A DNA stretch of 64,000 nt, taken from Natrarchaeobaculum sulfurireducens. GTDB lineage: Archaea > Halobacteriota > Halobacteria > Halobacteriales > Natrialbaceae. Of this stretch, positions 1 to 64,000 are shown in pieces. The stretch spans positions 868,001 through 932,000 of the forward strand of contig NZ_CP024047.1 of the NCBI RefSeq assembly GCF_003430825.1, given 5' to 3'. The notes under the pieces were generated by a model. That model was not told the origin of the DNA, ran no database searches, and worked only from the letters and a program-made list of their open reading frames with translations. Position numbers and translations under genes: made by a program. Each line of letters starts with the position of its first letter. Positions within the stretch are counted from its first letter, which is position 1.

Positions 1-6
1 GTGTGA

Positions 7-341
7 TCATGTGGCCACGTCTGAAAACCGTTTAGTCACCTCGAACCAGTCAGTCGTGGTCTCAACAAACGTCACCACCGAGTCCAAACCGTCTCGAAGA
101 CACCAAACCGCCTTCAGCGAGGAGAACTGTTTCAACTGATTGCTGTCTTCTCTATCGGTTCTTTGGGTTGGACGATCTGCTCACGGATTGGCAACCACTC
201 CCCCGTGGGACGATGGTTCTCAACCGAGTTTGTGAGGTGAAGTAGGTCTCCAGAGACCGCCGAGACAGTCTTTTTATCATCCGCCAGTGAGAGTCCTCCG
301 TCATCCCATAGTTTGTACCCAAGTGTTCTCGAGCCGTTGCA
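7..341 (-). pseudogene. Decayed ORF of unknown function
   Basis: On the minus strand one reading frame is open from about 341 down to a stop at 132-134 (about 68 codons, with stretches such as GYKLWDDGGLSLADDKK). The neighbouring frame then continues coherently to a stop at 7-9 (LKQFSSLKAVWCLRDG and onwards). Joining the two with a frameshift near 134 gives about 110 residues with natural-looking composition, so this looks like the broken 3' part of a gene. No start codon context or known family was recognised, and 342-507 shows nothing else. It could be coincidental open sequence. Confidence 0.35.
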
Positions 342-507
342 TCAGATAGCTGTTACTCAGTTGGTGGTTTGTCGAACTCCAGACTGCGAAGCCGGGGGTT
401 GTGAACCTACTCGTATTTGATATCGCATAATTCTGTTTATGATGACTACTCTCTCGGCCAACGCCCGTGTCACGACGTTTTTACGTTCACACCGGCTATC
501 TCGAGTC

Positions 508-1416
508 ATGGTGCGGAACGTCGCCGGAACGCTCCCGGAACTCGAAGACGAGGACTTCTATCTCCTTTCGGGGATCGAACAGGGGATGCGCTTTTCGGAG
601 TGGGTCCAGCGCGAGAAGCTCCCGAAGTTCACCGGCCTCACCGACGAAGAGGTGACGTATCGACTCGAGCGCTGTCTCAAACGCGGCCTGGTCGAGAAAA
701 AGACCATTCAGTACGAAGGCTACACCCTCCAGTTCGAGGGCTACGATCTGCTCGCATTGCGCGCACTCGTCGAGCGCGATACCATCTCGGAGTTCGGTTC
801 GCCGCTCGGAGTCGGCAAGGAAAGCGACGTCTACGAGGTCAAATCCTACAAGCCGCTGGCCCTGAAGTACCACCGCGAGGGCTACACCAACTTCCGGGAG
901 GTCCACAAGGAACGAGATTACACATCCGACAACCGCCACGTCTCCTGGATGTACACGGCCCGGAAGGCGGCCGAACGCGAATACGAGATCCTCGAGTCGC
1001 TGTTTCCCGACGTCTCGGTCCCGCGCCCGATCGACCAGAACCGCCATGCCATCGTTATGGAGAAGATGGACGGCGTCGAACTCTCGCGGGTCAAACTCAC
1101 GGACGGGCAGGTGCTGGGCGTGCTCGATCTGTTACTCTCCGAACTCACGCGTGCTCACGACGCGGGATACGTCCACGCGGACATGAGCGAGTACAACGTC
1201 TTCGTCGGCGAGGACGGCGTGACGATCTTCGACTGGCCACAGGCCGTCCCGACTGACCACGAAAACGCCGCGGAGTTCCTGGCTCGCGACGTCGAGAACC
1301 TCCTCGGCTACTTCCGTCGGAAGTATCCACGGAAAGTCCCGGAGGACGTCTCGAGTGGGGACCTCGCGACGTCGATCGCCGACGGGTCGTTCGAGAGTGT
1401 GGCGAACGTCGTCTAG
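508..1416 (+). CDS. rio2: RIO2-type serine/threonine protein kinase
   Basis: Predicted atypical protein kinase/ATPase of the RIO2 family, which acts in late maturation of the small ribosomal subunit. The 302-residue product has an N-terminal winged helix (about residues 1-85). The kinase domain follows, with a glycine-rich loop GVGKESDVY (about 101-109), the ATP-site Lys in ALKYHREG (about 120), the catalytic loop HADMSEYN (about 223-230) and the metal-binding segment FDWPQ (about 241). The ATG at 508 was chosen because the family begins with a short segment before the winged helix. An in-frame ATG at 439 would add 23 residues unlike the family. The gene stands alone on the plus strand and runs towards the convergent stress/arsenic operon. 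Confidence 0.93.
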   Translation: MVRNVAGTLPELEDEDFYLLSGIEQGMRFSEWVQREKLPKFTGLTDEEVTYRLERCLKRGLVEKKTIQYEGYTLQFEGYDLLALRALVERDTISEFGSPLGVGKESDVYEVKSYKPLALKYHREGYTNFREVHKERDYTSDNRHVSWMYTARKAAEREYEILESLFPDVSVPRPIDQNRHAIVMEKMDGVELSRVKLTDGQVLGVLDLLLSELTRAHDAGYVHADMSEYNVFVGEDGVTIFDWPQAVPTDHENAAEFLARDVENLLGYFRRKYPRKVPEDVSSGDLATSIADGSFESVANVV

Positions 1417-1541
1417 TGCACTCTTTTGTGAGCCTCGTTTCGGAGATCCTTGGTCGGCTCGTCGGTGAGCACCGAGAAGGTGGTAGTCTCGCCGATGACC
1501 CGCTGAGACGGTGGTAGTCTCGCGAATCGTGGACCTCGAAT

Positions 1542-2675
1542 TCATTGGTCGGAGCTCACGAACGACATGCGACCTCGTGGCGGTTCAAAAAGACGGTTGT
1601 CGAGTCGACCTTCCCGGGTTGCTGACTGGAAAGAGGTGGTTCCTACGCCGATTCGATTTCGTCGACCAGGTCGATCACACGTTGTTGGATCTCGTCGCGA
1701 ATTCGACCGACGTCGGCCGCCGATTTCCCGTCCGGGTCCTCGAGGTTCCAGTCCCGGTTCTCGCCGGCCCAGCCCGCCGGACAGACGTCGTCGGCTGAAC
1801 AGCCCATGGTGAGACGTAGTCGCTCTCCTGGATTCCTTCGAACGTGATTTCACGGGGAGTCCGCCACGACCTGTCGTCCCCATCGCAATCAGGTCGATCC
1901 CCTCAGATTCTACGTAGTCAGTGATCCCGTCGGCAGGAGTCCCCTCCGTGACCGTCGTCTCGACGTCGAGGCCGCGTTCCCGTGCATCCGCAGCGAGTGT
2001 ATCCAACGCCTCGCGTGAATCCGCACGGAGCGATTCGTCGGATGTGTCTTCACCGTCGGTCAGCGCCGATAGCCACGCTGGGCGAGCAGCCTCGACGACC
2101 GAAAGCAGATGGACGGTCGCAGCAAGCTCCTCGGCGAAACCGAAGCCGACACGGCCTGCTGCTGCCGCGATTTCACTCCCATCCGTCGGGACGAGAACCG
2201 AGTCGACGGACCCGGGCGTCGTCGCTTTCGGGTTAACTGTTATCACCGGAACCGGTGCAGTTCGGACGACCTTGTCGGCGACGCTACCAACGACCGCACG
2301 CCCGACGCTCCCACGTCCGGCCGTTCCAATCACGATCGCATCGACATCCTGTTCCGTAGCGTATGTGATGATCTCCTTGGCTGGTATCCCTTCGCGGACC
2401 GCCGCAGTCGCCGCTATTCCCTGTTCGACCGCGCTGTCACGCAGGGACGCCGCCCGGTTACTCGACAGCTCTCGAAGTCGGTTGCGGATCGACGGCGAAT
2501 CGCCCGCGTAGCCCGCCCCGGTAGCGATACTGCTGTCCGCGACCGAGAGGAGATGGACGTCCGCGTCACACTGTGTTGCGAGGTCGAACCCGCGTCGCGC
2601 GGCGGCTTCGGCCGGCTCGCTTCCGTCGGTCGGGATCAAGAGCGTCTCGAACGTCGTAGTGTGTGTGTCAGTCAT
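1542..2675 (-). CDS. Tandem UspA universal stress protein, truncated and fused to an arsC remnant
   Basis: Residues 1-150 form a complete Usp domain, with the N-terminal strand LLIPTDGSE and the nucleotide-binding motif [15 protein letters not shown] (about 118-131). A second Usp domain starts near 158 (VLVPTDGSE) but stops at GTTGRGG (about 266-272). The usual closing segment (G-S-V-x-x-x-V-V-R) is missing. From about nt 1857 the frame runs through DNA that in other frames encodes an ArsC-like tail, so residues after about 272 are probably out-of-frame translation. The gene starts 5 nt inside the stop region of acr3, giving an arsR-acr3-usp operon. Usp proteins bind ATP or AMP and are linked to stress survival. 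The second half may no longer fold. Confidence 0.85.
1643..1857 (-). pseudogene. arsC: arsC / low-molecular-weight phosphatase-type arsenate reductase remnant
   Basis: Reading the minus strand from 1857 gives [18 protein letters not shown] one-base shift near 1808-1811 then leads into [19 protein letters not shown] and an Arg/Asp-rich tail ending at a stop at 1643-1645. [19 protein letters not shown] and the terminal helix are typical of the C-terminal half of LMW-phosphatase-fold arsenate reductases, which reduce arsenate to arsenite for Acr3 export. The N-terminal half with the catalytic CxxxxxR loop is absent. The remnant abuts the truncated second Usp domain, so a deletion joined the two genes. 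The position at the end of an ars operon supports the identification. Confidence 0.75.
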
Positions 2676-3849
2676 CGTCCGTTTTTGTTGGCGTCACGTC
2701 TTTGTCCGTCGGTTTCGTGCTCTCGAGCTGTCCGGTCTCGTAGCCAGCCCAGTCGAACTTCTCCTGGAAGTAGATGGCGACGTAGACCAATGCGAGCAGC
2801 ACCGGCACCTCGATCAGCGGCCCGATGACGGTCGCGAACGCGACCCCGGAGCCGACGCCGAAGACGGCGACGGCGACCGCAATCGCGAGTTCGAAGTTGT
2901 TCGAGGCGGCGGTGAAGCCGATGGCGGTCGTCGTCGAGTAATCCGCGCCGATGCCACGCCCCATCGCGAAGCTGACGAGGAACATCACGACGAAGTAGAT
3001 CGTCAGCGGGACCGCGAGCCAGACGACGTCGAGTGGCTGTACGAGGATTCGGTCGCCCTGCGTGGCGAACATCACGATCACGGTAAACAGCAGCGCGATC
3101 AGCGTGACGGGGCTGATCTTCGGGACGAACCGCTCTTCGTACCACTCTTCGCCTTTGGCGCGAACCCCACCGAGCCGGGTCAGGATACCGCCAGCGAAGG
3201 GGATGCCGAGGAAGATCGCGATCGCCCAGAACACCTGGGTGATCGTGATGTCGAACGCGTCGATGCCAGCCACCAGCGCGTCCATCCCGAGCGCCTCCGG
3301 GAGAAACAGCGCGAAGAACGTGATGTAGACTCCGTAGGTGAGAATCTGGAAGACGCTGTTGAACGCCACCAGGCCGGCTGCGTACTCGCTCGAGCCGTCG
3401 GCGAGGTCGTTCCAGACGAGCACCATCGCGATACAGCGGGCCATCCCGATGAAGATCAGGCCCAGGAAGTACTCGGGGTGGGCTGGGAACGGCGGGACCA
3501 GTCCGCTGAAGAAGATCACCGCGAGAATGAACATGAGCGTCGGGCCGATCAACCAGTTCTGCAGCAGGCTCAGGCTGAGCACGCGCCACTGGCTGAACAC
3601 GCGGGGCAGCTGGCGGTAGTTGACCTTCGCCAGCGGCGGGTACATCATCGCGATCAGCCCGATCTCGACGAGGTGGAACCGCTGGATCGGTTCTACGACA
3701 CCGGGGGCGACGTAGCCGAGTCCGACACCGATCCCCATCGCGAGGAAGATCCAGACGGTCAGATACTTATCGAGGAAATCCATCGACCGTGGGTCGCCAC
3801 AGTCCGGACAGTCACAGTCGGCCCCGTGGTCGTGGTCGAGGTCACTCAT
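2668..3849 (-). CDS. acr3: ACR3-family arsenite efflux permease
   Basis: Predicted arsenite/H+ antiporter of the ACR3 (bile/arsenite/riboflavin transporter) family, 393 residues with about ten hydrophobic segments. The conserved Cys is seen in [18 protein letters not shown]. The conserved acidic residue of a late helix is in [18 protein letters not shown]. Both are family hallmarks. The N terminus carries a Cys/His-rich patch ([14 protein letters not shown]) before the first helix, possibly a metal-handling extension. The start overlaps the end of arsR by 8 nt, and the 3' end overlaps the region of the usp start, so the three genes are translationally coupled. Confidence 0.92.
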
Positions 3850-4243
3850 CGACGCTCACGCTCCCCTCGAGAACCGTGACGAGCGCCACAGCCCGGTTGG
3901 TCGCCCGATACTTCTTCCAGCGGCCGTCCTTTCGTCCCTCGACGAGTCCCGCCTCGACGAGCGCCGAGAGGGCGTGACTGAGGCCGCTTTCGGTCACGTC
4001 GACGACGGCGTTCAGTTCACAAACGCAGAGTTCTTCTTCGGCCGCGACGAGGACGCGGACGAGGGTATACCGCGTCTCGTTGGACAGCGCCGACAGGACG
4101 TCGAGTTCGGCCTCGACTCGTTCCATCCCGAGTCCGGCCTCTAACGTGGTGAGTTCCTCGAGTCGGCGCTCGACGTCCTCGCTGCGACACTCCCCGAGTT
4201 CGTCGTCGAGATACCGCTGCAATCGGTCGGTCGCTTGTGCCAT
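3842..4243 (-). CDS. arsR: ArsR-family metalloid-responsive repressor
   Basis: This 133-residue winged-helix protein has the ArsR metalloid motif ELCVCEL (Cys73 and Cys75) at the start of the recognition region. It is followed by the helix-turn-helix [19 protein letters not shown] and the wing [12 protein letters not shown]. Proteins of this family repress their own operon and release DNA when arsenite or antimonite binds the Cys pair. It is the first gene of the arsR-acr3-usp operon. The N-terminal 40 residues are an extra helical segment with Cys19. Confidence 0.92.
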
Positions 4244-4250
4244 CGCCAGT

Positions 4251-4275
4251 CACTTGAGTGCTCTTTCAATTAACT
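4251..4275 (-). promoter_or_regulatory. Putative arsR promoter and operator
   Basis: Upstream of the arsR ATG (4243) lies a TATA-like stretch, read on the minus strand as TTAATTGAAA (about 4265-4274), centred about 27 nt from the start. That suggests a leaderless transcript. Between it and the start sits the near-palindrome CACT-TG-AGTG (4251-4260), a plausible ArsR operator. Assignment is by position and symmetry only. Confidence 0.4.
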
Positions 4276-4867
4276 GTTGCGACATGCTCTCAGACGCAGT
4301 GCAGTTAGATGCGCTATCGGGGCGAAAGTGGCTAAAAGATGTGTATGGCCAAATCAGTCCTGTGGGTGAATAAATGAGTAGCGCTTCAATTGAACAGAGG
4401 ATGAATTGGAGGCGATGGGTTGTGACCACGATTCGACTGCCAGCCGGATCGATAGACGAGGAACCCACAGCCGATGGACGTCCGCCGTGGGACCGAGACA
4501 CTCGGCGAATTCCACGGTCGTCCACTCGCGACCGTTACGAACCCTGTGTGGGACGACTCTCACTCCCGCGGGTGTCCTCGAGCAGCTCTCCCGGGGAGTC
4601 TACCTCTCGAGGGAGAGCGATCTCACTTCCACTCTCGGACCCAGATAAACGCTTATTCGCTATACAAAATGGTGGCTCTGATGTTGCTAAGGTGGCTCTA
4701 TAATGCACAGGTTCCACGACTAAGGATACCGAAATAAATGTTCGAGAGTCGTTGAGAACGCGCTTCAGAGAAACCTATCGGATAGCGTTTAGAAAATTAC
4801 CGGAGAAGTCCCGCTCAGGACAGTGCTTCCGCTCCCGAGTGAGGGGGACCCAGAGGAAACGAGGGGG
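4276..4867. other. Intergenic region between ars operon and insertion sequence
   Basis: No convincing gene was found. The stretch includes the palindrome TTCAATTGAA near 4386-4395 and, towards the transposase, a sequence near 4709-4725 (ending CACGACTAAGG). The latter weakly resembles the reverse complement of 6926-6945, so it may be one terminus of the insertion sequence. The ends and target duplication could not be fixed by eye. Confidence 0.4.
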
Positions 4868-6847
4868 TTAGTCCGGCGGGTCGAGGCCGTAGCTGTTCTT
4901 GGCGAACGTCAGGAACGAGTTCGCCGTGATCGACGGCTCGTCAGAGACCTCGCCGTCCATCTCCAGCTGCACCAAGATGTCGACGAGCCGCCAGCAGTTG
5001 TACAGCACGCACGCGAACGCGAAGTTGAAGTACCGGAACCGGTGGTCGGGCGACTGTGTCTCCGCGAGGAACGTCTTCAGCTTCTTGAAGCCGTTCTCGA
5101 TCCCCCATCTGCGCCGGTACTTCGCCATCATGCGCCCGATCTGGTGTTTCATTTCCTGCTCGTCGTCGGGATCGACGTCAACCAGCTCGTAGTTCGTCTC
5201 GAAGGGCACCGTCGGTGCTTCGACCTTCTCGTCGCTCTCGGCCTCTTCTTCTTCACGGATGTCGTCGAGCAGGTTGGAGAGCGGCGAGTCGCTGTCTCGG
5301 TCTTCCGAGAGTGGATCGGCATCGGCGACATCCGAGAACTCGTCCAGCAGTTCCTGGCGGATTGTTACATCCGTTCCATCGTCGCCCTCGTCTTCGCGTT
5401 CCCATTCGCGTTTCGGGAGATAGATCGCCTTCCGCGTCGGGCCGTCGTCGAGGCGCTCTTGCTCGACAACGTCGAAGTCCTTGTCCTCAGTTGTGAGTCG
5501 GGCGATGTGGCGCTCGTGGTCGCTGCTGGAGAGAACCTTTCCAGGGTTGAGATACGCCACGCCGTGCTTCTCGCAGGCGTCCTTCACGGCGTCATGTGCG
5601 AACTCCCGATCCATCATCACGAGGTCGAGTCCGGGTACGATGTCGGTTGCGCCATCGAGGAGATTATCAACGATGTCGGCCCGCTTCCGGCCACGTTTTA
5701 CCGGGACCGCATCGAGGATCAGCGGCACGTCATGGCCGACGATCTTGATCGCGGCCCACTGGAAGAACGGGCCGTCGTTGCCCTTGTACCCGAGAATCCA
5801 CGGGTCCTTGTTCTTCCCGTCCTCGTCGCGCTCGACCTCGCCTTGCCACGGACTCCCCTTGGTGATGTCGATCGCGGCCATCACCTCCCGGCCCATCTTA
5901 TCCTTCGACTTCGCGCGGGCGACGAGTGTTCGGGCAGTCTCGCGGAGCATCGTACGGATCTTTTCGACGCCGAGCGTTCGGGTCTGGAGCCGGTGCGAAT
6001 CGCCTGACGGCGTTTTGTCGCGGGTGGATTCGTCGGCGAAGTTTCCTGCGCCATCGTTCGGGTGCATGTCCACTCGCATCCCCAGGTACGCCTGTTGCTC
6101 CCAGAACGCGCCCTCTGGAATCGACGCGTTCGAGCCACGCTCCAGCTCGAAGCAGTCCTCGACGATCGGCTTCGCACCCTTCCAGACTTCCCGGGCTTTC
6201 TCGCGGGCAAGCGTATCCTTGCTCTTGGATTTGGTAACCGTCCCCGTTGGCTGGTCAGGTAGAAAATCCGGGTCAGGAGCGGGAATGTCATGGTAGCGGG
6301 CGATGTCTACCACGACCTCGGCAGCGTCCCGGACGGCATCCTGAACCTCGGCGAGGCGATCTTCCCACGCCCGCCAGAGCGTGGACTGGTCGGGGATGTC
6401 CTCGAAGCCAAGCTGCGTGCAGAGGAACGGCTTCTGCTTCAGGTACTTGTACAGGGCTGTTGCGTTCTTCCAGCCCTTGACGCAGCGGAGCACGTGCGCT
6501 CGGAAGATAGCTTCCCAGGGCTTTGGGCTGCCCTGTTCGTGATCATACGTATCGTAGAAGCGCAAGTAGCAAGCGGGGACTTCAGCAACGAGGTCCTCCA
6601 GAGAGACGTCGCGGTCGTAGCGGTGCTGTTGCTCGTAGGGATAGGACTTGAGAGCCCCATCGACCATCTCCCGGAACGTCATGTCGAACGACCGGGCTTC
6701 GACAAGGTCGCCAGTGTTCGTCGCGTAGAGGCCTTCTACTTCGTAATCCTTCGGTGTAGATTCGTAGCCAGCAGAATCCAGACGCTTGGGTGGACCGAGG
6801 CGCGTCCACCGTGACCCCGTCGGGGCCTGTGCCGCGCTTGCTGTCAC
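4868..6847 (-). mobile_element. Large DDE transposase, IS4-like superfamily
   Basis: A 659-residue transposase of the DDE (RNase H-fold) type. Probable catalytic residues are Asp327 in MAAIDITKG, Asp413 in LVMMDREF and Glu584 in RRRWGIENGFKKLK; the last has the Y-(2)-R-(3)-E-(6)-K arrangement of IS4-like enzymes. An acidic insertion (about residues 485-550, rich in Asp and Glu) lies between the second Asp and the Glu. The reading frame is intact, so the element may be active. It is longer than ordinary IS4 transposases, and no exact IS name is offered. Codon use is GC-rich like the chromosome. It sits at the left edge of the AT-richer accessory island. Confidence 0.82.
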
Positions 6848-7084
6848 TACTCAAGAATTACGTAGCATAGTATATAAATTCACAGCACAGATTGGTGCTC
6901 TGCCATCCTAAAGAGTACCCGTGTTAACTTAGTGGCGTTCCAAACCTGAACTGATAAGTGGAACTGATGGCAGTCGGCCGGTTTCACCCATCAGTCGGCG
7001 CTTGGAACGGTACTAGTGGCCATCTTCAATATTCACAGCGAAAGCTTGTTACCGTAAGCATGATAAATAAATGGTGCCAATCAT

Positions 7085-8044
7085 ATGTCCATGAAAAAAC
7101 CCGTACTCGGGGCACTACATCAGCCGGAGTATACCGGTGAGAACCGTTGCGAAGCCTGTACCGTAGTCAATGCGATCATCGCAGCCGTTCTCGGTGCCAT
7201 CGTCGCGCGAAAATCGAAGTTCATTGCAGCAATCACTATCGGCGTTTCGGCAGTGCTGATCTACCTACGCGGATATCTCGTCCCGGGAACCCCGACACTC
7301 ACGAAGCGATACCTCTCACCGTCGTTGCTCCGATTGTTTGGAAAGGAACCGGAACCGACGACCTACAGCGGCTTCGGGCCCGTTGAGTCGGAACCCAACG
7401 AGTCACCTGCGGCACCACAATCGCGGCCGTCGACGCAGGGCGACACCGAGTCCACCGACGCAGCCGTTGCGGACGGTGATAGAACGAAGACGGAGGACCG
7501 GACAAATGCGGACGCAGACCCGATCACCCCCGAAGCGTTCTTCCTCGAGCACGACATCATCGAACCGTGTGCGGAGGTCGAGGATCTCTGTCTCACCGAG
7601 TCATTCAGAATCGAGTGGCACGAGGAGATCAATCGCATAGATGCGGACGCGCTCAAGGCCGAGGACGCAGCAGTTGCGGTCGGACTCACGGATGAAGAGG
7701 GGGGCTTCGAGATTGTCCATCATGGTGATGCCCGCGTCCTCCGACGCGACAACCGCCGAATTGGACAGTGGCCATCACAGGCAGCCCTCGTCGCGGACGT
7801 GACCGCCGCTCGTGTTCTCGATTCGTGGGTCGAGGAGTGGACATCGCTCACCATCGACAAAAAAGGGGCGCTGCTCAACGGCTTGCGGCTCTTCCTCGAG
7901 ACGTGTCCGATGACCGGTGGTGATGTCACGATGGATGAAGAAACGGTCGAGTCCTGCTGTCGATCATACGATGTGATAGCGGTCACTTGTGCGAAATCAG
8001 GTGAGCGACTGTTCGAGCATCCGGTGACCGAGTCTGAGGACTAA
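7085..8044 (+). CDS. Two-helix membrane protein with acidic linker, function unknown
   Basis: This 319-residue protein begins with a short N-terminal segment containing CEAC (Cys22 and Cys25). Two hydrophobic segments follow (about 28-41 and 44-61), then an Asp/Glu/Ser/Thr-rich linker (about 78-150) and a soluble domain (about 150-319) with several Cys. The architecture suggests a membrane-anchored cytoplasmic or surface domain. The PEYTGENRCxxCTVVN start looks like a conserved haloarchaeal N-terminus, but no function can be assigned. A second ATG at 7091 is an equally possible start. It lies alone between two transposases, in an island of mobile DNA. Confidence 0.7.
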   Translation: MSMKKPVLGALHQPEYTGENRCEACTVVNAIIAAVLGAIVARKSKFIAAITIGVSAVLIYLRGYLVPGTPTLTKRYLSPSLLRLFGKEPEPTTYSGFGPVESEPNESPAAPQSRPSTQGDTESTDAAVADGDRTKTEDRTNADADPITPEAFFLEHDIIEPCAEVEDLCLTESFRIEWHEEINRIDADALKAEDAAVAVGLTDEEGGFEIVHHGDARVLRRDNRRIGQWPSQAALVADVTAARVLDSWVEEWTSLTIDKKGALLNGLRLFLETCPMTGGDVTMDEETVESCCRSYDVIAVTCAKSGERLFEHPVTESED

Positions 8045-8162
8045 TATCGTTGCGTCCGTCAACCGATGGGTGAGATCCATAACATCGTCGGATTTTGTTC
8101 ATCTGTCGATGTTAAACTGGATTAAAAAGATTAATTTGATTTTTCTATCTGGTACTAAATGC

Positions 8163-8671
8163 ACTCACCAAGCATTCTGGAACTGGGCACGTCGGCTGGC
8201 TGACAGCGTACCAGATCTTCCGACAGCGTAGCCGTCGCGGGTCGCGGTTGATGAAACCACTGTCAGGATTAGCGGCGACCGGTCCTTGATCTATGCTACA
8301 ATGGATCTCGACACGAAAATTATTCCCGACGTAGTGCTCATTGGACGAGGGGGAACCGATTTAGTTGCTGCGTTTCTGCATGGACTCACTGAGAAACACG
8401 ATCTCGCCGAGTCTGAGCTTCTCGTTGATAGTGCTGGCTATCTGACTTCCTTTTCTCGATTAGGATTGAACGGTCCCTTGGTTATGTCGATCGGGACCAC
8501 ATCGAAAAGTGGCTTCATACTCTCAAAATCCGGATCGACCGCTTCCATGACTCGTGAGTCGGCAGTCGGACAAGTATCAGAGAATAGATTGAACAGTTCG
8601 TAGACTACTATAACACACAGCGACCACACCAGAGACTAACCGGACAGACGCCAACGGAGGGGGTAAACTAG
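8163..8671 (+). pseudogene. Decayed IS6-type (DDE) transposase
   Basis: The plus strand encodes THQAFWNWARRLADSVPDLP, an in-frame TAG (8229-8231), then RVAVDETTVRISGD with the first catalytic Asp, and LLVDSAGYL with the second. After a frameshift near 8480 it continues as YVDRDHIEKWLHTLKIRIDR. Further stops interrupt the tail, which ends QRPHQRLTGQTPTEGVN before a stop at 8669-8671. These segments match the order of an IS6/IS240-like transposase (ISH14/ISH15-like). At least three stops and a frameshift show it is dead. The N-terminal part is missing. Confidence 0.8.
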
Positions 8672-8699
8672 ATAGTGCCAAGACCTATGAATAGTCAAA

Positions 8700-8745
8700 T
8701 ATCGTTAGAAATACTTATTGGTAATTGTCATTACTATCTGAATGT
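8700..8745 (+). promoter_or_regulatory. Orphaned promoter of the halocin-like gene
   Basis: AT-rich sequence immediately before the left copy of the 9-bp duplication ATGGCAGAA (8746-8754). A TATA-like ATACTTATT at 8711-8719 lies about 30 nt before this ATG, the spacing of a leaderless haloarchaeal promoter. The IS1595-type element now separates it from the gene it should drive. Confidence 0.5.
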
Positions 8746-8754
8746 ATGGCAGAA
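8746..8754. repeat. Left 9-bp target-site duplication
   Basis: ATGGCAGAA directly precedes the first base of the terminal repeat at 8755. The identical sequence at 9782-9790 directly follows the other end. This defines the insertion exactly, and the duplicated target contains the ATG start codon of the interrupted gene. Confidence 0.9.
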
Positions 8755-8806
8755 CGCTCTTGTGTAGCACTTTGTTGATTCGCTCTTGTGTAGCACTTTG
8801 TTGATT
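8755..8806. repeat. Tandemly duplicated 26-bp terminal repeat
   Basis: Positions 8755-8780 and 8781-8806 are identical 26-bp copies starting CGCTCTTGTGTAG and ending TTTGTTGATT. The second copy abuts the transposase stop codon (8807-8809). A normal element would have one copy here. Confidence 0.95.
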
Positions 8807-9691
8807 TCACAGCGTAGCTTTGACAGCGTGTTTGAGTGCCTCTCGCCCTGGTTTCCGCAGTAGTTTTCGTCGAAGTTGGAACGCTCGGAGATACTGTGTG
8901 AGCTTATCTTTTGAGATGCCTCGATGAGGCGAGAACCACGGTCGCAGCAGCGATCCGTGGCTCTCGCAGGTGTTGACGTGAACGTCTTTGTCGGCGTATT
9001 CGCCGTCGCCGTGGACGACGTATTCGCGGTCGAATGCGTCGTCCTCGGCCAGCGGATCGTAGGCACGAAATCCGTCCGTGTAGATGGTCAGTGGCTCCTT
9101 CTCGCGGTTTGCGAGAAGGAGCCGAATAGTCGATTCATCGGCGGATTTCGCTGGGATCACGTACCGATCGCCGGTACCACGATCGACGATCGTGAACACC
9201 GGCGGTTTGTCCTGGTCGTACGATCCTCGTCCACGCGTGGACAGGCCACGCGAGCGCGACTCTTGGTCGCGCTCGCGGCCTTTCAACCCTGCAGAAACGT
9301 AGATCTCGTCGATTTCGACCGGCCCGACGAGGTCGAGTGACGGGGCGTCGAGCGCCTTCGTGAAGCGCTCGACGCGCTGGTAGATCGTTTTGTACTGAAC
9401 ATCGATCTCTAGCTGAAGTTGGCGAAGACTCGTGTTAAACCGGAGAAATGCGTAAATCGAGAACAGCCACTTCCTGAGCGCGACCTTCGAATGGGCAAAG
9501 ATCGTGCCGGTCTTGTCGTTGAACGTGCGGTCGCAATTCTTACAGAGATAGCGCTGAAAGTGCCCATAGCTGCCGTTCTTGACCGTCAGGTCAGAACGGC
9601 AGCGAGGGCAAGTAACACCGTTACGCCAGCGAACCTGCTGCAACAGGTCCGCTGCGACCGATTCCGACCCAAACACATCTAGCGGAATCAT
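8807..9691 (-). CDS. IS1595-family transposase
   Basis: A 294-residue transposase from the ATG at 9691 (MIPLDVFGSESVAADLLQQ). An in-frame ATG at 9739 would add 16 residues over a hairpin and is less likely. It has an N-terminal zinc ribbon (CPRC ... CKNC, about residues 28-54) and a helix-turn-helix region. The catalytic domain has Asp residues in VEIDEIYV and YTDGFRAY, and the closing segment HVNTCESHGSLLRPW. This layout is that of the IS1595 family. The frame is intact, so the element may still be mobile. Confidence 0.9.
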   Translation of the reverse strand: MIPLDVFGSESVAADLLQQVRWRNGVTCPRCRSDLTVKNGSYGHFQRYLCKNCDRTFNDKTGTIFAHSKVALRKWLFSIYAFLRFNTSLRQLQLEIDVQYKTIYQRVERFTKALDAPSLDLVGPVEIDEIYVSAGLKGRERDQESRSRGLSTRGRGSYDQDKPPVFTIVDRGTGDRYVIPAKSADESTIRLLLANREKEPLTIYTDGFRAYDPLAEDDAFDREYVVHGDGEYADKDVHVNTCESHGSLLRPWFSPHRGISKDKLTQYLRAFQLRRKLLRKPGREALKHAVKATL

Positions 9692-9698
9692 GCCTAAC

Positions 9699-9720
9699 GG
9701 ACACCGCTGACGCGGTGTCC
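9699..9720 (-). promoter_or_regulatory. Hairpin just upstream of the transposase start
   Basis: Perfect 9-bp stem GGACACCGC / GCGGTGTCC with a 4-nt loop, ending 7 nt before the preferred ATG (9691). In the mRNA it would fold immediately ahead of the start codon and could limit translation when the element is read from outside. The function is inferred from position. Confidence 0.5.
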
Positions 9721-9781
9721 TTGCTCTCTTCGATTCCACAGCGACAGCTGAGCAGTATCAACAATCTCCTACAGAAGAGCG

Positions 9782-10697
9782 ATGGCAGAAAATAACCATA
9801 CTGACCGTAGAACAGAATCTGAAGCCAGCAACTATGACAATAATGCTCCATCACGTCGCTCAGTCCTTCAAAGGGTAGGCGCAGCTAGTGCTGCCGGTAT
9901 AGGATTAATGAAGTTCAGGGATAGCAGCTGGTGAAGACAGTGATCCACTTGTTGTTCCAGTTGAAAATAATGAGGCTCGCGAACAAATTCAAATTGCTAA
10001 AAAAAGTCCTGAGTTTGATGAGTATAAGACATTCATCAGGGATGAACTGGATGCAACAATCAACAAAGGTCAAGCAGATGTTTATCAACGAAATAACGAT
10101 GAAGACTCTGAAGTTTACGGTGTATCTTTCCCAGTTAAACAAGAAGGGGAAGATATCGCGGACGTTGCCTTTCTTATTAGTGACGGTGAAATTCAGGCAA
10201 CACAAGCTGTGAAAACAAAATTCAATGGATCAATTGAAGAAGGAGAGGATGAAGCTGAAATCAAAGTGGTTTCCGAGGATCACGAACCGCTGGTAGCAGT
10301 GACACGATATACGCTCTCCGAAGATGGAGTAGAGAAAGATTCTGCTGAGTTTGAGTCTGGGGATGTATCACCACTTGTTGGACACGGAGATATTGAATTG
10401 CCAGAGATTGATGATTGGGATGATCTTCCAAGCTATGACGACATTCCTGGTGCCCCAAGTATTGACGTGTCGTGTGGAGAATGTGAAGAACTCTTTGAGA
10501 CGGCTTGTATTGTAGGATGCGGAGTAACTATTGGAACCATTTGTATTATTGTTACAGGTGGAATTGGTGCGTTAGCTTGTGCTGCTATCGTTAGCATCGC
10601 ATGTATTGTTATTGATTATCTTGGGACAGATGCATGTGCGCCAGGAAGCGATATCGTTGAATCCGAAGAATTTTGCTCCCAGCTTTCGTTCTGTTAG
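9782..10697 (+). pseudogene. Halocin C8-like microhalocin precursor, frameshifted
   Basis: From ATG 9782 (the right copy of the IS target duplication) the frame reads MAENNHTDRRTESEASN, then a Tat signal SRRSVLQRVGAASAAGIGL, and stops at 9932. Dropping one base near 9914 restores one frame to 10697, giving about 304 residues. This is close to the 283-residue halocin C8 precursor, in which an immunity part precedes the peptide. The last 79 residues (from about 10458) hold ten Cys with spacings 2-7-3-7-11-7-10-12-5, against 2-7-3-7-13-7-8-8-5 recalled for halocin C8. The end SQLSFC also resembles NRAGLC of C8. The middle part (about 75-215) would correspond to the immunity region. The DNA is AT-rich relative to neighbours. 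No alternative ATG exists after the frameshift; GTG 10209 is the only late start noted. Confidence 0.85.
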
Positions 10698-10700
10698 CCG

Positions 10701-10883
10701 ATGAGAATCTCAACTAGCAGAATAAAGCGAGCAATCGCTGGTGGAGTTGGCGCTAGTTTAGCGGCAATTGCCACTAGTTTATTTCTTGGGTATTCAACAA
10801 ACCAGTCTGTCTTATTTGGATTATTATTAGGAATTGTATTAGCTATGCTTTTATTCATTTTTTATATCCCACCTGCAGAGTAA
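10701..10883 (+). CDS. Two-helix membrane peptide downstream of the halocin gene
   Basis: A 60-residue protein with a basic N terminus (MRISTSRIKRAIAGG) and two hydrophobic stretches (about residues 14-30 and 36-55). It begins 3 nt after the stop of the halocin-like gene and shares its AT-rich composition, so the two are probably co-transcribed. Small membrane proteins beside bacteriocin genes often act in immunity or export. That role here is inference from position only. Confidence 0.6.
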   Translation: MRISTSRIKRAIAGGVGASLAAIATSLFLGYSTNQSVLFGLLLGIVLAMLLFIFYIPPAE

Positions 10884-11336
10884 TATATAAATCACAAAAG
10901 CAGTAATATATCAAATATTAAAATATAATGGATAAATGCCCCCGAAACTGATTACAATCATTTGATTAGTGTTCTGATTGAAAGTCTGTTTGTTGCTCGC
11001 GGAAACTGTCTTCCACAATTCTAATAAAATCAGGTTAGTCACTCGTGACCAGAGGTACGCGAGACCACTCAGTCTGGCGACTGGTCTTCCCTGGGCCTAT
11101 GCATTATTCCCTATCTTCGCAACACGTCGTGGCTGGTCGCACGGAGTCCGGCAGGTGAGTTCATACGCACCGATCCACCAACTCGAGGGCGTTCGCGCGC
11201 TCTCCGCTGTAACTCGAGCGTATCGCGGCTTACCAGCCGCGTTTTGGCCGGGGGCTATACCTGTAATTGCCCGCGCGGGCGCGCCGTATACACGTAACGG
11301 ATAGCCACAACCGAACTGTCGACTACCGTAGTGACA
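10884..11336. other. Intergenic region after the halocin locus
   Basis: The first 100 nt are very AT-rich (runs such as AATATATAAATC), consistent with transcription termination. From about 10980 the sequence returns to the chromosomal GC level. A region of alternating CG near 11268-11285 (CCCGCGCGGGCGCG) precedes the HalOD1 gene. No gene was recognised. Confidence 0.5.
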
Positions 11337-11627
11337 ATGGCTCACAGTACGAGGCTGCGCGACATCCCGGACGGTGATCGGGCGAGTATGCGGATCGTCG
11401 ACGCGGTGGCAAGGCACCGAGAGGTCCACCCGACCGAACTCCACGCTCCCCTGTACGCTGCGATCGATCCCGAGGCACTCGACCGCCTCTTCGACTCGAC
11501 GGCTGCCGATGCCCTCGATGTCACCTTCGAGTACGCCGGGCACTCGGTCCTCGTCGAGGGCGAGGGGCGAGTGACGGTCGACGATACCGTCCACGACTCG
11601 GCCCCCGAGTTCAGGGGCGAGGGGTAA
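11337..11627 (+). CDS. HalOD1 domain protein
   Basis: A 96-residue protein consisting of the haloarchaeal output domain 1 (HalOD1). The core reads IVDAVARHREVHPTELHAPLY, then AIDPEALDRLF and VTFEYAGHSVLVEGEGRV, matching the family order helix, helix, beta hairpin. HalOD1 proteins are thought to act downstream of haloarchaeal sensor kinases and response regulators, with unknown target. ATG 11337 is used; GTG 11331 is possible. The stop overlaps the next start (TAATG). Confidence 0.85.
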   Translation: MAHSTRLRDIPDGDRASMRIVDAVARHREVHPTELHAPLYAAIDPEALDRLFDSTAADALDVTFEYAGHSVLVEGEGRVTVDDTVHDSAPEFRGEG

Positions 11628-11782
11628 TGAGTCGGACGAATCCATCTCGAGCGGAGGTCCCGACGATCGAAGAGACGTACGACGAGTACCGGATCGACTC
11701 GACGACGTTCGCGATCATCGGTCACCCGACGAACGACGACGCCTGGATTCTCTCGGATTATACGGTCCCGATCGAGCGGTGA
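11627..11782 (+). CDS. Small conserved-looking haloarchaeal protein
   Basis: A 51-residue ORF starting MSRTNPSRAEVPTIEETYDE and ending DAWILSDYTVPIER. The ATG overlaps the HalOD1 stop in TAATG, so translation is coupled. The pattern YDEYRID-TTFAII followed by a Trp-Ile strand looks like one small beta domain and resembles short proteins commonly placed after HalOD1 genes. No function can be named. Confidence 0.75.
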   Translation: MSRTNPSRAEVPTIEETYDEYRIDSTTFAIIGHPTNDDAWILSDYTVPIER

Positions 11783-12018
11783 CGACCGGACGCTCGACCG
11801 ATCGCAGACGGCTGTGAGAACGTCGAAAGCGGGCACAAACTCGAGGTTGCCGACCGGTTCCGGCGGCTTCGAAGCGCTTATACACGAACGCTGGATACCT
11901 TCTGTCAGACTCGCTGGGAACGCGGACGACAGCGGGCACCTGTACGGCATCACGCCCACAGGTCGGGATGTGATCTCGCGACGCGAGATTGAACCAGGAA
12001 ACGTCCGCAGGCAAATCC

Positions 12019-12609
12019 ATGGCAAAGAGCTTCTACTCACACATCAAAGACGCCTGGAAGGACCCCGACGACGGCAAGCTCGGGGAGCTCCAGTGGCAGC
12101 GCAAACAGGAATGGCGAAAGCAGGGCGCGATCGAGCGCATCGAGCGACCGACGCGTCTCGACAAGGCCCGCGAACTCGGCTACAAGGCCAAACAGGGCAT
12201 CGTCGTCGCTCGCGTGTCCGTCCGCAAAGGGACGGCCCGCAAGCAGCGGTTCAAGGCCGGTCGTCGATCCAAGCGCCAGGGCGTCAACCGCATCGGTCGA
12301 CGCAAAAACATCCAGCGCATCGGTGAAGAGCGCGTCTCCCGCAAGTACCCCAACCTGCGCGTGCTCAACAGTTACTGGGTCGGGGAAGACGGCAGCCAGA
12401 AGTGGTTCGAAGTGATCCTCGTGGATCCGAACCACCCGGCGATCGAGAACGACGACGATCTCAACTGGATCTGCGACGACGCCCACACGAACCGTGCGTT
12501 CCGTGGGCTGACGAACGCAGGCAAGGACAACCGCGGCCTCCGCACCCGCGGCAAGGGTGCCGAAAAGGTCCGTCCGTCCAACAACGGCGGCCAGGGCCGC
12601 GCGAAATAA
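12019..12609 (+). CDS. rpl15e: 50S ribosomal protein L15e
   Basis: A 196-residue protein beginning [19 protein letters not shown]. It contains the family segments [31 protein letters not shown] and [25 protein letters not shown]-type text, and ends in a basic tail ([16 protein letters not shown]). L15e is a large-subunit protein shared by archaea and eukaryotes and contacts 23S rRNA. The start at 12019 matches the usual MAK-SF beginning; the upstream in-frame ATG at 11989 is disregarded. Confidence 0.97.
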
Positions 12610-12639
12610 CGCGGTCGATCGACCAGACCCACCGTCCGA

Positions 12640-12656
12640 ACGAGAACCGTTTTTTG
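12640..12656 (+). terminator. Oligo-T terminator after L15e
   Basis: A run of six T (12650-12655) about 40 nt after the L15e stop, following GC-rich sequence, fits archaeal oligo-T termination. Confidence 0.4.
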
Positions 12657-12725
12657 TGAAGTACCTCGGTAGACCGGCGACCGGACCCACCGGAAGTTAA
12701 ACCCGAGCCCGTAGTAGTCGCTCCT

Positions 12726-13160
12726 ATGACAGACCACGTTCTCGTCCCCGTCGACGACTCCGAGAAGTCGATCGATGCCCTCGAGTTCGCGTGTACCGAG
12801 TACCCGAGCGCGTCGATCACCGCGCTCCACGTCGTCGATCCCGGCGATTTCTATGCGGCGACAGGCGTTGAAGGCGGTGCGATGGCGAACTACGAGCAGA
12901 TCAAAGCACACCACGAGAACTACGCCGAAGAGATTCTCGAGTCGGCCCGGAAGCGAGCGGCCGACCACGGCCGTGAGATCGAGACCAAACAGCTCGTCGG
13001 TGGCGTCTCGCGAACGATCGTCGAGTACGCGGCCGACCACGACGTCGATCACATCGCCGTTGGCAGCCACGGCCGGACCGGTGCGAGTCGGATCCTCCTG
13101 GGAAGCGTCGCTGAGACGATTGCGCGACGGTCACCGGTGCCGGTGACGATCGTTCGCTAG
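12726..13160 (+). CDS. UspA-family universal stress protein
   Basis: A 144-residue single Usp domain. It has the N-terminal strand HVLVPVDDSEKS, a central helical region with EEILESARKRAADHG, and the ATP-binding motif GSHGRTGASRILLGSVAETIARRSPVPVTIV. The motif G-2x-G-9x-G-S indicates an ATP-binding type. A TATA-like TTAAA lies near 12697, about 27 nt before the ATG, suggesting leaderless transcription. It is the first of two near-identical neighbours. Confidence 0.92.
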   Translation: MTDHVLVPVDDSEKSIDALEFACTEYPSASITALHVVDPGDFYAATGVEGGAMANYEQIKAHHENYAEEILESARKRAADHGREIETKQLVGGVSRTIVEYAADHDVDHIAVGSHGRTGASRILLGSVAETIARRSPVPVTIVR

Positions 13161-13232
13161 CCGATAGTCGTCGTTCCCTCACCGTGGGAAGAGGGGAACG
13201 AACTTACGGGTCTCCCCCAAAGAATAGCGAGT

Positions 13233-13667
13233 ATGCCAGAACACGTTCTCGTCCCCGTCGACGACTCCGACCAATCGACCGAGGCCCTCGAGTTCGCTTG
13301 CCGGGAGTATCCGGACACGAAAATCACGGCTTTGCACGTCCTCGACCCGCGTGGCTTCTACGGTGTAGCGAACATCCAGGAAAGTGCCGAGACGAACTAC
13401 GAAGCACTCGAGACACGCAACAAAGAGCGAGCCGAGGAACTCCTCGAGGAAGCCCGCGAGCAGGCGGCTGCCCTCGACCGCGAGATCGAGACCGAACACG
13501 CCGTCGGCGTCGTAGCGGACTCGATCGTCGAGTACGCGGCAGACCACGACGTCGATCACATCACGATCGGCAGCCACGGCCGGACCGGTGCGAGTCGAAT
13601 CCTTCTGGGGAGCGTCGCCGAAACCGTCGCTCGCCGCTCGCCGGTACCGGTCGCGATCGTTCGCTAA
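13233..13667 (+). CDS. UspA-family universal stress protein, paralogue of the preceding gene
   Basis: A 144-residue Usp domain with the same length and motif layout as the gene 72 nt upstream. It begins MPEHVLVPVDDSDQS and ends with the segment GSHGRTGASRILLGSVAETV. The C-terminal 40 residues of the two proteins are almost identical at DNA and protein level. The clearest divergence lies in the middle (residues about 45-60). A recent tandem duplication explains this. It has its own short upstream region and may be transcribed separately. Confidence 0.92.
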   Translation: MPEHVLVPVDDSDQSTEALEFACREYPDTKITALHVLDPRGFYGVANIQESAETNYEALETRNKERAEELLEEAREQAAALDREIETEHAVGVVADSIVEYAADHDVDHITIGSHGRTGASRILLGSVAETVARRSPVPVAIVR

Positions 13668-13799
13668 GCGTCGCTCTCATCCGTTTTCGTTCGCCGTACC
13701 GAACAGTTTTCTGGTAGGCTACAGATGAACGAGGCGAGTAGCTCAGGGCTTGATCCCGAGGCAGGTCACTACTGCAAAGCGCAGCGTTATTTCGGCCAC

Positions 13800-14249
13800 T
13801 CAGGCGCGGACGGTGTGACTCTCCTGTTCGGCTTCCGAGGAGCGCATGTCCAGGTCGGCCCGGAGTGCTGCGATCGCCTCTTCTGGGTCGGTCTCGGAGT
13901 CGAAGACGCGATCGAATCCGAGACTGCGGAAGAATCGGCGGGTCTCGTCGAAGTCGTCCTGCCCGACGGCCAGGTTACCGCCGATGTAGGTGGTCACGTC
14001 CTCGAGGCCCGCGTCGACGAGTCGCTCGTGGAAGCCTTGACAGTCCTGTTTGGCGTGGCCGTAGAGCGACGAGACCAGTACGGCCTCGGCATCGGCTTCG
14101 GTTGCCGCGTCGACGAACTCTTCCTGAGAGGTCTGGACGCCCAGGTTGACGACGTCGAATCCGGCTGCCTCAAACGCCCGTTCTAGGATGGTGATTCCGA
14201 CGACGTGGGCGTCGGAACCGATCACGCCGAGGATGACTGTCTTGGTCAT
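13800..14249 (-). CDS. glmS: Methylaspartate (glutamate) mutase, small cobalamin-binding subunit
   Basis: A 149-residue B12-binding protein. The N terminus reads TVILGVIGSDAHVVGITILERAF, containing the DxHxxG motif whose His ligates cobalt. SSLYGHAKQDCQGFHERL and YIGGNLAVG follow as in glutamate mutase sigma subunits. With the large subunit (glmE/mamB) it interconverts glutamate and methylaspartate; in haloarchaea this feeds the methylaspartate cycle for acetyl-CoA assimilation. The ATG at 14249 gives the canonical start, and upstream in-frame codons are ignored. The large subunit and methylaspartase are not adjacent, which is unusual. Confidence 0.85.
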   Translation of the reverse strand: MTKTVILGVIGSDAHVVGITILERAFEAAGFDVVNLGVQTSQEEFVDAATEADAEAVLVSSLYGHAKQDCQGFHERLVDAGLEDVTTYIGGNLAVGQDDFDETRRFFRSLGFDRVFDSETDPEEAIAALRADLDMRSSEAEQESHTVRA

Positions 14250-14480
14250 GCGCGTACCTCCACGAACAAGGGGCACCAGCATAAACTTAATGATTAATGA
14301 TGTGCTAGTCGCTAGCACGGTCTTCAGACGCTTTAGGTCGTGTTTAGGTCGACAAACGGTGACCCCGAGCGAATACTTTCGGCCGGATTGTATCGAAACG
14401 ACGGTGGGGAGTTGAACATCTCCTCGCAAACGATCGTATATGATAAATTGTTACAGTCGCCCAACTACACCGCCCGTCGT

Positions 14481-15191
14481 TCAGATCGACGTTAGTGCCC
14501 CGACAGGTGCGCCGGTTCGCTCGCGTGCGCGTTCGATTCCGTCGTCGCCCGCGGCGATGAGTGCGAACACCCCTGCGGCGTCGGCCTCTGCCGTCTCGAC
14601 GATGTCGAGCAGCAACTCCTGGGTCTCGCCCGATCGAATCAGATCGTCGACGACGAGTACCGACGAGCCCGGTTCGATCGCCGACGCCGGCAGGTAGTAA
14701 GTAAGCTGGATGCCGGACTCGAGGCGCTCGCGGGCTTCGATGAACTCCTCGACGGCGGTCTCCTTGCGTTTTTTTGCGTACGCACAGCGAGTTCCGTAGT
14801 AACTCGCGAGCGACGCGGCGAGCGTGATGCCGTCGGTCGCAGCAGTGAGCACGACGTCCGGCCGCTCGAACTCGAAGCTGTTCGCGACGACGGGCGCGGC
14901 GAGGTCGAGAAACGGCTGGTCGAAGACCGTCCCGGTGTTGTCGACGTAGCCCTCGTCGTCGACTCGGATGCGTGCTTCGAGTTCCGTCGCCAGTGCGTCC
15001 CGTCCGAGGTCCTCGACGATCTCGCGCGCACGATCGGTCCCCGGAAGGACGTGACCGTTGACGTACCGGTTCAGGTCTCCCGCTGGAAGCCCGGTTTCGG
15101 CAGCGAGTTCGTCGTACGTTCGCGTCTCTTTCAACATCCGCAACACGTCGACGGCCCGTAACTGGAGGCCAGCCTTCTCCGCGCGGTTCAT
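14481..15191 (-). CDS. gfcR: GfcR-type transcriptional regulator with phosphoribosyltransferase-like domain
   Basis: A 236-residue protein with an N-terminal helix-turn-helix (residues about 15-60, with TYDELAAETGLPAGDLNRYVNG). A type I phosphoribosyltransferase fold follows, with the PRPP-loop motif VLVVDDLIRSGET near residue 178. GfcR in Haloferax volcanii activates glycolytic and sugar-uptake genes, and close relatives are found across haloarchaea. The start at 15191 (MNRAEKAGLQLRAVDVLRML) matches that family. It stands alone, divergent from the zinc-ribbon/gdh pair. Confidence 0.85.
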   Translation of the reverse strand: MNRAEKAGLQLRAVDVLRMLKETRTYDELAAETGLPAGDLNRYVNGHVLPGTDRAREIVEDLGRDALATELEARIRVDDEGYVDNTGTVFDQPFLDLAAPVVANSFEFERPDVVLTAATDGITLAASLASYYGTRCAYAKKRKETAVEEFIEARERLESGIQLTYYLPASAIEPGSSVLVVDDLIRSGETQELLLDIVETAEADAAGVFALIAAGDDGIERARERTGAPVGALTSI

Positions 15192-15454
15192 ACCGGTATC
15201 CACGGTTCCACAAGTATGGTCATTTCGGTCGGTTTCCCCGCCTGGGACCGCACGTTCGTGTGAGTTCGACGGCCCCCCACCAGCGGAGCCAGGGTCGCGA
15301 CTACAGGCCGAATCGGTTGCCACCCGACCATCGGACTGTACTCGATGCCAGGCGAGTGGCGAGCTACGAATGTTTAACCAAAACCTATATCCTAATATCC
15401 CTTTAACGCCTATAACGTTGCGGACGGAAGTACGCGACAGAGGCGTATCCATCC

Positions 15455-15601
15455 ATGCCTACGAGAACGATCGAACTCGAGACCCTCGAGGAATCGACGT
15501 ACGAGTGCTTTAGTTGCGGAACCATCGTGTGTGCGACAGCCCCACAGTCGTGTCCGAACTGTGGGACAGACATGCGCAACCGAGGGACGGCGATCGAGTG
15601 A
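15455..15601 (+). CDS. Small rubrerythrin-like zinc-ribbon protein
   Basis: A 48-residue protein with two CxxC knuckles, YECFSCGTI and QSCPNCGTD, forming a rubredoxin/zinc-ribbon-like site. Such mini proteins are frequent in haloarchaea and are often annotated as rubrerythrin-like domain proteins. The stop (15599-15601) is 2 nt before the gdh ATG, so it is probably the first gene of an operon with glutamate dehydrogenase. Its role there is unknown. Confidence 0.8.
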
Positions 15602-15603
15602 CG

Positions 15604-16914
15604 ATGGCGACCAGACGCGAATACCAGCCCGTTTCGGACGAAGTACCGACTGAATCTGCGGACGAGAGCGCCCTCGAGACTGCACGCCGCCAGCTCGCCC
15701 GCGCGGCCGCGGCGCTCGAGATCGACGACGCGATCCACGAACGGCTCGAGCACCCGGCGTCGGTCCACGAGGTGACGGTACCACTCGAGCGCGACGACGG
15801 GACCGTCGACGTCTTCACCGGCTTTCGCGCCCAGCACGACAGCGTCCGCGGCCCATACAAGGGCGGACTGCGTTATCACCCCGAGGTCAGCCGCGACGAG
15901 TGTGTTGGCCTCGCGATGTGGATGACCTGGAAGTGTGCCGTGATGGATCTCCCGTTCGGCGGCGCGAAAGGCGGTATCGTCGTCGATCCAAAATCGCTCT
16001 CTACCGACGAGAAAGAGCGACTCACTCGGCGGTTCACCCAGGAGCTGCGCGAGGTGATCGGTCCGACGGTCGACATCCCTGCTCCCGACATGGGAACCGA
16101 CCCGCAGACGATGGCCTGGCTGATGGACGCGTACTCGATGCAGGAAGGCGAGACCACTCCCGGCGTCGTCACCGGAAAACCGCCCGCAGTCGGCGGTTCC
16201 TACGGCCGTGAAGAGGCTCCCGGCCGCAGCGTCGCCATCGTCACCCGAGAGACCTGTGAGTACTACGACCGCCCGCTCGAGGACGTCACCGTGGCCGTCC
16301 AGGGCTTCGGCAGCGTGGGGGCGAACGCCGCCCGCCTGCTCGAGGAGTGGGGAGCGACTGTCGTCGCCACCTCGGACGTCAACGGCGCGATCTACGACCC
16401 AGATGGGCTCGATGTTGCCGGAATTCCCTCCCACGACGAAGAGCCCGAGGCGGTCACCAGCTATGCCGCCGAACGCGACGACCTGGTCACGCTCTCGAAC
16501 GACGACCTCCTCGAACTCGACGTCGACGTCCTGGTACCGGCGGCCGTCGGCAACGTGATCACGGCGGACAACGCCGGCGAGATCCAGGCCGACCTGGTCG
16601 TCGAGGGCGCGAATGGACCCACGACGACCGCCGCCGACGCCATCCTCGAGGAACGCGACGTCACGGTGATCCCGGACATCCTCGCGAACGCCGGCGGCGT
16701 CACCGTCTCGTACTTCGAGTGGCTCCAGGACATCAACCGCCGCAAGTGGTCGCCCGAGCGCGTCCAGGAGGAACTCGAGACCGAGATGCAAAACGCCTGG
16801 AACGCCGTCCGCACGGCGGTCGAAGACCGCGACGTGACCTGGCGTGACGGGGCGTACGTCGTTGCCCTCTCCCGGATCGCCGACGCACACGACTCGAGGG
16901 GACTCTGGCCCTGA
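15604..16914 (+). CDS. gdhB: Glutamate dehydrogenase (GLFV family)
   Basis: A 436-residue enzyme that interconverts glutamate and 2-oxoglutarate plus ammonia using NAD(P). Substrate-site text is clear: [28 protein letters not shown] with the catalytic Lys, and PAPDMGTD with the catalytic Asp. The dinucleotide fold begins [17 protein letters not shown] near residue 232, and [12 protein letters not shown] marks the end of the second strand. The start at 15604 ([13 protein letters not shown]) sits 2 nt after the upstream zinc-ribbon gene. Haloarchaea often carry several paralogues, so coenzyme preference is not assigned. Confidence 0.95.
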
Positions 16915-17005
16915 ACGGTTCCGTCGACCCCTCGAGGTGTCGTCTTCGACGGGGTCGACGCACACCCACGGAATCTTTCTTCGCTTTGCGACGATACGAG
17001 CAAGC

Positions 17006-17455
17006 ATGGACGTGCTGGTGTCTGACTACCGTCACCGGACCGGTCGCCACTGCGGGTCGACGTCGCTTCGAAATCTCTCCGACCACTACGGTTGGGAAGA
17101 CGACGAACAGACCTGTTTCGGACTGGCTACCGGTCTCGGTTTCACGTACTTCGAGCTTCCCGACAGCCCGTCTCGTGGCTTCGTCGGCCGACCACCGCGT
17201 ATCGAGGGGACGTTCTTCGAACTGCTCGAGATCGGTGTCGACAACCACGAGGGCGAGGCGTGGGGCCCGGTCCGCGAACGAATCCGGGACCGTCTCGCGG
17301 CCGGCGATCCGGTGATGGTCTGTACGGACATCTATTACCTCGGGTACTTCGAGACCGACACCCACTTTGCACCCCACTCGGTGCTCTGCGTCGGCGTCGA
17401 AGACGACGGCGCGACCGTCGTCCCGAAAGGCGCTACCGGGTCGAAACCGGTGTAG
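17006..17455 (+). pseudogene. Truncated BtrH/DUF4872-like protein
   Basis: A 149-residue product resembling the N-terminal domain of BtrH-type proteins. It has RHCGSTSLRNLSDHYG with the Cys of the papain-like fold, GLATGLGFTYFE, and FAPHSVLCVGVEDDGATVV with the likely His. BtrH catalyses acyl transfer in butirosin biosynthesis; the haloarchaeal relatives have unknown substrates. Full-length family members are roughly 300 residues or more, while this frame stops soon after the first domain (KGATGSKPV). The following 190 nt hold a repeat and no continuation was recognised. It is either a fragment or a one-domain version. Confidence 0.65.
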
Positions 17456-17567
17456 CTACTCAGTGGTGTTTCGGCGAGTGGTGCCGCCCGCTCACTCCCT
17501 GCACGGACGCCACCGGCTGCGATCTCACCGTACCGTGTCCCCGTTTCACGCGCCGCTCTCCTTCTAC

Positions 17568-17626
17568 CGGGGAACTCGTCGAAAACGCCGCCACTTGCTA
17601 TCTCGGGGAACTCGTCGAAAACGCCG
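17568..17626. repeat. 23-bp direct repeat pair
   Basis: Two identical 23-bp copies at 17568-17590 and 17604-17626, each beginning CGGGGAACTCGTCG, are separated by 13 nt. They lie between the truncated BtrH-like gene and the end of the regulator gene, and may mark the deletion or rearrangement that removed the rest of the upstream gene. Confidence 0.9.
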
Positions 17627-17646
17627 TGAGCCAGGTCGTCGCTCGC

Positions 17647-18480
17647 TCACTCGAGTGGCTCTTCGAGAGGCTGGGGCTCGAGTGGCCGAGCGTCCGACTC
17701 GTAGGACGCGTAAACCGACTCCGCCCACTCGCGAATCGCCGGGACGTCGGTATCGATCACTGCCCTGACTGACCCACTGTCTCGCCCGTAACAGCTGATG
17801 ATGACGCGGTCGTCGAGGAGCCCAACTCCGTACGACGGGAGTTCGTCGTGTTCCAGAACCGTGAAATTATTTCGGCTCATCATCTCCGAACTTCGCTCTG
17901 GATACGTCGATCGAAAGTACGAGTGACAGCTCGGCCGGTCGACCAGCGTGACGGCCGCACCGTCGTCGATCAGCCCGAAGAGTTCGTCCAGGACGGGCTC
18001 CATGAGGGCGACCTCGGGCCGGAGAAAGCGTAGCTTGCTCGTCTGTGTGAGGAGCGACTCGAACCGATTTACCGGACAGTACGGCGAATCGGGCTCGGCG
18101 ACAGTCACCGTCAGTTTCGCCCACGTCTCGACCGGGAACGCACTCACCTCATCCGGCAGCCAGTGCCAGACGTCGCGCAGCTTTCGTTCGGTCTCGACGA
18201 GGCCGATCAGATCCGTCATCCCCGACGCGATCGCGTCGCCGAGCCGCGTTGTCGTGTACCGGTATCCCTCCTTTCGGATCCAGGATCGGTCTTCGAACTC
18301 CCTGAGCGTCCGTCGGATCGTCGACGATGAAACGCCGGTCAGCTCGCAGAGTTCGGATCGGCTCCGCGGCCGGTCGGTCACCGCGACGAGCGCCGGAACG
18401 CGGTGTTCAGACCGCGCGAGATACGCGACGTCTCCGATCGGAGAACTCGAGGGAGTCGGTTGTATGCCATTACTTACCAT
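17647..18480 (-). CDS. Winged-helix regulator with FilR1-type middle domain
   Basis: A 277-residue haloarchaeal regulator. The N-terminal winged helix (about residues 15-85) reads ARSEHRVPALVAVTDRPRSR followed by GVSSSTIRRTLREFEDRSW. The C-terminal region contains FLRPEVALMEPVLDELFGLI and ISCYGRDSGSVRAVIDTDV, the layout of the FilR1 (DUF1724) sensing domain of methanogen and haloarchaeal regulators. Targets are unknown. Promoter-like ATACATATG precedes the start at about 18486-18495. It converges on the truncated BtrH-like gene. Confidence 0.75.
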   Translation of the reverse strand: MVSNGIQPTPSSSPIGDVAYLARSEHRVPALVAVTDRPRSRSELCELTGVSSSTIRRTLREFEDRSWIRKEGYRYTTTRLGDAIASGMTDLIGLVETERKLRDVWHWLPDEVSAFPVETWAKLTVTVAEPDSPYCPVNRFESLLTQTSKLRFLRPEVALMEPVLDELFGLIDDGAAVTLVDRPSCHSYFRSTYPERSSEMMSRNNFTVLEHDELPSYGVGLLDDRVIISCYGRDSGSVRAVIDTDVPAIREWAESVYASYESDARPLEPQPLEEPLE

Positions 18481-18743
18481 GGTTTACATACATATGCTCG
18501 CATGATAACAGTTTTCTCAGTCAAAACTACTGCTTCACGCCGGGAAGTATCGTCCTGATACACAGCCCACGCCGTACCCCGCTCGTGTTGGAGAGTCGCT
18601 CGTCGGACACGCCATATGGGGGTTCACACCCGTCTCGAGGCCTCTGCTCTCGGCCGATCGCTCCGTCGTTCCGATCGCAGGGAACGGTCCGCTCGAGGCC
18701 AGCACCCAAAAACGACTAACCGGACGCCGTCGTTTCGCTCCGT

Positions 18744-20039
18744 ATGAACGTCTCTATCGTCGGCAGCGGCTATGTCGGCACGACGATCGCCGCCTGTCTC
18801 GCAGACCTCGGTCACGAGGTCGTCAACGTCGAGATCGATCAGGACATCGTCGACGCCATCAACGCTGGCGACGCCCCGATCCACGAACCGGGGCTCGAAG
18901 AACGAATCGCCGACCACGCCGGGACGCGGCTCCGGGCGACGACCGACTACGGCGAAGTTCGTGACACCGACGTCACCTTCCTCTGTCTCCCGACGCCGAG
19001 TACCGAGGACGGCAGCCTCGAGTTGGGGCCGATGCGAGCCGGAGCGGAATCGCTCGGCGGGGCGCTCGCGACGAAAGAGGACGACCACCTCGTGGTGGTC
19101 AAGTCGACCGTCCTCCCCGGGACGACCGAGGAGGTCGTCGGCCCGATCCTCGAGGCCGAATCCGGCACCCAGGTCGGCGAGGGGCTCGAACTCGCGATGA
19201 ACCCCGAGTTCCTGCGGATGGGCACGGCCGTTTCGGATTTCTTAGCGCCCGACAAGGTCGTACTCGGCACGACCAGCGACGACGCGGCGTCGACACTGCG
19301 AGCGCTCTACGATCCTATCCTGTCGAGCGAGGAGACGGACCTCGTCGAGACGGACCTTCGGGAGGCCGAACTCATCAAGTACGCCAACAACGCCTTCCTC
19401 GCCGCGAAGGTCTCGCTGGTGAACGAGCTCGGCAACGTCGCCAAGGAGTACGGCGCGGACGCCTACGAGGTGCTCGAGGCAGTCGGTCTCGACGACCGAA
19501 TCTCTGCACGCTTCATGCGCTCGGGGCTGGGCTGGGGTGGGTCCTGTTTCCCGAAAGACGTCGACGCCCTCCGTGCTGGTGCTCGCGAGCAGGGGTACGA
19601 GCCAGACCTGCTCGACGCCGCCGTCGCCGTCAACGACGGCCAGCCACGACGGCTGGTCGACTTGCTCGCCGACCACGTCGACCTCGAGGGAGCCCGGATC
19701 GCCGTTCTCGGCCTCTCGTTCAAGCCCGGCACCGACGACGTCCGCAAGTCCCGTGCGCTCGACGTGATCCGCCGGCTCGACGAACGAGGTGCCCGGCCCG
19801 TCGCCTACGATCCGGTTGCGATCGACAACGTCCGCGAGCGCTATCCGGATCTGCCGGCCGCGTACGCCGACTCGGCGAGCGAGGCACTCGAAGAAGCAGA
19901 CGGCGCAGTCGTCGCGACCGACTGGCCCGAGTTCGACGACTGCTCGTTCGCGGGGATGGCCCGGCGGGTGGTCGTCGACGGTCGCCGGATCGACGTCGAC
20001 GCGGCCGATCTCGAGGTGTACGAGGGATTGACCTGGTGA
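18744..20039 (+). CDS. aglM: UDP-glucose 6-dehydrogenase family enzyme (AglM-like)
   Basis: A 431-residue NAD-dependent nucleotide-sugar 6-dehydrogenase. It has the Rossmann motif GSGYVG (residues 7-12), the catalytic Lys in IKYANNAFLAAK (Lys212), the catalytic Cys268 in GLGWGGSCFPKDVDAL, and the C-terminal domain GLSFKPGTDDVRKS. The reaction oxidises UDP-glucose to UDP-glucuronate. In Haloferax AglM supplies hexuronic acids for the S-layer N-glycan. The next gene is an AglJ-type glycosyltransferase, supporting that role. GDP-mannose dehydrogenase activity is an alternative that sequence alone cannot exclude. Confidence 0.9.
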   Translation: MNVSIVGSGYVGTTIAACLADLGHEVVNVEIDQDIVDAINAGDAPIHEPGLEERIADHAGTRLRATTDYGEVRDTDVTFLCLPTPSTEDGSLELGPMRAGAESLGGALATKEDDHLVVVKSTVLPGTTEEVVGPILEAESGTQVGEGLELAMNPEFLRMGTAVSDFLAPDKVVLGTTSDDAASTLRALYDPILSSEETDLVETDLREAELIKYANNAFLAAKVSLVNELGNVAKEYGADAYEVLEAVGLDDRISARFMRSGLGWGGSCFPKDVDALRAGAREQGYEPDLLDAAVAVNDGQPRRLVDLLADHVDLEGARIAVLGLSFKPGTDDVRKSRALDVIRRLDERGARPVAYDPVAIDNVRERYPDLPAAYADSASEALEEADGAVVATDWPEFDDCSFAGMARRVVVDGRRIDVDAADLEVYEGLTW

Positions 20040-20189
20040 GTCAGTGAGCGTGACGATGTCCTCGCCTCGTCGAGCCCACTGGGCAATCAGTAGTCTTTTG
20101 CGGGCACAGGGGAGACAGTTCGGTCGATGGAACACGACGCGGTTCGCGCGGATTCACGGCTCCGTGGAGACGGTGGCGAGGTCTTCACG

Positions 20190-21143
20190 ATGACCGACGA
20201 GACGCGCGAAATTTCGGCTGAGGACGTCTGCGTCCTTATCCCCACGCTGAACGAAGCCGCCACGATCGGCGACGTGATCGACGGCTTCTACGAGGAGGGA
20301 TTTACGAACGTCGTCGTCGTCGACGGCGACTCTGACGACGAGACCCAGGAGATCGCTCGTGAGCGCGGCGCTGGTGTCATCGTCCAGTCCGGCGATGGGA
20401 AAGGGCAGGCGGTTCGTGAAGCTGTCCAGTATCTCGACGTGCCGTACGTCCTGATGGTCGACGGCGACGGGACGTACGATCCCGCCGACGCAGAGACGAT
20501 GCTCGAGCCTCTCTCACGCGGCTACGAACACGTCATCGGGAACCGCTTTGCGGACATGGACGACGACGCGATGAAAGCGTTGAACGGTTTCGGCAACCGG
20601 ATGATCAACCGCGCGTTCCGGTTCATCCACGGCCCGGACTACGACGACATCCTGTCGGGCTACCGTGCGTTCACGGTGGACTCTTTCGAACGGCTCTCGC
20701 TCGACTCCGATGGCTTTACGATCGAGACCGAACTCGCCGTCGAGTGTGTCAAACACGGCGTCGAGACGACGGTCGTCCCGATCAGTTACAGCGCCCGCCC
20801 CGAAGAGTCAGAGACGAATCTCCATCCAATCACGGACGGTGGAACCATTATCCTCGCGCTGTACTCGCTCGCGAAGACGAACAACCCGCTGTTTTATTTC
20901 GGGAGTCTCGGTCTCACGGGGATCGTCACTGGCGGCCTCATCGCCGTGTACGTGCTCTGGCGGTGGCTCCAGTACGGCATCGGCCACGAAATTCTCGCGG
21001 TCGTCTCCGCTGCCGCAATCCTGGTCGGCGTTCAACTCCTGATGTTCGGCGTTCTGTCGGACATGCTCGTCACGCTCCACCGGGAACAGCGACGCCGGCT
21101 CGAGCAGATCACGCGCGAAGCACGCGAGTCCGACGACGAGTAA
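20190..21143 (+). CDS. aglJ: AglJ-type dolichol-phosphate glycosyltransferase (GT2)
   Basis: A 317-residue GT2 enzyme. The nucleotide-sugar fold starts CVLIPTLNEAATIGDVIDG. The metal-binding DxD is in LMVDGDGTYDP, and LSGYRAFTVDSFERL contains the acceptor-side motif. Two C-terminal membrane helices follow (FYFGSLGLTGIVTGGLIAVY and a second near residues 265-290), as in AglJ, which loads the first sugar of the haloarchaeal N-glycan on dolichol phosphate. The start at 20190 places the fold at the usual distance from the N terminus; the in-frame ATG at 20127 adds 21 unlikely residues. It pairs with aglM upstream. Confidence 0.88.
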   Translation: MTDETREISAEDVCVLIPTLNEAATIGDVIDGFYEEGFTNVVVVDGDSDDETQEIARERGAGVIVQSGDGKGQAVREAVQYLDVPYVLMVDGDGTYDPADAETMLEPLSRGYEHVIGNRFADMDDDAMKALNGFGNRMINRAFRFIHGPDYDDILSGYRAFTVDSFERLSLDSDGFTIETELAVECVKHGVETTVVPISYSARPEESETNLHPITDGGTIILALYSLAKTNNPLFYFGSLGLTGIVTGGLIAVYVLWRWLQYGIGHEILAVVSAAAILVGVQLLMFGVLSDMLVTLHREQRRRLEQITREARESDDE

Positions 21144-21260
21144 GAAAGAACCGTTGGCAGCGGGCGAGGCCGCTCGACCGCCGGAGACGATCGGAGAGCG
21201 ACGATCGACGGTTGGCGTCGACGAACAGGATGCGTCGATCGAACCGTAATACGACGTTTT

Positions 21261-21590
21261 TCAGAACGGAAGCATCGACCGGACCTGCTGGAAGACGCCG
21301 CCGGAATTGGCCTCTCGATACGCTTCGAAGGGTTCATGCAGGTCGTTCAATAGCTCCTGTCGGGACCGAAACTCCTCGGTGTCGACTTCTGCGAGCATCT
21401 CGCCTAGCGCGATGTCGTTGCCGTGGACGTCGTAGGGGATGCGTTCGTGACCGAGCTCCGCTGCGACGTCGTCTTTCGTCGCCGGAAAGGAGAGGTCGCC
21501 GTCCCGTAGTCGGGCGTCGACGGCAGCGATTCCGAACTCGACGCTTTTCGGTTCCTCGTCGTCTCCGCTCGATGGTGGCCGCACTCCCAT
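21261..21590 (-). CDS. DUF5789-family haloarchaeal protein
   Basis: A 109-residue protein with the DUF5789 pattern: VEFGIAAVDARLRDGDLSFPATKDDVAAELGHERIPYD gives the conserved strand-helix order, and a C-terminal helix ends near FQQVRSMLPF. The function of the family is unknown; the fold may bind nucleic acid, but this is inference. The ATG at 21590 (MGVRPPSSG) is preferred over 21662. It is divergent from the small ribbon-helix-helix gene 98 nt away, so the two may share regulatory DNA. Confidence 0.7.
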   Translation of the reverse strand: MGVRPPSSGDDEEPKSVEFGIAAVDARLRDGDLSFPATKDDVAAELGHERIPYDVHGNDIALGEMLAEVDTEEFRSRQELLNDLHEPFEAYREANSGGVFQQVRSMLPF

Positions 21591-21688
21591 AGAACCCGAT
21601 TCGTCGTCCGGTAGCAAAACCGCTACGAAGACTGCCGACGCCCGTCGCCCGTCGACACGCATTTGGGGGCGGCGACGGAGTATCGTAT

Positions 21689-21898
21689 ATGACCGAGTAC
21701 ACCACGGTTTCGATCCCGAAAGATCTCGCCGAACGGGTCGAAGAGACGATCGACGGAACGAGTTTTCAGAGCACGAGCGACCTCGTCCGCTTCCTGCTTC
21801 GCAGCATCGTCATCCAGCACCAGAAACAGGGCCAGCTAACCGAAGCCGAGTTCGAAGAGATCACCGAACAGCTACGCGGCCTGGGTTATCTCGAGTGA
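21689..21898 (+). CDS. Ribbon-helix-helix (CopG-like) protein
   Basis: A 69-residue protein. The N-terminal strand EYTTVSIPKDLAERVEETI, then the helical pair FQSTSDLVRFLLRSIVIQ, is the ribbon-helix-helix DNA-binding fold used by CopG/Arc repressors. The C-terminal 25 residues form another charged helix (LTEAEFEEITEQLRGLGYLE). It is a likely dimeric repressor with unknown target. The divergent DUF5789 gene is a candidate. Confidence 0.8.
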   Translation: MTEYTTVSIPKDLAERVEETIDGTSFQSTSDLVRFLLRSIVIQHQKQGQLTEAEFEEITEQLRGLGYLE

Positions 21899-22214
21899 CA
21901 ATTCCACAGGGCAAATCGCCTCTGACAGCCCGCCGACGTCAGCTTTTTTCAAATACGTGGGCGCTCCCGAGCGGAGAAAACCGCTGCTATCCGCTCCGGA
22001 TTTCCCCTCGAATGACCGCGACGAGAAGGACGGCCGATCACGTGGCGGGCTCATCGACCAGCTCATCGAGGGTGGCTTCCTATCGCCCGATCCCGGCTGC
22101 GCCGCCACCGCGATGGTGTCGTCGCCCGTACTCACCCACTGTTCGTTCGACATCGCTGTCGTTAGCCACTCCAGAGAATCGAGCGCGGTCGGATCCGTCG
22201 TCAGCCGACTCTGG
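21899..22214. other. Intergenic region, no gene recognised
   Basis: No frame in this stretch resembles a known family. It separates convergent genes (the ribbon-helix-helix gene and osmC). A minus-strand ORF covers 21872-22153, but its composition is that of noise. Confidence 0.5.
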
Positions 22215-22610
22215 TTAGAACGCGTCGCCTTCGATCGTGCAGTCGGCGTGCAACTCGTCTTTGAGCGCGTCGTGGACTTTACAGAGTTCGAAGGCCCGTT
22301 CGATGATCTTCTCTCCCGTCTGGTCGTCGACGTCGGCTTCGACGTGTACGTCGAACGAGACGGACTCGAGTTTGTCGTCGTCGTTCAGGTCGCCGGTCGA
22401 CTCGATTTTGACTTTGCCCAGGTCGTCGACGCCGCGTTGCTGGCCGCCGACGCGCAGCGCAGGGACGTAACAGGAGGCGTACGCGGCGAGCAGCGCCCCG
22501 AGTGTGTCCGGTGCGTCCTCTCCGTTGGCGTCGATCGCGGTCTCGAACTCGCGGATCTCGTTCGTGGCACTGAACCCTTCTTCAGAGACGGTGGTGACGG
22601 TTTTCGCCAT
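22215..22610 (-). CDS. OsmC-family peroxiredoxin-like protein
   Basis: A 131-residue OsmC/Ohr fold. The redox Cys appear in LLAAYASCYVPALRVGGQQRG and AFELCKVHDAL, separated by the strand VSFDVHVEADVD. OsmC proteins reduce organic hydroperoxides through these two Cys. The start at 22610 (MAKTVTTVSEEGFSA) is canonical. Upstream in-frame sequence is ignored. Confidence 0.85.
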   Translation of the reverse strand: MAKTVTTVSEEGFSATNEIREFETAIDANGEDAPDTLGALLAAYASCYVPALRVGGQQRGVDDLGKVKIESTGDLNDDDKLESVSFDVHVEADVDDQTGEKIIERAFELCKVHDALKDELHADCTIEGDAF

Positions 22611-22703
22611 GACACTGGAGCAGTCCACGGCCGGCTTCCTAAACGTTGTTCTCGAGGACAGTACCGTCAAGTCCGTTGAAAAACCCCAGTTGTTGGAACG
22701 TGA

Positions 22704-23405
22704 TTACAGCTCGAACGGCTCGTCGGCCTCGAGGACGTGGACGTCGGCGTCGGAGACCGCGCGTTCGAAGTCTGCGGGATCCTGCTCGATTGGCGGGAAC
22801 GTATCGTAGTGCTGTGGGAACGCGTGGTCGGCGCCGGTCCAGTCGACGGCGACGCCGGCCTGTTTCGGGCCCATGGTGAAGTGGTCGCCGATGGGGACGA
22901 TCGCAGCGTCCGGCTCGAGGTGATCGCCGATCACGTCGCGCATCTCGGACATCAAGGCGGTGTCTCCGGCGTTGTAGATGGTCGTCGAATCGGACGCCGT
23001 TGGGTCACCGTCGGCGATGACGAACCCGGCGGGCATGCCCGCGTCGACGTCGTACTCGGTCATGATGCCGTTCGTGTGGTCGGCCCGGACCATCGTGACG
23101 GTGGCATCGCCACACTCGACGGTGCCGCCGAGGTTCATCCCCATTCCGCCGACGGCGTCCTCGAAGCCGAACTCCGCCTGGCAGTAGGAGACGATCTCTG
23201 GCGTCGCGACGAGCGTCGCCTCGGCGAACTCGCCCGCATGGGCGATGTGGTCGGCGTGACCGTGGGTCAACAGGACGTAGTCCGGCGTGTCGACGTCCGA
23301 CGGCTCGAGATCGGTTTTCGGGTTGTCGAAAAACGGGTCGATCAACAGGTCGGTACCCCCGACGGTGACGTGCCACGTCGAGTGGCCATGCCAGGTGAGC
23401 TCCAT
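22704..23405 (-). CDS. UPF0173 metal-dependent hydrolase
   Basis: A 233-residue metallo-beta-lactamase-fold protein of the UPF0173 type. It starts [11 protein letters not shown], has the metal-binding signature LTHGHADH (residues about 47-54), a later Asp in [12 protein letters not shown], and the closing His in [15 protein letters not shown]. Such proteins bind two metals, but their substrates are unknown. It is monocistronic with a short AT-rich leader. Confidence 0.88.
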
Positions 23406-23807
23406 ATCACTCTACTGGTTAGCGTGTCTCTCCCTTAAAAGTGGGTGGGAGATGTGTGCGGCTGGGAGCGATCACGTACCGATATCGGCCGCGAGGTCAC
23501 ATGCTCGAGCCGCGTTCCTGTCGGGGTCGGCACACTCGAGTCGCGGTAAACGACTGGCTGTCGCGTGTGTACAATCACCATCATTTATACGTCCGCTCTT
23601 GGATGGTCGAGATGCCGCAGGCGGACCTGACACACCACGCATGCGGTCGGTCGCATTCGCGACCGTGCATGGTCGAGCATCCACTTCTGGATGGGGGCCG
23701 GCCATTCGACAGACGGCGGCCGCGGCACAGACAGTCGCTTCGCTGGTGATCGGCGGACACCGTCGACGATGCCGTGGCGTTTTTTACTAGCGGCCCGTAC
23801 AGCGCGT
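23406..23807. other. Intergenic region between divergent genes
   Basis: Nothing resembling a conserved protein or RNA was recognised. The last 30 nt contain TTTTTTACTAG (about 23780-23790), a possible promoter element about 22 nt before the next ATG. Confidence 0.4.
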
Positions 23808-24071
23808 ATGCTCGCGCTGACGCTCGAGGACTTCATGGTAGAGCTGAACGAGGGATCGATCAAGAACGTCGGACCGTCGAACAAGTCGGCGACCGTCAAA
23901 CTGTTCGACGTCGAATCGGCCGAGGCGCGCGAGTTCGGTGACAAACGCGTCAAACTCGTCTTCGAGGACGACGACGGCAACGAGATACAGGTGTCGCTGT
24001 TCCCTGAGGACGTCCGAAAGATCGTCCGCGACGTCGAGGCACTCGAGGACGACTCGCCGGTCTTCGAGTGA
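23808..24071 (+). CDS. Small acidic haloarchaeal protein, unknown function
   Basis: An 87-residue acidic protein (MLALTLEDFMVELNEGSIKN). The central part VKLVFEDDDGNEIQVSLFPEDVRKIVRDVE suggests a beta-hairpin followed by a helix. No family is claimed. It is 69 nt upstream of the S1/DHH-like gene on the same strand and may be co-transcribed. An internal ATG at 23835 (MVELNEG) is an alternative start. Confidence 0.7.
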   Translation: MLALTLEDFMVELNEGSIKNVGPSNKSATVKLFDVESAEAREFGDKRVKLVFEDDDGNEIQVSLFPEDVRKIVRDVEALEDDSPVFE

Positions 24072-24140
24072 TCGTCGCGGGCACCCATCGCGGAAGCATT
24101 TCGACAACCGTTTTAGGCCGAACCTGTTTGAACCGAGTAG

Positions 24141-26261
24141 ATGGGTAACTGTATCATCTGCGGCACGCCCGTTGACGGCGAGATTTGTGAGAGTCACGAG
24201 GAGGACGCTGTCTTCGAGTTTCGTGGCACCGCACCTTCGCACCTCACCCCCGGCCGCTACTACCGGGGCTCCGTCGACGGCTACGCCGACTTCGGCGTCT
24301 TCATCGACGTCGGAGATCACGTTACTGGACTGTTGCACAGAAGCGAACTCGACCGACGACTCGAGAGCCTCGAGTGGGAACCTGGAGACGAGGTTTTCGT
24401 CCAGGTTCTCGACGTCCGCGACAACGGGAACGTCGACCTCGGCTGGTCGATCCGACAGTCTGACCGCGAATTCCGCGGAAAACTGATCGAAACCGCCGAC
24501 GAGGAGTTCCGTCCAGCGGACCTCGAAGACGACGCGGACGCTGACGCGGACTCGGCCGACGACGATGGCGAAGCCGACACGTCGTCCGAACCGTCCCAGG
24601 GCACACCCGACGAGGGTGCCGCCACCGCGAACGCGACGGAAGCCGTCGCCAGCGCCAGCGGCTCCGTCGCAACCGAAACCGCCGCCGCGTCGACGCCGTC
24701 GACCGACGATGCGGCCGACGCCACGCCCGAGCCCGAACCGGCGCTCAAGCGAACGACGATCGAAGCGATCAACAATCAGGTCGGCTCCGTCGTCCGGCTC
24801 GAGGGCGAAATCACCGGCGTTCGCCAGACTAGCGGCCCGACGGTGTTCGAACTCCGCGACGAGACTGGCACCGTCGAGTGTGCGGCGTTCGAGGAAGCCG
24901 GCGTCCGCGCCTACCCCGACGTCGATGTCGACGACGTCGTCGCCCTCGAAGGCGAGGTCGAACGCCACCACGGCGACCTCCAGGTCGAAACCGAGACGCT
25001 CGACGTCCTCGAAGCCGACGAGCGCGCGGCCGTCGTCGACCGCCTCGAAACCGCAATCGAGCGAGAAGCCAGCCCTGACGACCGATCGCTGCTGGCCGAC
25101 CACGGTGCCATCGCCGCCGTCGAGAGCCAGATCGTCGAGGCTGCGACGGCGATCCGACGAGCCGTCATGGAAGCTCGTCCGATCGTTGTCCGCCACTGTG
25201 CAACCGCCGACGGCTACGTCGCCGGCGCTGCGATCGAGCGTGCCGTACTCCCGCTGATCCGCGAGAAACACACCCGCGACGACGCGGAGTACCACTACTT
25301 CGAGCGCCGACCGCTCGACGACCGCGTCTACGACATGGACGCCGCGACGAACGACGTCACTTCGATGCTCGAGGCTCGCGACCGCCACGGCGAGCAGCTC
25401 CCGCTCGTCATCCTCGTCGACGCTGGCTCGACCGAGGAGTCCGTCCACGGCTACGACCTGCTCTCGATGTACGACGCCGAAGCGATCGTCATCGACGACA
25501 GTCGCGCTGACGAAGCGGTCACCGACGCCGTCTCTGTCGCCGTTGCCCCCTCGCTCGAGGGCGCAAACGTCGACGACCTCACCTCGACGGCGCTCGCCGC
25601 CAACGTCGCTGCACACGTCAACGACGACGTTCGCGAGGACCTCGGCCACCTGCCCGCGGTCAGCTACTGGGAGGACACTCCCGAGGCGTACCTCGAGTTG
25701 GCGACCGACGCCGGCTACGACGAGACCGCACTCTCCGAGCGACGCGAGGCCGTCTCGCTCGAGGCCTACTACCAGTCGTACAAGGACAAACGCGAACTCG
25801 TCGCCGACCTGCTGTTCAACGGCGAGGCACGAGAGGGCGACCTCGCGGCTCACGTCTCCGAACAGTTCCGCGCGAAACTCGAGACCGAACTCGAGACTGC
25901 ACGGGACAACAGCACGATCCGCGGTCAGGACGGCGTGACGTTGACGGTTCTCGACACGGCCGCGTTCACGCACCGGTACAACTTCCCGACGACGGTGCTG
26001 TTGCTCGACGAACTTCACCGACAGGAACGCGACCGCTCTGACGCGCCGTTTGCGACCCTCGGTGTCGGCGAAGACGAACTCCACGTTCGAGCGACCGACG
26101 CCGTCGACGTCCGCGAACTCGGTGACGCAATCGCCGAGCAGGTCCCCGATGCTGGCGTTCACGTCGTCGGCGGTGCCGACGGCCACGTCGCGTTCCTGCC
26201 GGGCGCACGCGGTGCCGTTCGTGACGCAGCGATCGACGCCCTCGTCGAAACGCTGGCCTGA
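24141..26261 (+). CDS. S1 / OB-fold / DHH-like haloarchaeal protein (RecJ-like)
   Basis: A 706-residue protein. It has an N-terminal zinc knuckle (CIICGTPVDGEICESH), an S1 RNA-binding domain (about 35-110, GVFIDVGDHVTGLLHRSEL) and a disordered Asp/Ala/Thr-rich linker (about 125-205). An OB-fold follows (about 205-300, VVRLEGEITGVRQTSGPTVF), then a DHH-type domain from about 345. The DHH part has HCATADGYVAGAAIERA and VILVDAGST, but the DHH motif itself appears as VIDDSRAD. The family is related to RecJ-like nucleases. The degenerate motif suggests altered or lost hydrolase activity. The expected setting is nucleic-acid metabolism. Confidence 0.82.
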   Translation: MGNCIICGTPVDGEICESHEEDAVFEFRGTAPSHLTPGRYYRGSVDGYADFGVFIDVGDHVTGLLHRSELDRRLESLEWEPGDEVFVQVLDVRDNGNVDLGWSIRQSDREFRGKLIETADEEFRPADLEDDADADADSADDDGEADTSSEPSQGTPDEGAATANATEAVASASGSVATETAAASTPSTDDAADATPEPEPALKRTTIEAINNQVGSVVRLEGEITGVRQTSGPTVFELRDETGTVECAAFEEAGVRAYPDVDVDDVVALEGEVERHHGDLQVETETLDVLEADERAAVVDRLETAIEREASPDDRSLLADHGAIAAVESQIVEAATAIRRAVMEARPIVVRHCATADGYVAGAAIERAVLPLIREKHTRDDAEYHYFERRPLDDRVYDMDAATNDVTSMLEARDRHGEQLPLVILVDAGSTEESVHGYDLLSMYDAEAIVIDDSRADEAVTDAVSVAVAPSLEGANVDDLTSTALAANVAAHVNDDVREDLGHLPAVSYWEDTPEAYLELATDAGYDETALSERREAVSLEAYYQSYKDKRELVADLLFNGEAREGDLAAHVSEQFRAKLETELETARDNSTIRGQDGVTLTVLDTAAFTHRYNFPTTVLLLDELHRQERDRSDAPFATLGVGEDELHVRATDAVDVRELGDAIAEQVPDAGVHVVGGADGHVAFLPGARGAVRDAAIDALVETLA

Positions 26262-26385
26262 TCAGGCCCCGAAAGCTGATCCGCGACACTTCTCGACGTT
26301 ATCGACCGACACCCAGAAAGCGGCCGCTCTCTTCCAACCCTGCGGGTGACGGACAAACCCTACAGCGCGTGCCGACGCGAGAGAA

Positions 26386-26883
26386 CTAGTGATCAGAACC
26401 GTCAGAGACGGGTTCGTGTGAGCCGTCGGTTGCGTTCTCGAGCGAGTCGGTCGACGCGCTTGCGTCGGCGTCCTGATCGGCTGCCTCCGCGACGAGGTTC
26501 GCGATCGTCGTCTCGAGTTCTTTCGTTACCGTCTTGGCCGCCAGTCGGTCGAGGACGAACGACCAGAACGAGTCGAACGTGTAGCGTGTGGTCGCCTCGA
26601 CCTGGGTTTTCGCTCCCTGTTCGACGGTAATCGCCGAGTGGCGTTTCGCGAACATGTCGCCACCGTCGACGAAGGTGTACTCGTAGCCGTTTTCGCGCTC
26701 GACGAAGCTGATCGTCAGCTCCTCGCCGTCGAACACGACGACGGCGCGCTCACCGTCGGTTGTCGGCTCGAGCGAGCGAACGTCGTAAATCTCGGCGGCC
26801 TCGAGGATGGCCCGCGGCGACAGGATTGCAAGCAGTTCCCGCGGCGATGGCTCGACGACGACGGTGACCTCGACCTCGTGCAT
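26386..26883 (-). CDS. SRPBCC-like (START fold) protein
   Basis: A 165-residue protein with a SRPBCC-type pattern: an initial strand HEVEVTVVVEP, a central segment ISFVERENGYEYTFVDGG, strands QVEATTRYTFDSFWSF, and a long C-terminal helix (DRLAAKTVTKELETTIANLV). SRPBCC proteins bind hydrophobic ligands. The last 30 residues are a low-complexity acidic tail. Ligand and role are unknown. Confidence 0.65.
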   Translation of the reverse strand: MHEVEVTVVVEPSPRELLAILSPRAILEAAEIYDVRSLEPTTDGERAVVVFDGEELTISFVERENGYEYTFVDGGDMFAKRHSAITVEQGAKTQVEATTRYTFDSFWSFVLDRLAAKTVTKELETTIANLVAEAADQDADASASTDSLENATDGSHEPVSDGSDH

Positions 26884-27027
26884 CGGTCGAGCCTAGGTGC
26901 CGGTCGGCAAAAATCATCGGCATTGTGATGCACGCTCCCGACTCGAGCGAGACGTAAGACGAGTCGAGGGAAACAGCCAGTTTCGACTCCGACACGCTTA
27001 TTCGCGACGGGAGACCATCCTCGTGTA

Positions 27028-28689
27028 GTGAGCACCGAGACGCCCGAACCTACCGAAACAGAGGCGTTCGAGCAGGTCTGTGAGACGCTCGTCGAGCGAA
27101 TCCTTGCCGGCGAGATCGACGAAGACGACGTCGAAAAGGCCAAACTCGAGGCCTGTTCGGAACACTCGGCACCGAAGGTGCCGAAAAACTCGGAACTGCT
27201 CGATTACGCCCCCCAGGAACACCGAGAGACGCTCGAGGCGGTCCTCCAGCGCAAGCCCGTCCGCACCGCATCGGGCGTCTCCCCGGTCGCGATCATGACC
27301 TCGCCCGAGCGCTGTCCCCACGGGAAATGTCTGTACTGTCCTGGTGGACCGGACTCGGAGTTTTCGTCCTCACAGAGCTACACGGGCGAAGAGCCCGCCG
27401 CGGCCCGCGGGGTCCAGAACGATTACGATCCGTACGGACAGGTCACGCTTCGACTCGAGCAACTGCGCGAGATCGGCCACCCCGTCGACAAGGTCGAACT
27501 CATCCTGATGGGTGGGACGATGACCGCCCGCTCTCACGACTATCAGGAGTGGTTCGTAAAGCGCGCACTCGAGGCGATGAACGACTTCGACGTCGAGAAA
27601 GAACCCGAGCCCGCAGAGGGCGTCAGCTTCGCCCAGGATCCCGACGAGTACGAGTGGAAATACGTCGAAGACGTCATCGCCGAGAACGAAACGGCGGACA
27701 TACGCAACATCGGGACGACTTTCGAGACCAAACCCGACTGGTGTGATCCCGAACAGATCGACCGGATGCTCGAACTCGGCGGCACCAAAGTCGAAGTCGG
27801 CGTCCAGACGACCTACGAGCGGATCAACCGCGAGATGCACCGCGGCCACGGAGTCCAGGAGTCGATGGAGGCCAACCAGCGCCTGCGTGACTCTGGCTTC
27901 AAGGTCGGCTTTCACATGATGCCCGGCCAGCCCGGGATGAGCACGGAGATGTGTCTCGAGGACTTCCGACGGATCTTCGAGCAAGATGCCTGGAAGCCCG
28001 ACTACCTCAAGATCTACCCGACGCTGATCGTCCGCGGAACGGCGACCTACGACTGGTGGCACAAAGGCGAGTTCGAGCCGCTGGGCAACGAGGAAGCCGC
28101 TGAACTCGTTGCCGAAATCAAGGACATGATCCCTCGCTACACGCGTCTCCAGCGCGTCCAGCGAGACATCCCGGCTGACTTCATCGACGCTGGCGTCTGG
28201 AAGTCGAACCTCCGGCAACTCGCCCGAAAGCGTATGGACGAACACGGCTGGTCGTGTGAGTGTATCCGCTGTCGCGAGGTCGGGATGAACGACGCCGAAC
28301 CCGAGGAGGTCGACCTCGACGTGCTGGAGTACGACGCCTGTGGTGGCACGGAACACTTCATCTCCGTCGAGGACTTCGAGCAGGACCTGCTGATCGGCTT
28401 CTGCCGGCTTCGGTTCCCGAACGATCCGGTCAGGGCCGAACTCGAGAACGCCGCGCTCGTGCGCGAACTCCACGTCTACGGCTCGGAAGTCACGATGGGC
28501 GAAGAGGGGACGTCCGACCAGCACCAACACCGGGGCTACGGCCGCCGTCTGATGGAACGCGCCGAGGACCTCGCCGCCGACGCCGGATACGACAAACTCA
28601 GCGTTATTTCGGGTATCGGCGCTCGAGAGTACTACCGCCAGAAGCTGGGCTACCACCAGGACGGGCCGTACGTGAGCAAGCGGCTCTGA
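27028..28689 (+). CDS. elp3: Archaeal Elp3: radical SAM / acetyltransferase for tRNA U34 modification
   Basis: A 553-residue enzyme that builds the carboxymethyl group on wobble uridine of tRNAs using acetyl-CoA and S-adenosylmethionine. The radical-SAM cluster site is CPHGKCLYCPGG (Cys96, Cys101, Cys104), followed by SAM-domain text LILMGGTMTARSHDYQ. The C-terminal GNAT acetyltransferase domain includes QHRGYGRRLMERAEDLAADAG and ISGIGAREYYRQKLGY. GTG 27028 is taken as the start. Length and order match archaeal and eukaryotic Elp3. Confidence 0.95.
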   Translation: MSTETPEPTETEAFEQVCETLVERILAGEIDEDDVEKAKLEACSEHSAPKVPKNSELLDYAPQEHRETLEAVLQRKPVRTASGVSPVAIMTSPERCPHGKCLYCPGGPDSEFSSSQSYTGEEPAAARGVQNDYDPYGQVTLRLEQLREIGHPVDKVELILMGGTMTARSHDYQEWFVKRALEAMNDFDVEKEPEPAEGVSFAQDPDEYEWKYVEDVIAENETADIRNIGTTFETKPDWCDPEQIDRMLELGGTKVEVGVQTTYERINREMHRGHGVQESMEANQRLRDSGFKVGFHMMPGQPGMSTEMCLEDFRRIFEQDAWKPDYLKIYPTLIVRGTATYDWWHKGEFEPLGNEEAAELVAEIKDMIPRYTRLQRVQRDIPADFIDAGVWKSNLRQLARKRMDEHGWSCECIRCREVGMNDAEPEEVDLDVLEYDACGGTEHFISVEDFEQDLLIGFCRLRFPNDPVRAELENAALVRELHVYGSEVTMGEEGTSDQHQHRGYGRRLMERAEDLAADAGYDKLSVISGIGAREYYRQKLGYHQDGPYVSKRL

Positions 28690-28878
28690 CGGATTCGGTT
28701 CGAGGATCTGCCGGATGAAGCGCACGAAATTTTCGATCTCGACGCTGTCGAGCAGTCCCAGGCCGTCCTCGGTCGCCGAGTCGTATCTGCCGATCTGGCA
28801 CTGGCGGGTCCCACGCTCGAGTGCCGAGGGACGCGTCCCGATTCGGACTTCTCCCGATTCGCCGCCAGGGGAGTACCG

Positions 28879-29103
28879 CTACGCGGTCACCGTGACGACG
28901 ACCTCCCAGGGCGTGCCGAACTCGAGTCCGGGGACGATCAGCGCGAACACCGCGGCACCGACCATGACGCCAGCGGCGAATCCGAGCGCCCCGTCGTAGA
29001 CGCGGTGGCTCACCTGCTCGGTGTACAGCGTCGGGAGTGCACTCAGACCGGTGGCACAGCCGGCGACGAGTGCGACTGCGACGACGGTGAGCGACTCTGT
29101 CAT
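28879..29103 (-). pseudogene. Truncated ZIP-family metal transporter
   Basis: A 74-codon frame beginning MTESLTVVAVALVAGCATGL and continuing LPTLYTEQVSHRVYDGALGFAAGVMVGAAVFALIVPGLEF. This is the first two membrane segments of a ZIP/GufA-type zinc transporter, which is normally about 250-280 residues. The frame ends soon after helix 2 at EVVVTVTA. No continuation is recognised down to 28690, where Elp3 ends convergently. The gene has lost its 3' three-quarters. Confidence 0.65.
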
Positions 29104-29221
29104 GCCTGTGTTTCGACCTGTTGGCTCAAAAATCGCCCTCGAGCATCTCACGCGGCGTGCGGTCGATGAGCACGGTGGCTGGCACACCGCTATCGACGTT
29201 GCCACCATGCGTACAACCGGC

Positions 29222-29245
29222 TTATACTAGCTAGTTATATCTGTG
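29222..29245 (+). promoter_or_regulatory. Putative promoter and palindrome before the tenA pair
   Basis: The 10-bp palindrome ACTAGCTAGT (29226-29235) lies inside AT-rich TTATACTAGCTAGTTATATC. A TATA-like TTATAT (about 29235-29240) is about 27 nt before the tenA ATG, fitting a leaderless promoter. The palindrome could be an operator for a thiamine regulator, inferred from position. No TPP riboswitch features were seen. Confidence 0.4.
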
Positions 29246-29266
29246 TGAATCGCGTAGTCCGGCTCG

Positions 29267-29926
29267 ATGATGTTCAGCGAACACCTGCTCGAGGAGGGCG
29301 AACAGATCTGGGACGCACAGAAGCGCCACCCGTTCGTGACGGAACTGGCCGCCGGGACGCTCGAGGAGGCCGCGTTTCGCCACTGGGTCGAGCAAGATTA
29401 CCGGTATCTGCTCGATTACGCGCGGCTGTTCTCGATCGCGGGTGCGAAAGCGCGCGACGAGGAGACGATGACCCACCTCTTGGGCGTCGCCCACGAGGTG
29501 CTTGACTTCGAATTGGATCTCCACCGCGAGTTCGCGGCTGACTACGGCATCAACAGAGCCGAACTCGAGAGGGTCGAGAAAGCCCCGACTTGCGTCGCGT
29601 ACACGAGCTTCCTCCTGCGGACGGCCTACGAGGGATCGGTCGCCGAGATCGCGGCCGCCCTGTTCCCGTGTATGCAAGGGTATCTCGATGTCGCCGAGCA
29701 TATGGCCGTCCTCGCCGAGGAAGAACATCGCTACACTCCGTTCATCGAAACGTACACCAGCGATGAATTTCGCGAGGCGACTGCGTGGTGTCGTCGGTTC
29801 GTCGACGAGTGTGGCGAGCGCTATCCGGGTGCGCACGAGCCCATGCGAGAGGCGTTCCTCACGAGCGCGAAACTCGAGTACCGCTTCTGGGAAATGGCGT
29901 ACACGCTCGAGGGGTGGGAGCTGTGA
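29267..29926 (+). CDS. tenA: TenA-family aminopyrimidine aminohydrolase / thiaminase II (Cys type)
   Basis: A 219-residue TenA_C protein. Key residues align in number with Bacillus TenA: Asp44 in EQDYRYLLDYARLF, Tyr112 in VAYTSFLL, the catalytic Cys135 in LFPCMQGYL, Tyr139, and Tyr163 in FIETYT. Glu204 lies in AKLEYRFWEM. This enzyme hydrolyses the aminopyrimidine of degraded thiamine to recover HMP for thiamine biosynthesis. The next gene overlaps by 4 nt and encodes a second TenA-like protein. A thiamine-type ABC transporter is about 4.4 kb downstream on the other strand. Confidence 0.93.
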   Translation: MMFSEHLLEEGEQIWDAQKRHPFVTELAAGTLEEAAFRHWVEQDYRYLLDYARLFSIAGAKARDEETMTHLLGVAHEVLDFELDLHREFAADYGINRAELERVEKAPTCVAYTSFLLRTAYEGSVAEIAAALFPCMQGYLDVAEHMAVLAEEEHRYTPFIETYTSDEFREATAWCRRFVDECGERYPGAHEPMREAFLTSAKLEYRFWEMAYTLEGWEL

Positions 29927-30690
29927 GCGACGCAGCCGATACGGCATCCGTCCCAGAGAGCTTCGGGGCCTACACCGCCGAAATCGACGGGGAGGCCCGG
30001 TTTACCGACTGGCTTCGAGAGCGATCCGAGCCGACCTGGTCGGCGGCAATCGAGCATTCGTTCGTCGACGAACTGGGTGCCGGGACGCTCTCGACGGACG
30101 CCTACACCGCCTATCTCGTCCAGGACTACGCGTTCGTCGACGAACTCGTGGGGGCGTTTGGCCACGCGATCGGCCAGGCGCCCGGCATGGACTCGAAGCG
30201 GCCGTTCGTCGAGTTCCTCGAGACGGTGACCGACGAGGAAAACGACTACTTCCAGCGGTCGTTCGATGCGCTCGACGTTCTCGAGGTCGACAGAATCGAC
30301 CCCGACCTCACCGAACCGACGGCCGCGTTCGTCGACCTGCTCGGGCGGGCAGTTCACGAGGGTGGCTACGCCGAGACGCTCGCCGTGCTGGTCCCCGCCG
30401 AGTGGATCTACGAGACGTGGGCGACGGCCGTCGCCGCCGAGTACGGCGACCCGGACGCCGACGGCCCGCCGAGTGCAGGTGCCGACCTGCCGTTTTACTA
30501 CGCAGAGTGGATCGACCTCCACGCCGTCGAGCCGTTTTGTGAATTCGTCGACTGGCTGCGGGGCGAACTCGACGCCGTTGGGCCCACCCTCTCACCGCAA
30601 CGCCAACGACGCGTCGAACGACTGTTCGGCCGTACGGTCGCCCTCGAGGTCGCCTTCTTCGACTCGGCGCTCGAGGTGGGTGGTGAGTGA
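29923..30690 (+). CDS. TenA_E-type protein (thiamine salvage partner)
   Basis: A 255-residue TenA-fold protein starting at GTG 29923, overlapping the upstream tenA stop by 4 nt, so translation is coupled. Conserved TenA segments are GAGTLSTDAYTAYLVQDYAFVDELV and VLVPAEWIYETWATAVA. The position equivalent to Cys135 in tenA is not Cys; the PAEWIYETW signature belongs to the TenA_E branch. TenA_E proteins are thought to act in a different step of base salvage, such as hydrolysis of N-formyl-aminopyrimidine. The pairing in one operon supports cooperating steps. Confidence 0.85.
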   Translation: MSDAADTASVPESFGAYTAEIDGEARFTDWLRERSEPTWSAAIEHSFVDELGAGTLSTDAYTAYLVQDYAFVDELVGAFGHAIGQAPGMDSKRPFVEFLETVTDEENDYFQRSFDALDVLEVDRIDPDLTEPTAAFVDLLGRAVHEGGYAETLAVLVPAEWIYETWATAVAAEYGDPDADGPPSAGADLPFYYAEWIDLHAVEPFCEFVDWLRGELDAVGPTLSPQRQRRVERLFGRTVALEVAFFDSALEVGGE

Positions 30691-30754
30691 CCGGCGGGCC
30701 GATTCTGACAGTCCGTTCTCGAGTCCAACGACGGCTACTCTCACGTCGACCGGC

Positions 30755-31414
30755 TCAGTCGATCGTGATCTCGAGTTCGAGGAGGCCGAGGTACGACGGT
30801 GCGCCCCCGCCGCTGGTACGGAACGAGGTCGGGCTCGAGTCGACGTACTGGTAGAATTCTGACTGCGTCGACGGGAGGACGACCGAGCCGTCTTCGCCCT
30901 GGAGGTACGCCGGGGCATCGGTTCGCTGGATGCGTTCGACCTGTTCGTCCCAGTCGTCCCCGGCGTGAATGAAGAGCCCGAACGAAAAGCGGCCGTTGAG
31001 GACGGCGTCTTGCTTCGAGGAAAACTGCTCTGCTTCTTCGACCTGGTACTCCTCGTCGCTGAGCCAGGCGATCGCTGATAGTCCCTGCGTCCGAAGGAGA
31101 TAGGCGTCCCACGAGTTGGTGCCGTCGAACTTCGCCCACGTGTTGCGCGGGCCGACCGTGTCGACCTCGACGCTGAAGGCTGGTCGACCGCGCGCACCGG
31201 CCGGCTCGTGGACGAACGTCGCATTGTAGCCGGGGACGCGGATCCCACGGTCGTGATAGACGACGCCGTCGGCCTCGAGGCCGAGGTCGCTGCGTTCGTT
31301 TAGGTCCTCGAGCAGTTCCAGAACGGGGATGCCGCCGCTCGCCTCGAGCCGCTCGAAAAAGTCCGGGAGTTCGTAGGCGTCCTGCCAGCCGCGGGGCGCC
31401 GTCGGCGCGCTCAC
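30755..31414 (-). CDS. Conserved-looking haloarchaeal protein, unknown function
   Basis: A 219-residue protein from GTG 31414 (VSAPTAPRGWQDAYELPDFF). No membrane segments. It has alternating beta-type patterns such as FSVEVDTVGPRNTWAKF and the C-terminal strand YLGLLELEITID. The sequence looks like a beta-rich soluble domain, possibly ligand-binding. No family was recognised. The start is uncertain because no ATG precedes the conserved-looking N terminus. It is convergent with the tenA pair and divergent from rqcH. Confidence 0.55.
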   Translation of the reverse strand: MSAPTAPRGWQDAYELPDFFERLEASGGIPVLELLEDLNERSDLGLEADGVVYHDRGIRVPGYNATFVHEPAGARGRPAFSVEVDTVGPRNTWAKFDGTNSWDAYLLRTQGLSAIAWLSDEEYQVEEAEQFSSKQDAVLNGRFSFGLFIHAGDDWDEQVERIQRTDAPAYLQGEDGSVVLPSTQSEFYQYVDSSPTSFRTSGGGAPSYLGLLELEITID

Positions 31415-31578
31415 GGGCGTCGACCTCCGTGACCGAGATGCATACCCGTATCCTGGGTGCCGGTCCGGATTAGGTTTTCTGACTCGAGCCGTCGTGGTCG
31501 CCACCCGACGACTGCCTGTCGGACTCGGGGCCGTCGTGGAGCGACACGTCTTTTTGACAGCGCCGGACAGAGTTGGGT

Positions 31579-33729
31579 ATGGATCCAAAGCGGGAGCTTA
31601 CGAGCGTCGACCTCGCTGCCATCGTCAGGGAACTCGGGGCCTACGAGGGCGCGAAAGTCGACAAAGCCTACCTCTACGGCGACGACCTCGTCCGGCTGAA
31701 GTTACGGGATTTCGACCGCGGCCGACTCGAACTCCTGCTCGAGGTCGGCGAGATCAAACGCGCCCACACGGTCGCCCCCGAACGCGTCCCCGACGCTCCC
31801 GGCCGACCGCCCCAGTTCGCGATGATGCTCAGAAACCGGCTCTCCGGGGCTGACTTCGCCGGCGTCGAGCAGTACGAGTTCGACCGCATCCTCGAGTTCA
31901 CGTTCGAGCGCGAGGACGGCACCACCCGGATCATCGTCGAACTGTTCGGCCAGGGTAACGTCGCCGTGACCAACGGCGAGTACGAGGTGATCGACTGTCT
32001 TGAGACCGTTCGCCTGAAATCCCGCACTGTCGTCCCCGGCTCTCGCTATGAGTTCCCCGAATCGCGGACGAATCCCCTGACGATCTCCCGCGAGGCGTTC
32101 GCATACGAGATGGACGATTCCGATTCGGACGTCGTTCGGACGCTTGCGACCCAGCTCAACTTCGGGGGCCTCTACGCCGAGGAAGTCTGTTCTCGAGCGG
32201 GTATCGAGAAGGGGATGGACATCGCCGACGCCGACGAGGCCGTCTATGACCGACTCTACGAGACGATCGAACGCCTCGCGATCGACATCCGGAACGCCAA
32301 CGTCGACCCCCGACTGTACCTCGAGGATACGGACGACGAGAGTGGAAGCCCCGACGACACCGACGAGACGAGTCCCGACCGCGTCGTCGACGTCACGCCG
32401 TTCCCGCTCGAGGAGCGGGCCGAACTCCCCGCCGACGCATACGAGACGTTTCTTTCGGCGCTCGACGACTACTTCTTCCGGCTCGAGTTAGCCGACGAGG
32501 ACGAACCGGACCCGACGACGCAGCGACCCGACTTCGAAGCACAGATCGCCAAGTACGAACGGATTATCGAACAGCAAGAGGGGGCGATCGATGGGTTCGA
32601 GCGCGAGGCAGACGCCCTGCGTGAGCAGGCGGAGTCGCTGTACGCAAACTACGGACTGGTCGACGAGGTGCTCTCGACGATTCGCACGGCCCGCGGGCAA
32701 GACCGCCCCTGGGACGAGATCGAAGCGACGTTCGATGAGGGAAAAGAACGCGGCATCGAAGCCGCAGAAGCCGTGATCGACATCGACGGCAGTGAGGGGA
32801 CGGTGACGGTCGACGTCGACGGCGAGTACGTCGACCTCGTCGTCCGCGACGGCGTCGAACAGAACGCCGATCGCCTCTACACCGAGGCCAAAACCGTCGA
32901 GGAGAAAAAGGAGGGTGCACTCGCTGCGATCGAGGACACCCGCGAGGACCTCGAGGATGCCAAACGACGCCGCGACGAGTGGGAGGCCGACGACGCCACC
33001 GACGAGGCCGACATGGACGAGACCGACGAGGAGATCGACTGGTTGAGCGAATCCTCGATCCCGATCCGCGAGAACGAGCCCTGGTACGATCGATTCCGCT
33101 GGTTCCACACCAGCGACGGCTACCTGGTCATCGGCGGACGCAACGCCGATCAGAACGAGGAACTCGTCAAGAAGTACCTCGAGCCCGGAGACAAAGTGTT
33201 ACACACGCAGGCCCACGGCGGCCCCGTCACCGTGCTCAAAGCGACCGATCCAAGCGAGGCGTCCTCACACGACATCGAACTCCCCGACTCGAGCATCGAG
33301 GAGGCCGCCCAGTTCGCCGTCTCCTACTCGTCGGTCTGGAAGGACGGCCGCTACGCGGGCGACGTCTACGCCGTCGACTCGGATCAGGTCACCAAGACGC
33401 CCGAGAGCGGCGAGTACCTCGAGAAAGGCGGATTCGCGGTTCGTGGTGACCGGACCTACTACGACGATACGCCGGTCGGCGTCGCCGTTGGCATCCAGTG
33501 TGAGCCGTACACCCGCGTGATCGGTGGCCCGCCGTCGGCCATCGAGGGGACCGCGGCGACGACGATCGCGCTCGAGCCCGGCCGGTACGCCCAGGCCGAC
33601 GCAGCAAAGCGAATCTACCGGCGCTTCCGCGAGCGCTTCGAAGACGAGTCGTACGTTCGCAAAGTCGCCAGCCCGGATCGAATCCAGCATTTCATGCCGC
33701 CAGGCGGCAGTCGTATCGCCGAAGACTGA
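31579..33729 (+). CDS. rqcH: RqcH / NEMF-family ribosome-associated quality control factor
   Basis: A 716-residue protein of the NFACT family (Rqc2/NEMF/RqcH). The N-terminal NFACT-N domain starts LTSVDLAAIVRELGAYEGAKVDK. The middle holds two coiled-coil stretches (about residues 310-360 and 430-470), including QAESLYANYGLVDEV. The C-terminal NFACT-R (DUF814) domain begins FRWFHTSDGYLVIGGRNADQNEELVKKYL. These factors bind dissociated large subunits carrying stalled peptidyl-tRNA and extend or tag the nascent chain. The start at 31579 (MDPKREL) is preferred to a Met two codons upstream. Confidence 0.92.
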   Translation: MDPKRELTSVDLAAIVRELGAYEGAKVDKAYLYGDDLVRLKLRDFDRGRLELLLEVGEIKRAHTVAPERVPDAPGRPPQFAMMLRNRLSGADFAGVEQYEFDRILEFTFEREDGTTRIIVELFGQGNVAVTNGEYEVIDCLETVRLKSRTVVPGSRYEFPESRTNPLTISREAFAYEMDDSDSDVVRTLATQLNFGGLYAEEVCSRAGIEKGMDIADADEAVYDRLYETIERLAIDIRNANVDPRLYLEDTDDESGSPDDTDETSPDRVVDVTPFPLEERAELPADAYETFLSALDDYFFRLELADEDEPDPTTQRPDFEAQIAKYERIIEQQEGAIDGFEREADALREQAESLYANYGLVDEVLSTIRTARGQDRPWDEIEATFDEGKERGIEAAEAVIDIDGSEGTVTVDVDGEYVDLVVRDGVEQNADRLYTEAKTVEEKKEGALAAIEDTREDLEDAKRRRDEWEADDATDEADMDETDEEIDWLSESSIPIRENEPWYDRFRWFHTSDGYLVIGGRNADQNEELVKKYLEPGDKVLHTQAHGGPVTVLKATDPSEASSHDIELPDSSIEEAAQFAVSYSSVWKDGRYAGDVYAVDSDQVTKTPESGEYLEKGGFAVRGDRTYYDDTPVGVAVGIQCEPYTRVIGGPPSAIEGTAATTIALEPGRYAQADAAKRIYRRFRERFEDESYVRKVASPDRIQHFMPPGGSRIAED

Positions 33730-33965
33730 AACGGAGTGCTATAACAGGACACAGATACGACTGGAGAACGGTCGCGGTTGCGCCGGTACCGACCGAGCGG
33801 ATTCAGCCGACGCCGAATTCCGTTTCCATCGGTGGAAAACCGGTCTGAACGAAGACCGATTCGATCACTAGCCAATGTTGGCGAACGGATAGAAACGGAG
33901 TGTCCGATCGGCGCTCAGTTACTCGGGCCGATTGCCGACCGAAGTAATACGAGCGACGGGAGGGG

Positions 33966-34250
33966 TCACTCGACGAGGTCTTTGACGTACTGATCTTCCC
34001 ACGAGCGTCGGTCCTCGAGTTCGCGCTGGCCCCGGCGGGTGACGGTGTAGAAGTTCGTCCGTCGGTCACGGGTCCCTTTCTCTACGAGGCCCTTGTCGAC
34101 GAGCGTGTCGAGGTTCGGGTAGAGCCGTCCGTGGTGAATCTCTTTTTCGTAGTAGTTCTCGAGTTCGTCTTTGATCGCGAGGCCGTGGGGTTCGTCGAGG
34201 CCACCGATGACGTACAGCAGGTCGCGCTGGAAGCCAGTCAGGTCGTACAT
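33966..34250 (-). CDS. PadR-family winged-helix regulator
   Basis: A 94-residue PadR-type protein starting MYDLTGFQRDLLYVIGGLDEPHG. The wing and recognition region LENYYEKEIHHGRLYPNLDTLVDKGLVEKG are followed by the hairpin FYTVTRRGQRELEDR. PadR proteins bind DNA as dimers and usually repress their own promoter. The start at 34250 is preferred to upstream in-frame Met codons, because the TATA-like region lies about 30 nt upstream of it. It is adjacent to, but probably not part of, the thiamine ABC operon. Confidence 0.88.
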   Translation of the reverse strand: MYDLTGFQRDLLYVIGGLDEPHGLAIKDELENYYEKEIHHGRLYPNLDTLVDKGLVEKGTRDRRTNFYTVTRRGQRELEDRRSWEDQYVKDLVE

Positions 34251-34261
34251 ATCTACACATG

Positions 34262-34290
34262 GATAGATAAGATAGACAAATATATCTATC
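34262..34290 (-). promoter_or_regulatory. Inverted-repeat operator overlapping the PadR promoter
   Basis: GATAGATA (34262-34269) and TATCTATC (34283-34290) form an inverted repeat with a 13-nt AT-rich spacer. The spacer includes the likely TATA box about 30 nt upstream of the PadR start. The arrangement suits autorepression by PadR. Confidence 0.55.
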
Positions 34291-34350
34291 GAACCACAAT
34301 GTCGTTGCTGACAAACACGAACGTCCACGTGGATCGAACCGACTCCTCGT

Positions 34351-35508
34351 TCAGGAGTCCGGGATGAGGTGTGTCCCATCTGGGTCGAACCTCAAGACCA
34401 CGTCACCCGACAGCGGATCGGTCGTTCGGACGAGCAGTTCGCGACCGCCCCACTCGAGGTGGACCCTGGTCTGTTCGCCGAGAAACTCCGCGCCGACGAC
34501 GGTCGCGGTCGTCGCGTTCGTCTCGAGATGTCCGTGATCGTCGCGACGGCGTTCGTCGACTGATAGGTTCTCGGGGCGGACACAGAAGCTAACCACTTCA
34601 CCGACGCTCGCGTCGGCGTCGTCGACGGCGACGGTGAAGCATTCGGGACCGACGTCGACCGTCGCCAGAGGGCCACCGCTCGAGTCTTCGACGGCGGTGA
34701 CGGTGCCCGAGAAGACGTTGTTGTCCCCGACGAACTCGGCGACGAACCGGCTCTCGGGTCGGCGATAGATCTTCCGCGGCGGTGCCACCTGCTCCGGGGC
34801 GCCAGCACGCATCACGGCGAGGCGGTCGGAGATTGCCAGCGCCTCTTCCTGGTCGTGTGTGACGTAGACGGTCGTAATTCCGAGTTCCCGCTGGATCGCT
34901 TTGACCTGGAGTCGGAGCCGTTCGCGCAGTTGGGCGTCGAGTGCGCTCATCGGTTCGTCGAGCAACAACACCTCGGGACCGGGTGCCAGCGCGCGAGCGA
35001 TCGCGATGCGTTGTTTCTGCCCGCCCGAGAGGTTCTCGGGCTCGCGGTCTTCGAAGCCCTCGAGGTCGACCAGCTCGAGCAGCTCGCGGACGCGTTCCGC
35101 GCTCGAGAGCCCGTTGGGGGGGTCTGCAAAGTTGAGCCCGTAGGCGACGTTCTCGCCGACGGTCATGTGGGGAAACAGCGCGTAGTTCTGGAAGACGACG
35201 CCGACGTCGCGATCCTCTGGCGGGACACCCGTGACGTCGTCCCCGCCGAACCGGAGCGTCCCGTCGGTCGGACGCTCGAAGCCTGCGATCAGCCGAAGCG
35301 TGGTCGTCTTTCCACAGCCGGAGGGACCGACGAGGGTGAAAAATTCCCCCTCGCGGACCGACAGCGAAAGGTCGTCGACGGCGGTCGTCCCGCCGTACCG
35401 TTTCGTGACGCCGTCGAACTCGAGGGCCACGGGCGCGTCGGCTCGCTCGCTCGGCCGCTCGGACGGTTCGACGACGCTGTGGGGACTGTCAGATGCCAAA
35501 GCTCTCAC
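34351..35508 (-). CDS. ABC transporter ATP-binding protein, thiamine/iron-type
   Basis: A 385-residue ATPase. It has Walker A GPSGCGKTTTLRL, the Q-loop VVFQNYALFPHMTVG, the signature NLSGGQKQRIAIARAL, Walker B VLLLDEPMSALD, and the switch His in VYVTHDQEEAL. A C-terminal TOBE-like domain (about 250-385) is typical of the polyamine/iron/thiamine group. It is the third gene of the binding protein-permease-ATPase set; the start overlaps the permease stop region by about 20 nt. The partner binding protein is ThiB-like, so thiamine or a thiamine phosphate is the likely substrate. Confidence 0.88.
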   Translation of the reverse strand: MRALASDSPHSVVEPSERPSERADAPVALEFDGVTKRYGGTTAVDDLSLSVREGEFFTLVGPSGCGKTTTLRLIAGFERPTDGTLRFGGDDVTGVPPEDRDVGVVFQNYALFPHMTVGENVAYGLNFADPPNGLSSAERVRELLELVDLEGFEDREPENLSGGQKQRIAIARALAPGPEVLLLDEPMSALDAQLRERLRLQVKAIQRELGITTVYVTHDQEEALAISDRLAVMRAGAPEQVAPPRKIYRRPESRFVAEFVGDNNVFSGTVTAVEDSSGGPLATVDVGPECFTVAVDDADASVGEVVSFCVRPENLSVDERRRDDHGHLETNATTATVVGAEFLGEQTRVHLEWGGRELLVRTTDPLSGDVVLRFDPDGTHLIPDS

Positions 35509-37447
35509 CTCCGAGTCGGTCGATGATGACGAAACTGATGCTCGTCACCACGAGCAAGACGACGCCCATCGCGCTCGCCGGTCCGAGTTGGCGGTTCATG
35601 AACCGTTCGATCGCGACCGGCATCGTATACTGGTCGGTGCCGGTGGCGAGGATCACCGTCGAAGAGAACTCGCCCATCGAGATGGCGACGGCGAACGCCG
35701 CGCCGGCGACGACGCCCGGCCAGACCAGCGGGAGTTCGACGTCGACCAGCACCCGCACTCGAGAGGCCCCGAGCGAGCGCGCTGACTCGAGCAGCGACCG
35801 GTCGAGCGACTCGAGCCCGGGTGCGACGGTGCGGACGACGAACGGATAACAGGAGACGGCGTGAGCGGCGACGATGGCGAGCGCGCCGCCGACGGCGAAT
35901 CGCCAGCCCGCGAGTTCGACGCCGAAGACGGGACCGCGGAGCAGACCGATACCGACGATGATGCCGGAGACAGCCAGCGGTGCCATCGCGATGACGTCGA
36001 CCAGTTTTCGGCCGCGATAGCGTCGGGTGGTCAGCACGGAGACGACGACGCCCATCGGGAGTGAAATAGCCAGTGCGCCCGCGGCGAAGACGAGCGAGTT
36101 GCGGACGGCGGGCCAGGGACGGATCTGAAACGTCGCGCCGGTCGCCTGACGCTCGAGTAAGAATCGATAGTGCTCGAGAGTGAGCCCGTTCGCGCCGACG
36201 AGGCTCGTATAAACCATACTGGCGATGGGCGAGACGAAGACGAACAGGGCGACGACCGCGTAGACGGCGAGGCCGCCTCGAGGCAGCAGTTCACGAGCGG
36301 AGAACGCCGGCGGGACGAGGCGCTTTCGTGGGAGCGGCTGGGCGCCTCGAGAGCGGACGACGTGGGTCGCCTCGTATCGGAGATAGCCATAGAGGACGGC
36401 GAGCGAGATGGCGAGTTCGACGATCGCCAGCGCGGCCGCCTCGGCGTAGTTCAACTCCCGGATCAGCTGGTAGACGAACACCTCGACGGTCGCGAGCTGA
36501 AAGCCGCCCAGGGCGAGCACGATGGGAAACGTCCCGAACGTGAAGACGAACGTCAGCGCCGACCCCATCAACACGGCTGGATACAGTTGTGGGGCAACCA
36601 CGTCACGAAACGCCCGGAACGGGCTCGCACCCAGGCTCCGGGCTGTCTCGAACGCACGGGCGTCGACCGACTCCCAGGCGGCGACCGTCACGCGGGCGAT
36701 CAGCGGCGCGTTGTAGAACGCGTGAGCGATCAGGATGGCCTCGAGCGAGAACATGAGGTCGACGGGGCCGAGCCCGACAACGCCGAGCGCAGCGTTGAGC
36801 GTCCCGTTCTGGCCCAGGGTGGCGACGAAGCCGACGGCGACCATGATCGACGGGAAGACGAACGGGAGGATCGTCAGCGATCGGAGCGTTCGCCGTCCCG
36901 GAAATTCATAGCGAGCCAGGAGGTACGCCGCCGGCAGTCCGAGGGCCACACTCAACAGCGTCGATAGGACGGCCTGATAGGCAGTGAAGCCGACGATGCC
37001 GAGCCGCCGGTCGGCCGAGAGGAGGTCGCCGACGACCGCCAGGGGAGACTCTCCGGCGAACAGCCGTGCGAGGTCGCCGAAATAAAACGGATCCCGAAGC
37101 AGGTCGAGAAACAGCGAGAGCGTAAGCGCGCCCTCGACGTAGACGGCGTCGACGAAGACGGTCGCGACGGGATAGTAGAACAACACGAGCAACACGAGCG
37201 TGGTCCCGACAGCGAACGTCGCGATTGCCCGGCGCTCGAGGCGGTCGCGGACGCGCCGTTGCCGGTCAGTCGGGCTATCGGGGTCCTCGTCAGCCGACTT
37301 CGTAGCGGCTGGTTCGAGACCTACAGCGTCCGATCCGACGCCAGTAGCGGGACCAGCGCCCTCAGCCGCCTGAGATGGCGTTCCAGCCGGTCTCGAGGTG
37401 CCGTCAGCCGTCGAGGGGCCGTCGTCTGCTGGATCGGTGTTAGTCAC
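35489..37447 (-). CDS. thiP: ABC transporter permease with two fused membrane domains (thiP-like)
   Basis: A 652-residue protein with about 12 membrane helices in two similar halves. Each half carries an EAA-type loop (for example SVDARAFETARSLGASPFRAF near residue 275 and SLDRSLLESARSLGASRVRVL near residue 557) that contacts the ATPase. The first about 75 residues are a charged, low-complexity extension (rich in Pro, Gly, Asp). Fused permeases of this kind serve thiamine (ThiP) and iron (FbpB) systems. It follows the binding-protein gene after 61 nt. Confidence 0.88.
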   Translation of the reverse strand: MTNTDPADDGPSTADGTSRPAGTPSQAAEGAGPATGVGSDAVGLEPAATKSADEDPDSPTDRQRRVRDRLERRAIATFAVGTTLVLLVLFYYPVATVFVDAVYVEGALTLSLFLDLLRDPFYFGDLARLFAGESPLAVVGDLLSADRRLGIVGFTAYQAVLSTLLSVALGLPAAYLLARYEFPGRRTLRSLTILPFVFPSIMVAVGFVATLGQNGTLNAALGVVGLGPVDLMFSLEAILIAHAFYNAPLIARVTVAAWESVDARAFETARSLGASPFRAFRDVVAPQLYPAVLMGSALTFVFTFGTFPIVLALGGFQLATVEVFVYQLIRELNYAEAAALAIVELAISLAVLYGYLRYEATHVVRSRGAQPLPRKRLVPPAFSARELLPRGGLAVYAVVALFVFVSPIASMVYTSLVGANGLTLEHYRFLLERQATGATFQIRPWPAVRNSLVFAAGALAISLPMGVVVSVLTTRRYRGRKLVDVIAMAPLAVSGIIVGIGLLRGPVFGVELAGWRFAVGGALAIVAAHAVSCYPFVVRTVAPGLESLDRSLLESARSLGASRVRVLVDVELPLVWPGVVAGAAFAVAISMGEFSSTVILATGTDQYTMPVAIERFMNRQLGPASAMGVVLLVVTSISFVIIDRLGGESFGI

Positions 37448-37508
37448 TGTGATGGGAGGTACTGGTCGGTCGTCGGTCCGTGATCCACGTGTCGGTCACT
37501 CGCGTCGC

Positions 37509-38600
37509 TTACACGTCTCCGGCGACCTCGCGGCCCCAGTCTTCGAGCCACGTCGAGAGGTTCCCGCTGAGTTCGTCGTAGTCGAAGAAGACGATCTCGT
37601 CGGGGTGTTCGGCGTAGTCGCGGTACACCTCCGGTGGCTCGGCTGACTCGACGACGGGGCCGGTCACGTTCCGTTCGGCGACCGCCGCCTGCACGTCGGG
37701 CTCTAAGACGAAGTCGACGAACTCGTGAGCGAGGTCGTCGTTCGTGCCGTCGGCGAACCGGGCCGCACCGAGCAGGTTGGCGTAGCCCTGGCCCTCCAGG
37801 AAGCCGACCTGGTGTTTCTCGAGGTCTTGCTCGTCGCGCTTTGCGTACACGCGGTCGTTCGAGTAGGAGACGATCATCGGCACCTCTTCTTCGAGGAACT
37901 GGGGGTAGACGTCGCTCCAGCCGTCGAGGACGCGCGCGTCGTTCTCGAGGAGGTCGTTCCAGAACTCGAGATAGCCGTCCTCGCCGAACTCGTCGATCGT
38001 CCAGAGCATAAACAGGAGCCCGGTCGTCCCCTCCTGAGGGTTCGAGAGGGCGAGTTTTCCCCGGTACGCCTCCGAGAGCAGGTCCTCGAACGATCCGGGG
38101 GCTTCGAGCGAGCGACCGTCGTAGACGAGGCTGCAGTAGCTGAGCCACGTCGGAACGACCCGGTCCTGGGGATCGAAGTAGTAGTCCTCGCCGACGTCGT
38201 CGAGGTTCGAGAGCGCGCCGTCGTCGATGGGGACGAAGAGGTCCCCGTCGGCGTTCTCGTCGATCCGGACGAGGTCGTGGGGCCTGACGTTCAGGTAGAC
38301 CTCGGCGTCGTTCCCGACGCCCTCGTTGTGCCGTTCGATGTAGTAGTTGATCCCCTGGTCGCGGACGTCCCACTCGAGGGTGGCACCCGTCCGCGCTTCG
38401 AACTCGTCTTTGACCCACGGGCCGGCGCTATCGCTCGGCGCGTCGACGAAGGCCTCCGTCGACGCGACCACGATGGTATCGTCGTCCTCGACCGAGCCCG
38501 TCGTCCCACCGGTACCGTCGTCGACTTCCTCTGCGGAACAGCCGGCAACGGCCGCAGCACCGACTGCAGCGCCTGATGCCAGAAACGTCCGTCGTCTCAT
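37509..38600 (-). CDS. thiB: Thiamine-type ABC transporter substrate-binding lipoprotein
   Basis: A 363-residue binding protein. The N terminus MRRRTFLASGAAVGAAAVAGCS is a Tat signal with a lipobox ending AAVAGC, so it should be anchored outside the membrane by a lipid at Cys21. Family text includes IVVASTEAFVDAP at the first strand, VPTWLSYCSLVYDG, and LALSNPQEGTTGLLFMLWTI. The set is ThiB/TbpA-like. Thiamine uptake also fits the nearby tenA pair. Iron-binding relatives are an alternative. The gene is 55 nt downstream of an asparagine-synthetase-like gene on the same strand. Confidence 0.85.
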   Translation of the reverse strand: MRRRTFLASGAAVGAAAVAGCSAEEVDDGTGGTTGSVEDDDTIVVASTEAFVDAPSDSAGPWVKDEFEARTGATLEWDVRDQGINYYIERHNEGVGNDAEVYLNVRPHDLVRIDENADGDLFVPIDDGALSNLDDVGEDYYFDPQDRVVPTWLSYCSLVYDGRSLEAPGSFEDLLSEAYRGKLALSNPQEGTTGLLFMLWTIDEFGEDGYLEFWNDLLENDARVLDGWSDVYPQFLEEEVPMIVSYSNDRVYAKRDEQDLEKHQVGFLEGQGYANLLGAARFADGTNDDLAHEFVDFVLEPDVQAAVAERNVTGPVVESAEPPEVYRDYAEHPDEIVFFDYDELSGNLSTWLEDWGREVAGDV

Positions 38601-38655
38601 TACTCAGTGATCACAGTCGGTGGTACGTAAGTGGCGCGATCCGTCACGCGGCGTG

Positions 38656-40383
38656 TCAGTCGTCCGCACTGACGTCGAGAAGTCGGTCGAATCTGGGCGA
38701 CTCGAGCGTTGCATGGGAGTCTGAGAGATCGAGACGCCCCGTCTCGCTCAGCACGCGAAGGGCGTAGAACGTTCGTCCCTCCGCAAGTCGTTCGCGCAGC
38801 GCCGGGTGGACGGCGCCGTCCCAGGCCAGCGGGTGCGATCCGGGCTTGGACCAGCGGTTTCGGGGCGCGAGAAACGGTGGATCCCATTGCCCATCGCGTT
38901 CGGTGAACTGCCGGACCGGCGTGTGTCGAAGGAGTGCGCAGTGACGATCGGCCGCCGACACCGTCCGATCGATGAGCCCTGCTCGCTCGCTTGAGACGTC
39001 CGCCACCTGCCGGTAGCGCTCGACGGCCAGCTCCGCGTGCAGTCGCTTCTCTCGACGGTACTCGAGCGGGACGCGTTCCCAGGCACGGACGTACGCCGGG
39101 TCCCACAGCGGAAGCCACCACTCGAGGCCGGCGTGGTCGTACGCCCGCAGGTCGCCGTTGGTGAACGTCGCCATCCGGCCCCGCCACTCCCACCGTTCGT
39201 AGGCGGCTGCGGCGCTCGCGGGGCCGTCGATCTCGGTGATGTCTCGATCACCGAGCAGAATCCTCGAGATCCGGGATGCAAACGCGTCGCGCTTCAGGGC
39301 TGGGTCGGCGTCCCACAGCGTGTAGTGATAGTCGAGGACGTACCCGAGGAGCCCCTCGAGCGACGGATCGACGACCTCGGAGTCGGTATCGAAACGTCCA
39401 CAACCGGTCTCGAGCCGCTCTTCGCCGGCTCCGGCTGCGAACCGCGGCAGCCGCTCGCTCGGTGTCGCGACGGTATGGCCGGGACAGTATAGCGCGTCTT
39501 CGGGCAGCCGTCCGGCCTCGAGCAGCCGGTGGAGTGCGGGGACCTCGGCGAGAAACGGCAGGGCGTCCCCACCGAACGCCTGCTCGCGGTAGTCCCGTCC
39601 GACCTCGCCGTGATACCACTCCCACCAGCTGGACTCGTCGTAGGGGAGGAACTCCCAGCGAACGCCGAGTCGCGAGGCGACCTCGCGGCTGACCTCGACG
39701 TCTGGGTGACCCGACCGGCCGAACGTGAACGCGACCACGTCGCGACCGCGCGCGACGAGCGCCGACGCCAGCAGCCGCGAGTCGTAGCCGCCCGACAGCG
39801 GGAGGACAATTGGTCGCCCGCCAGCGACGCGCTCGAGTCGATCGAGTGCCGTCTCGAGGGCCGACTCGAGCCGGCGTCTTGGGGGTTCGCCGTCGACTGC
39901 TGCTCCGCGAGGCCAGTACCCACGATACGTCAGACGGTCGATCTCGCCGTCTGCGAGGCGAACGACTTCGCCGGGCTGGATCGCCAAAACACCCCGCCAG
40001 ATCGTCTCCGGGCCAGCCACGTACCGCGTCAGCAGGAACTCGCTCTCGGCAACGGGGTCTCTATCGGTGTCGATCGCATCTCGGACGATGCGACCGCGGT
40101 CCGAGACGACGCCCGCCGACGCGTAGTACAGCGGGATCGATCGAGCGCCGTCGGCGACGAGTATCGTCTCCTCGTCGATATCGATGACGGCAGCGTAGAA
40201 CCCCTCGAGAGTGGCTGCAACGCTGGTGGCCGCCTCGAGTGAGTCACCTCCCGCGTCGATCGCTTCCCTGAATCGCGCGGCCAGGGCAGCACCCTCGAGC
40301 AGGGAATCGGTCGCAAACGCCCGTCCGCGAACGGCGACTCCCTCGTGGCGTGACCACCGCGGCTCGACCAGACACGGTTCCAT
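38656..40383 (-). CDS. Asparagine-synthetase-like protein lacking the N-terminal catalytic Cys
   Basis: From ATG 40383 (MEPCLVEPRWSRHEG) a 575-residue protein. An N-terminal glutaminase-like domain (about 1-160, with VADGARSIPLYYA) precedes a synthetase domain with the pyrophosphate loop IVLPLSGGYDSRLLASAL (near 215). AsnB enzymes need Cys immediately after Met to use glutamine; here residue 2 is Glu, so glutamine hydrolysis is unlikely. Related haloarchaeal enzymes sit in surface-sugar clusters and may amidate or ligate a sugar acid. The TATA-like box at 40403-40410 favours this start over ATG 40467. Confidence 0.8.
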   Translation of the reverse strand: MEPCLVEPRWSRHEGVAVRGRAFATDSLLEGAALAARFREAIDAGGDSLEAATSVAATLEGFYAAVIDIDEETILVADGARSIPLYYASAGVVSDRGRIVRDAIDTDRDPVAESEFLLTRYVAGPETIWRGVLAIQPGEVVRLADGEIDRLTYRGYWPRGAAVDGEPPRRRLESALETALDRLERVAGGRPIVLPLSGGYDSRLLASALVARGRDVVAFTFGRSGHPDVEVSREVASRLGVRWEFLPYDESSWWEWYHGEVGRDYREQAFGGDALPFLAEVPALHRLLEAGRLPEDALYCPGHTVATPSERLPRFAAGAGEERLETGCGRFDTDSEVVDPSLEGLLGYVLDYHYTLWDADPALKRDAFASRISRILLGDRDITEIDGPASAAAAYERWEWRGRMATFTNGDLRAYDHAGLEWWLPLWDPAYVRAWERVPLEYRREKRLHAELAVERYRQVADVSSERAGLIDRTVSAADRHCALLRHTPVRQFTERDGQWDPPFLAPRNRWSKPGSHPLAWDGAVHPALRERLAEGRTFYALRVLSETGRLDLSDSHATLESPRFDRLLDVSADD

Positions 40384-40402
40384 GACCGTGCTTCCGCCGT
40401 CT

Positions 40403-40410
40403 AATATATA
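40403..40410 (-). promoter_or_regulatory. TATA box of the asparagine-synthetase-like gene
   Basis: The AT-only octamer, read on the minus strand as TATATATT, ends about 20 nt before ATG 40383 in otherwise GC-rich DNA. This position predicts a leaderless transcript starting at that ATG. Confidence 0.6.
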
Positions 40411-40469
40411 GCCCCGACGGCTGTGGTCGAGCTCGAGCAGGTGCCAACGTTGAATCCGTTTCGTCACGA

Positions 40470-41297
40470 ATGTTCGACTAGTAAACAGTACATGGGGTGT
40501 GTTCCGCTTACCTTGACCGACATGAACTCAAATATTAAAGATATAGTATATACATAGAATTCAGATAGGAATTGCCGGGCGAGCAATTATGTTCTCACCT
40601 GATCCGGATTGTACTTGGCTTTTTCAAGTCGATCTATTCCGATTCAAGCACTTTACTCGCCTTTTTCGGTAGTAATACGATTTCGATTCCGTCACTCCGA
40701 GACAAAATAGCATAAATACTAAATCAAACAGTTATATGTGATAAACTGGATAATAGTGGAAAAGTAATAGTAGGGATTCTGATCGTATCGCTTGACCATA
40801 GTTTCGATGGAGCTATCAAACACCTGTCTGCTCATCGATGGTGAAAGACAACCCCCGACGACACTGTCGTAGGTCTACTTCGGCAGTGACGAAACAAGTC
40901 TATACGGTAGATCCGCCTGACACGACGCAGGCATTACGGCTGTACCTCTGTAAACCTCTGGTTGATCAGCGTTCGGAACCACGCTCGAGCCAACTGGTGA
41001 GCAGTCGGGGCTGTAGACGCGTTCGATCTCGAAGGTGGACACGAGGCCGGGAGATGGGGCCTCTCCGTGTCAGCACTCATCGGTTCCGCTGGGCTCGCTG
41101 CCACTGCCGAACAACACCACTGCGCTATTTCGGCTGTCCCGAAACGAGTATGTGCCATTCGAAGGCTGTGATTCGAGTGGAATCGACACCCGTCGGCGGA
41201 CGATCCGATATGCCACTGATCGAACAGAGGCGTCTGTGCGGGCGCTGTCGCAATAGGAAGGATTATACACCGACGGACTGTCGGTCATGATAGACGA
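40470..41297. other. Intergenic region, AT-rich then ordinary
   Basis: The stretch 40480-40800 is unusually AT-rich (runs like TAAAGATATAGTATATAC). 40838-41290 can be read as several short frames, but none resembles a known family. It may hold relics of a mobile element. No inverted repeats or target duplications were found by eye. Confidence 0.4.
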
Positions 41298-42068
41298 ATG
41301 CCACAGACGCCGGGTCCGAACGGGGGGATCAACGCGACCAGAACGACGTTCGCCATCGTCGAAACGCTCCACGAGCGGGAGGCGGCAAGGTTGACCGAAC
41401 TGGCCGCGGACGTCGACATCGCGAACAGCACTGCCCACGAACACCTCGAGACGCTCAAAGAGTGTGGGTACGTCGTCGAAGACGAGGGGCTGTTCAGCCT
41501 CTCGCTGAAGTTCCTCGACCACGGGACACAAGCGAAGCGTCGGTATCGGGACCTGATCGAAGCCGCGAAACCGGCACTCGAAGGGCTCATCGACGAGACG
41601 AACGAGGCGATGAATCTCGTCGTCGAAGAACACGGTGAGGCGGTGTACGTCGACCGGATGACCGGCGAACGCGGCGTGCCGACGAACTCCTGGGCGGGCA
41701 AGCGAAAGCCGCTACATACGATTGCGTCGGGCAAATCGATCCTCGCGCACCTGCCCGATGAGCGCGTCGACCAGATCGTCTCCGCACATGCGTTGTCCCC
41801 GGTCACCGAGCGGACGATCACGTCGCGCGAGCGACTCGACGAGGAACTCGAGACGATTCGCGATCGAGGGGTGGCGTTCAACGACCGCGAATCCCACGAC
41901 CGAATTCGGGCGGTGGGGACGCCGATCGTCCTCGAGGGGGAGGTGTTCGGCGGGATCGCGATTGCCGGTCCGGCGAAGCGACTGACCGGGGAGTACTTCC
42001 GGTCTGAACTGCCGGACCTGCTGCTCGGTGCGGTCAACGAGATCGAACTGAAGCTGGCGTATCACTGA
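41298..42068 (+). CDS. IclR-family transcriptional regulator
   Basis: A 256-residue IclR regulator. The N-terminal winged helix (about 10-75) has TTFAIVETLHEREAARLTELAADV and NSTAHEHLETLKECGYV. The effector domain (about 85-256) includes LHTIASGKSILAHLPDERVD and AVGTPIVLEGEVFGGIAIAGPAKR. IclR proteins sense small carboxylates or aromatic compounds. It lies 120 nt upstream of the acyl-CoA dehydrogenase and CoA-transferase genes and is the obvious candidate regulator of that module. Confidence 0.92.
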   Translation: MPQTPGPNGGINATRTTFAIVETLHEREAARLTELAADVDIANSTAHEHLETLKECGYVVEDEGLFSLSLKFLDHGTQAKRRYRDLIEAAKPALEGLIDETNEAMNLVVEEHGEAVYVDRMTGERGVPTNSWAGKRKPLHTIASGKSILAHLPDERVDQIVSAHALSPVTERTITSRERLDEELETIRDRGVAFNDRESHDRIRAVGTPIVLEGEVFGGIAIAGPAKRLTGEYFRSELPDLLLGAVNEIELKLAYH

Positions 42069-42187
42069 CTCGAGGGCGTCCGGTGTCGACCTGTAACCTT
42101 CGCCGATGTGTGTCTCGCGTGTCGGTCCCTGGTAGCCGGTGCCAGAACGTGAAAGGTTAAGTCGTTCTGCCAGAGAGATAGTATCGT

Positions 42188-43354
42188 ATGCTCGACTACG
42201 TCGACCTAGAGGCAGATCTATCATCAGAGGAGAAACTCATCCGGGATACGGCCCGCGAGTTCGTTGCGGACAAGGTGGCTCCCGACATCGGTGAGCACTA
42301 CGAGGCCGGGACGTTCCCGACGGAGCTCATCCCCGAAATGGGCGAGATGGGCTTTTTTGCGCCCAACCTCGAGGGCTATGGCTCGCCGAACGTCTCCGAG
42401 ACCGCGTACGGATTGTTGATGCAGGAACTCGAGGCGTGTGACTCCGGGCTGCGCTCGATGGCCTCGGTGCAGGGTGCGCTCGTGATGTACCCGATTCATG
42501 CCTTCGGCAGCGAGGCACAGAAAGAAGAGTGGCTCCCGAAACTCGGCTCGGGAGAGGCCGTCGGTTGTTTCGGCCTCACCGAGCCCGAACACGGCTCGAA
42601 CCCGTCGGCGATGGAAACCCACGCCGAACGCGACGCCGATGGCTACGTCCTCAACGGCGCGAAGACCTGGATCACGAACTCGCCGATCTCGGATGTCGCG
42701 GTCGTCTGGGCACGTGACCGCTCGAGCGAGGACGAACCCGTCCGTGGCTTCCTCGTCGAAACGGACCGCGACGGCGTCTCGACGAACAAGATCGACGAGA
42801 AGTTCTCGCTTCGTGCCTCGATCACGGGCGAGATCGGCCTGAACGACGTTCGCATCCCCGAAGAGAACGTCTTGCCCGAAGTCAGCGGCATGAAAGGACC
42901 ACTGTCCTGTCTCACGCAAGCGCGGTACGGCATCGCCTGGGGCGCGGTCGGTGCTGCCCGCAACTGTTTCGAGACCGCACGCCAGTACGCACTCGACCGC
43001 GAGCAGTTCGGCGGCCCGATCGCTCGCTTCCAGCTCCAGCAGGACAAACTCGCGGAGATGGCGACCCAGATCACGCTCGCCCAGCTGCTCGCTCACCGAC
43101 TGGCCGACCTCAAGGAGGCGGGTGACCTCCGCCCACAACACGTCTCGATGGCCAAGCGCAACAACGTCCGGATGGCCCGTAACCAGGCTCGTATCGCCCG
43201 CGAGATGCTCGGCGGCAACGGCATCACCGCCGACTATTCGCCGATGCGTCACATGGCCAACCTCGAGACGGTCTACACCTACGAGGGGACCCACGACATC
43301 CACACGCTGATCCTCGGCCAGGACCTCACCGGCATCGCCGCCTACGAGGCCTAG
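42188..43354 (+). CDS. Glutaryl-CoA dehydrogenase-like acyl-CoA dehydrogenase
   Basis: A 388-residue flavoprotein. Typical segments are VGCFGLTEPEHGSNPSAMET (FAD/acyl site), LNGAKTWITNSPISDVAVVW, and the C-terminal YEGTHDIHTLILGQDLTG with the catalytic Glu366. The segment SGLRSMASVQGALVMYPIH is characteristic of glutaryl-CoA dehydrogenases, which oxidise and decarboxylate glutaryl-CoA to crotonyl-CoA. It is followed after 7 nt by a class III CoA-transferase that could supply glutaryl-CoA. Other short-chain substrates cannot be excluded. Confidence 0.85.
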   Translation: MLDYVDLEADLSSEEKLIRDTAREFVADKVAPDIGEHYEAGTFPTELIPEMGEMGFFAPNLEGYGSPNVSETAYGLLMQELEACDSGLRSMASVQGALVMYPIHAFGSEAQKEEWLPKLGSGEAVGCFGLTEPEHGSNPSAMETHAERDADGYVLNGAKTWITNSPISDVAVVWARDRSSEDEPVRGFLVETDRDGVSTNKIDEKFSLRASITGEIGLNDVRIPEENVLPEVSGMKGPLSCLTQARYGIAWGAVGAARNCFETARQYALDREQFGGPIARFQLQQDKLAEMATQITLAQLLAHRLADLKEAGDLRPQHVSMAKRNNVRMARNQARIAREMLGGNGITADYSPMRHMANLETVYTYEGTHDIHTLILGQDLTGIAAYEA

Positions 43355-43361
43355 TCGGACG

Positions 43362-44591
43362 ATGGTCGGAGAAGCACGCGAGCCCGACGGTGAGTCGGGT
43401 CCACTCGAGGGGATCACCGTCCTCGACGCCTCGCAGGTGCTCGTCGGGCCGTTCTGTACGATGCAACTCGCCGATATGGGCGCGGACGTGATCAAGGTCG
43501 AACGACCCGACGTCGGCGACCAGACCCGCGGCTGGTATCCGCCGCAGTTCGGCGAGGGCGAAGACGCCGTCAGTGCCTACTACGCGAGCGTCAACCGGAA
43601 CAAACGTTCGGTGAGCCTCAATCTGAAGACCGAAGACGGACGCGAACTCCTGCGCGAACTCGCCGCCGACGCTGACGTCTTCGTCGAGAACTTTCGCGTG
43701 GGGACGCTCGAGGAGTGGGGACTCGGCTACGAGGACCTCACGGCCGAAAACCCGGACCTCGTCTACTGTTCGCTGTCGGGATACGGCGAGTGGGGACCGT
43801 ACGCCGACCGGCCCGCCTACGACCTCATCATGCAGGCGGAAGGCGGGTTCATGAGCATTACCGGCGAAGAGGGTGGCGCGCCGGTTCGGATCGGCGTCGC
43901 CATCGCCGACATCGGTGCGGGGATGTACGCCGCCCAGGCGATCCTCGGGGCCCTGTTTCACCGGGAACGTGGCGGAAGCGGCCAGAAAATCGATATTAGT
44001 CTCTTCGACGGGCAGGTCGCCTGGCTGTCCTACATGGCGAGTAACTACTTCGCGACGGGCGAGCCGCCCAAACGGATGGGCAGTCGACACCCGACGATCA
44101 CGCCCTACCAGGCGTTCCCGACCAGTGACGGCTACGTCGTCATCGCGGCCGCCTCGGAGAAACTCTGGCGGAACCTCTGTCACACCCTCGACCGCGAGGA
44201 CCTGCTCGAGGAGGAGCGATTCGAAACCAACGCCGACCGGGTCGACCACCGCGACGCACTCGAGGAAATCCTCGAGGCGGAGTTCGCCGACTGGACGACC
44301 GACGATCTCGTCGAGACGCTCGAGGCGGGCGACGTGCCCGCCCGCGCCGTCCACGACATCGGTGACGTCTTCGATCATCCACAGGTCGACGCCCGTAACA
44401 TGCATCGAGAGATCCCCCATCCCGACGTGGGCTCACTCGAGATGGTCGCCAGCCCGATGCACTTTTCCGGGACACCGACGTCGATCCGACGCCATCCGCC
44501 ATCGCTCGGCGAACACACGGACGAAGTGCTTGCTGAACTCGGCTACGACGAGTCCGAACGAGAGCGACTGCGCGACGCCAACACCGTCTAA
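43362..44591 (+). CDS. Class III (CaiB/BaiF) CoA-transferase
   Basis: A 409-residue CoA-transferase. Family text includes VLDASQVLVGPFCTMQLADMGADVIKVERP near the N terminus, and RPAYDLIMQAEGGFMSITGE with the conserved Asp154 at the position expected of the catalytic carboxylate. These enzymes move CoA between acids, here probably onto glutarate or a similar dicarboxylate for the adjoining dehydrogenase. The gene is 7 nt after the dehydrogenase, so they form an operon. Confidence 0.88.
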   Translation: MVGEAREPDGESGPLEGITVLDASQVLVGPFCTMQLADMGADVIKVERPDVGDQTRGWYPPQFGEGEDAVSAYYASVNRNKRSVSLNLKTEDGRELLRELAADADVFVENFRVGTLEEWGLGYEDLTAENPDLVYCSLSGYGEWGPYADRPAYDLIMQAEGGFMSITGEEGGAPVRIGVAIADIGAGMYAAQAILGALFHRERGGSGQKIDISLFDGQVAWLSYMASNYFATGEPPKRMGSRHPTITPYQAFPTSDGYVVIAAASEKLWRNLCHTLDREDLLEEERFETNADRVDHRDALEEILEAEFADWTTDDLVETLEAGDVPARAVHDIGDVFDHPQVDARNMHREIPHPDVGSLEMVASPMHFSGTPTSIRRHPPSLGEHTDEVLAELGYDESERERLRDANTV

Positions 44592-44773
44592 CGGTTGTTC
44601 GGGATGCGCTCGTGATAGCGGGCGACCGATGGGAACTCGGCGTTTTCGATTGTGTTTTTCTCGGATTGATCGCCGCCCTCGAGCGGTGGCCACGATTGTA
44701 CTGTACTGTGGATTGAATCCGACGAGCAAAAAGCCGTGAATCGATAGACTGGCGACCGGAAACGGGGTGTGAG

Positions 44774-46837
44774 TTACCGGTTCGTCCCGGAGACGAATGG
44801 CAGGCCGTCGTTGACGACGGAGTACTGGCGAGCGGCGATGACACCGAGGACGAGCAGTCCGGCTGCGTCAGTCAACAGTCCGGGGGCGAGCAGCGTGATC
44901 GCCCCGACGAACAACACGGCCCGCTCGAGAAGGGCCATGTCGTCGATGAGGTAGGCCTGCGTCGACGCCGAGAGGGCGATCACCCCGACGATGGCGGTGA
45001 GCACGCTGAAGCCGATGGTCGGCACGTCAGCCATCGTGACGGCACCCGGATCGGCCAGCAGGATGAGTTCGTTCCCGTAGACGAACAGGAAGGGGATGAT
45101 GAACCCGACGACCGCAATGCCGAGGGCCGTGAAGCCAGTCCGCCACGGGTCAGACTCTGCGATCCCGCTGGCGGCGAACACCGCGAGCATGATCGGCGGC
45201 GTGATGGCGCTGATGATCGCGAAGTAGAAGATGAACAGATGGGCGGCGAGTTCGGGCACGCCCAGGTCCATCAGTGCGGGGGCACCGAGTGCGGCGACGA
45301 CGACGTAGGCCGCGGTCGTCGGCAGTCCCATCCCCAGGATAATCGAGGCGATCATCGTCAACACGAGGCCGATAATGAGCACGCCCCCGGAGAGGTTCGC
45401 GACCAGCGAACTGAACGCCAGCCCGAGGCCAGTGAGGGTGACGACGCCGACGACGATCCCCGCCGTGGCACACGCGGCCGCGACGACGAGTGTCATCCGG
45501 ATCCCGCGGTCGAACGCCCGGACGGCGGTGCCAGCGGCGTTCGAGGAGAGTCGCCGTACCGTCTGGGTATCGCCGCCGGTGAGCGCGCTAACGAACTCCC
45601 TGGCCGTCGAGAGCGGGATCGCCACGATGACGGTCAAGACGATCGCGACGAACCCGGCGAGCATCGCGGTGTAGCCCTGGACGAGCAGGGCCACGAGGAC
45701 GATGATCGGGATCGTGAAGTGAAAACCAGTCTTGAGGAGGTGACCCGAATCAGGCAGTTCGGAGGCGGGCCGGCCCTCGAGCCCCTGTTTCTTCGCGCGG
45801 AAGTGGACCGCCATGCCGACACAGAGGAAGTACAGCAGAGCCGGGATGACGGCTGCGGCGATGATGTAGACGTACGGAATGCCGGTCCAGACGGCCATGA
45901 TGAACGCGCCAGCGCCCATCACCGGCGGCATGATTTGGCCACCGCTCGAGGCGGAGGATTCGACGGCTGCGGCATAATGGCTGTCGAAGCCGGTTCGCTT
46001 CATCAGCGGGATGGTGAACGCGCCGGTCGTGGCCGTGTTCGCAACGGCACTGCCGTTCAGGCTGCCCATGAAACCGCTGGCGAGGACGGACGTCTTGGCC
46101 GGTCCGCCTGCGAGCCGTCCAGTGTAGCCGTACGCGAGGTCGATGAACCAGTCGCCGATCCCGGTGACCTCGAGGAACGCCCCGAAGATGATGAACAGGA
46201 CGACGAAGGTCGCGCTCACCCCGAGCGGAATGCCGAAGACGCCCTCGGTCGAGAGATACAGGTGCGAGACCAGCCGCTCGACGCCGTAGCCGCGGTGAGC
46301 GAGCAGCCCCGGCATGTACGGCCCGAGGAAGGCGTAGGCGATAAACGCGATGGAGATAATCGGGAGGACCATCCCGGTCGTCCGACGAGCCATCTCGAGC
46401 ACGATGAGGATCGTAAAGAACCCGAAGACAATGTCGATCGTCGTGGGGTTCCCCGCTCGCGCTGCGAAATCGCCGAACTCGACGGCGTAGGCCAGATAGA
46501 GCACGCTGGGGATCGTGATCCCGATCAGTAGCCAGTCGTACCACGGGACGCCGTCGGAGGCCTCGCCGGTGTGTGCTTCGTACCAGAGGAACACCAGCAC
46601 TGCCATGAATACGAGGTGGATCGGTCGGTGGATGAACGCCCCTGGAACGCCGATCCATGGCGCCGGTGTGACCGTATGATAGATCCCCGCAACGACGGCG
46701 ATACCGATCGCCAGGTACAGTATTCGGCCCGAGAGACGACGTTTTGTCATCCCACTGAAATGGCTTCCACGCGCCGCTCCCTTCGGTTTCTCCTCTAAGT
46801 TGATCTCGAGTTCGTCGTCGGTAGTTGTACTACTCAT
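44774..46837 (-). CDS. TRAP transporter fused permease (TAXI type)
   Basis: A 687-residue integral membrane protein combining the small (DctQ) and large (DctM) TRAP subunits. About 16 or more hydrophobic segments are visible. Typical large-subunit text includes FTIPLMKRTGFDSHYAAAVESSASSGGQIMPPVMGAGAFIMA and ASIILGMGLPTTAAYVV. TRAP systems import organic acids using ion gradients with a binding protein. The partners are the TAXI binding protein and a DUF1850 protein upstream. The operon converges on the CoA-transferase genes. Confidence 0.92.
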   Translation of the reverse strand: MSSTTTDDELEINLEEKPKGAARGSHFSGMTKRRLSGRILYLAIGIAVVAGIYHTVTPAPWIGVPGAFIHRPIHLVFMAVLVFLWYEAHTGEASDGVPWYDWLLIGITIPSVLYLAYAVEFGDFAARAGNPTTIDIVFGFFTILIVLEMARRTTGMVLPIISIAFIAYAFLGPYMPGLLAHRGYGVERLVSHLYLSTEGVFGIPLGVSATFVVLFIIFGAFLEVTGIGDWFIDLAYGYTGRLAGGPAKTSVLASGFMGSLNGSAVANTATTGAFTIPLMKRTGFDSHYAAAVESSASSGGQIMPPVMGAGAFIMAVWTGIPYVYIIAAAVIPALLYFLCVGMAVHFRAKKQGLEGRPASELPDSGHLLKTGFHFTIPIIVLVALLVQGYTAMLAGFVAIVLTVIVAIPLSTAREFVSALTGGDTQTVRRLSSNAAGTAVRAFDRGIRMTLVVAAACATAGIVVGVVTLTGLGLAFSSLVANLSGGVLIIGLVLTMIASIILGMGLPTTAAYVVVAALGAPALMDLGVPELAAHLFIFYFAIISAITPPIMLAVFAASGIAESDPWRTGFTALGIAVVGFIIPFLFVYGNELILLADPGAVTMADVPTIGFSVLTAIVGVIALSASTQAYLIDDMALLERAVLFVGAITLLAPGLLTDAAGLLVLGVIAARQYSVVNDGLPFVSGTNR

Positions 46838-46859
46838 GTGTTTCCGTTTCCGTCGTTAG

Positions 46860-47381
46860 TCACCAACTTCCGACCGCACGGAGTAGCCTGTTGGTGACGC
46901 CATTGCGTTCTGTAGCCGAAATTCGGATCGTCGATCCGGGTTCTGCGTACGAGTCGAGTGCTCGTTTTTCACCGTCGATCACGAGCGACTGCTCGGTCGT
47001 TTCCGCGACGCGGACCGAGAACGATCCCAGCTCGTGGTCGAGTTCGCTCACGGTCATGTTGCCGTCACGGTACGTCTCACGACTGTGCTCGAGTCCAGCC
47101 GCGTGGTAGGCGTAGGCCTCGCGAACTTGTACGATCTCACTGTCTTCGACGGTGTACGTCTCGTGTATTGGTGTCCCCTCGAACGAGTGGACGTACCGAA
47201 TCTCGAACGTCTCTTCCTCTTCGAGGGAGTACACTGCGAGCGTTTCGTCCGTCTCTGCATCAGCGAGCTGGACGGTCGGTACCGTCGGCGACGCGATCAC
47301 TGCACCGAGTAGGAGGGCCACACCGAAGACGATCGACCCACCAACTGCGCGAAAGAGCGTCGACCGACTACAGGCCGGCAT
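46860..47381 (-). CDS. DUF1850 protein of the TRAP transporter
   Basis: A 173-residue DUF1850 protein from ATG 47381 (MPACSRSTLFRAVGG). It has one N-terminal membrane helix (FGVALLLGAVIA) followed by a beta domain with EIRYVHSFEGTPIHETYTVED. DUF1850 genes commonly lie between TAXI binding proteins and fused TRAP permeases, as here. It overlaps the TAXI gene's 3' end by 14 nt. The biochemical role is unknown; it may assist substrate delivery at the membrane face. Confidence 0.8.
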   Translation of the reverse strand: MPACSRSTLFRAVGGSIVFGVALLLGAVIASPTVPTVQLADAETDETLAVYSLEEEETFEIRYVHSFEGTPIHETYTVEDSEIVQVREAYAYHAAGLEHSRETYRDGNMTVSELDHELGSFSVRVAETTEQSLVIDGEKRALDSYAEPGSTIRISATERNGVTNRLLRAVGSW

Positions 47382-48345
47382 CGTCGAAGTACGCTTCCGA
47401 CCCCGGATGAAGATCGATGGGGGAGTCACGTGCTGTCTCTTCGAACTGACCGACGACGTCGTGGATATCGGCCAGTTCGTCGAGGTTCTCGTAGATAATC
47501 TCAGTGATGTCGTAGACCAGTTCCTCGTCGGCGTCTTCGTTGACGATCATCGTGTTCACGACGCCGGGATTGTGAACCTCGTAGTCCTGGTCGGGATAGG
47601 TATCGGGTTCGATGGTTGCTGCTGTGTAGTATGGGAACTCGTCGTCGATCTCGGCCAGGTCGTCTTCAGGGAAGCTGAGCAGACGGATGTCACGCTGGCT
47701 GGCAACTTCTTCGATCGACGAGGTCGGCGGGCCGACACTCCAGAAGCCCGCGTCGATCTGGCCGTCGATCAGCGCGTCCGCGGTCTCGTCGAACGCGAGT
47801 CGCTCTTCGTTGATGTCGTCGTAGCTCAGCCCGTACCACTCGAGCAATTCCTGAGCGATGACTTCCGTTCCGCTGCCCGGTGCGCCGACGCTCACGTCGA
47901 GTCCCTCGAGGTCGGCGAGCGTTTCAACGTCGGAATCTTCGGGAACGACGACCTGCGTGTGATTGACGTAGGCACCGAACATCGACTGGAGTGGCTCGGG
48001 TTCGTCGAAGTCTCCTTCGCCATCGACTGCCAGCAGGACGGAATTACTGAGCGCCAGTGCCATCGTCATGTCACCGCCGCCGACTTCGCGGGCGTTTTCG
48101 ACGCTTGCACCCGTCGACTCGGCCGATGCGTCGACACCGAGATCCTCGTGTTCGTTGAGCAAGTCGGCGATGCCGCCCCCGAGAATGTAGTAAACGCCAC
48201 CGGTCCCCCCAGTCCCGATGGTTACGAAGTTTTCACCCCCATCGCCGAGACAGCCCGCCATCGCTGTCAGTCCACCGGCGGCAGCCGCTCCCGTTGCCTT
48301 CAGAACCGTTCGACGACCGTACTCGCTGCTGTCGCTGTGATCCAT
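47368..48345 (-). CDS. TAXI-family TRAP solute-binding lipoprotein
   Basis: A 325-residue binding protein. The N terminus YGRRTVLKATGAAAAGGLTA followed by MAGC is a Tat signal with lipobox. TAXI-family text includes NFVTIGTGGTGGVYYILGGGIADLLN and VSVGAPGSGTEVIAQELLEWYG. It delivers an organic acid to the fused TRAP permease. The opposite-strand acyl-CoA operon suggests the substrate may be glutarate or a related acid, which is inference. Confidence 0.92.
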   Translation of the reverse strand: MDHSDSSEYGRRTVLKATGAAAAGGLTAMAGCLGDGGENFVTIGTGGTGGVYYILGGGIADLLNEHEDLGVDASAESTGASVENAREVGGGDMTMALALSNSVLLAVDGEGDFDEPEPLQSMFGAYVNHTQVVVPEDSDVETLADLEGLDVSVGAPGSGTEVIAQELLEWYGLSYDDINEERLAFDETADALIDGQIDAGFWSVGPPTSSIEEVASQRDIRLLSFPEDDLAEIDDEFPYYTAATIEPDTYPDQDYEVHNPGVVNTMIVNEDADEELVYDITEIIYENLDELADIHDVVGQFEETARDSPIDLHPGSEAYFDDAGL

Positions 48346-49343
48346 GTGATTAATAGGCGAGTTTCTGGGTAGATAAACTTTACTGAGTGGTAGTCTATCA
48401 CGATTTACTATAGTTCTTCAGTCTGGCGACCTCGTTTCGGTCAGTGCAACCGGTGGCACCATACGGCTCGCTGTACGTCAGCCTCGACGCTACCGGGACC
48501 GAACTGCGGTTGCGTCAGTACCTCGTACAGAAAGTCCGGCCTCGCTGCAGACCAGGACGCTCGAGCCGAGTGCTTTCCCTAAGTTCGAGCGGTATACCGT
48601 CGCTGTGTTCTGCGTTTCGAGTTGTACGACGAACCTGAGATCACGTGACAGGACGGGACACAACCACACTGTGAGTGAAACCGACCTCTCCAACGGGTGG
48701 ACCATCGCGCTTGCGATTGGACCGACGACCGGCGGTAATTAGATGTCCGACATTTGTTTCTGGTGAGGACGTGCACCGGATCGTACCCTACAGAATAATG
48801 TCAAACAGTACAGTTTACAATACTGCCCATTCTGCTATATTGCCAGAGAAATGATTACTAGTGACGGCTCGGGAGAGGAGCCGGATGCGTTGTCGATCGT
48901 GAAGCTGGTCACTGGTCCAATGGTGGGTAGTCGCGTCTTCGTTACTTGCAAATTCGGAACACAACGTCGCTTCCTGGGAACTGAGACTGGCGTCGAAAGC
49001 GGCTCCCTCGAGTGCTTTCGAGGTAATCCAGAGTACGCTATACCTTCCTGATTCTCCCTAAAATACCAGTTGAAAATTATTATCAATAAAAATTAAAACC
49101 CCAAATTATACGATGTGGTTTATTAGGACTGTTTCTGGCTGCTGATCAGATGCTTTGGTATCTTTCAACAGCTACCCTGGTACTGAAGCGAGTCGATGCG
49201 CTGCTCGGCGGGTATCGTCGTCCGGGACCGCTCCGTCTCGTCGAGAACTACCGATTACGTTCGACATCTCGGCGTTTCACGTCCGGTGCGTTTCAGGTCA
49301 ACTTCTTTTGGGTTGGCCCAAGTAGTGTCGCACTGACATCACT
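48346..49343. other. Long intergenic region, no gene recognised
   Basis: About 1 kb without a convincing coding sequence. It includes a short hairpin CGGCTC/GAGCCG at about 48866-48884 and a strongly AT-rich block at 49070-49110. ORFs of 60-95 codons occur on both strands, but their composition does not resemble the neighbouring genes. Confidence 0.4.
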
Positions 49344-49676
49344 ATGGCCGAACGGACGAGCGACCTCACATCGGCGGCCGTACCGCTTCAGGTTGACTTC
49401 ACGATCGGAATCGCTGCTCTTGTCACCATCGCAATGACCGTTTTCGCACTCGTGTTGTTGTATCTCGCGTTCGGACCACACAACCGCCAGCTCGAGGCTG
49501 CCGTGACTTCGAACGGTTCGTCCCAGGTGGATCGCGACGAAACCGAACTCGAGCACGCCGAGTCACGATCCGACGACGTGGAACTCGAGACCGGTTCGGA
49601 CGACGGCGTCGGCCTCGAAAGCGATGCGAGCACGAGTCCAGGCGACGGCGACTCAAAATCGCTCGAGGAGAGATAA
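49344..49676 (+). CDS. Single-pass membrane protein, unknown function
   Basis: A 110-residue protein with one membrane helix (about 21-44, IGIAALVTIAMTVFALVLLY) and an acidic, Ser/Asp-rich cytoplasmic tail (about 55-110). The tail is low-complexity and probably disordered. No function can be assigned. It is convergent with the next gene. Confidence 0.6.
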   Translation: MAERTSDLTSAAVPLQVDFTIGIAALVTIAMTVFALVLLYLAFGPHNRQLEAAVTSNGSSQVDRDETELEHAESRSDDVELETGSDDGVGLESDASTSPGDGDSKSLEER

Positions 49677-49697
49677 CCGGCGTCGGTTCCACGGCCG

Positions 49698-50303
49698 TCA
49701 GTACTGCTCGAAGTGGTCGGGTGGTTCGTCGATACCGCCGAGGTCTATGATCTGCTCCATCGTTTCTGCGTCTCGGGCCCGGTCTCGCGTGGAGGGGTAC
49801 TCACGCTGATGTTCGATCTCGATCGTCGTGTGGCGTGTTGCGTCGTCGTAGGACGACCCGAGGGCGATCAGGAAGCCAGTCATCGCGGTTACGAGTGCGA
49901 TGCTCCCGATTGCGACGACGCCGATCGAGGCGAGTTCGCTCGGAAGGACCTGCCCGGCGGTCAAGAGCGAGACCGCCGTGACGGCCGCGATTAGCGTGAT
50001 GAGTCGGGCCAGTCGGCCGGTGTCGAGCCCGTGGAATCGCTTTTCGCCGGTCGTATCGCGCAACACACCCAACACGCCGTCGTAGGTATCGTCGGTTCTC
50101 GCGTTCCCCAGCGAGTGGATCGACTGGGAGACCCAGACGCCCGCGGTGAAGTTGAGCAACGCGATGAACGAGACGAGCCCGAGTTGGCCGTCGACGAACA
50201 GCCCTGCGGCGATCGCTCCGGTGAACGAAACCGCCATGAGTGCGTGTGTCACGAGCGAGCGGATTCCGAAGCTGTCTAGCTGGTCTACGTGTCCAATGGA
50301 CAT
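49698..50303 (-). CDS. Four-helix membrane protein, unknown function
   Basis: A protein of 201 residues from ATG 50303 (206 from 50318). Four hydrophobic segments appear in pairs (LVTHALMAVSFTGAIAAGLF, LVSFIALLNFTAGVWVS, a third near residues 105-125 and a fourth near 130-150), followed by a charged C terminus with HQREYPSTRDRARDAETMEQI. The family was not recognised. It lies divergent from pelA across about 100 nt. Confidence 0.65.
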   Translation of the reverse strand: MSIGHVDQLDSFGIRSLVTHALMAVSFTGAIAAGLFVDGQLGLVSFIALLNFTAGVWVSQSIHSLGNARTDDTYDGVLGVLRDTTGEKRFHGLDTGRLARLITLIAAVTAVSLLTAGQVLPSELASIGVVAIGSIALVTAMTGFLIALGSSYDDATRHTTIEIEHQREYPSTRDRARDAETMEQIIDLGGIDEPPDHFEQY

Positions 50304-50416
50304 GCTAGTGGTAGACACTCAATGGGGAAACACCACGTCCCTACCAGTGCAGAACGCGACGAGCGTCGGCCGAATCGATCGCAGCCCACTTACCCCCGCC
50401 GCGAGAACGAACGGTC

Positions 50417-51484
50417 ATGCAGATCAAAGACCGGGAACAACTCGAGGGCGGTCGCGAACGGGTGACCGTCGTCCCCGAGAGCGTCGACGATCTCTGGCAC
50501 CTCCAGTACGTCCTCGAGCCCGGCGACCGCGTCGCGGGTGATACGACCCGCCGCATCCAGCGAAACGACGACCAGATGCGCGATACGGGCGGTGAGCGCG
50601 AGCACATGTGGGTCGCGATCGCCGTCGACGACGTCGAGTTTCACAAGTTCGCCAACCGGCTGCGCGTCGGTGGCGAGATCGTCGCTTGCTCACGCGAGGA
50701 TCAACTCGGCTTTCACCACACGTTGAACGTCGAAGCGCGCGACGAGTTATCAATCGACAAGTGGTTCAAACCGGACCAGGAAGCCCGCTTAGAGGAAGCC
50801 GAACAGGCCACCGAAAACCCCGACGTCGCCATCGCCACCGTCGAAGAGGGACAGGCACACGTCCACACCGTCGCCCAGTACGGCACCGAAGAGCGGGCGA
50901 CGATCACGGGGACGACCGGCAAAGGCGAGTACGCTCGCGGGCGCGACGAACTGTTTTTGGAACTGGGGACAGTCCTCAGACGCCAGGACGCCGACGCGAT
51001 CATCCTCGCCGGTCCTGGCTTTACGAAACAGGACGCCTACAAGTCTCTCGAGCAGAACGAACCCGAGGTCGCCGAGCAGGTGACGATGGTCGACACGGCC
51101 AGCGTCGGCGACCGGGGCGTCCACGAGGTCCTGAAACGCGGCGCCGTCGCCGACGTCCAGCAAGAGACGCGAATCGAAAGCGAAGCCGAGTACATAGACG
51201 AACTGACCCGGCGAATCGCCCAGGGTGCAAAGGCCGCTTACGGCCCCGAAGAAGTCGAGAAAGCCGCCGAGTACGGGGCGATCGAACACCTGTTGATCCT
51301 CGACGACCGCCTGCGCAAAGAACGCGGCCCCGAGGGCGAGTGGGCGATCGACGTCGACGACATCGTCCGAACTGCGGAACAAAAGGGCGGCGAGGTGACC
51401 GTCTTCTCGAGCGAGTTCCCACCCGGTCAGCAGCTTTCGAACCTCGGTGGTATCGCCGCGCTGTTACGCTATCGACTCGAATGA
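50417..51484 (+). CDS. pelA: Pelota-type mRNA surveillance protein
   Basis: A 355-residue archaeal Pelota. It begins [21 protein letters not shown] with the Sm-like N-terminal domain (about 1-125; IRRNDDQM-like strand and [24 protein letters not shown]). The central domain and the eRF1-like third domain follow ([44 protein letters not shown]). It lacks the GGQ motif of release factors, as expected for Pelota, which rescues stalled ribosomes with an EF1A-like partner. Confidence 0.95.
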
Positions 51485-51539
51485 GGGCGTGACGACGTCA
51501 CACAAAACCTATTACTCTTTCGCGATCTTGGATTCGAGT

Positions 51540-52064
51540 ATGTTCGGTGGACCGTCGTGTCCCAACTGCGGGAATCGACTGCTAGTACGGAAGGTACGAA
51601 CCGGACGGTTCCACCGCGGGCACACACTGGTGAAATACGACTTTCACCGTTGTTACCGGTGTCTCACCACGTTCAGTCCGGACGAATCGCCTGCGGACGC
51701 AGCGGCGACGGCGACCCCCGCTCCCTCGAACGCGACCGACGCCACGAGCGGGGTTCTGCGGGACGTAGACCTCGAGCTCGAAGACGAGGGCGCGAAAACC
51801 CGCGTCGAGTCGTTCGTCCTCGAACTCGAGAACGTCACGCCCGACCCTCTGACCGTCGATCGGGTCGTGCTCGCGTTCGACGACGGCGAGGAGACGACCG
51901 CCCCCATCGAGCCGGTCCCGCTCGACCCCGGCGAGACGGCGTCGCTCGAGGTCCGACGAAGCTGGATTCATCGGGACCAACACGCCGTGACGATCGACGT
52001 TCGTGCCGACGGCGAGGTGGCCGGACGCGACGAACTCGACCTCGAGGAGTATCGAACGGCCTAA
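51540..52064 (+). CDS. Zinc-ribbon protein with a beta-sandwich C terminus
   Basis: A 174-residue protein starting MFGGPSCPNCGNRLLV. The N-terminal zinc ribbon has CPNC and CYRC (residues about 7-42). A Pro/Ala/Asp/Thr linker follows, and the C-terminal about 90 residues show alternating beta patterns (ESFVLELENVTPDPLTVDRVVLAFDD, then ETASLEVRRSWIHRD) of a CARDB/Ig-like fold. The role is unknown. Start 51540 is preferred because the ribbon begins there. Confidence 0.75.
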   Translation: MFGGPSCPNCGNRLLVRKVRTGRFHRGHTLVKYDFHRCYRCLTTFSPDESPADAAATATPAPSNATDATSGVLRDVDLELEDEGAKTRVESFVLELENVTPDPLTVDRVVLAFDDGEETTAPIEPVPLDPGETASLEVRRSWIHRDQHAVTIDVRADGEVAGRDELDLEEYRTA

Positions 52065-52306
52065 CCGCGCATCTCCGCGTCGATCGCCGTCCGGATGACG
52101 CGAGCAACGCCGAGCATCGCAACGAAGATCCCTGCGAACGTGAGCGCGGCGAAGAGAAAGATCCCGATGATGAGCGCGCCGGCGTTCCCGAACGCGAACA
52201 GCTCCGTGATGACGAACCGGTAGCTCAGGAAGACGAGCAAGAATCCAGCCGCGACGTAGATCGACGCACGCCAGTACGCACCGTACTCTTCGGGCGACAG
52301 TTCCAT
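52061..52306 (-). CDS. Small two-helix membrane protein
   Basis: An 81-residue protein from ATG 52306 (MELSPEEYGAYWRASIYVAAG). It has two hydrophobic segments (IYVAAGFLLVFLSYRFVIT and LIIGIFLFAALTFAGIFVAM). The 3' end overlaps the zinc-ribbon gene stop by 4 nt on the other strand. The promoter side faces truA. Function unknown. Confidence 0.65.
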   Translation of the reverse strand: MELSPEEYGAYWRASIYVAAGFLLVFLSYRFVITELFAFGNAGALIIGIFLFAALTFAGIFVAMLGVARVIRTAIDAEMRG

Positions 52307-52418
52307 GCCTCGAGATATCTCCGCCGTCGTATAAGCGCTAGCGAAGCGTCCCGTCAGATGCCCGCTGTCGCCCTCGTCCGATCCTCGCTGTCGCCTCCGT
52401 CCGGGCACCCCGTCGGAG

Positions 52419-53270
52419 TTATCGCCCGCGGCTCATTCCATCTGCAATCTGCCCTGCGACGCGTGCGCCAGTTCGTCGCTCGACGGTTTTCGCGTCGAAC
52501 ACCGCTCGAGCGCTCGCCGCCGCGTCGGGGTCGACTGTAAACTCGAGGTCCGGATACTCGACGTGGGTCAACACGAGTGGTTCCGGTGGCGCGGGGGCGA
52601 TTCCCTCGTGGCCGGGCAGCGGTTCGGGGGCGAGAACACGGTCGACTTTCTCGAGTGGCTCCTTGCCAGCGCCGATATCGTGGGCGAGCGAGACGAGGCG
52701 ACGGACGAGTTCGCGGGCGAAGCCGGAGGCAGTGACAGTCACGAGGAGGTACTCGCCGTCGCGGCGGACCTCGACGGTCGGAGAGCGCCCGGTGTTGTAG
52801 TCGTCGGGGGTCAGGTTGTGGAAGTCGTGGGGACCAGAGAGGGCCTCGCAGGCGGCGCGATACCGCTCGTCGTCGACGACCTGTGATTCGCCCGGGAGCC
52901 GAGCGGTAGTTTGTGGGGCGTACAGGTGGTAGACGTACTCGCGACGACTCGCGCCGTGGGTTGCGTGAAAGTCCTCGGGGGCGTCGGCGACAGCCCAGGC
53001 ACGGACGTCAGCCGGGAGCTCGGCGTTGAACGCTCTCGGGGTGAGCCAGTCAGGCGTCTCGAAGGCGACCGTCTGGGCGAGCGCGGAGACGCCCGCGTCG
53101 GTCCGCCCGGCGGCGGCGTACCCCTCGGGTTTGTCCGCGTCGGGCGCCAAGACCTCGAGCGCGCGCAGCGCGTCGAAGAGCATGTCCTCGACGGTGTCGA
53201 CGTCGGGCTGGCGCTGGAAGCCGTAATAGCCGGTGCCGTCGTAGGCGATCCGGAACGCGCGGGTCGGCAT
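52419..53270 (-). CDS. truA: tRNA pseudouridine synthase A
   Basis: A 283-residue TruA-family enzyme that converts uridines 38-40 of the tRNA anticodon stem-loop to pseudouridine. The catalytic Asp is in AAGRTDAGVSALAQTVAFET. Other family segments are RIAYDGTGYYGFQRQPDVDTVED at the start and HATHGASRREYVYHLY, DFHNLTPDD. Length is within the archaeal range. Confidence 0.93.
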   Translation of the reverse strand: MPTRAFRIAYDGTGYYGFQRQPDVDTVEDMLFDALRALEVLAPDADKPEGYAAAGRTDAGVSALAQTVAFETPDWLTPRAFNAELPADVRAWAVADAPEDFHATHGASRREYVYHLYAPQTTARLPGESQVVDDERYRAACEALSGPHDFHNLTPDDYNTGRSPTVEVRRDGEYLLVTVTASGFARELVRRLVSLAHDIGAGKEPLEKVDRVLAPEPLPGHEGIAPAPPEPLVLTHVEYPDLEFTVDPDAAASARAVFDAKTVERRTGARVAGQIADGMSRGR

Positions 53271-53331
53271 CGGTTCGATCGAGGTATGCCAGCGTGTTAG
53301 GGGCGTCGACCTGCGTGCGTCGTGTGACGGG

Positions 53332-53628
53332 CTACAGGCCGTCGTCTCGGTCGAGGCCGGTAATCCAGCTCAACGCAGCTATCGCCTGCGGGAAGTCGAC
53401 CGTCGGGAGCGAGAGGACGGCGACCTGTTCGAGGGCGTTGGGCTTGACCCCCTCCTCGAGGCCGCGTCGGACGTGAGCGTGGACGGCCCCTTCTGACTGG
53501 GCGACGACGGCGAGCCCGAGTTTGACGAGCCGTTTCGTCTCGTCGTCGATCGGACCGGCGTCGGCACAGGCCTCACCGAGGTCGGTGTAGGACTCCCAGA
53601 CGTCGGAATACGCCGAGGAGGATGTCAT
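53332..53628 (-). CDS. Carboxymuconolactone decarboxylase-family protein
   Basis: A 98-residue AhpD-like helical protein. Typical text is DDETKRLVKLGLAVVAQSEGAVHAHVRRGLEEGVKPNALEQVAVLS. In redox-active AhpD members a CxxC stands where this protein has SEGAVHAH, so peroxidase-partner activity through a CxxC disulfide is unlikely. The C terminus ends in a helix. Substrate unknown. Divergent from the nucleoside hydrolase gene. Confidence 0.8.
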   Translation of the reverse strand: MTSSSAYSDVWESYTDLGEACADAGPIDDETKRLVKLGLAVVAQSEGAVHAHVRRGLEEGVKPNALEQVAVLSLPTVDFPQAIAALSWITGLDRDDGL

Positions 53629-53666
53629 CCGGCTCTTTATGCGTCGGCGACGACGACGAACGGGAC

Positions 53667-54626
53667 ATGACCCGTCCAGTGTTGATCGACACCGACCCTG
53701 GCTGTGACGACGCGCTTGCGATCTTGCTCGCCCTCGAGCATCCCGACCTCGAGGTGGTCGGCATGTCGACGGTCCACGGTAACGCGCCCGTCGACGCGAC
53801 GACCGAGAACGCCCGCGCCATCCTCGAGTTGCTCGAGCGGACGGATGTGCCCGTCGCCCGTGGGGCCGATCGGCCGCTGCTGGTCGACCTCGAGACGGCC
53901 GAACATATCCACGGCGAGGGCGGGATCAAAGGCGACTTACCGAAGCCGGGTCCGGCAACGCGACCGGTCGACGTCCACGGCGCGCGGTTCATGGTCGAAC
54001 AGGCCAGAGTACACGCGGGCGACCTCGTCCTCGCGGCGATCGGCCCGCTGACGAACGTGGCACTCGCGCTCGCGATCGAACCCGATCTCCCGGACCTGCT
54101 CGACGAACTCGTCGTCATGGGCGGGGCCGCGTTCACCCGCGGGAACGTGACGCCACTGGCGGAGGCGAACTTTCACTCCGATCCGCACGCGGCCCGACGA
54201 GTCGTCCGGGACTGCTCGCCGACGGTCGTCGGTCTCGACGTCACCCGGGAGGCAACCCTGCCGCCGAGCCGACTCGAGACTCTCGAGGCCGACGGCCCGC
54301 TGGGTCGGTCCGTCCGCGAGTGGCTCACTTACTACGAGGCCGAGTATCTCGATCGATACGACATCGAGTCGGCCGCAATTCACGACGCCCTCGTCCTCGC
54401 GGCGGTCGCCGACGAGGAGATGCTCGAAACCGAACCCTACTCGATGGAGGTCGGCGCGGACGACGGCCTCGCTCGCGGTGCACTGGTCTGTGACGTTGAG
54501 GGTGTAACGGGCGCGGAGCCGAACGGACGCATCGCCGTCGACGCTGACTACGACCGCTTTCGAGACCTCCTCGGTACAACGCTGGAGCGACGACTCGAGC
54601 GAACGGACGGTTGCGTCTCTGACTGA
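53667..54626 (+). CDS. Inosine-uridine-preferring nucleoside hydrolase
   Basis: A 319-residue nucleoside N-ribohydrolase. The Ca-binding start is VLIDTDPGCDDALAILLA. Mid-protein text LAAIGPLTNVALALAIEPDL and VVMGGAAFTRGNVTPLAEANFHSDPHAA is typical, and a late Asp/His region is YDIESAAIHDALVLA. It releases ribose from purine or pyrimidine nucleosides. A ribokinase gene lies about 0.9 kb downstream on the other strand and could phosphorylate that ribose. Confidence 0.9.
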   Translation: MTRPVLIDTDPGCDDALAILLALEHPDLEVVGMSTVHGNAPVDATTENARAILELLERTDVPVARGADRPLLVDLETAEHIHGEGGIKGDLPKPGPATRPVDVHGARFMVEQARVHAGDLVLAAIGPLTNVALALAIEPDLPDLLDELVVMGGAAFTRGNVTPLAEANFHSDPHAARRVVRDCSPTVVGLDVTREATLPPSRLETLEADGPLGRSVREWLTYYEAEYLDRYDIESAAIHDALVLAAVADEEMLETEPYSMEVGADDGLARGALVCDVEGVTGAEPNGRIAVDADYDRFRDLLGTTLERRLERTDGCVSD

Positions 54627-54670
54627 CCGAGTCGGCCCGAAGAACGGACGACTCGATGTGAATTCGGCGT

Positions 54671-54877
54671 GTGGAAACTGAGGCGGTCGATGGTCGGATC
54701 AGCGCCCAGTCAGTGGGTCCCGTCGATTATCGCTACTCCGTGGAGGTCGGGGCCGATCACGATCTGACAGCCAGCGTGGTCGAATCGGACGGTCACGTCC
54801 GAGTTCGACTCGAGGACGGCGCTGGAACAACGGCGTACTGCACAGAATATCGAAGGCTATCGTTCAAGAGGCAATAA
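54671..54877 (+). CDS. Short ORF before the TnpB remnant, uncertain
   Basis: A GTG-initiated 68-codon frame (METEAVDGRISAQSVGPVDY). Its first about 50 residues look plausible, with acidic beta-type text VEVGADHDLTASVVESDGHVR, but the last about 20 residues read into DNA that in another frame belongs to the TnpB remnant. It may be a gene truncated by the element, or noise. Confidence 0.3.
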   Translation: METEAVDGRISAQSVGPVDYRYSVEVGADHDLTASVVESDGHVRVRLEDGAGTTAYCTEYRRLSFKRQ

Positions 54878-55281
54878 CGCACGGCTGTTCTCACATTGCC
54901 TTCGAGGACCTGACCGATATTCGGGACCGAATGTCCGGCGCGAAGAAGTTTCACGGATGGGCGTTCCGTCAACTGTACGAGCACGTCGAGTACAAAGCCG
55001 CCGAGTTCGGGATCACGACAACGCAGGTCGACCCAGCGTACACGTCCCAGCGCTGTTCAAAGTGCGGGACGACACTCCGCGAGAACCGCACGTCACAAGC
55101 AGCCTTTTGCTGTCAGAGGTGTGGCTATGAGGTTTACGCCGACTACAACGCCGCAAAGAACGTTGCAAGGAAACTACTCCGGTCGGGGCAGAAATCTCCG
55201 GCCGGAGGGGCGACCAATCAACTCGCCCTGAAGTCGGGAACGCTGAACGGGAACGGCGATTTCACGCCCGCCTTATCATAG
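54840..55281 (+). pseudogene. TnpB (IS200/IS605-type) C-terminal remnant
   Basis: The frame gives RISKAIVQEAITHGCSHIAF, then EDLTDIRDRMSGAKKFHGWAF with the RuvC-II Glu, the zinc finger CSKCGTTLRENRTSQAAFCCQRCG, and the final RuvC Asp in YADYNAAKNVARKLLRSG. That is the last 140 residues of a TnpB, an RNA-guided nuclease ancestral to Cas12 (full length about 400). The N-terminal two thirds are missing, so it cannot be active by itself. A TnpA-type gene is not present. A right-end hairpin follows at 55309-55324. Confidence 0.85.
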
Positions 55282-55308
55282 GCCAGACCGGGAGTTCACC
55301 GACAAACG

Positions 55309-55324
55309 CCGGCCTTCAGGCCGG
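55309..55324. repeat. IS200/IS605 right-end hairpin
   Basis: CCGGCC-TTCA-GGCCGG, a perfect 6-bp stem with a 4-nt loop, lies 27 nt after the TnpB stop. Right ends of IS200/IS605 elements carry such subterminal hairpins. The adjacent 3' region would encode the guide-RNA scaffold in an intact element. Confidence 0.7.
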
Positions 55325-55484
55325 GAAAGTTGATACCGTCCAGTACGTGACCGAGCGTCACGAGACTCTCGGCTCGAGTTCACAGAAGCCGGTCTTCAGA
55401 TTCTCGAGTGAAATCCCCCCTTCAAGCGGATATGACGGTGTCAATATCAGGGCTGTACTCACCCAAACGTCCGTCTGAACCGTT

Positions 55485-56435
55485 CTACCTGTCGTCCCCC
55501 TCGAGTGCCTCGAGAACGTCCGCGTTCGTCGGTATCGCGCGCTGGACGCCCTCGCGTTCGGTCGCGACCGAACCCGCGGCCGCAGCGATGTCGACCGCCC
55601 GTTCGGGAGTCTCGCCGTCGGCGAGTGCAGCCGCGAAGTAGCCACAGAAGGCGTCGCCCGCTCCAGTCGTGTCGATCGGGTCGGCGACGGGCGGCGTCGC
55701 GCGGTAGGAGACGTCGCCAGTGAGGATCACGTCGTCTCCGCCGCGCGTCCGGACGACGGTCCCGTCGACGCCTGCAAGGGTCTCCTCGAGCAGGCGGTAC
55801 TCGGCGTCGTTGACTACGACGTAGTCGACGGCCTCTCGCTCGAGAAGCGATTCCGCGCCCGCTGCGGGAGCGGCGTTGAAGACGACGGTCGGCCGGGATT
55901 CGTCGGCTTCGAAGCGCTCGAGGAGGAACGTCATCGTCGGGACGGGAATCTCGTTTTGAAGCAGGAGCACGTCGACGGCCTGTAAGCGGTCGTAGTTGGC
56001 ATCGATGTAGGCCCGGTCGAGCGTCTCGTTTGCGCCGCCGACGATCGCGATCCAGGACTCGCCCATCTCGTCGACGAAGACGTAGGCTTTCCCGGTCTCT
56101 CGATCTGTGACGGCGACGTCGTCGACGTCGACGCCGCGGTCGGCGAGCGTCTCACATATCCCGTTGGCATCCTCGTCGACGCCGACACAGCCGAACAGCG
56201 CCACGTCGGCGGACGCGCGGGCGGCGGCGACTGCCTGGTTTGCGCCCTTCCCGCCGACGGCGCTCTCGTCCGCCGCCGTCTCGAACTCGAGCGTCGCTGG
56301 CGTCCCGTCTATCCGGACGGTTTCACCGGCCGTCGGGAACCAGCTGTGTGTGGTCTCGAGTTCGGTGATTCGGTCCGTGGGACGGTACCTGATCCGGTCG
56401 ACGTTGACGCTGCCCAGGCTCGCAACCTCGGTCAT
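55485..56435 (-). CDS. rbsK: Ribokinase-family sugar/nucleoside kinase
   Basis: A 316-residue PfkB-family kinase. Signature 1 is GGKGANQAVAAARA near residue 62. Signature 2 is DTTGAGDAFCGYFAAALADG with the catalytic Asp near residue 262. The initial text EVASLGSVNVDRIRY matches ribokinase-like proteins. It is expected to phosphorylate ribose or a nucleoside at C5. The nucleoside hydrolase gene on the other side of the TnpB remnant suggests ribose salvage. A perfect palindrome lies 86 nt upstream of the start. Confidence 0.88.
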   Translation of the reverse strand: MTEVASLGSVNVDRIRYRPTDRITELETTHSWFPTAGETVRIDGTPATLEFETAADESAVGGKGANQAVAAARASADVALFGCVGVDEDANGICETLADRGVDVDDVAVTDRETGKAYVFVDEMGESWIAIVGGANETLDRAYIDANYDRLQAVDVLLLQNEIPVPTMTFLLERFEADESRPTVVFNAAPAAGAESLLEREAVDYVVVNDAEYRLLEETLAGVDGTVVRTRGGDDVILTGDVSYRATPPVADPIDTTGAGDAFCGYFAAALADGETPERAVDIAAAAGSVATEREGVQRAIPTNADVLEALEGDDR

Positions 56436-56520
56436 CGTCTAGGCCGTTCGTCCACGGACGTATTATCCCGTCGGCCTCGAGCGCGCCGGACTGTGGCATC
56501 TCGACGGCCGTGCTGTCCTC

Positions 56521-56549
56521 TAGTAGCCACTGACGTGCAGTGGCTACTA
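56521..56549. promoter_or_regulatory. Perfect 12-bp inverted repeat
   Basis: TAGTAGCCACTG (56521-56532), a 5-nt spacer ACGTG, then CAGTGGCTACTA (56538-56549). It lies 86 nt upstream of the ribokinase start and 281 nt before the sulfatase-like gene. Length and perfection suggest an operator for a dimeric regulator or a remnant end of a mobile element. Confidence 0.7.
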
Positions 56550-56829
56550 TCGCCCGAGACGGCCCGATACGGCGACAGCGGACCAGAACGACGTCGAGTG
56601 GCGATGGTTGCTACCGGGCTCGCACCCGATCGCATGGAGGACAGACGATGGGTGAGAGAACCGTTTCAAGTGGTCGTATGGGTCGCGGGTACGGGAGTCG
56701 AACGACGCGACCACTGGTTTGTGACGACAGTTTCCCGAACGGACTCCACCAATACCGTGGCACAGATCTGTTGACCTGCATACTCCGGGCCGATGATCTT
56801 CAGGACGAAACGCGGAGTGTGGCCCACGC
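56550..56829. other. Leader region of the sulfatase-like gene
   Basis: Between the palindrome and the next start no gene was recognised. A short run around 56770-56800 (CTGCATACTCC) may hold promoter elements, but no clear TATA box was found. Confidence 0.3.
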
Positions 56830-58317
56830 ATGGAGGAGTCTAACGGATGTGTCGGCGAATCACACGGCACCGCCCGGAACGTCGTTCTCGTGGTCTTCGA
56901 TACGGCTCGAGCCAAAAGCGTCGGCCCAGAGACGACGTCAACGCTTTCCGAACTGGCCACAACGGGGACGACGTTCGAGAACGCCTTTGCGGCCGCACCC
57001 TGGACGCTCCCGTCTCACGCATCGCTGTTCACCGGGACCTATCCCTCCGAACACGGTGCCCACGGCGGCCACCCTGCGCTCGAGGACGACCTCCGCACTT
57101 TGCCAGAAGCGTTTTCGAATGCCGGCTTCGAAACCGTCGGCGTCTCGAACAACACCTGGATCACCGAGGAGTTCGGCTTCGACCGCGGCTTCGACGACCT
57201 GCGCAAGGGCTGGCAGTACGTCCAGTCCGACGCCGATATGGGTGCGGTCGTTCGCGGCGAGGATCTCCGAGAGAAGCTTCAGGCAACCCGCCGACGGCTG
57301 TTCGACGGCAACCCCATCATCAACGCGACCAACATCCTCTACAGCGAGGTGTTCCAGCCGGCTGGCGACGATGGTGCTGACCGATCGACGACCTGGATCG
57401 CGAACTGGCTCGCCGACCGCGACGACGACCGACCGTTCTTCCTGTTCTGTAACTTCATCGAACCCCACGTCGAGTACGACCCACCACAGGAGTACGCCGA
57501 GCGATTCCTCCCCGACGACGCGACCGACGAGGAAGCGAGCGCGATCAGACAGGACCCACGTGCGTACGACTGTGCGGACTATCACCTCTCAGCGCGCGAC
57601 TTCGAACTCCTCCGTGGGCTCTACCGTGCCGAACTCGCCTACGTCGACGACCAGCTCGAGCGGCTGCGTAGAGCGCTCGAGGCTGCCGGAGAGTGGGAGG
57701 ACACCCTGTTCGTTGTCTGTGGTGACCACGGCGAGCACGTCGGCGAACACGGTTTTTTCGGCCACCAGTACAACCTCTACGATACGCTGTTGCACGTGCC
57801 GCTCGTCCTCCACGGCGGGCCGTTCACCGACGGTGGCAGCCGTCGAGAACTGGTCCAGTTGCTCGACCTGCCGGAGACGCTGTGTGCAGCAACCGGTGTC
57901 GAGGATCCAGCGCTTCGACACCAGTCAGCTGGCCGTCCGATCCAGCCCGAAGAGCCGACCGACCCTCGTGAGGCTGTCTTCGCCGAGTACGTCGCCCCCC
58001 AACCGTCGATCGACCGCCTCGAGAACCGCTTCGGCGACCTTCCGGATCGCGTCTACGAGTTCGACCGCCAGTTGCGGGCGGTCAGGACGAGCGAGTACAA
58101 GTACGTTCGCGGCGACGACGGCTTCGAGCGGCTTCACCACCTCCCGAGCGATCCGTTTGAAGAGACCACCATCGCCGACACCGAGCCCGAACGCGTCAGC
58201 ACGCTCCGGGATCGACTCGAGACGCAGTTCGAACCTCTCGGCGCACTCGAAGAGCGCGAGTCGGTCGCCATGCGCGAGGGAACGAAAGAGCGCCTCGCGG
58301 ATCTCGGCTATCTCTGA
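56830..58317 (+). CDS. Sulfatase-like alkaline-phosphatase-superfamily enzyme with Thr at the nucleophile position
   Basis: A 495-residue protein of the sulfatase/phosphodiesterase superfamily. Metal-site text is VVLVVFDTARAKSVGP at the start. The nucleophile segment is FAAAPWTLPSHASLFTG, and VVCGDHGEHVGEHGFFGHQYNLYDTLLHVPL carries the later Asp/His ligands. Classical sulfatases need Cys or Ser (C/S-x-P-S/A-R) to form formylglycine; here the position is Thr in TLPSH, so it is more likely a phospho- or phosphonate-ester enzyme or transferase. No transmembrane helix is seen. It may act on cell-envelope sugars or lipids. Confidence 0.82.
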   Translation: MEESNGCVGESHGTARNVVLVVFDTARAKSVGPETTSTLSELATTGTTFENAFAAAPWTLPSHASLFTGTYPSEHGAHGGHPALEDDLRTLPEAFSNAGFETVGVSNNTWITEEFGFDRGFDDLRKGWQYVQSDADMGAVVRGEDLREKLQATRRRLFDGNPIINATNILYSEVFQPAGDDGADRSTTWIANWLADRDDDRPFFLFCNFIEPHVEYDPPQEYAERFLPDDATDEEASAIRQDPRAYDCADYHLSARDFELLRGLYRAELAYVDDQLERLRRALEAAGEWEDTLFVVCGDHGEHVGEHGFFGHQYNLYDTLLHVPLVLHGGPFTDGGSRRELVQLLDLPETLCAATGVEDPALRHQSAGRPIQPEEPTDPREAVFAEYVAPQPSIDRLENRFGDLPDRVYEFDRQLRAVRTSEYKYVRGDDGFERLHHLPSDPFEETTIADTEPERVSTLRDRLETQFEPLGALEERESVAMREGTKERLADLGYL

Positions 58318-58389
58318 CTCGAGCATCGCGGTGTTCTCATCCGGAACCCAGTCACCGGAATTTAAGAGCTTCGGTGCGAAGCTCTGGGT

Positions 58390-58935
58390 ATGCTCTCGCG
58401 ACGACACACGCTTGCCGCCAGCGGTCTCACCCTCGTCGGTCTCGCCGGCTGTCTCGGCTCAGAGGACGAGGAGGACCTCGAGGAATCCGACGACGACGGT
58501 GACGACGAAAGCGGGGAGGACGACGAAGACGCGCTGACTGCAACGGAGCCCGAAGCCTCACTTGTGACGACGATCGATCGGGAAGACGCCGACGACGACG
58601 ATGTCGACGCCGAAGAGATCGTCCTCGCGACGTATGGGGACGTCACCGATCTGGGCGACGTCGAATACGAGGAAAAACCGAACTGGTACTACGTCTCGGT
58701 CGTCTTCACTGACGAGGCAGCCGAGACGTTCGTCGACGAACTCGAGGCCATCGACGCGCTCGAAAACCCCACGCAACAAGAGCTCACCATCCACGGCGAC
58801 GACGAGGTCCTCGGCTCGTACGCGCTTGGACCGGATCTCGCCGAAACGATGGCCGACGGCGAGTGGGACGGAACCTTCCAGATCATCGCCGATGAGGAGT
58901 CACAACTCGAGGCCGTCCTCGATCGGTTCGAGTAG
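58390..58935 (+). CDS. Tat-exported lipoprotein, unknown function
   Basis: A 181-residue protein with signal MLSRRHTLAASGLTLVGLAGCLG: twin Arg, hydrophobic segment and lipobox LAGC (Cys21). An acidic linker (residues about 24-65, nearly all Asp/Glu) leads to a globular domain (NWYYVSVVFTDEAAETFVDELEAID). That domain has alpha/beta character somewhat like the extracytoplasmic P1 domain of SecD proteins; the resemblance is weak. The protein is probably anchored outside the cell by a lipid. Confidence 0.75.
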   Translation: MLSRRHTLAASGLTLVGLAGCLGSEDEEDLEESDDDGDDESGEDDEDALTATEPEASLVTTIDREDADDDDVDAEEIVLATYGDVTDLGDVEYEEKPNWYYVSVVFTDEAAETFVDELEAIDALENPTQQELTIHGDDEVLGSYALGPDLAETMADGEWDGTFQIIADEESQLEAVLDRFE

Positions 58936-59049
58936 TCAGTCCCCGTTTCGGTCGTGGACCCGCGACACGAAGCGGTCCATCGATACGCTCACACAGTGTG
59001 GACTCGAAAGACGTGCTGTGTTATATCGATTCGAGAGAACCAGTAACCA

Positions 59050-59313
59050 ATGGCTGAATGTCGCGTCTGTGGGGATGAGATCACTATGCCGTATTCGTGT
59101 ACCTACTGCGGACGGACCCACTGTGGGGCACACAAACTCCCGGAGAAACACGAGTGTCCAAACCTCGCCCAGGCGAACACGCTCGGTCCTGAACTCAGGC
59201 AAGTGTATCAGACCACTCCCTCGAGTTCGCCGTCGAAACTGTCGGACAAACGGGTGTGGATCGTGGCCGCAGTCGTGCTCGTCGGCGCTATAGCGGTCTT
59301 GTTGCTCCTGTGA
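59050..59313 (+). CDS. AN1-type zinc-finger protein with C-terminal membrane anchor
   Basis: An 87-residue protein. The AN1 zinc finger is C4-CRVCG, CTYC, HCGAH and H-x-C (residues about 4-37; EITMPYSCTYCGRTHCGAHKL, PEKHEC). A Ser/Pro linker follows and the last about 20 residues are a hydrophobic helix (WIVAAVVLVGAIAVLLLL). AN1 fingers in eukaryotes occur in ubiquitin-related and stress proteins; archaeal members are of unknown role. The tail predicts membrane anchoring at the C terminus. Confidence 0.88.
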   Translation: MAECRVCGDEITMPYSCTYCGRTHCGAHKLPEKHECPNLAQANTLGPELRQVYQTTPSSSPSKLSDKRVWIVAAVVLVGAIAVLLLL

Positions 59314-59413
59314 ACCCATGTCTCTCCAGTGTGCCACGAACTGAGCGTGAGTAGGCCTACTAGTAGCTGACCTCGAGGCGCAACTTATTCGTACTCGACT
59401 GAAAAGGTCAGGT

Positions 59414-59587
59414 ATGGACCGATCTCGCTCGCTGATGCTCGCTGGTGGCTTTGGACTGCTGGCCGGACTCTGGGCGCTCAGCTTCTACGAACCCGACGCA
59501 GGTATCTGGACCTTCGCCGCCGGGGTCTCCGTCTTCGGGCTCGGGAGTCTCCTCGCAGGCGTCGCCCAACGCGTCGGGGTCTACTGA
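59414..59587 (+). CDS. Small two-helix membrane protein
   Basis: A 57-residue ORF (MDRSRSLMLAGGFGLLAGLW) with two hydrophobic segments and a compact length, preceded by an AT-rich region (TTATTCG near 59385). No family recognised. It lies about 100 nt downstream of the AN1 protein gene. Confidence 0.6.
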   Translation: MDRSRSLMLAGGFGLLAGLWALSFYEPDAGIWTFAAGVSVFGLGSLLAGVAQRVGVY

Positions 59588-59769
59588 TACTGCCAGACGG
59601 AACGAGTGTGAGCATTCGCCGCTCCAGTTCGGTGAACGCGCTTCAGTAATCTTGTCTGACAGTATGGGGCTGGCGTCGGCCCACGGGAGACGCAGAGTCC
59701 GCGGCTGGCCGTCGACTCGGGCACTCGAGGTGCCGAAAGGACCTTGATGCAGCTCGCACATTCGAGCGC

Positions 59770-61008
59770 ATGAGCAGTGCAGCCGCCTCGCTCTCGGAGC
59801 CTCAGGTGCTCGCGTACACCAAACGACACCTGTTTCCGGAGTCGGCGGACGCGTCGTACGTCGTCGCCGACACGCAGTTCTCGCAGGCCGAGTGGCGTCC
59901 GGGACACCCGATCGAACGGTCCGTCCGGGAGACACTTGCGCCGTTCAATCACGTCCGCCTGGGTGGCGGTTATCCCGACCTGGTCGGGGTCGCGACCGTG
60001 GACGCCGATCTGCTCGCGGTCGACCGACTCGGCGAAGAGCCGCCGCTGATCGCCGTCGAGGCGAAAGGCTACGCGAGCGACGGCGTCGACACCCAGCGGG
60101 GGATCGTCCAGGCCTACGACCGCCTCCACGAGGCGAACGCAGCGTACGTCGCCGCCCCAACAGCCGCCATCACCGCGACGGATCGAACCCTCGCACGGGA
60201 GCTAAACGTCGGCGTCCTCGGTGTCGACGCCGACGGCCAGGTCGACCCCCTCGAGACCCCGCGGGTCGTCGGCAACCGAACCTCGAGTGAAGCCACGGCG
60301 CTGCGATTTCAGGCGAGCGCCCAGGGCGTCGCCGACGCGTCTTTCGGCCTCAATCACCCGAAGAACTACCTGGGGTACCCCCTGGCCCACTACGCCGACG
60401 GTGACACCGACGACCTCCTCACGGAGTACAGGGTCGTAGGCGCAGTCGACGACGCCAGACGCGGTGCGGCGTTTCTGGGGCTGATCGAGGACACCCCTCG
60501 AGTCCGTCTGACCTCGCTCGGCCGCGAAGTCGTCCGGTTCGCGAACTCCCAGTGTGGGTCCGTCGAGCGGGCGCTCGAGGAGTTCGCCGAGTGGTATCGC
60601 TCGCAAACCCGGTTTCTCGAGCTGGCACCGGCGTGGGGGCGACTCGCCCGTCGCGTCCTGTTCGCCTATCCGGCGACGGAACTCCTCGTCGAAGTGCTCC
60701 AGACGATGCACGACGACTGGAACGCCGAGCCGACGCTCGTCGAACTGGTCGAGTACATGCACGAACTGCACCCGTCGTTCACCATCGAGCTGTTCCTCCG
60801 CGGAGACGAAGCTATCCGACGCCGCGTGCTGACCAGCGACGGGTCGTTCCGGCGGACGGCGCTCGAGGACGGGTCAGTCTACCACGCGCCGACCGTATTC
60901 CAGCTGAAGGCGATGCTGTATCATGTGGGCTTACTCACCGAGCGCGGCCGCGAACCTCACCGACTCGAGCCGGTCGAGGACGTCTGGGCGCTGTGCGAAC
61001 CGGTCTGA
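59770..61008 (+). CDS. PD-(D/E)XK nuclease-like protein
   Basis: A 412-residue protein. The N-terminal region has RLGGGYPDLVGVATVD and, about 25 residues later, PPLIAVEAKGYASDGVDTQRGIVQAYD. The spacing D ... E-x-K with a following Gln is the PD-(D/E)XK restriction-endonuclease-like signature. The rest (about 200-412) is alpha-rich, with a winged-helix-like segment VRLTSLGREVVRF. No methyltransferase or helicase neighbour was seen. Function could be DNA repair, defence or a domain-swapped regulator. Assignment to the fold is by motif only. Confidence 0.65.
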   Translation: MSSAAASLSEPQVLAYTKRHLFPESADASYVVADTQFSQAEWRPGHPIERSVRETLAPFNHVRLGGGYPDLVGVATVDADLLAVDRLGEEPPLIAVEAKGYASDGVDTQRGIVQAYDRLHEANAAYVAAPTAAITATDRTLARELNVGVLGVDADGQVDPLETPRVVGNRTSSEATALRFQASAQGVADASFGLNHPKNYLGYPLAHYADGDTDDLLTEYRVVGAVDDARRGAAFLGLIEDTPRVRLTSLGREVVRFANSQCGSVERALEEFAEWYRSQTRFLELAPAWGRLARRVLFAYPATELLVEVLQTMHDDWNAEPTLVELVEYMHELHPSFTIELFLRGDEAIRRRVLTSDGSFRRTALEDGSVYHAPTVFQLKAMLYHVGLLTERGREPHRLEPVEDVWALCEPV

Positions 61009-61278
61009 CCGACTCAAACTGTCCAGCGTACCGTCTCGACGGTGATGCCCCGAGTCGGTCTCTGACCGCTCCCCAGTGCTGATCGCACGTGAGCCCTGCC
61101 CAACGACGGTGCTACGAGTACGATTGTGCGTCGCCTGACGCGTATCCGCCGAGTGCCCTCGAAGCAAGACAGCGAAAAGCGGTGTGTGGCGTGTGACACC
61201 TCAGTCTGGGTAGTATCGTCGTACTGCGTGCCATCCCAACACCCAGCCGACGGCTCGTCACCACTCGAGCGACGCGGC
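61009..61278. other. Intergenic region, no gene recognised
   Basis: Short frames occur but none has recognisable domains. The region is ordinary in composition. Confidence 0.4.
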
Positions 61279-61479
61279 TTACTCCTCGAGAACGAGGTAG
61301 GTACGTCCGCCGCGGTGTTCGAGCGAGACGCAGTCGGTGTCGACGCTCGAGTCGACGAACCCTTCGATTCCGGCCGTGTGTAGTTCCGTCACTTCGATCC
61401 GTCGTCGTTCCTCGACGGGCTCTGCGGTCGGTTCGTTCTCCCCGATCGATGCGTTCGTTCGGTCGACGATCAACGTCAT
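61279..61479 (-). CDS. Small acidic protein, uncertain
   Basis: A 66-residue frame (MTLIVDRTNASIGENEPTAE) with a C-terminal strand-rich segment DCVSLEHRGGRTYLVLEE. Length and composition fit many small haloarchaeal proteins, but no family is recognised. It could be coincidental. Confidence 0.45.
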   Translation of the reverse strand: MTLIVDRTNASIGENEPTAEPVEERRRIEVTELHTAGIEGFVDSSVDTDCVSLEHRGGRTYLVLEE

Positions 61480-61695
61480 ACCTCTCCGTTGGCGTGAGTG
61501 TACGTCAAAGCGATCCGTCCACGGTGAAAGTGAAAGTAGACGGCTCGAGCCCGCTCCGTCGTGTCTCTCCGGACCGGATTCGGCCGGCAGACGCCGACAA
61601 CACGCTGTGGGACGCCCTCGAGAAACGCCAGCGGCATGGGACGAACTCGAAGGGATGGATCGAGACCGATCCGTCTGCGTTGCTCAGCCAGCGAC

Positions 61696-62115
61696 TCAGC
61701 CGAGCGGTTTGACGTCGACGCGGTGTGTACCAGCGGCCGTCTCGAGGGACACGGAATCGACGAGGGCAGTCCGGGCGGTGGCTCGCCACTCCTCGACTGC
61801 GTCCCCGTGGCGCTCGCGTATTCGCTCCGTCTCGGCGGCGTCGGCACCCTCGAGTTCGTCCTCGAGGGTCGGATAGGCGTCGACGACGTCGGCTTCGATA
61901 ACGTCGGCCGGGGCGACGTGGATTGCCCCGGTGACTGGCGCGTCGTCGACGTGGTAGACGTGAATTCTGGCACGCATACGTCCGTGGAACGGCGGCGTAA
62001 TGCGAAGGACGCCCTCGCCCGGATTTTCCCGCCCGTAAACGAACGCGTCGACGGCGTCTTTCGGTGAAATCGCGAGTGAGCGGATCGTCGTCGGGTCCCG
62101 GTCGGCTTCCCCCAT
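61696..62115 (-). CDS. Conserved-looking haloarchaeal protein, unknown function
   Basis: A 139-residue protein (MGEADRDPTTIRSLAISPKD). Patterned text includes AVDAFVYGRENPGEGVLRITPPFHGRMRARIHVYHVDD and IHVAPADVIEADVVDAYPTLEDELE, suggesting a compact alpha/beta fold. The ATG at 62115 follows a short upstream region. No function is known. It sits next to cbiZ in the same orientation, 66 nt downstream of it. Confidence 0.7.
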   Translation of the reverse strand: MGEADRDPTTIRSLAISPKDAVDAFVYGRENPGEGVLRITPPFHGRMRARIHVYHVDDAPVTGAIHVAPADVIEADVVDAYPTLEDELEGADAAETERIRERHGDAVEEWRATARTALVDSVSLETAAGTHRVDVKPLG

Positions 62116-62181
62116 GAGGCGATGGTTGGGCCCGAGACGGTTTAGCTGGAAGGGATCTGCCGCCGACGCTCCATCCGTTCT

Positions 62182-62958
62182 TTACTCGAGGGTTGGCGGC
62201 TCGAACACGGTCGCCCGAACGTCCGTCGAAACGCCGTACGTTGCCTCTTCGACCGACGCCGGGCAGCCAACGTCGTGGTCCTCGTAGTGAGCCGAAAGCG
62301 AGGCGCGGACGGCCTCACGGACGCAGGCTCGCGTCGCGGCGCCGACGGCCGTTCCGCTGCCCGAAAATCGGGTGGACCGACCGTCGGGATCGTGTCCAAC
62401 TACGACGGCGTCGGTCGTCGTTCCGGGGAAGCCGGTCGTCTCGAGCAGCGTGGCCGCTTTCGCTTCGGCAGTGACCGCGATCAGGTTCGCGAGCGCGCCG
62501 TCGGGCAACGAGCGAGTCGTGCCGACGACGACGTTCACGGTGCCGGGCGTCGAGTGATCGTCGTCAGTCGCGGGCTCGAGATCGGTGGGGAGCGAGCCGC
62601 CGGGTGGCTCCATCGGCAACGCGGCCGGGTTCGAGACGCCGGCGGTCGCGTAGGCCGTGACCGGACCGCAGCGGGCGCCGCGGGCGTCCGCGATGTCGAC
62701 ACCGGTGAGCAATGCCGGCGGTCGCTCGCCGCTCGCGTCGGCGTCGCCGACGTCGAAGCCCGCCCGCTCGAGGCGTTCGTCGACGTAGGCTGCGAGGTCG
62801 GTCCGGGTCCACCCTTCCGGGACCGAGACGTTGTACGCACACTCGCCACGGGTGCGGCCGCCGTCGGCCCCCGTCGAGAGCCACTCGGTCCCCTCGCGAC
62901 GGACCCTGAGGACACCGTCGCGACGGCACGCCTCGTAGTCGGGGATCGGTTCGGTCAT
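62182..62958 (-). CDS. cbiZ: Adenosylcobinamide amidohydrolase
   Basis: A 258-residue CbiZ enzyme that cleaves the aminopropanol arm of adenosylcobinamide to yield adenosylcobyric acid, letting archaea salvage scavenged cobinamides. Family text includes GTVNVVVGTTRSLPDGALAN, VTAEAKAATLLETTGFPGTTTDAVVVG and FSGSGTAVGAATRACVREAV. It overlaps cobD by 4 nt (ATGA), so the two are co-translated. Confidence 0.9.
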   Translation of the reverse strand: MTEPIPDYEACRRDGVLRVRREGTEWLSTGADGGRTRGECAYNVSVPEGWTRTDLAAYVDERLERAGFDVGDADASGERPPALLTGVDIADARGARCGPVTAYATAGVSNPAALPMEPPGGSLPTDLEPATDDDHSTPGTVNVVVGTTRSLPDGALANLIAVTAEAKAATLLETTGFPGTTTDAVVVGHDPDGRSTRFSGSGTAVGAATRACVREAVRASLSAHYEDHDVGCPASVEEATYGVSTDVRATVFEPPTLE

Positions 62959-64000
62959 CGCTCGCGGTCGTCCTCGCGGTCGGCCTTATCGAGCACCTCG
63001 AGCGCTGCGAGCAACTGGTCGTTTGCGGCGCGGTTCTTGACGGCGACACGGACGTGGCCCTCGAGGCCGCGGAAGGTCGTCGCATCACGGATCGCAACGC
63101 CGCGTTCGCGGGCCGTTCCGACGACGTTCGAGACGTCGCGGTCGCCGACGTCACAGAGCAGATAGGGCGCGTCGGATGGGTGAACGTCGAAGCGGCCTTC
63201 GAGCGCTCGAGCCATCCGATCGCGCTCGCTCGCGACGCGCTCGCGCGTCTCTATGACGAACTCCTTCTGGCATAGACAGTACGCGCCCACGCGAGCGGCT
63301 GGCGTTCCGAGCGACCAGGCGCGACGGGCCGTCTCGAGTGCGGCGAGGGAGTCGCCAGATGCGACGGCAAAGCCCGCTCGAAGCCCCGGCAGGCCGAACA
63401 GCTTGGTGAGCGAGCGAGCGACGACGACGTGCTCGCGCTCGAGAGACGCCGCCGACGGGAGGTCGGTAAACCCGAGAAATGCCTCGTCGACGAGCAGAGT
63501 CGTCCCCGCGTCGGCACAGCGGTCCGCGAAGGCCTCGAGGGTGTCGAGGTCGCTCGCCTCGCCAGTCGGGTTGTTCGGCGTACAGACGACCGCGAGCGCA
63601 CAGTCTTCGAGGACGTCTACGCCGGTCGACAGCACTTCGTCGTGGGCGACGAACCGGGGAGTCGCTCCCTGCAGCTGAATCTCGCGGGCGTATTCGCCGA
63701 AACTCGGATACGGGACGAGCGCTTCGTCGCCGGGCTCGAGGGTGACCGCCACGATGAGCCGAATCGCGGCCAGCCCGCCCGCTGTGGGGACGACGCGTTC
63801 GGGCGCACAGCCGGCGAAATCGGCCGCAGCCGCCCGAAACTCGGGATGTTCGTCGTCGGGGTATCGCCGGGAGTCCTCGAGCGCGTCGGCGTAGACAGCC
63901 TCGACGCCGTCGGGGGCGAACGGGTTAGTGTTGGCCGAGAAGTCGAGCACGTCGGAATCGGACTCGCCGCCGTGGGGGACGCGCTCGCTTTCCCGAACCG
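62955..64000 (-). CDS. cobD: Threonine-phosphate decarboxylase-like aminotransferase, cut by the right edge
   Basis: A class I/II PLP-dependent enzyme related to CobD and HisC. It makes aminopropanol phosphate for cobalamin side-chain assembly. Visible text includes HGG followed by VLDFSANTNPF near the N terminus, ALVPYPSFGEYAREIQLQGA, VVCTPNNPTGEASDLDTL, and the PLP Lys region VVARSLTKLFGLPGLRAGFAVA. In-frame codons continue past GTG 63948-63950 (VRESERVPHGGESDSDVLDF) to the window edge, so the true start lies beyond 64000. Partner cbiZ overlaps it. Histidinol-phosphate aminotransferase is a less likely alternative. Confidence 0.88.
   Translation of the reverse strand, partial: VRESERVPHGGESDSDVLDFSANTNPFAPDGVEAVYADALEDSRRYPDDEHPEFRAAAADFAGCAPERVVPTAGGLAAIRLIVAVTLEPGDEALVPYPSFGEYAREIQLQGATPRFVAHDEVLSTGVDVLEDCALAVVCTPNNPTGEASDLDTLEAFADRCADAGTTLLVDEAFLGFTDLPSAASLEREHVVVARSLTKLFGLPGLRAGFAVASGDSLAALETARRAWSLGTPAARVGAYCLCQKEFVIETRERVASERDRMARALEGRFDVHPSDAPYLLCDVGDRDVSNVVGTARERGVAIRDATTFRGLEGHVRVAVKNRAANDQLLAALEVLDKADREDDRER

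Follow-up and report, generated by a model that had tools for sequence, protein, structure and literature searches.

A halocin-C8-like gene of Natrarchaeobaculum sulfurireducens, probably inactivated in the recent past, with an insertion sequence at its start codon and a frame break after its Tat signal

The closest described counterpart of the locus reported here is the halocin C8 precursor (ProC8; TIGR04449; HalI plus HalC8), for which production and immunity arise from a single gene, ProC8/HalI (reviewed in PMC11509114). Our locus, in a 64-kb window of the N. sulfurireducens genome, resembles that system in having one precursor gene with a Tat leader, an acidic pro-region and a C-terminal peptide of ~75 residues that holds ten cysteines and has Cys as its last residue; it differs in that the leader and the remainder lie in separate frames and in that the start codon abuts an insertion sequence, and its match to the HalC8 model is weak (25–28 bits). 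Archaeal genes split over two frames have a precedent in Sulfolobus solfataricus fucA1, whose −1 programmed frameshifting has a slippery heptamer, A-AAA-AAT, and whose break recurs in two strains; +1 frameshifting has been reported for one haloarchaeal virus (both PMC8211752).

A halocin-C8-like gene in two reading frames

The preliminary description had the frame from ATG 9782 stopping at 9932 and a Cys-rich frame open from 9912, and both observations were borne out (Table 1). The 50-codon frame carries the twin-arginine leader SRRSVLQRVGAASAAGIGLM, in which the motif SRRSVLQ precedes a hydrophobic stretch, so that an RR-type Tat signal is present, out of frame with the remainder. The second frame, of 261 codons, is preceded directly by TGA 9909–9911 and runs to a stop at 10695–10697; an opening of this length has a probability of ~1e-8 at the local composition and hence is not a chance event. 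The two frames are offset by +1 and overlap only at ~9912–9931, and since TGA codons block both of them outside, the frame change must fall at ~9909–9931. Removal of one T near 9914 had been proposed to join the two; the frame break itself stands, the choice of that particular T does not, any net one-base change in the overlap being equivalent. The reported lack of an ATG for ~300 nt in the second frame proved an understatement, as this frame contains none over its whole length (its first GTG is at 10209).

Table 1. Features of the halocin-C8-like locus and its surroundings (positions in the window).
Feature	Position	Strand	Details
Island, ~6.45 kb, probably acquired	4678..11128	.	two transposase genes, IS6-family remnant, halocin locus
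Target-site duplication, left copy, 9 bp	8746..8754	+	ATGGCAGAA; the gene's original upstream region (8690–8745) lies to its left
IS1595-family insertion sequence, 1027 bp	8755..9781	-	NF033547 (142 bits), PF12762; transposase 8807–9739, minus strand; ends CGCTCTTSTGTAG
Target-site duplication, right copy, 9 bp	9782..9790	+	ATGGCAGAA; the ATG that opens the leader frame lies within it
Leader frame	9782..9934	+	ATG 9782, 50 codons, twin-arginine (Tat) signal, TGA 9932–9934; TIGR01409 17.1 bits (cut-off 16.7)
Interval of net one-base frame change	9909..9931	+	bounded by TGA 9909–9911 (downstream frame) and TGA 9932–9934 (leader frame)
Downstream frame	9912..10697	+	ten-cysteine halocin-C8-like domain at the C-terminus (~10473–10694), preceded by a pro-region (HalI-like position)
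Intact 60-codon ORF	10701..10883	+	two predicted TM segments; 3 nt past the halocin stop

Scored with TIGR04449, the model of the halocin C8-like domain, the downstream frame reaches 25.0 bits where 24 is the cut-off, and the genome search gave it 28.0 bits; all ten cysteines are kept. Judged as a working gene, which is a separate matter from descent, the locus is a broken member of the family, having no single open precursor frame (TGA 9932–9934, +1 offset). The genome search returned no second TIGR04449 gene in the same genome, and an Rfam search gave no match. Close orthologues were absent from genome_contigs, viral_contigs, plasmids and 60 relatives; the wider and family searches brought up distant relatives only. 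The nearest, L034, is 36% identical to the downstream frame over 242 residues (E 3.5e-35), followed by L035 at ~30% identity. In L034 the ATG, the RR motif and the Cys domain all lie in one uninterrupted frame of 319 codons. At the break position, whose comparison with orthologues had been suggested, this nearest relative has no break; the genomes searched include a single carrier of the gene and no near-identical orthologue. In three other loci (L094, L097, L107) the TIGR04449 domain ends far longer proteins (~680–720 residues), an architecture unlike that of halocin C8.

An IS1595-family element at the start codon, within a low-GC island

The element that abuts the leader frame shares with IS1595-family insertions that inactivate host genes a zinc-ribbon DDE transposase, inverted ends and a direct target duplication, all three of which were found here. 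It departs from such insertions in general in that the duplication is 9 bp at both genomic copies and that insertion at a start codon leaves an ATG on either side, the latter because both the insertion and the duplication fell on that codon. A single further copy exists in this genome (G000:C3:2522358-2523385, 4/1027 mismatches), flanked on both sides by a 9-bp duplication of its own, TACGTTATA. Both copies carry a tandem repeat, of two units, of the 26-bp terminal sequence at the left end of the element (8755–8806 in the window). The native upstream DNA is now more than 1 kb from the coding region; within it, inspection by eye picks out an AT-rich stretch, TACTTATT, at 8712–8719, ~30 nt before the left ATG, the position expected for a candidate haloarchaeal TATA element.

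The locus sits in a segment that a same-genus contig (G002:C122, L068) does not share: this contig matches window positions 1861–4677 at 96.9% and 11129–13111 at 87%, with nothing in between. Its empty-site junction reads AAAATGGTGGCTGGTCGCACGG, and the hexamer GTGGCT occurs at both edges of the island. The segment may have been inserted in this genome or precisely lost from G002; acquisition is favoured by its low GC content (the halocin gene has 43%, the window 62.6%). Since the G002 genome is only 77% complete, it could carry such a gene elsewhere. Elsewhere in the window, a universal-stress-protein gene (1542–2675) has an odd C-terminus and a ~330-bp deletion relative to G002 at ~1865, by which two genes seem to have been joined.

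Origin of the frame break

We consider it probable that the locus holds a halocin-C8-like gene that arrived by horizontal transfer and was inactivated recently, with an insertion sequence at its start codon and a net +1 break after its Tat signal. Among the three options raised in the preliminary description (decay after silencing by the insertion sequence, a wrong base call, frameshifting), decay is the best supported, by the element on the start codon, the 9-bp duplication and the unbroken frame of L034. The empty site of the whole island in G002 and the frequent leader damage among relatives (below) also speak for it. The gene formerly encoded a Tat leader, a pro-region and a C-terminal ten-cysteine peptide, with the small membrane-protein ORF behind it. 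Two lesions followed, in either order: the IS1595-family element entered at the start codon, duplicating 9 bp and cutting the coding region off from its native upstream sequence, and a net gain of one base (or loss of two) at ~9909–9931 shifted the leader into a different frame from the remainder. Under this scheme no precursor should be made or exported, the product from ATG 9782 ending after 50 residues and the remainder (9912–10697) offering no start codon that would keep the leader. Such a break may well be tolerable because the halocin C8 toxin and HalI-type immunity share one precursor, so that both would be lost together. The lesions are presumably recent, since the frame carries a single one and is otherwise open for 261 codons with its ten cysteines kept. 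We saw no second lesion in the downstream frame, a result equally expected from a base-call error or from a gene still in use. If the decay scheme holds, the odd frameshift comes down to a mobile antimicrobial gene being lost in the ordinary way.

An error of base calling or assembly, with the coding region intact in the cell and still cut from its upstream DNA by the insertion sequence, would account for a gene of ~312 codons that is clean but for one discrepancy of a single base. We regard it as unlikely. The conserved genes of the 64-kb window, set against their orthologues from the same-genus G002 and G003, have continuous frames and no one-base breaks, with the ~330-bp deletion at ~1865 as the sole exception; the break site holds runs of two and three bases only and no long homopolymer, and the assembly consists of 3 contigs at 99.98% completeness. 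Clean neighbours and short runs lower the chance of a local error without removing it, and they leave the option of a wrong base call disfavoured; the insertion and its target duplication hold whatever the base count.

Programmed or leaky +1 frameshifting in the overlap could instead join the leader to the precursor, for instance if the tRNA on AGG 9917 re-paired with GGG. This is plausible on paper: AGG, here followed by G, is a rare codon of the genome (0.8 in every 1000), +1 breaks near the end of the leader also occur in the relatives L082 and L083, and the viral case provides a haloarchaeal example. The three +1 breaks, however, have no position or motif in common (a purine-rich tract in L082, an AAAAGG context in L083), and the offset is not conserved, L034 and the majority of the family having a single frame. 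The RNA fold of 9905–9990 is unremarkable (z −0.85, 35/200 shuffles folding at least as well), and the promoter side of the gene is severed by the insertion sequence. Apart from the rare AGG with its following G, the overlap contains no known slippery heptamer; unlike fucA1, the shift is +1 and has neither a heptamer nor conservation. With no conserved shift site, unusual fold or conserved offset, programmed frameshifting appears very improbable, and the suggestion of it in the preliminary description found neither comparative nor structural backing. Re-initiation at GTG 9931, which overlaps the leader stop, was rejected since this codon lies in the third frame. It would be more surprising still if the downstream frame were a gene in its own right that begins at GTG 10209 and yields an unexported product. 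That codon does open a 162-codon frame holding the entire Cys domain; starting 99 codons into the downstream frame, its product would nevertheless lack both the leader and a stretch whose equivalent the relatives retain, and the downstream frame has no ATG, nor is any of the relatives built with an internal start.

Leader damage and a membrane-protein ORF across the family

We analysed 76 TIGR04449 loci from haloarchaeal genomes and found damage to the leader or start codon in eight relatives, the present gene not counted. L028 has a TGA (nonsense) in the hydrophobic stretch of the leader, and L030 (G103:C2) an 82-bp MITE-like insertion in the leader with inverted ends TAGTAGCCG, which must be very recent because the 255 codons downstream of it are identical to those of the intact L014 of another genome. 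The +1 breaks of L082 and L083 fall at the leader end, L074 is truncated at its 5′ end, the ATG is changed to ATA in L031 and L032 (with TTG a possible start in L031), and L035 has no start codon. Beyond these lesions the frames of the eight are intact. In the pro-region, whose length is ~2.5 times that of the leader, the damage consists of truncations or large deletions only (L012, L016, L098, L099, L134), and none of the analysed loci has a small lesion there. Leaving out the present window, small lesions past the start codon fall in the leader in 4/4 cases (binomial p 0.006), and with truncations included in 5/9 (p 0.08), from counts that are small, picked post hoc and taken regardless of relatedness. 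The pattern is suggestive of halocin-C8-like genes being damaged preferentially in the leader while the pro-region is spared small lesions, and frequent loss of such genes through leader damage is a testable pointer. That repeated silencing in the leader (at the start codon, in the Tat signal or just past it) leaves the immunity-plus-peptide portion intact to some advantage, either because the unexported remainder or the downstream membrane protein is still useful or because silent copies serve as recombination donors, seems to us doubtful.

The small ORF behind the halocin-like gene is part of another pattern in the family. Taking ORFs of 45–160 codons with 2–4 TM segments and a start no more than 110 nt from the halocin stop, we found one directly behind the gene at 25 of the 54 loci with enough flank, the present locus counted; at control positions the figures are 6/216 (same strand, further downstream) and 5/162 (opposite strand, upstream), an enrichment with Fisher p ~5e-15 when relatedness is ignored. 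The loci concerned include L004, L005, L017, L034, L040, L045, L070–L072, L075, L077–L080 and L082–L084 (a partial list); the canonical-looking halC8 loci L007–L010, by contrast with the 2-TM ORF of the present locus, have none. By eye, the ORF product of the window looks akin to that of L034. The halocin literature that we searched yielded no description of such an ORF. These two family-wide patterns are, in our view, more worth following than the frameshift itself: with a membrane-protein gene behind about half of the halocin-C8-like genes, its product is a candidate immunity, accessory or processing factor, the first of these roles placing it beside the HalI model.
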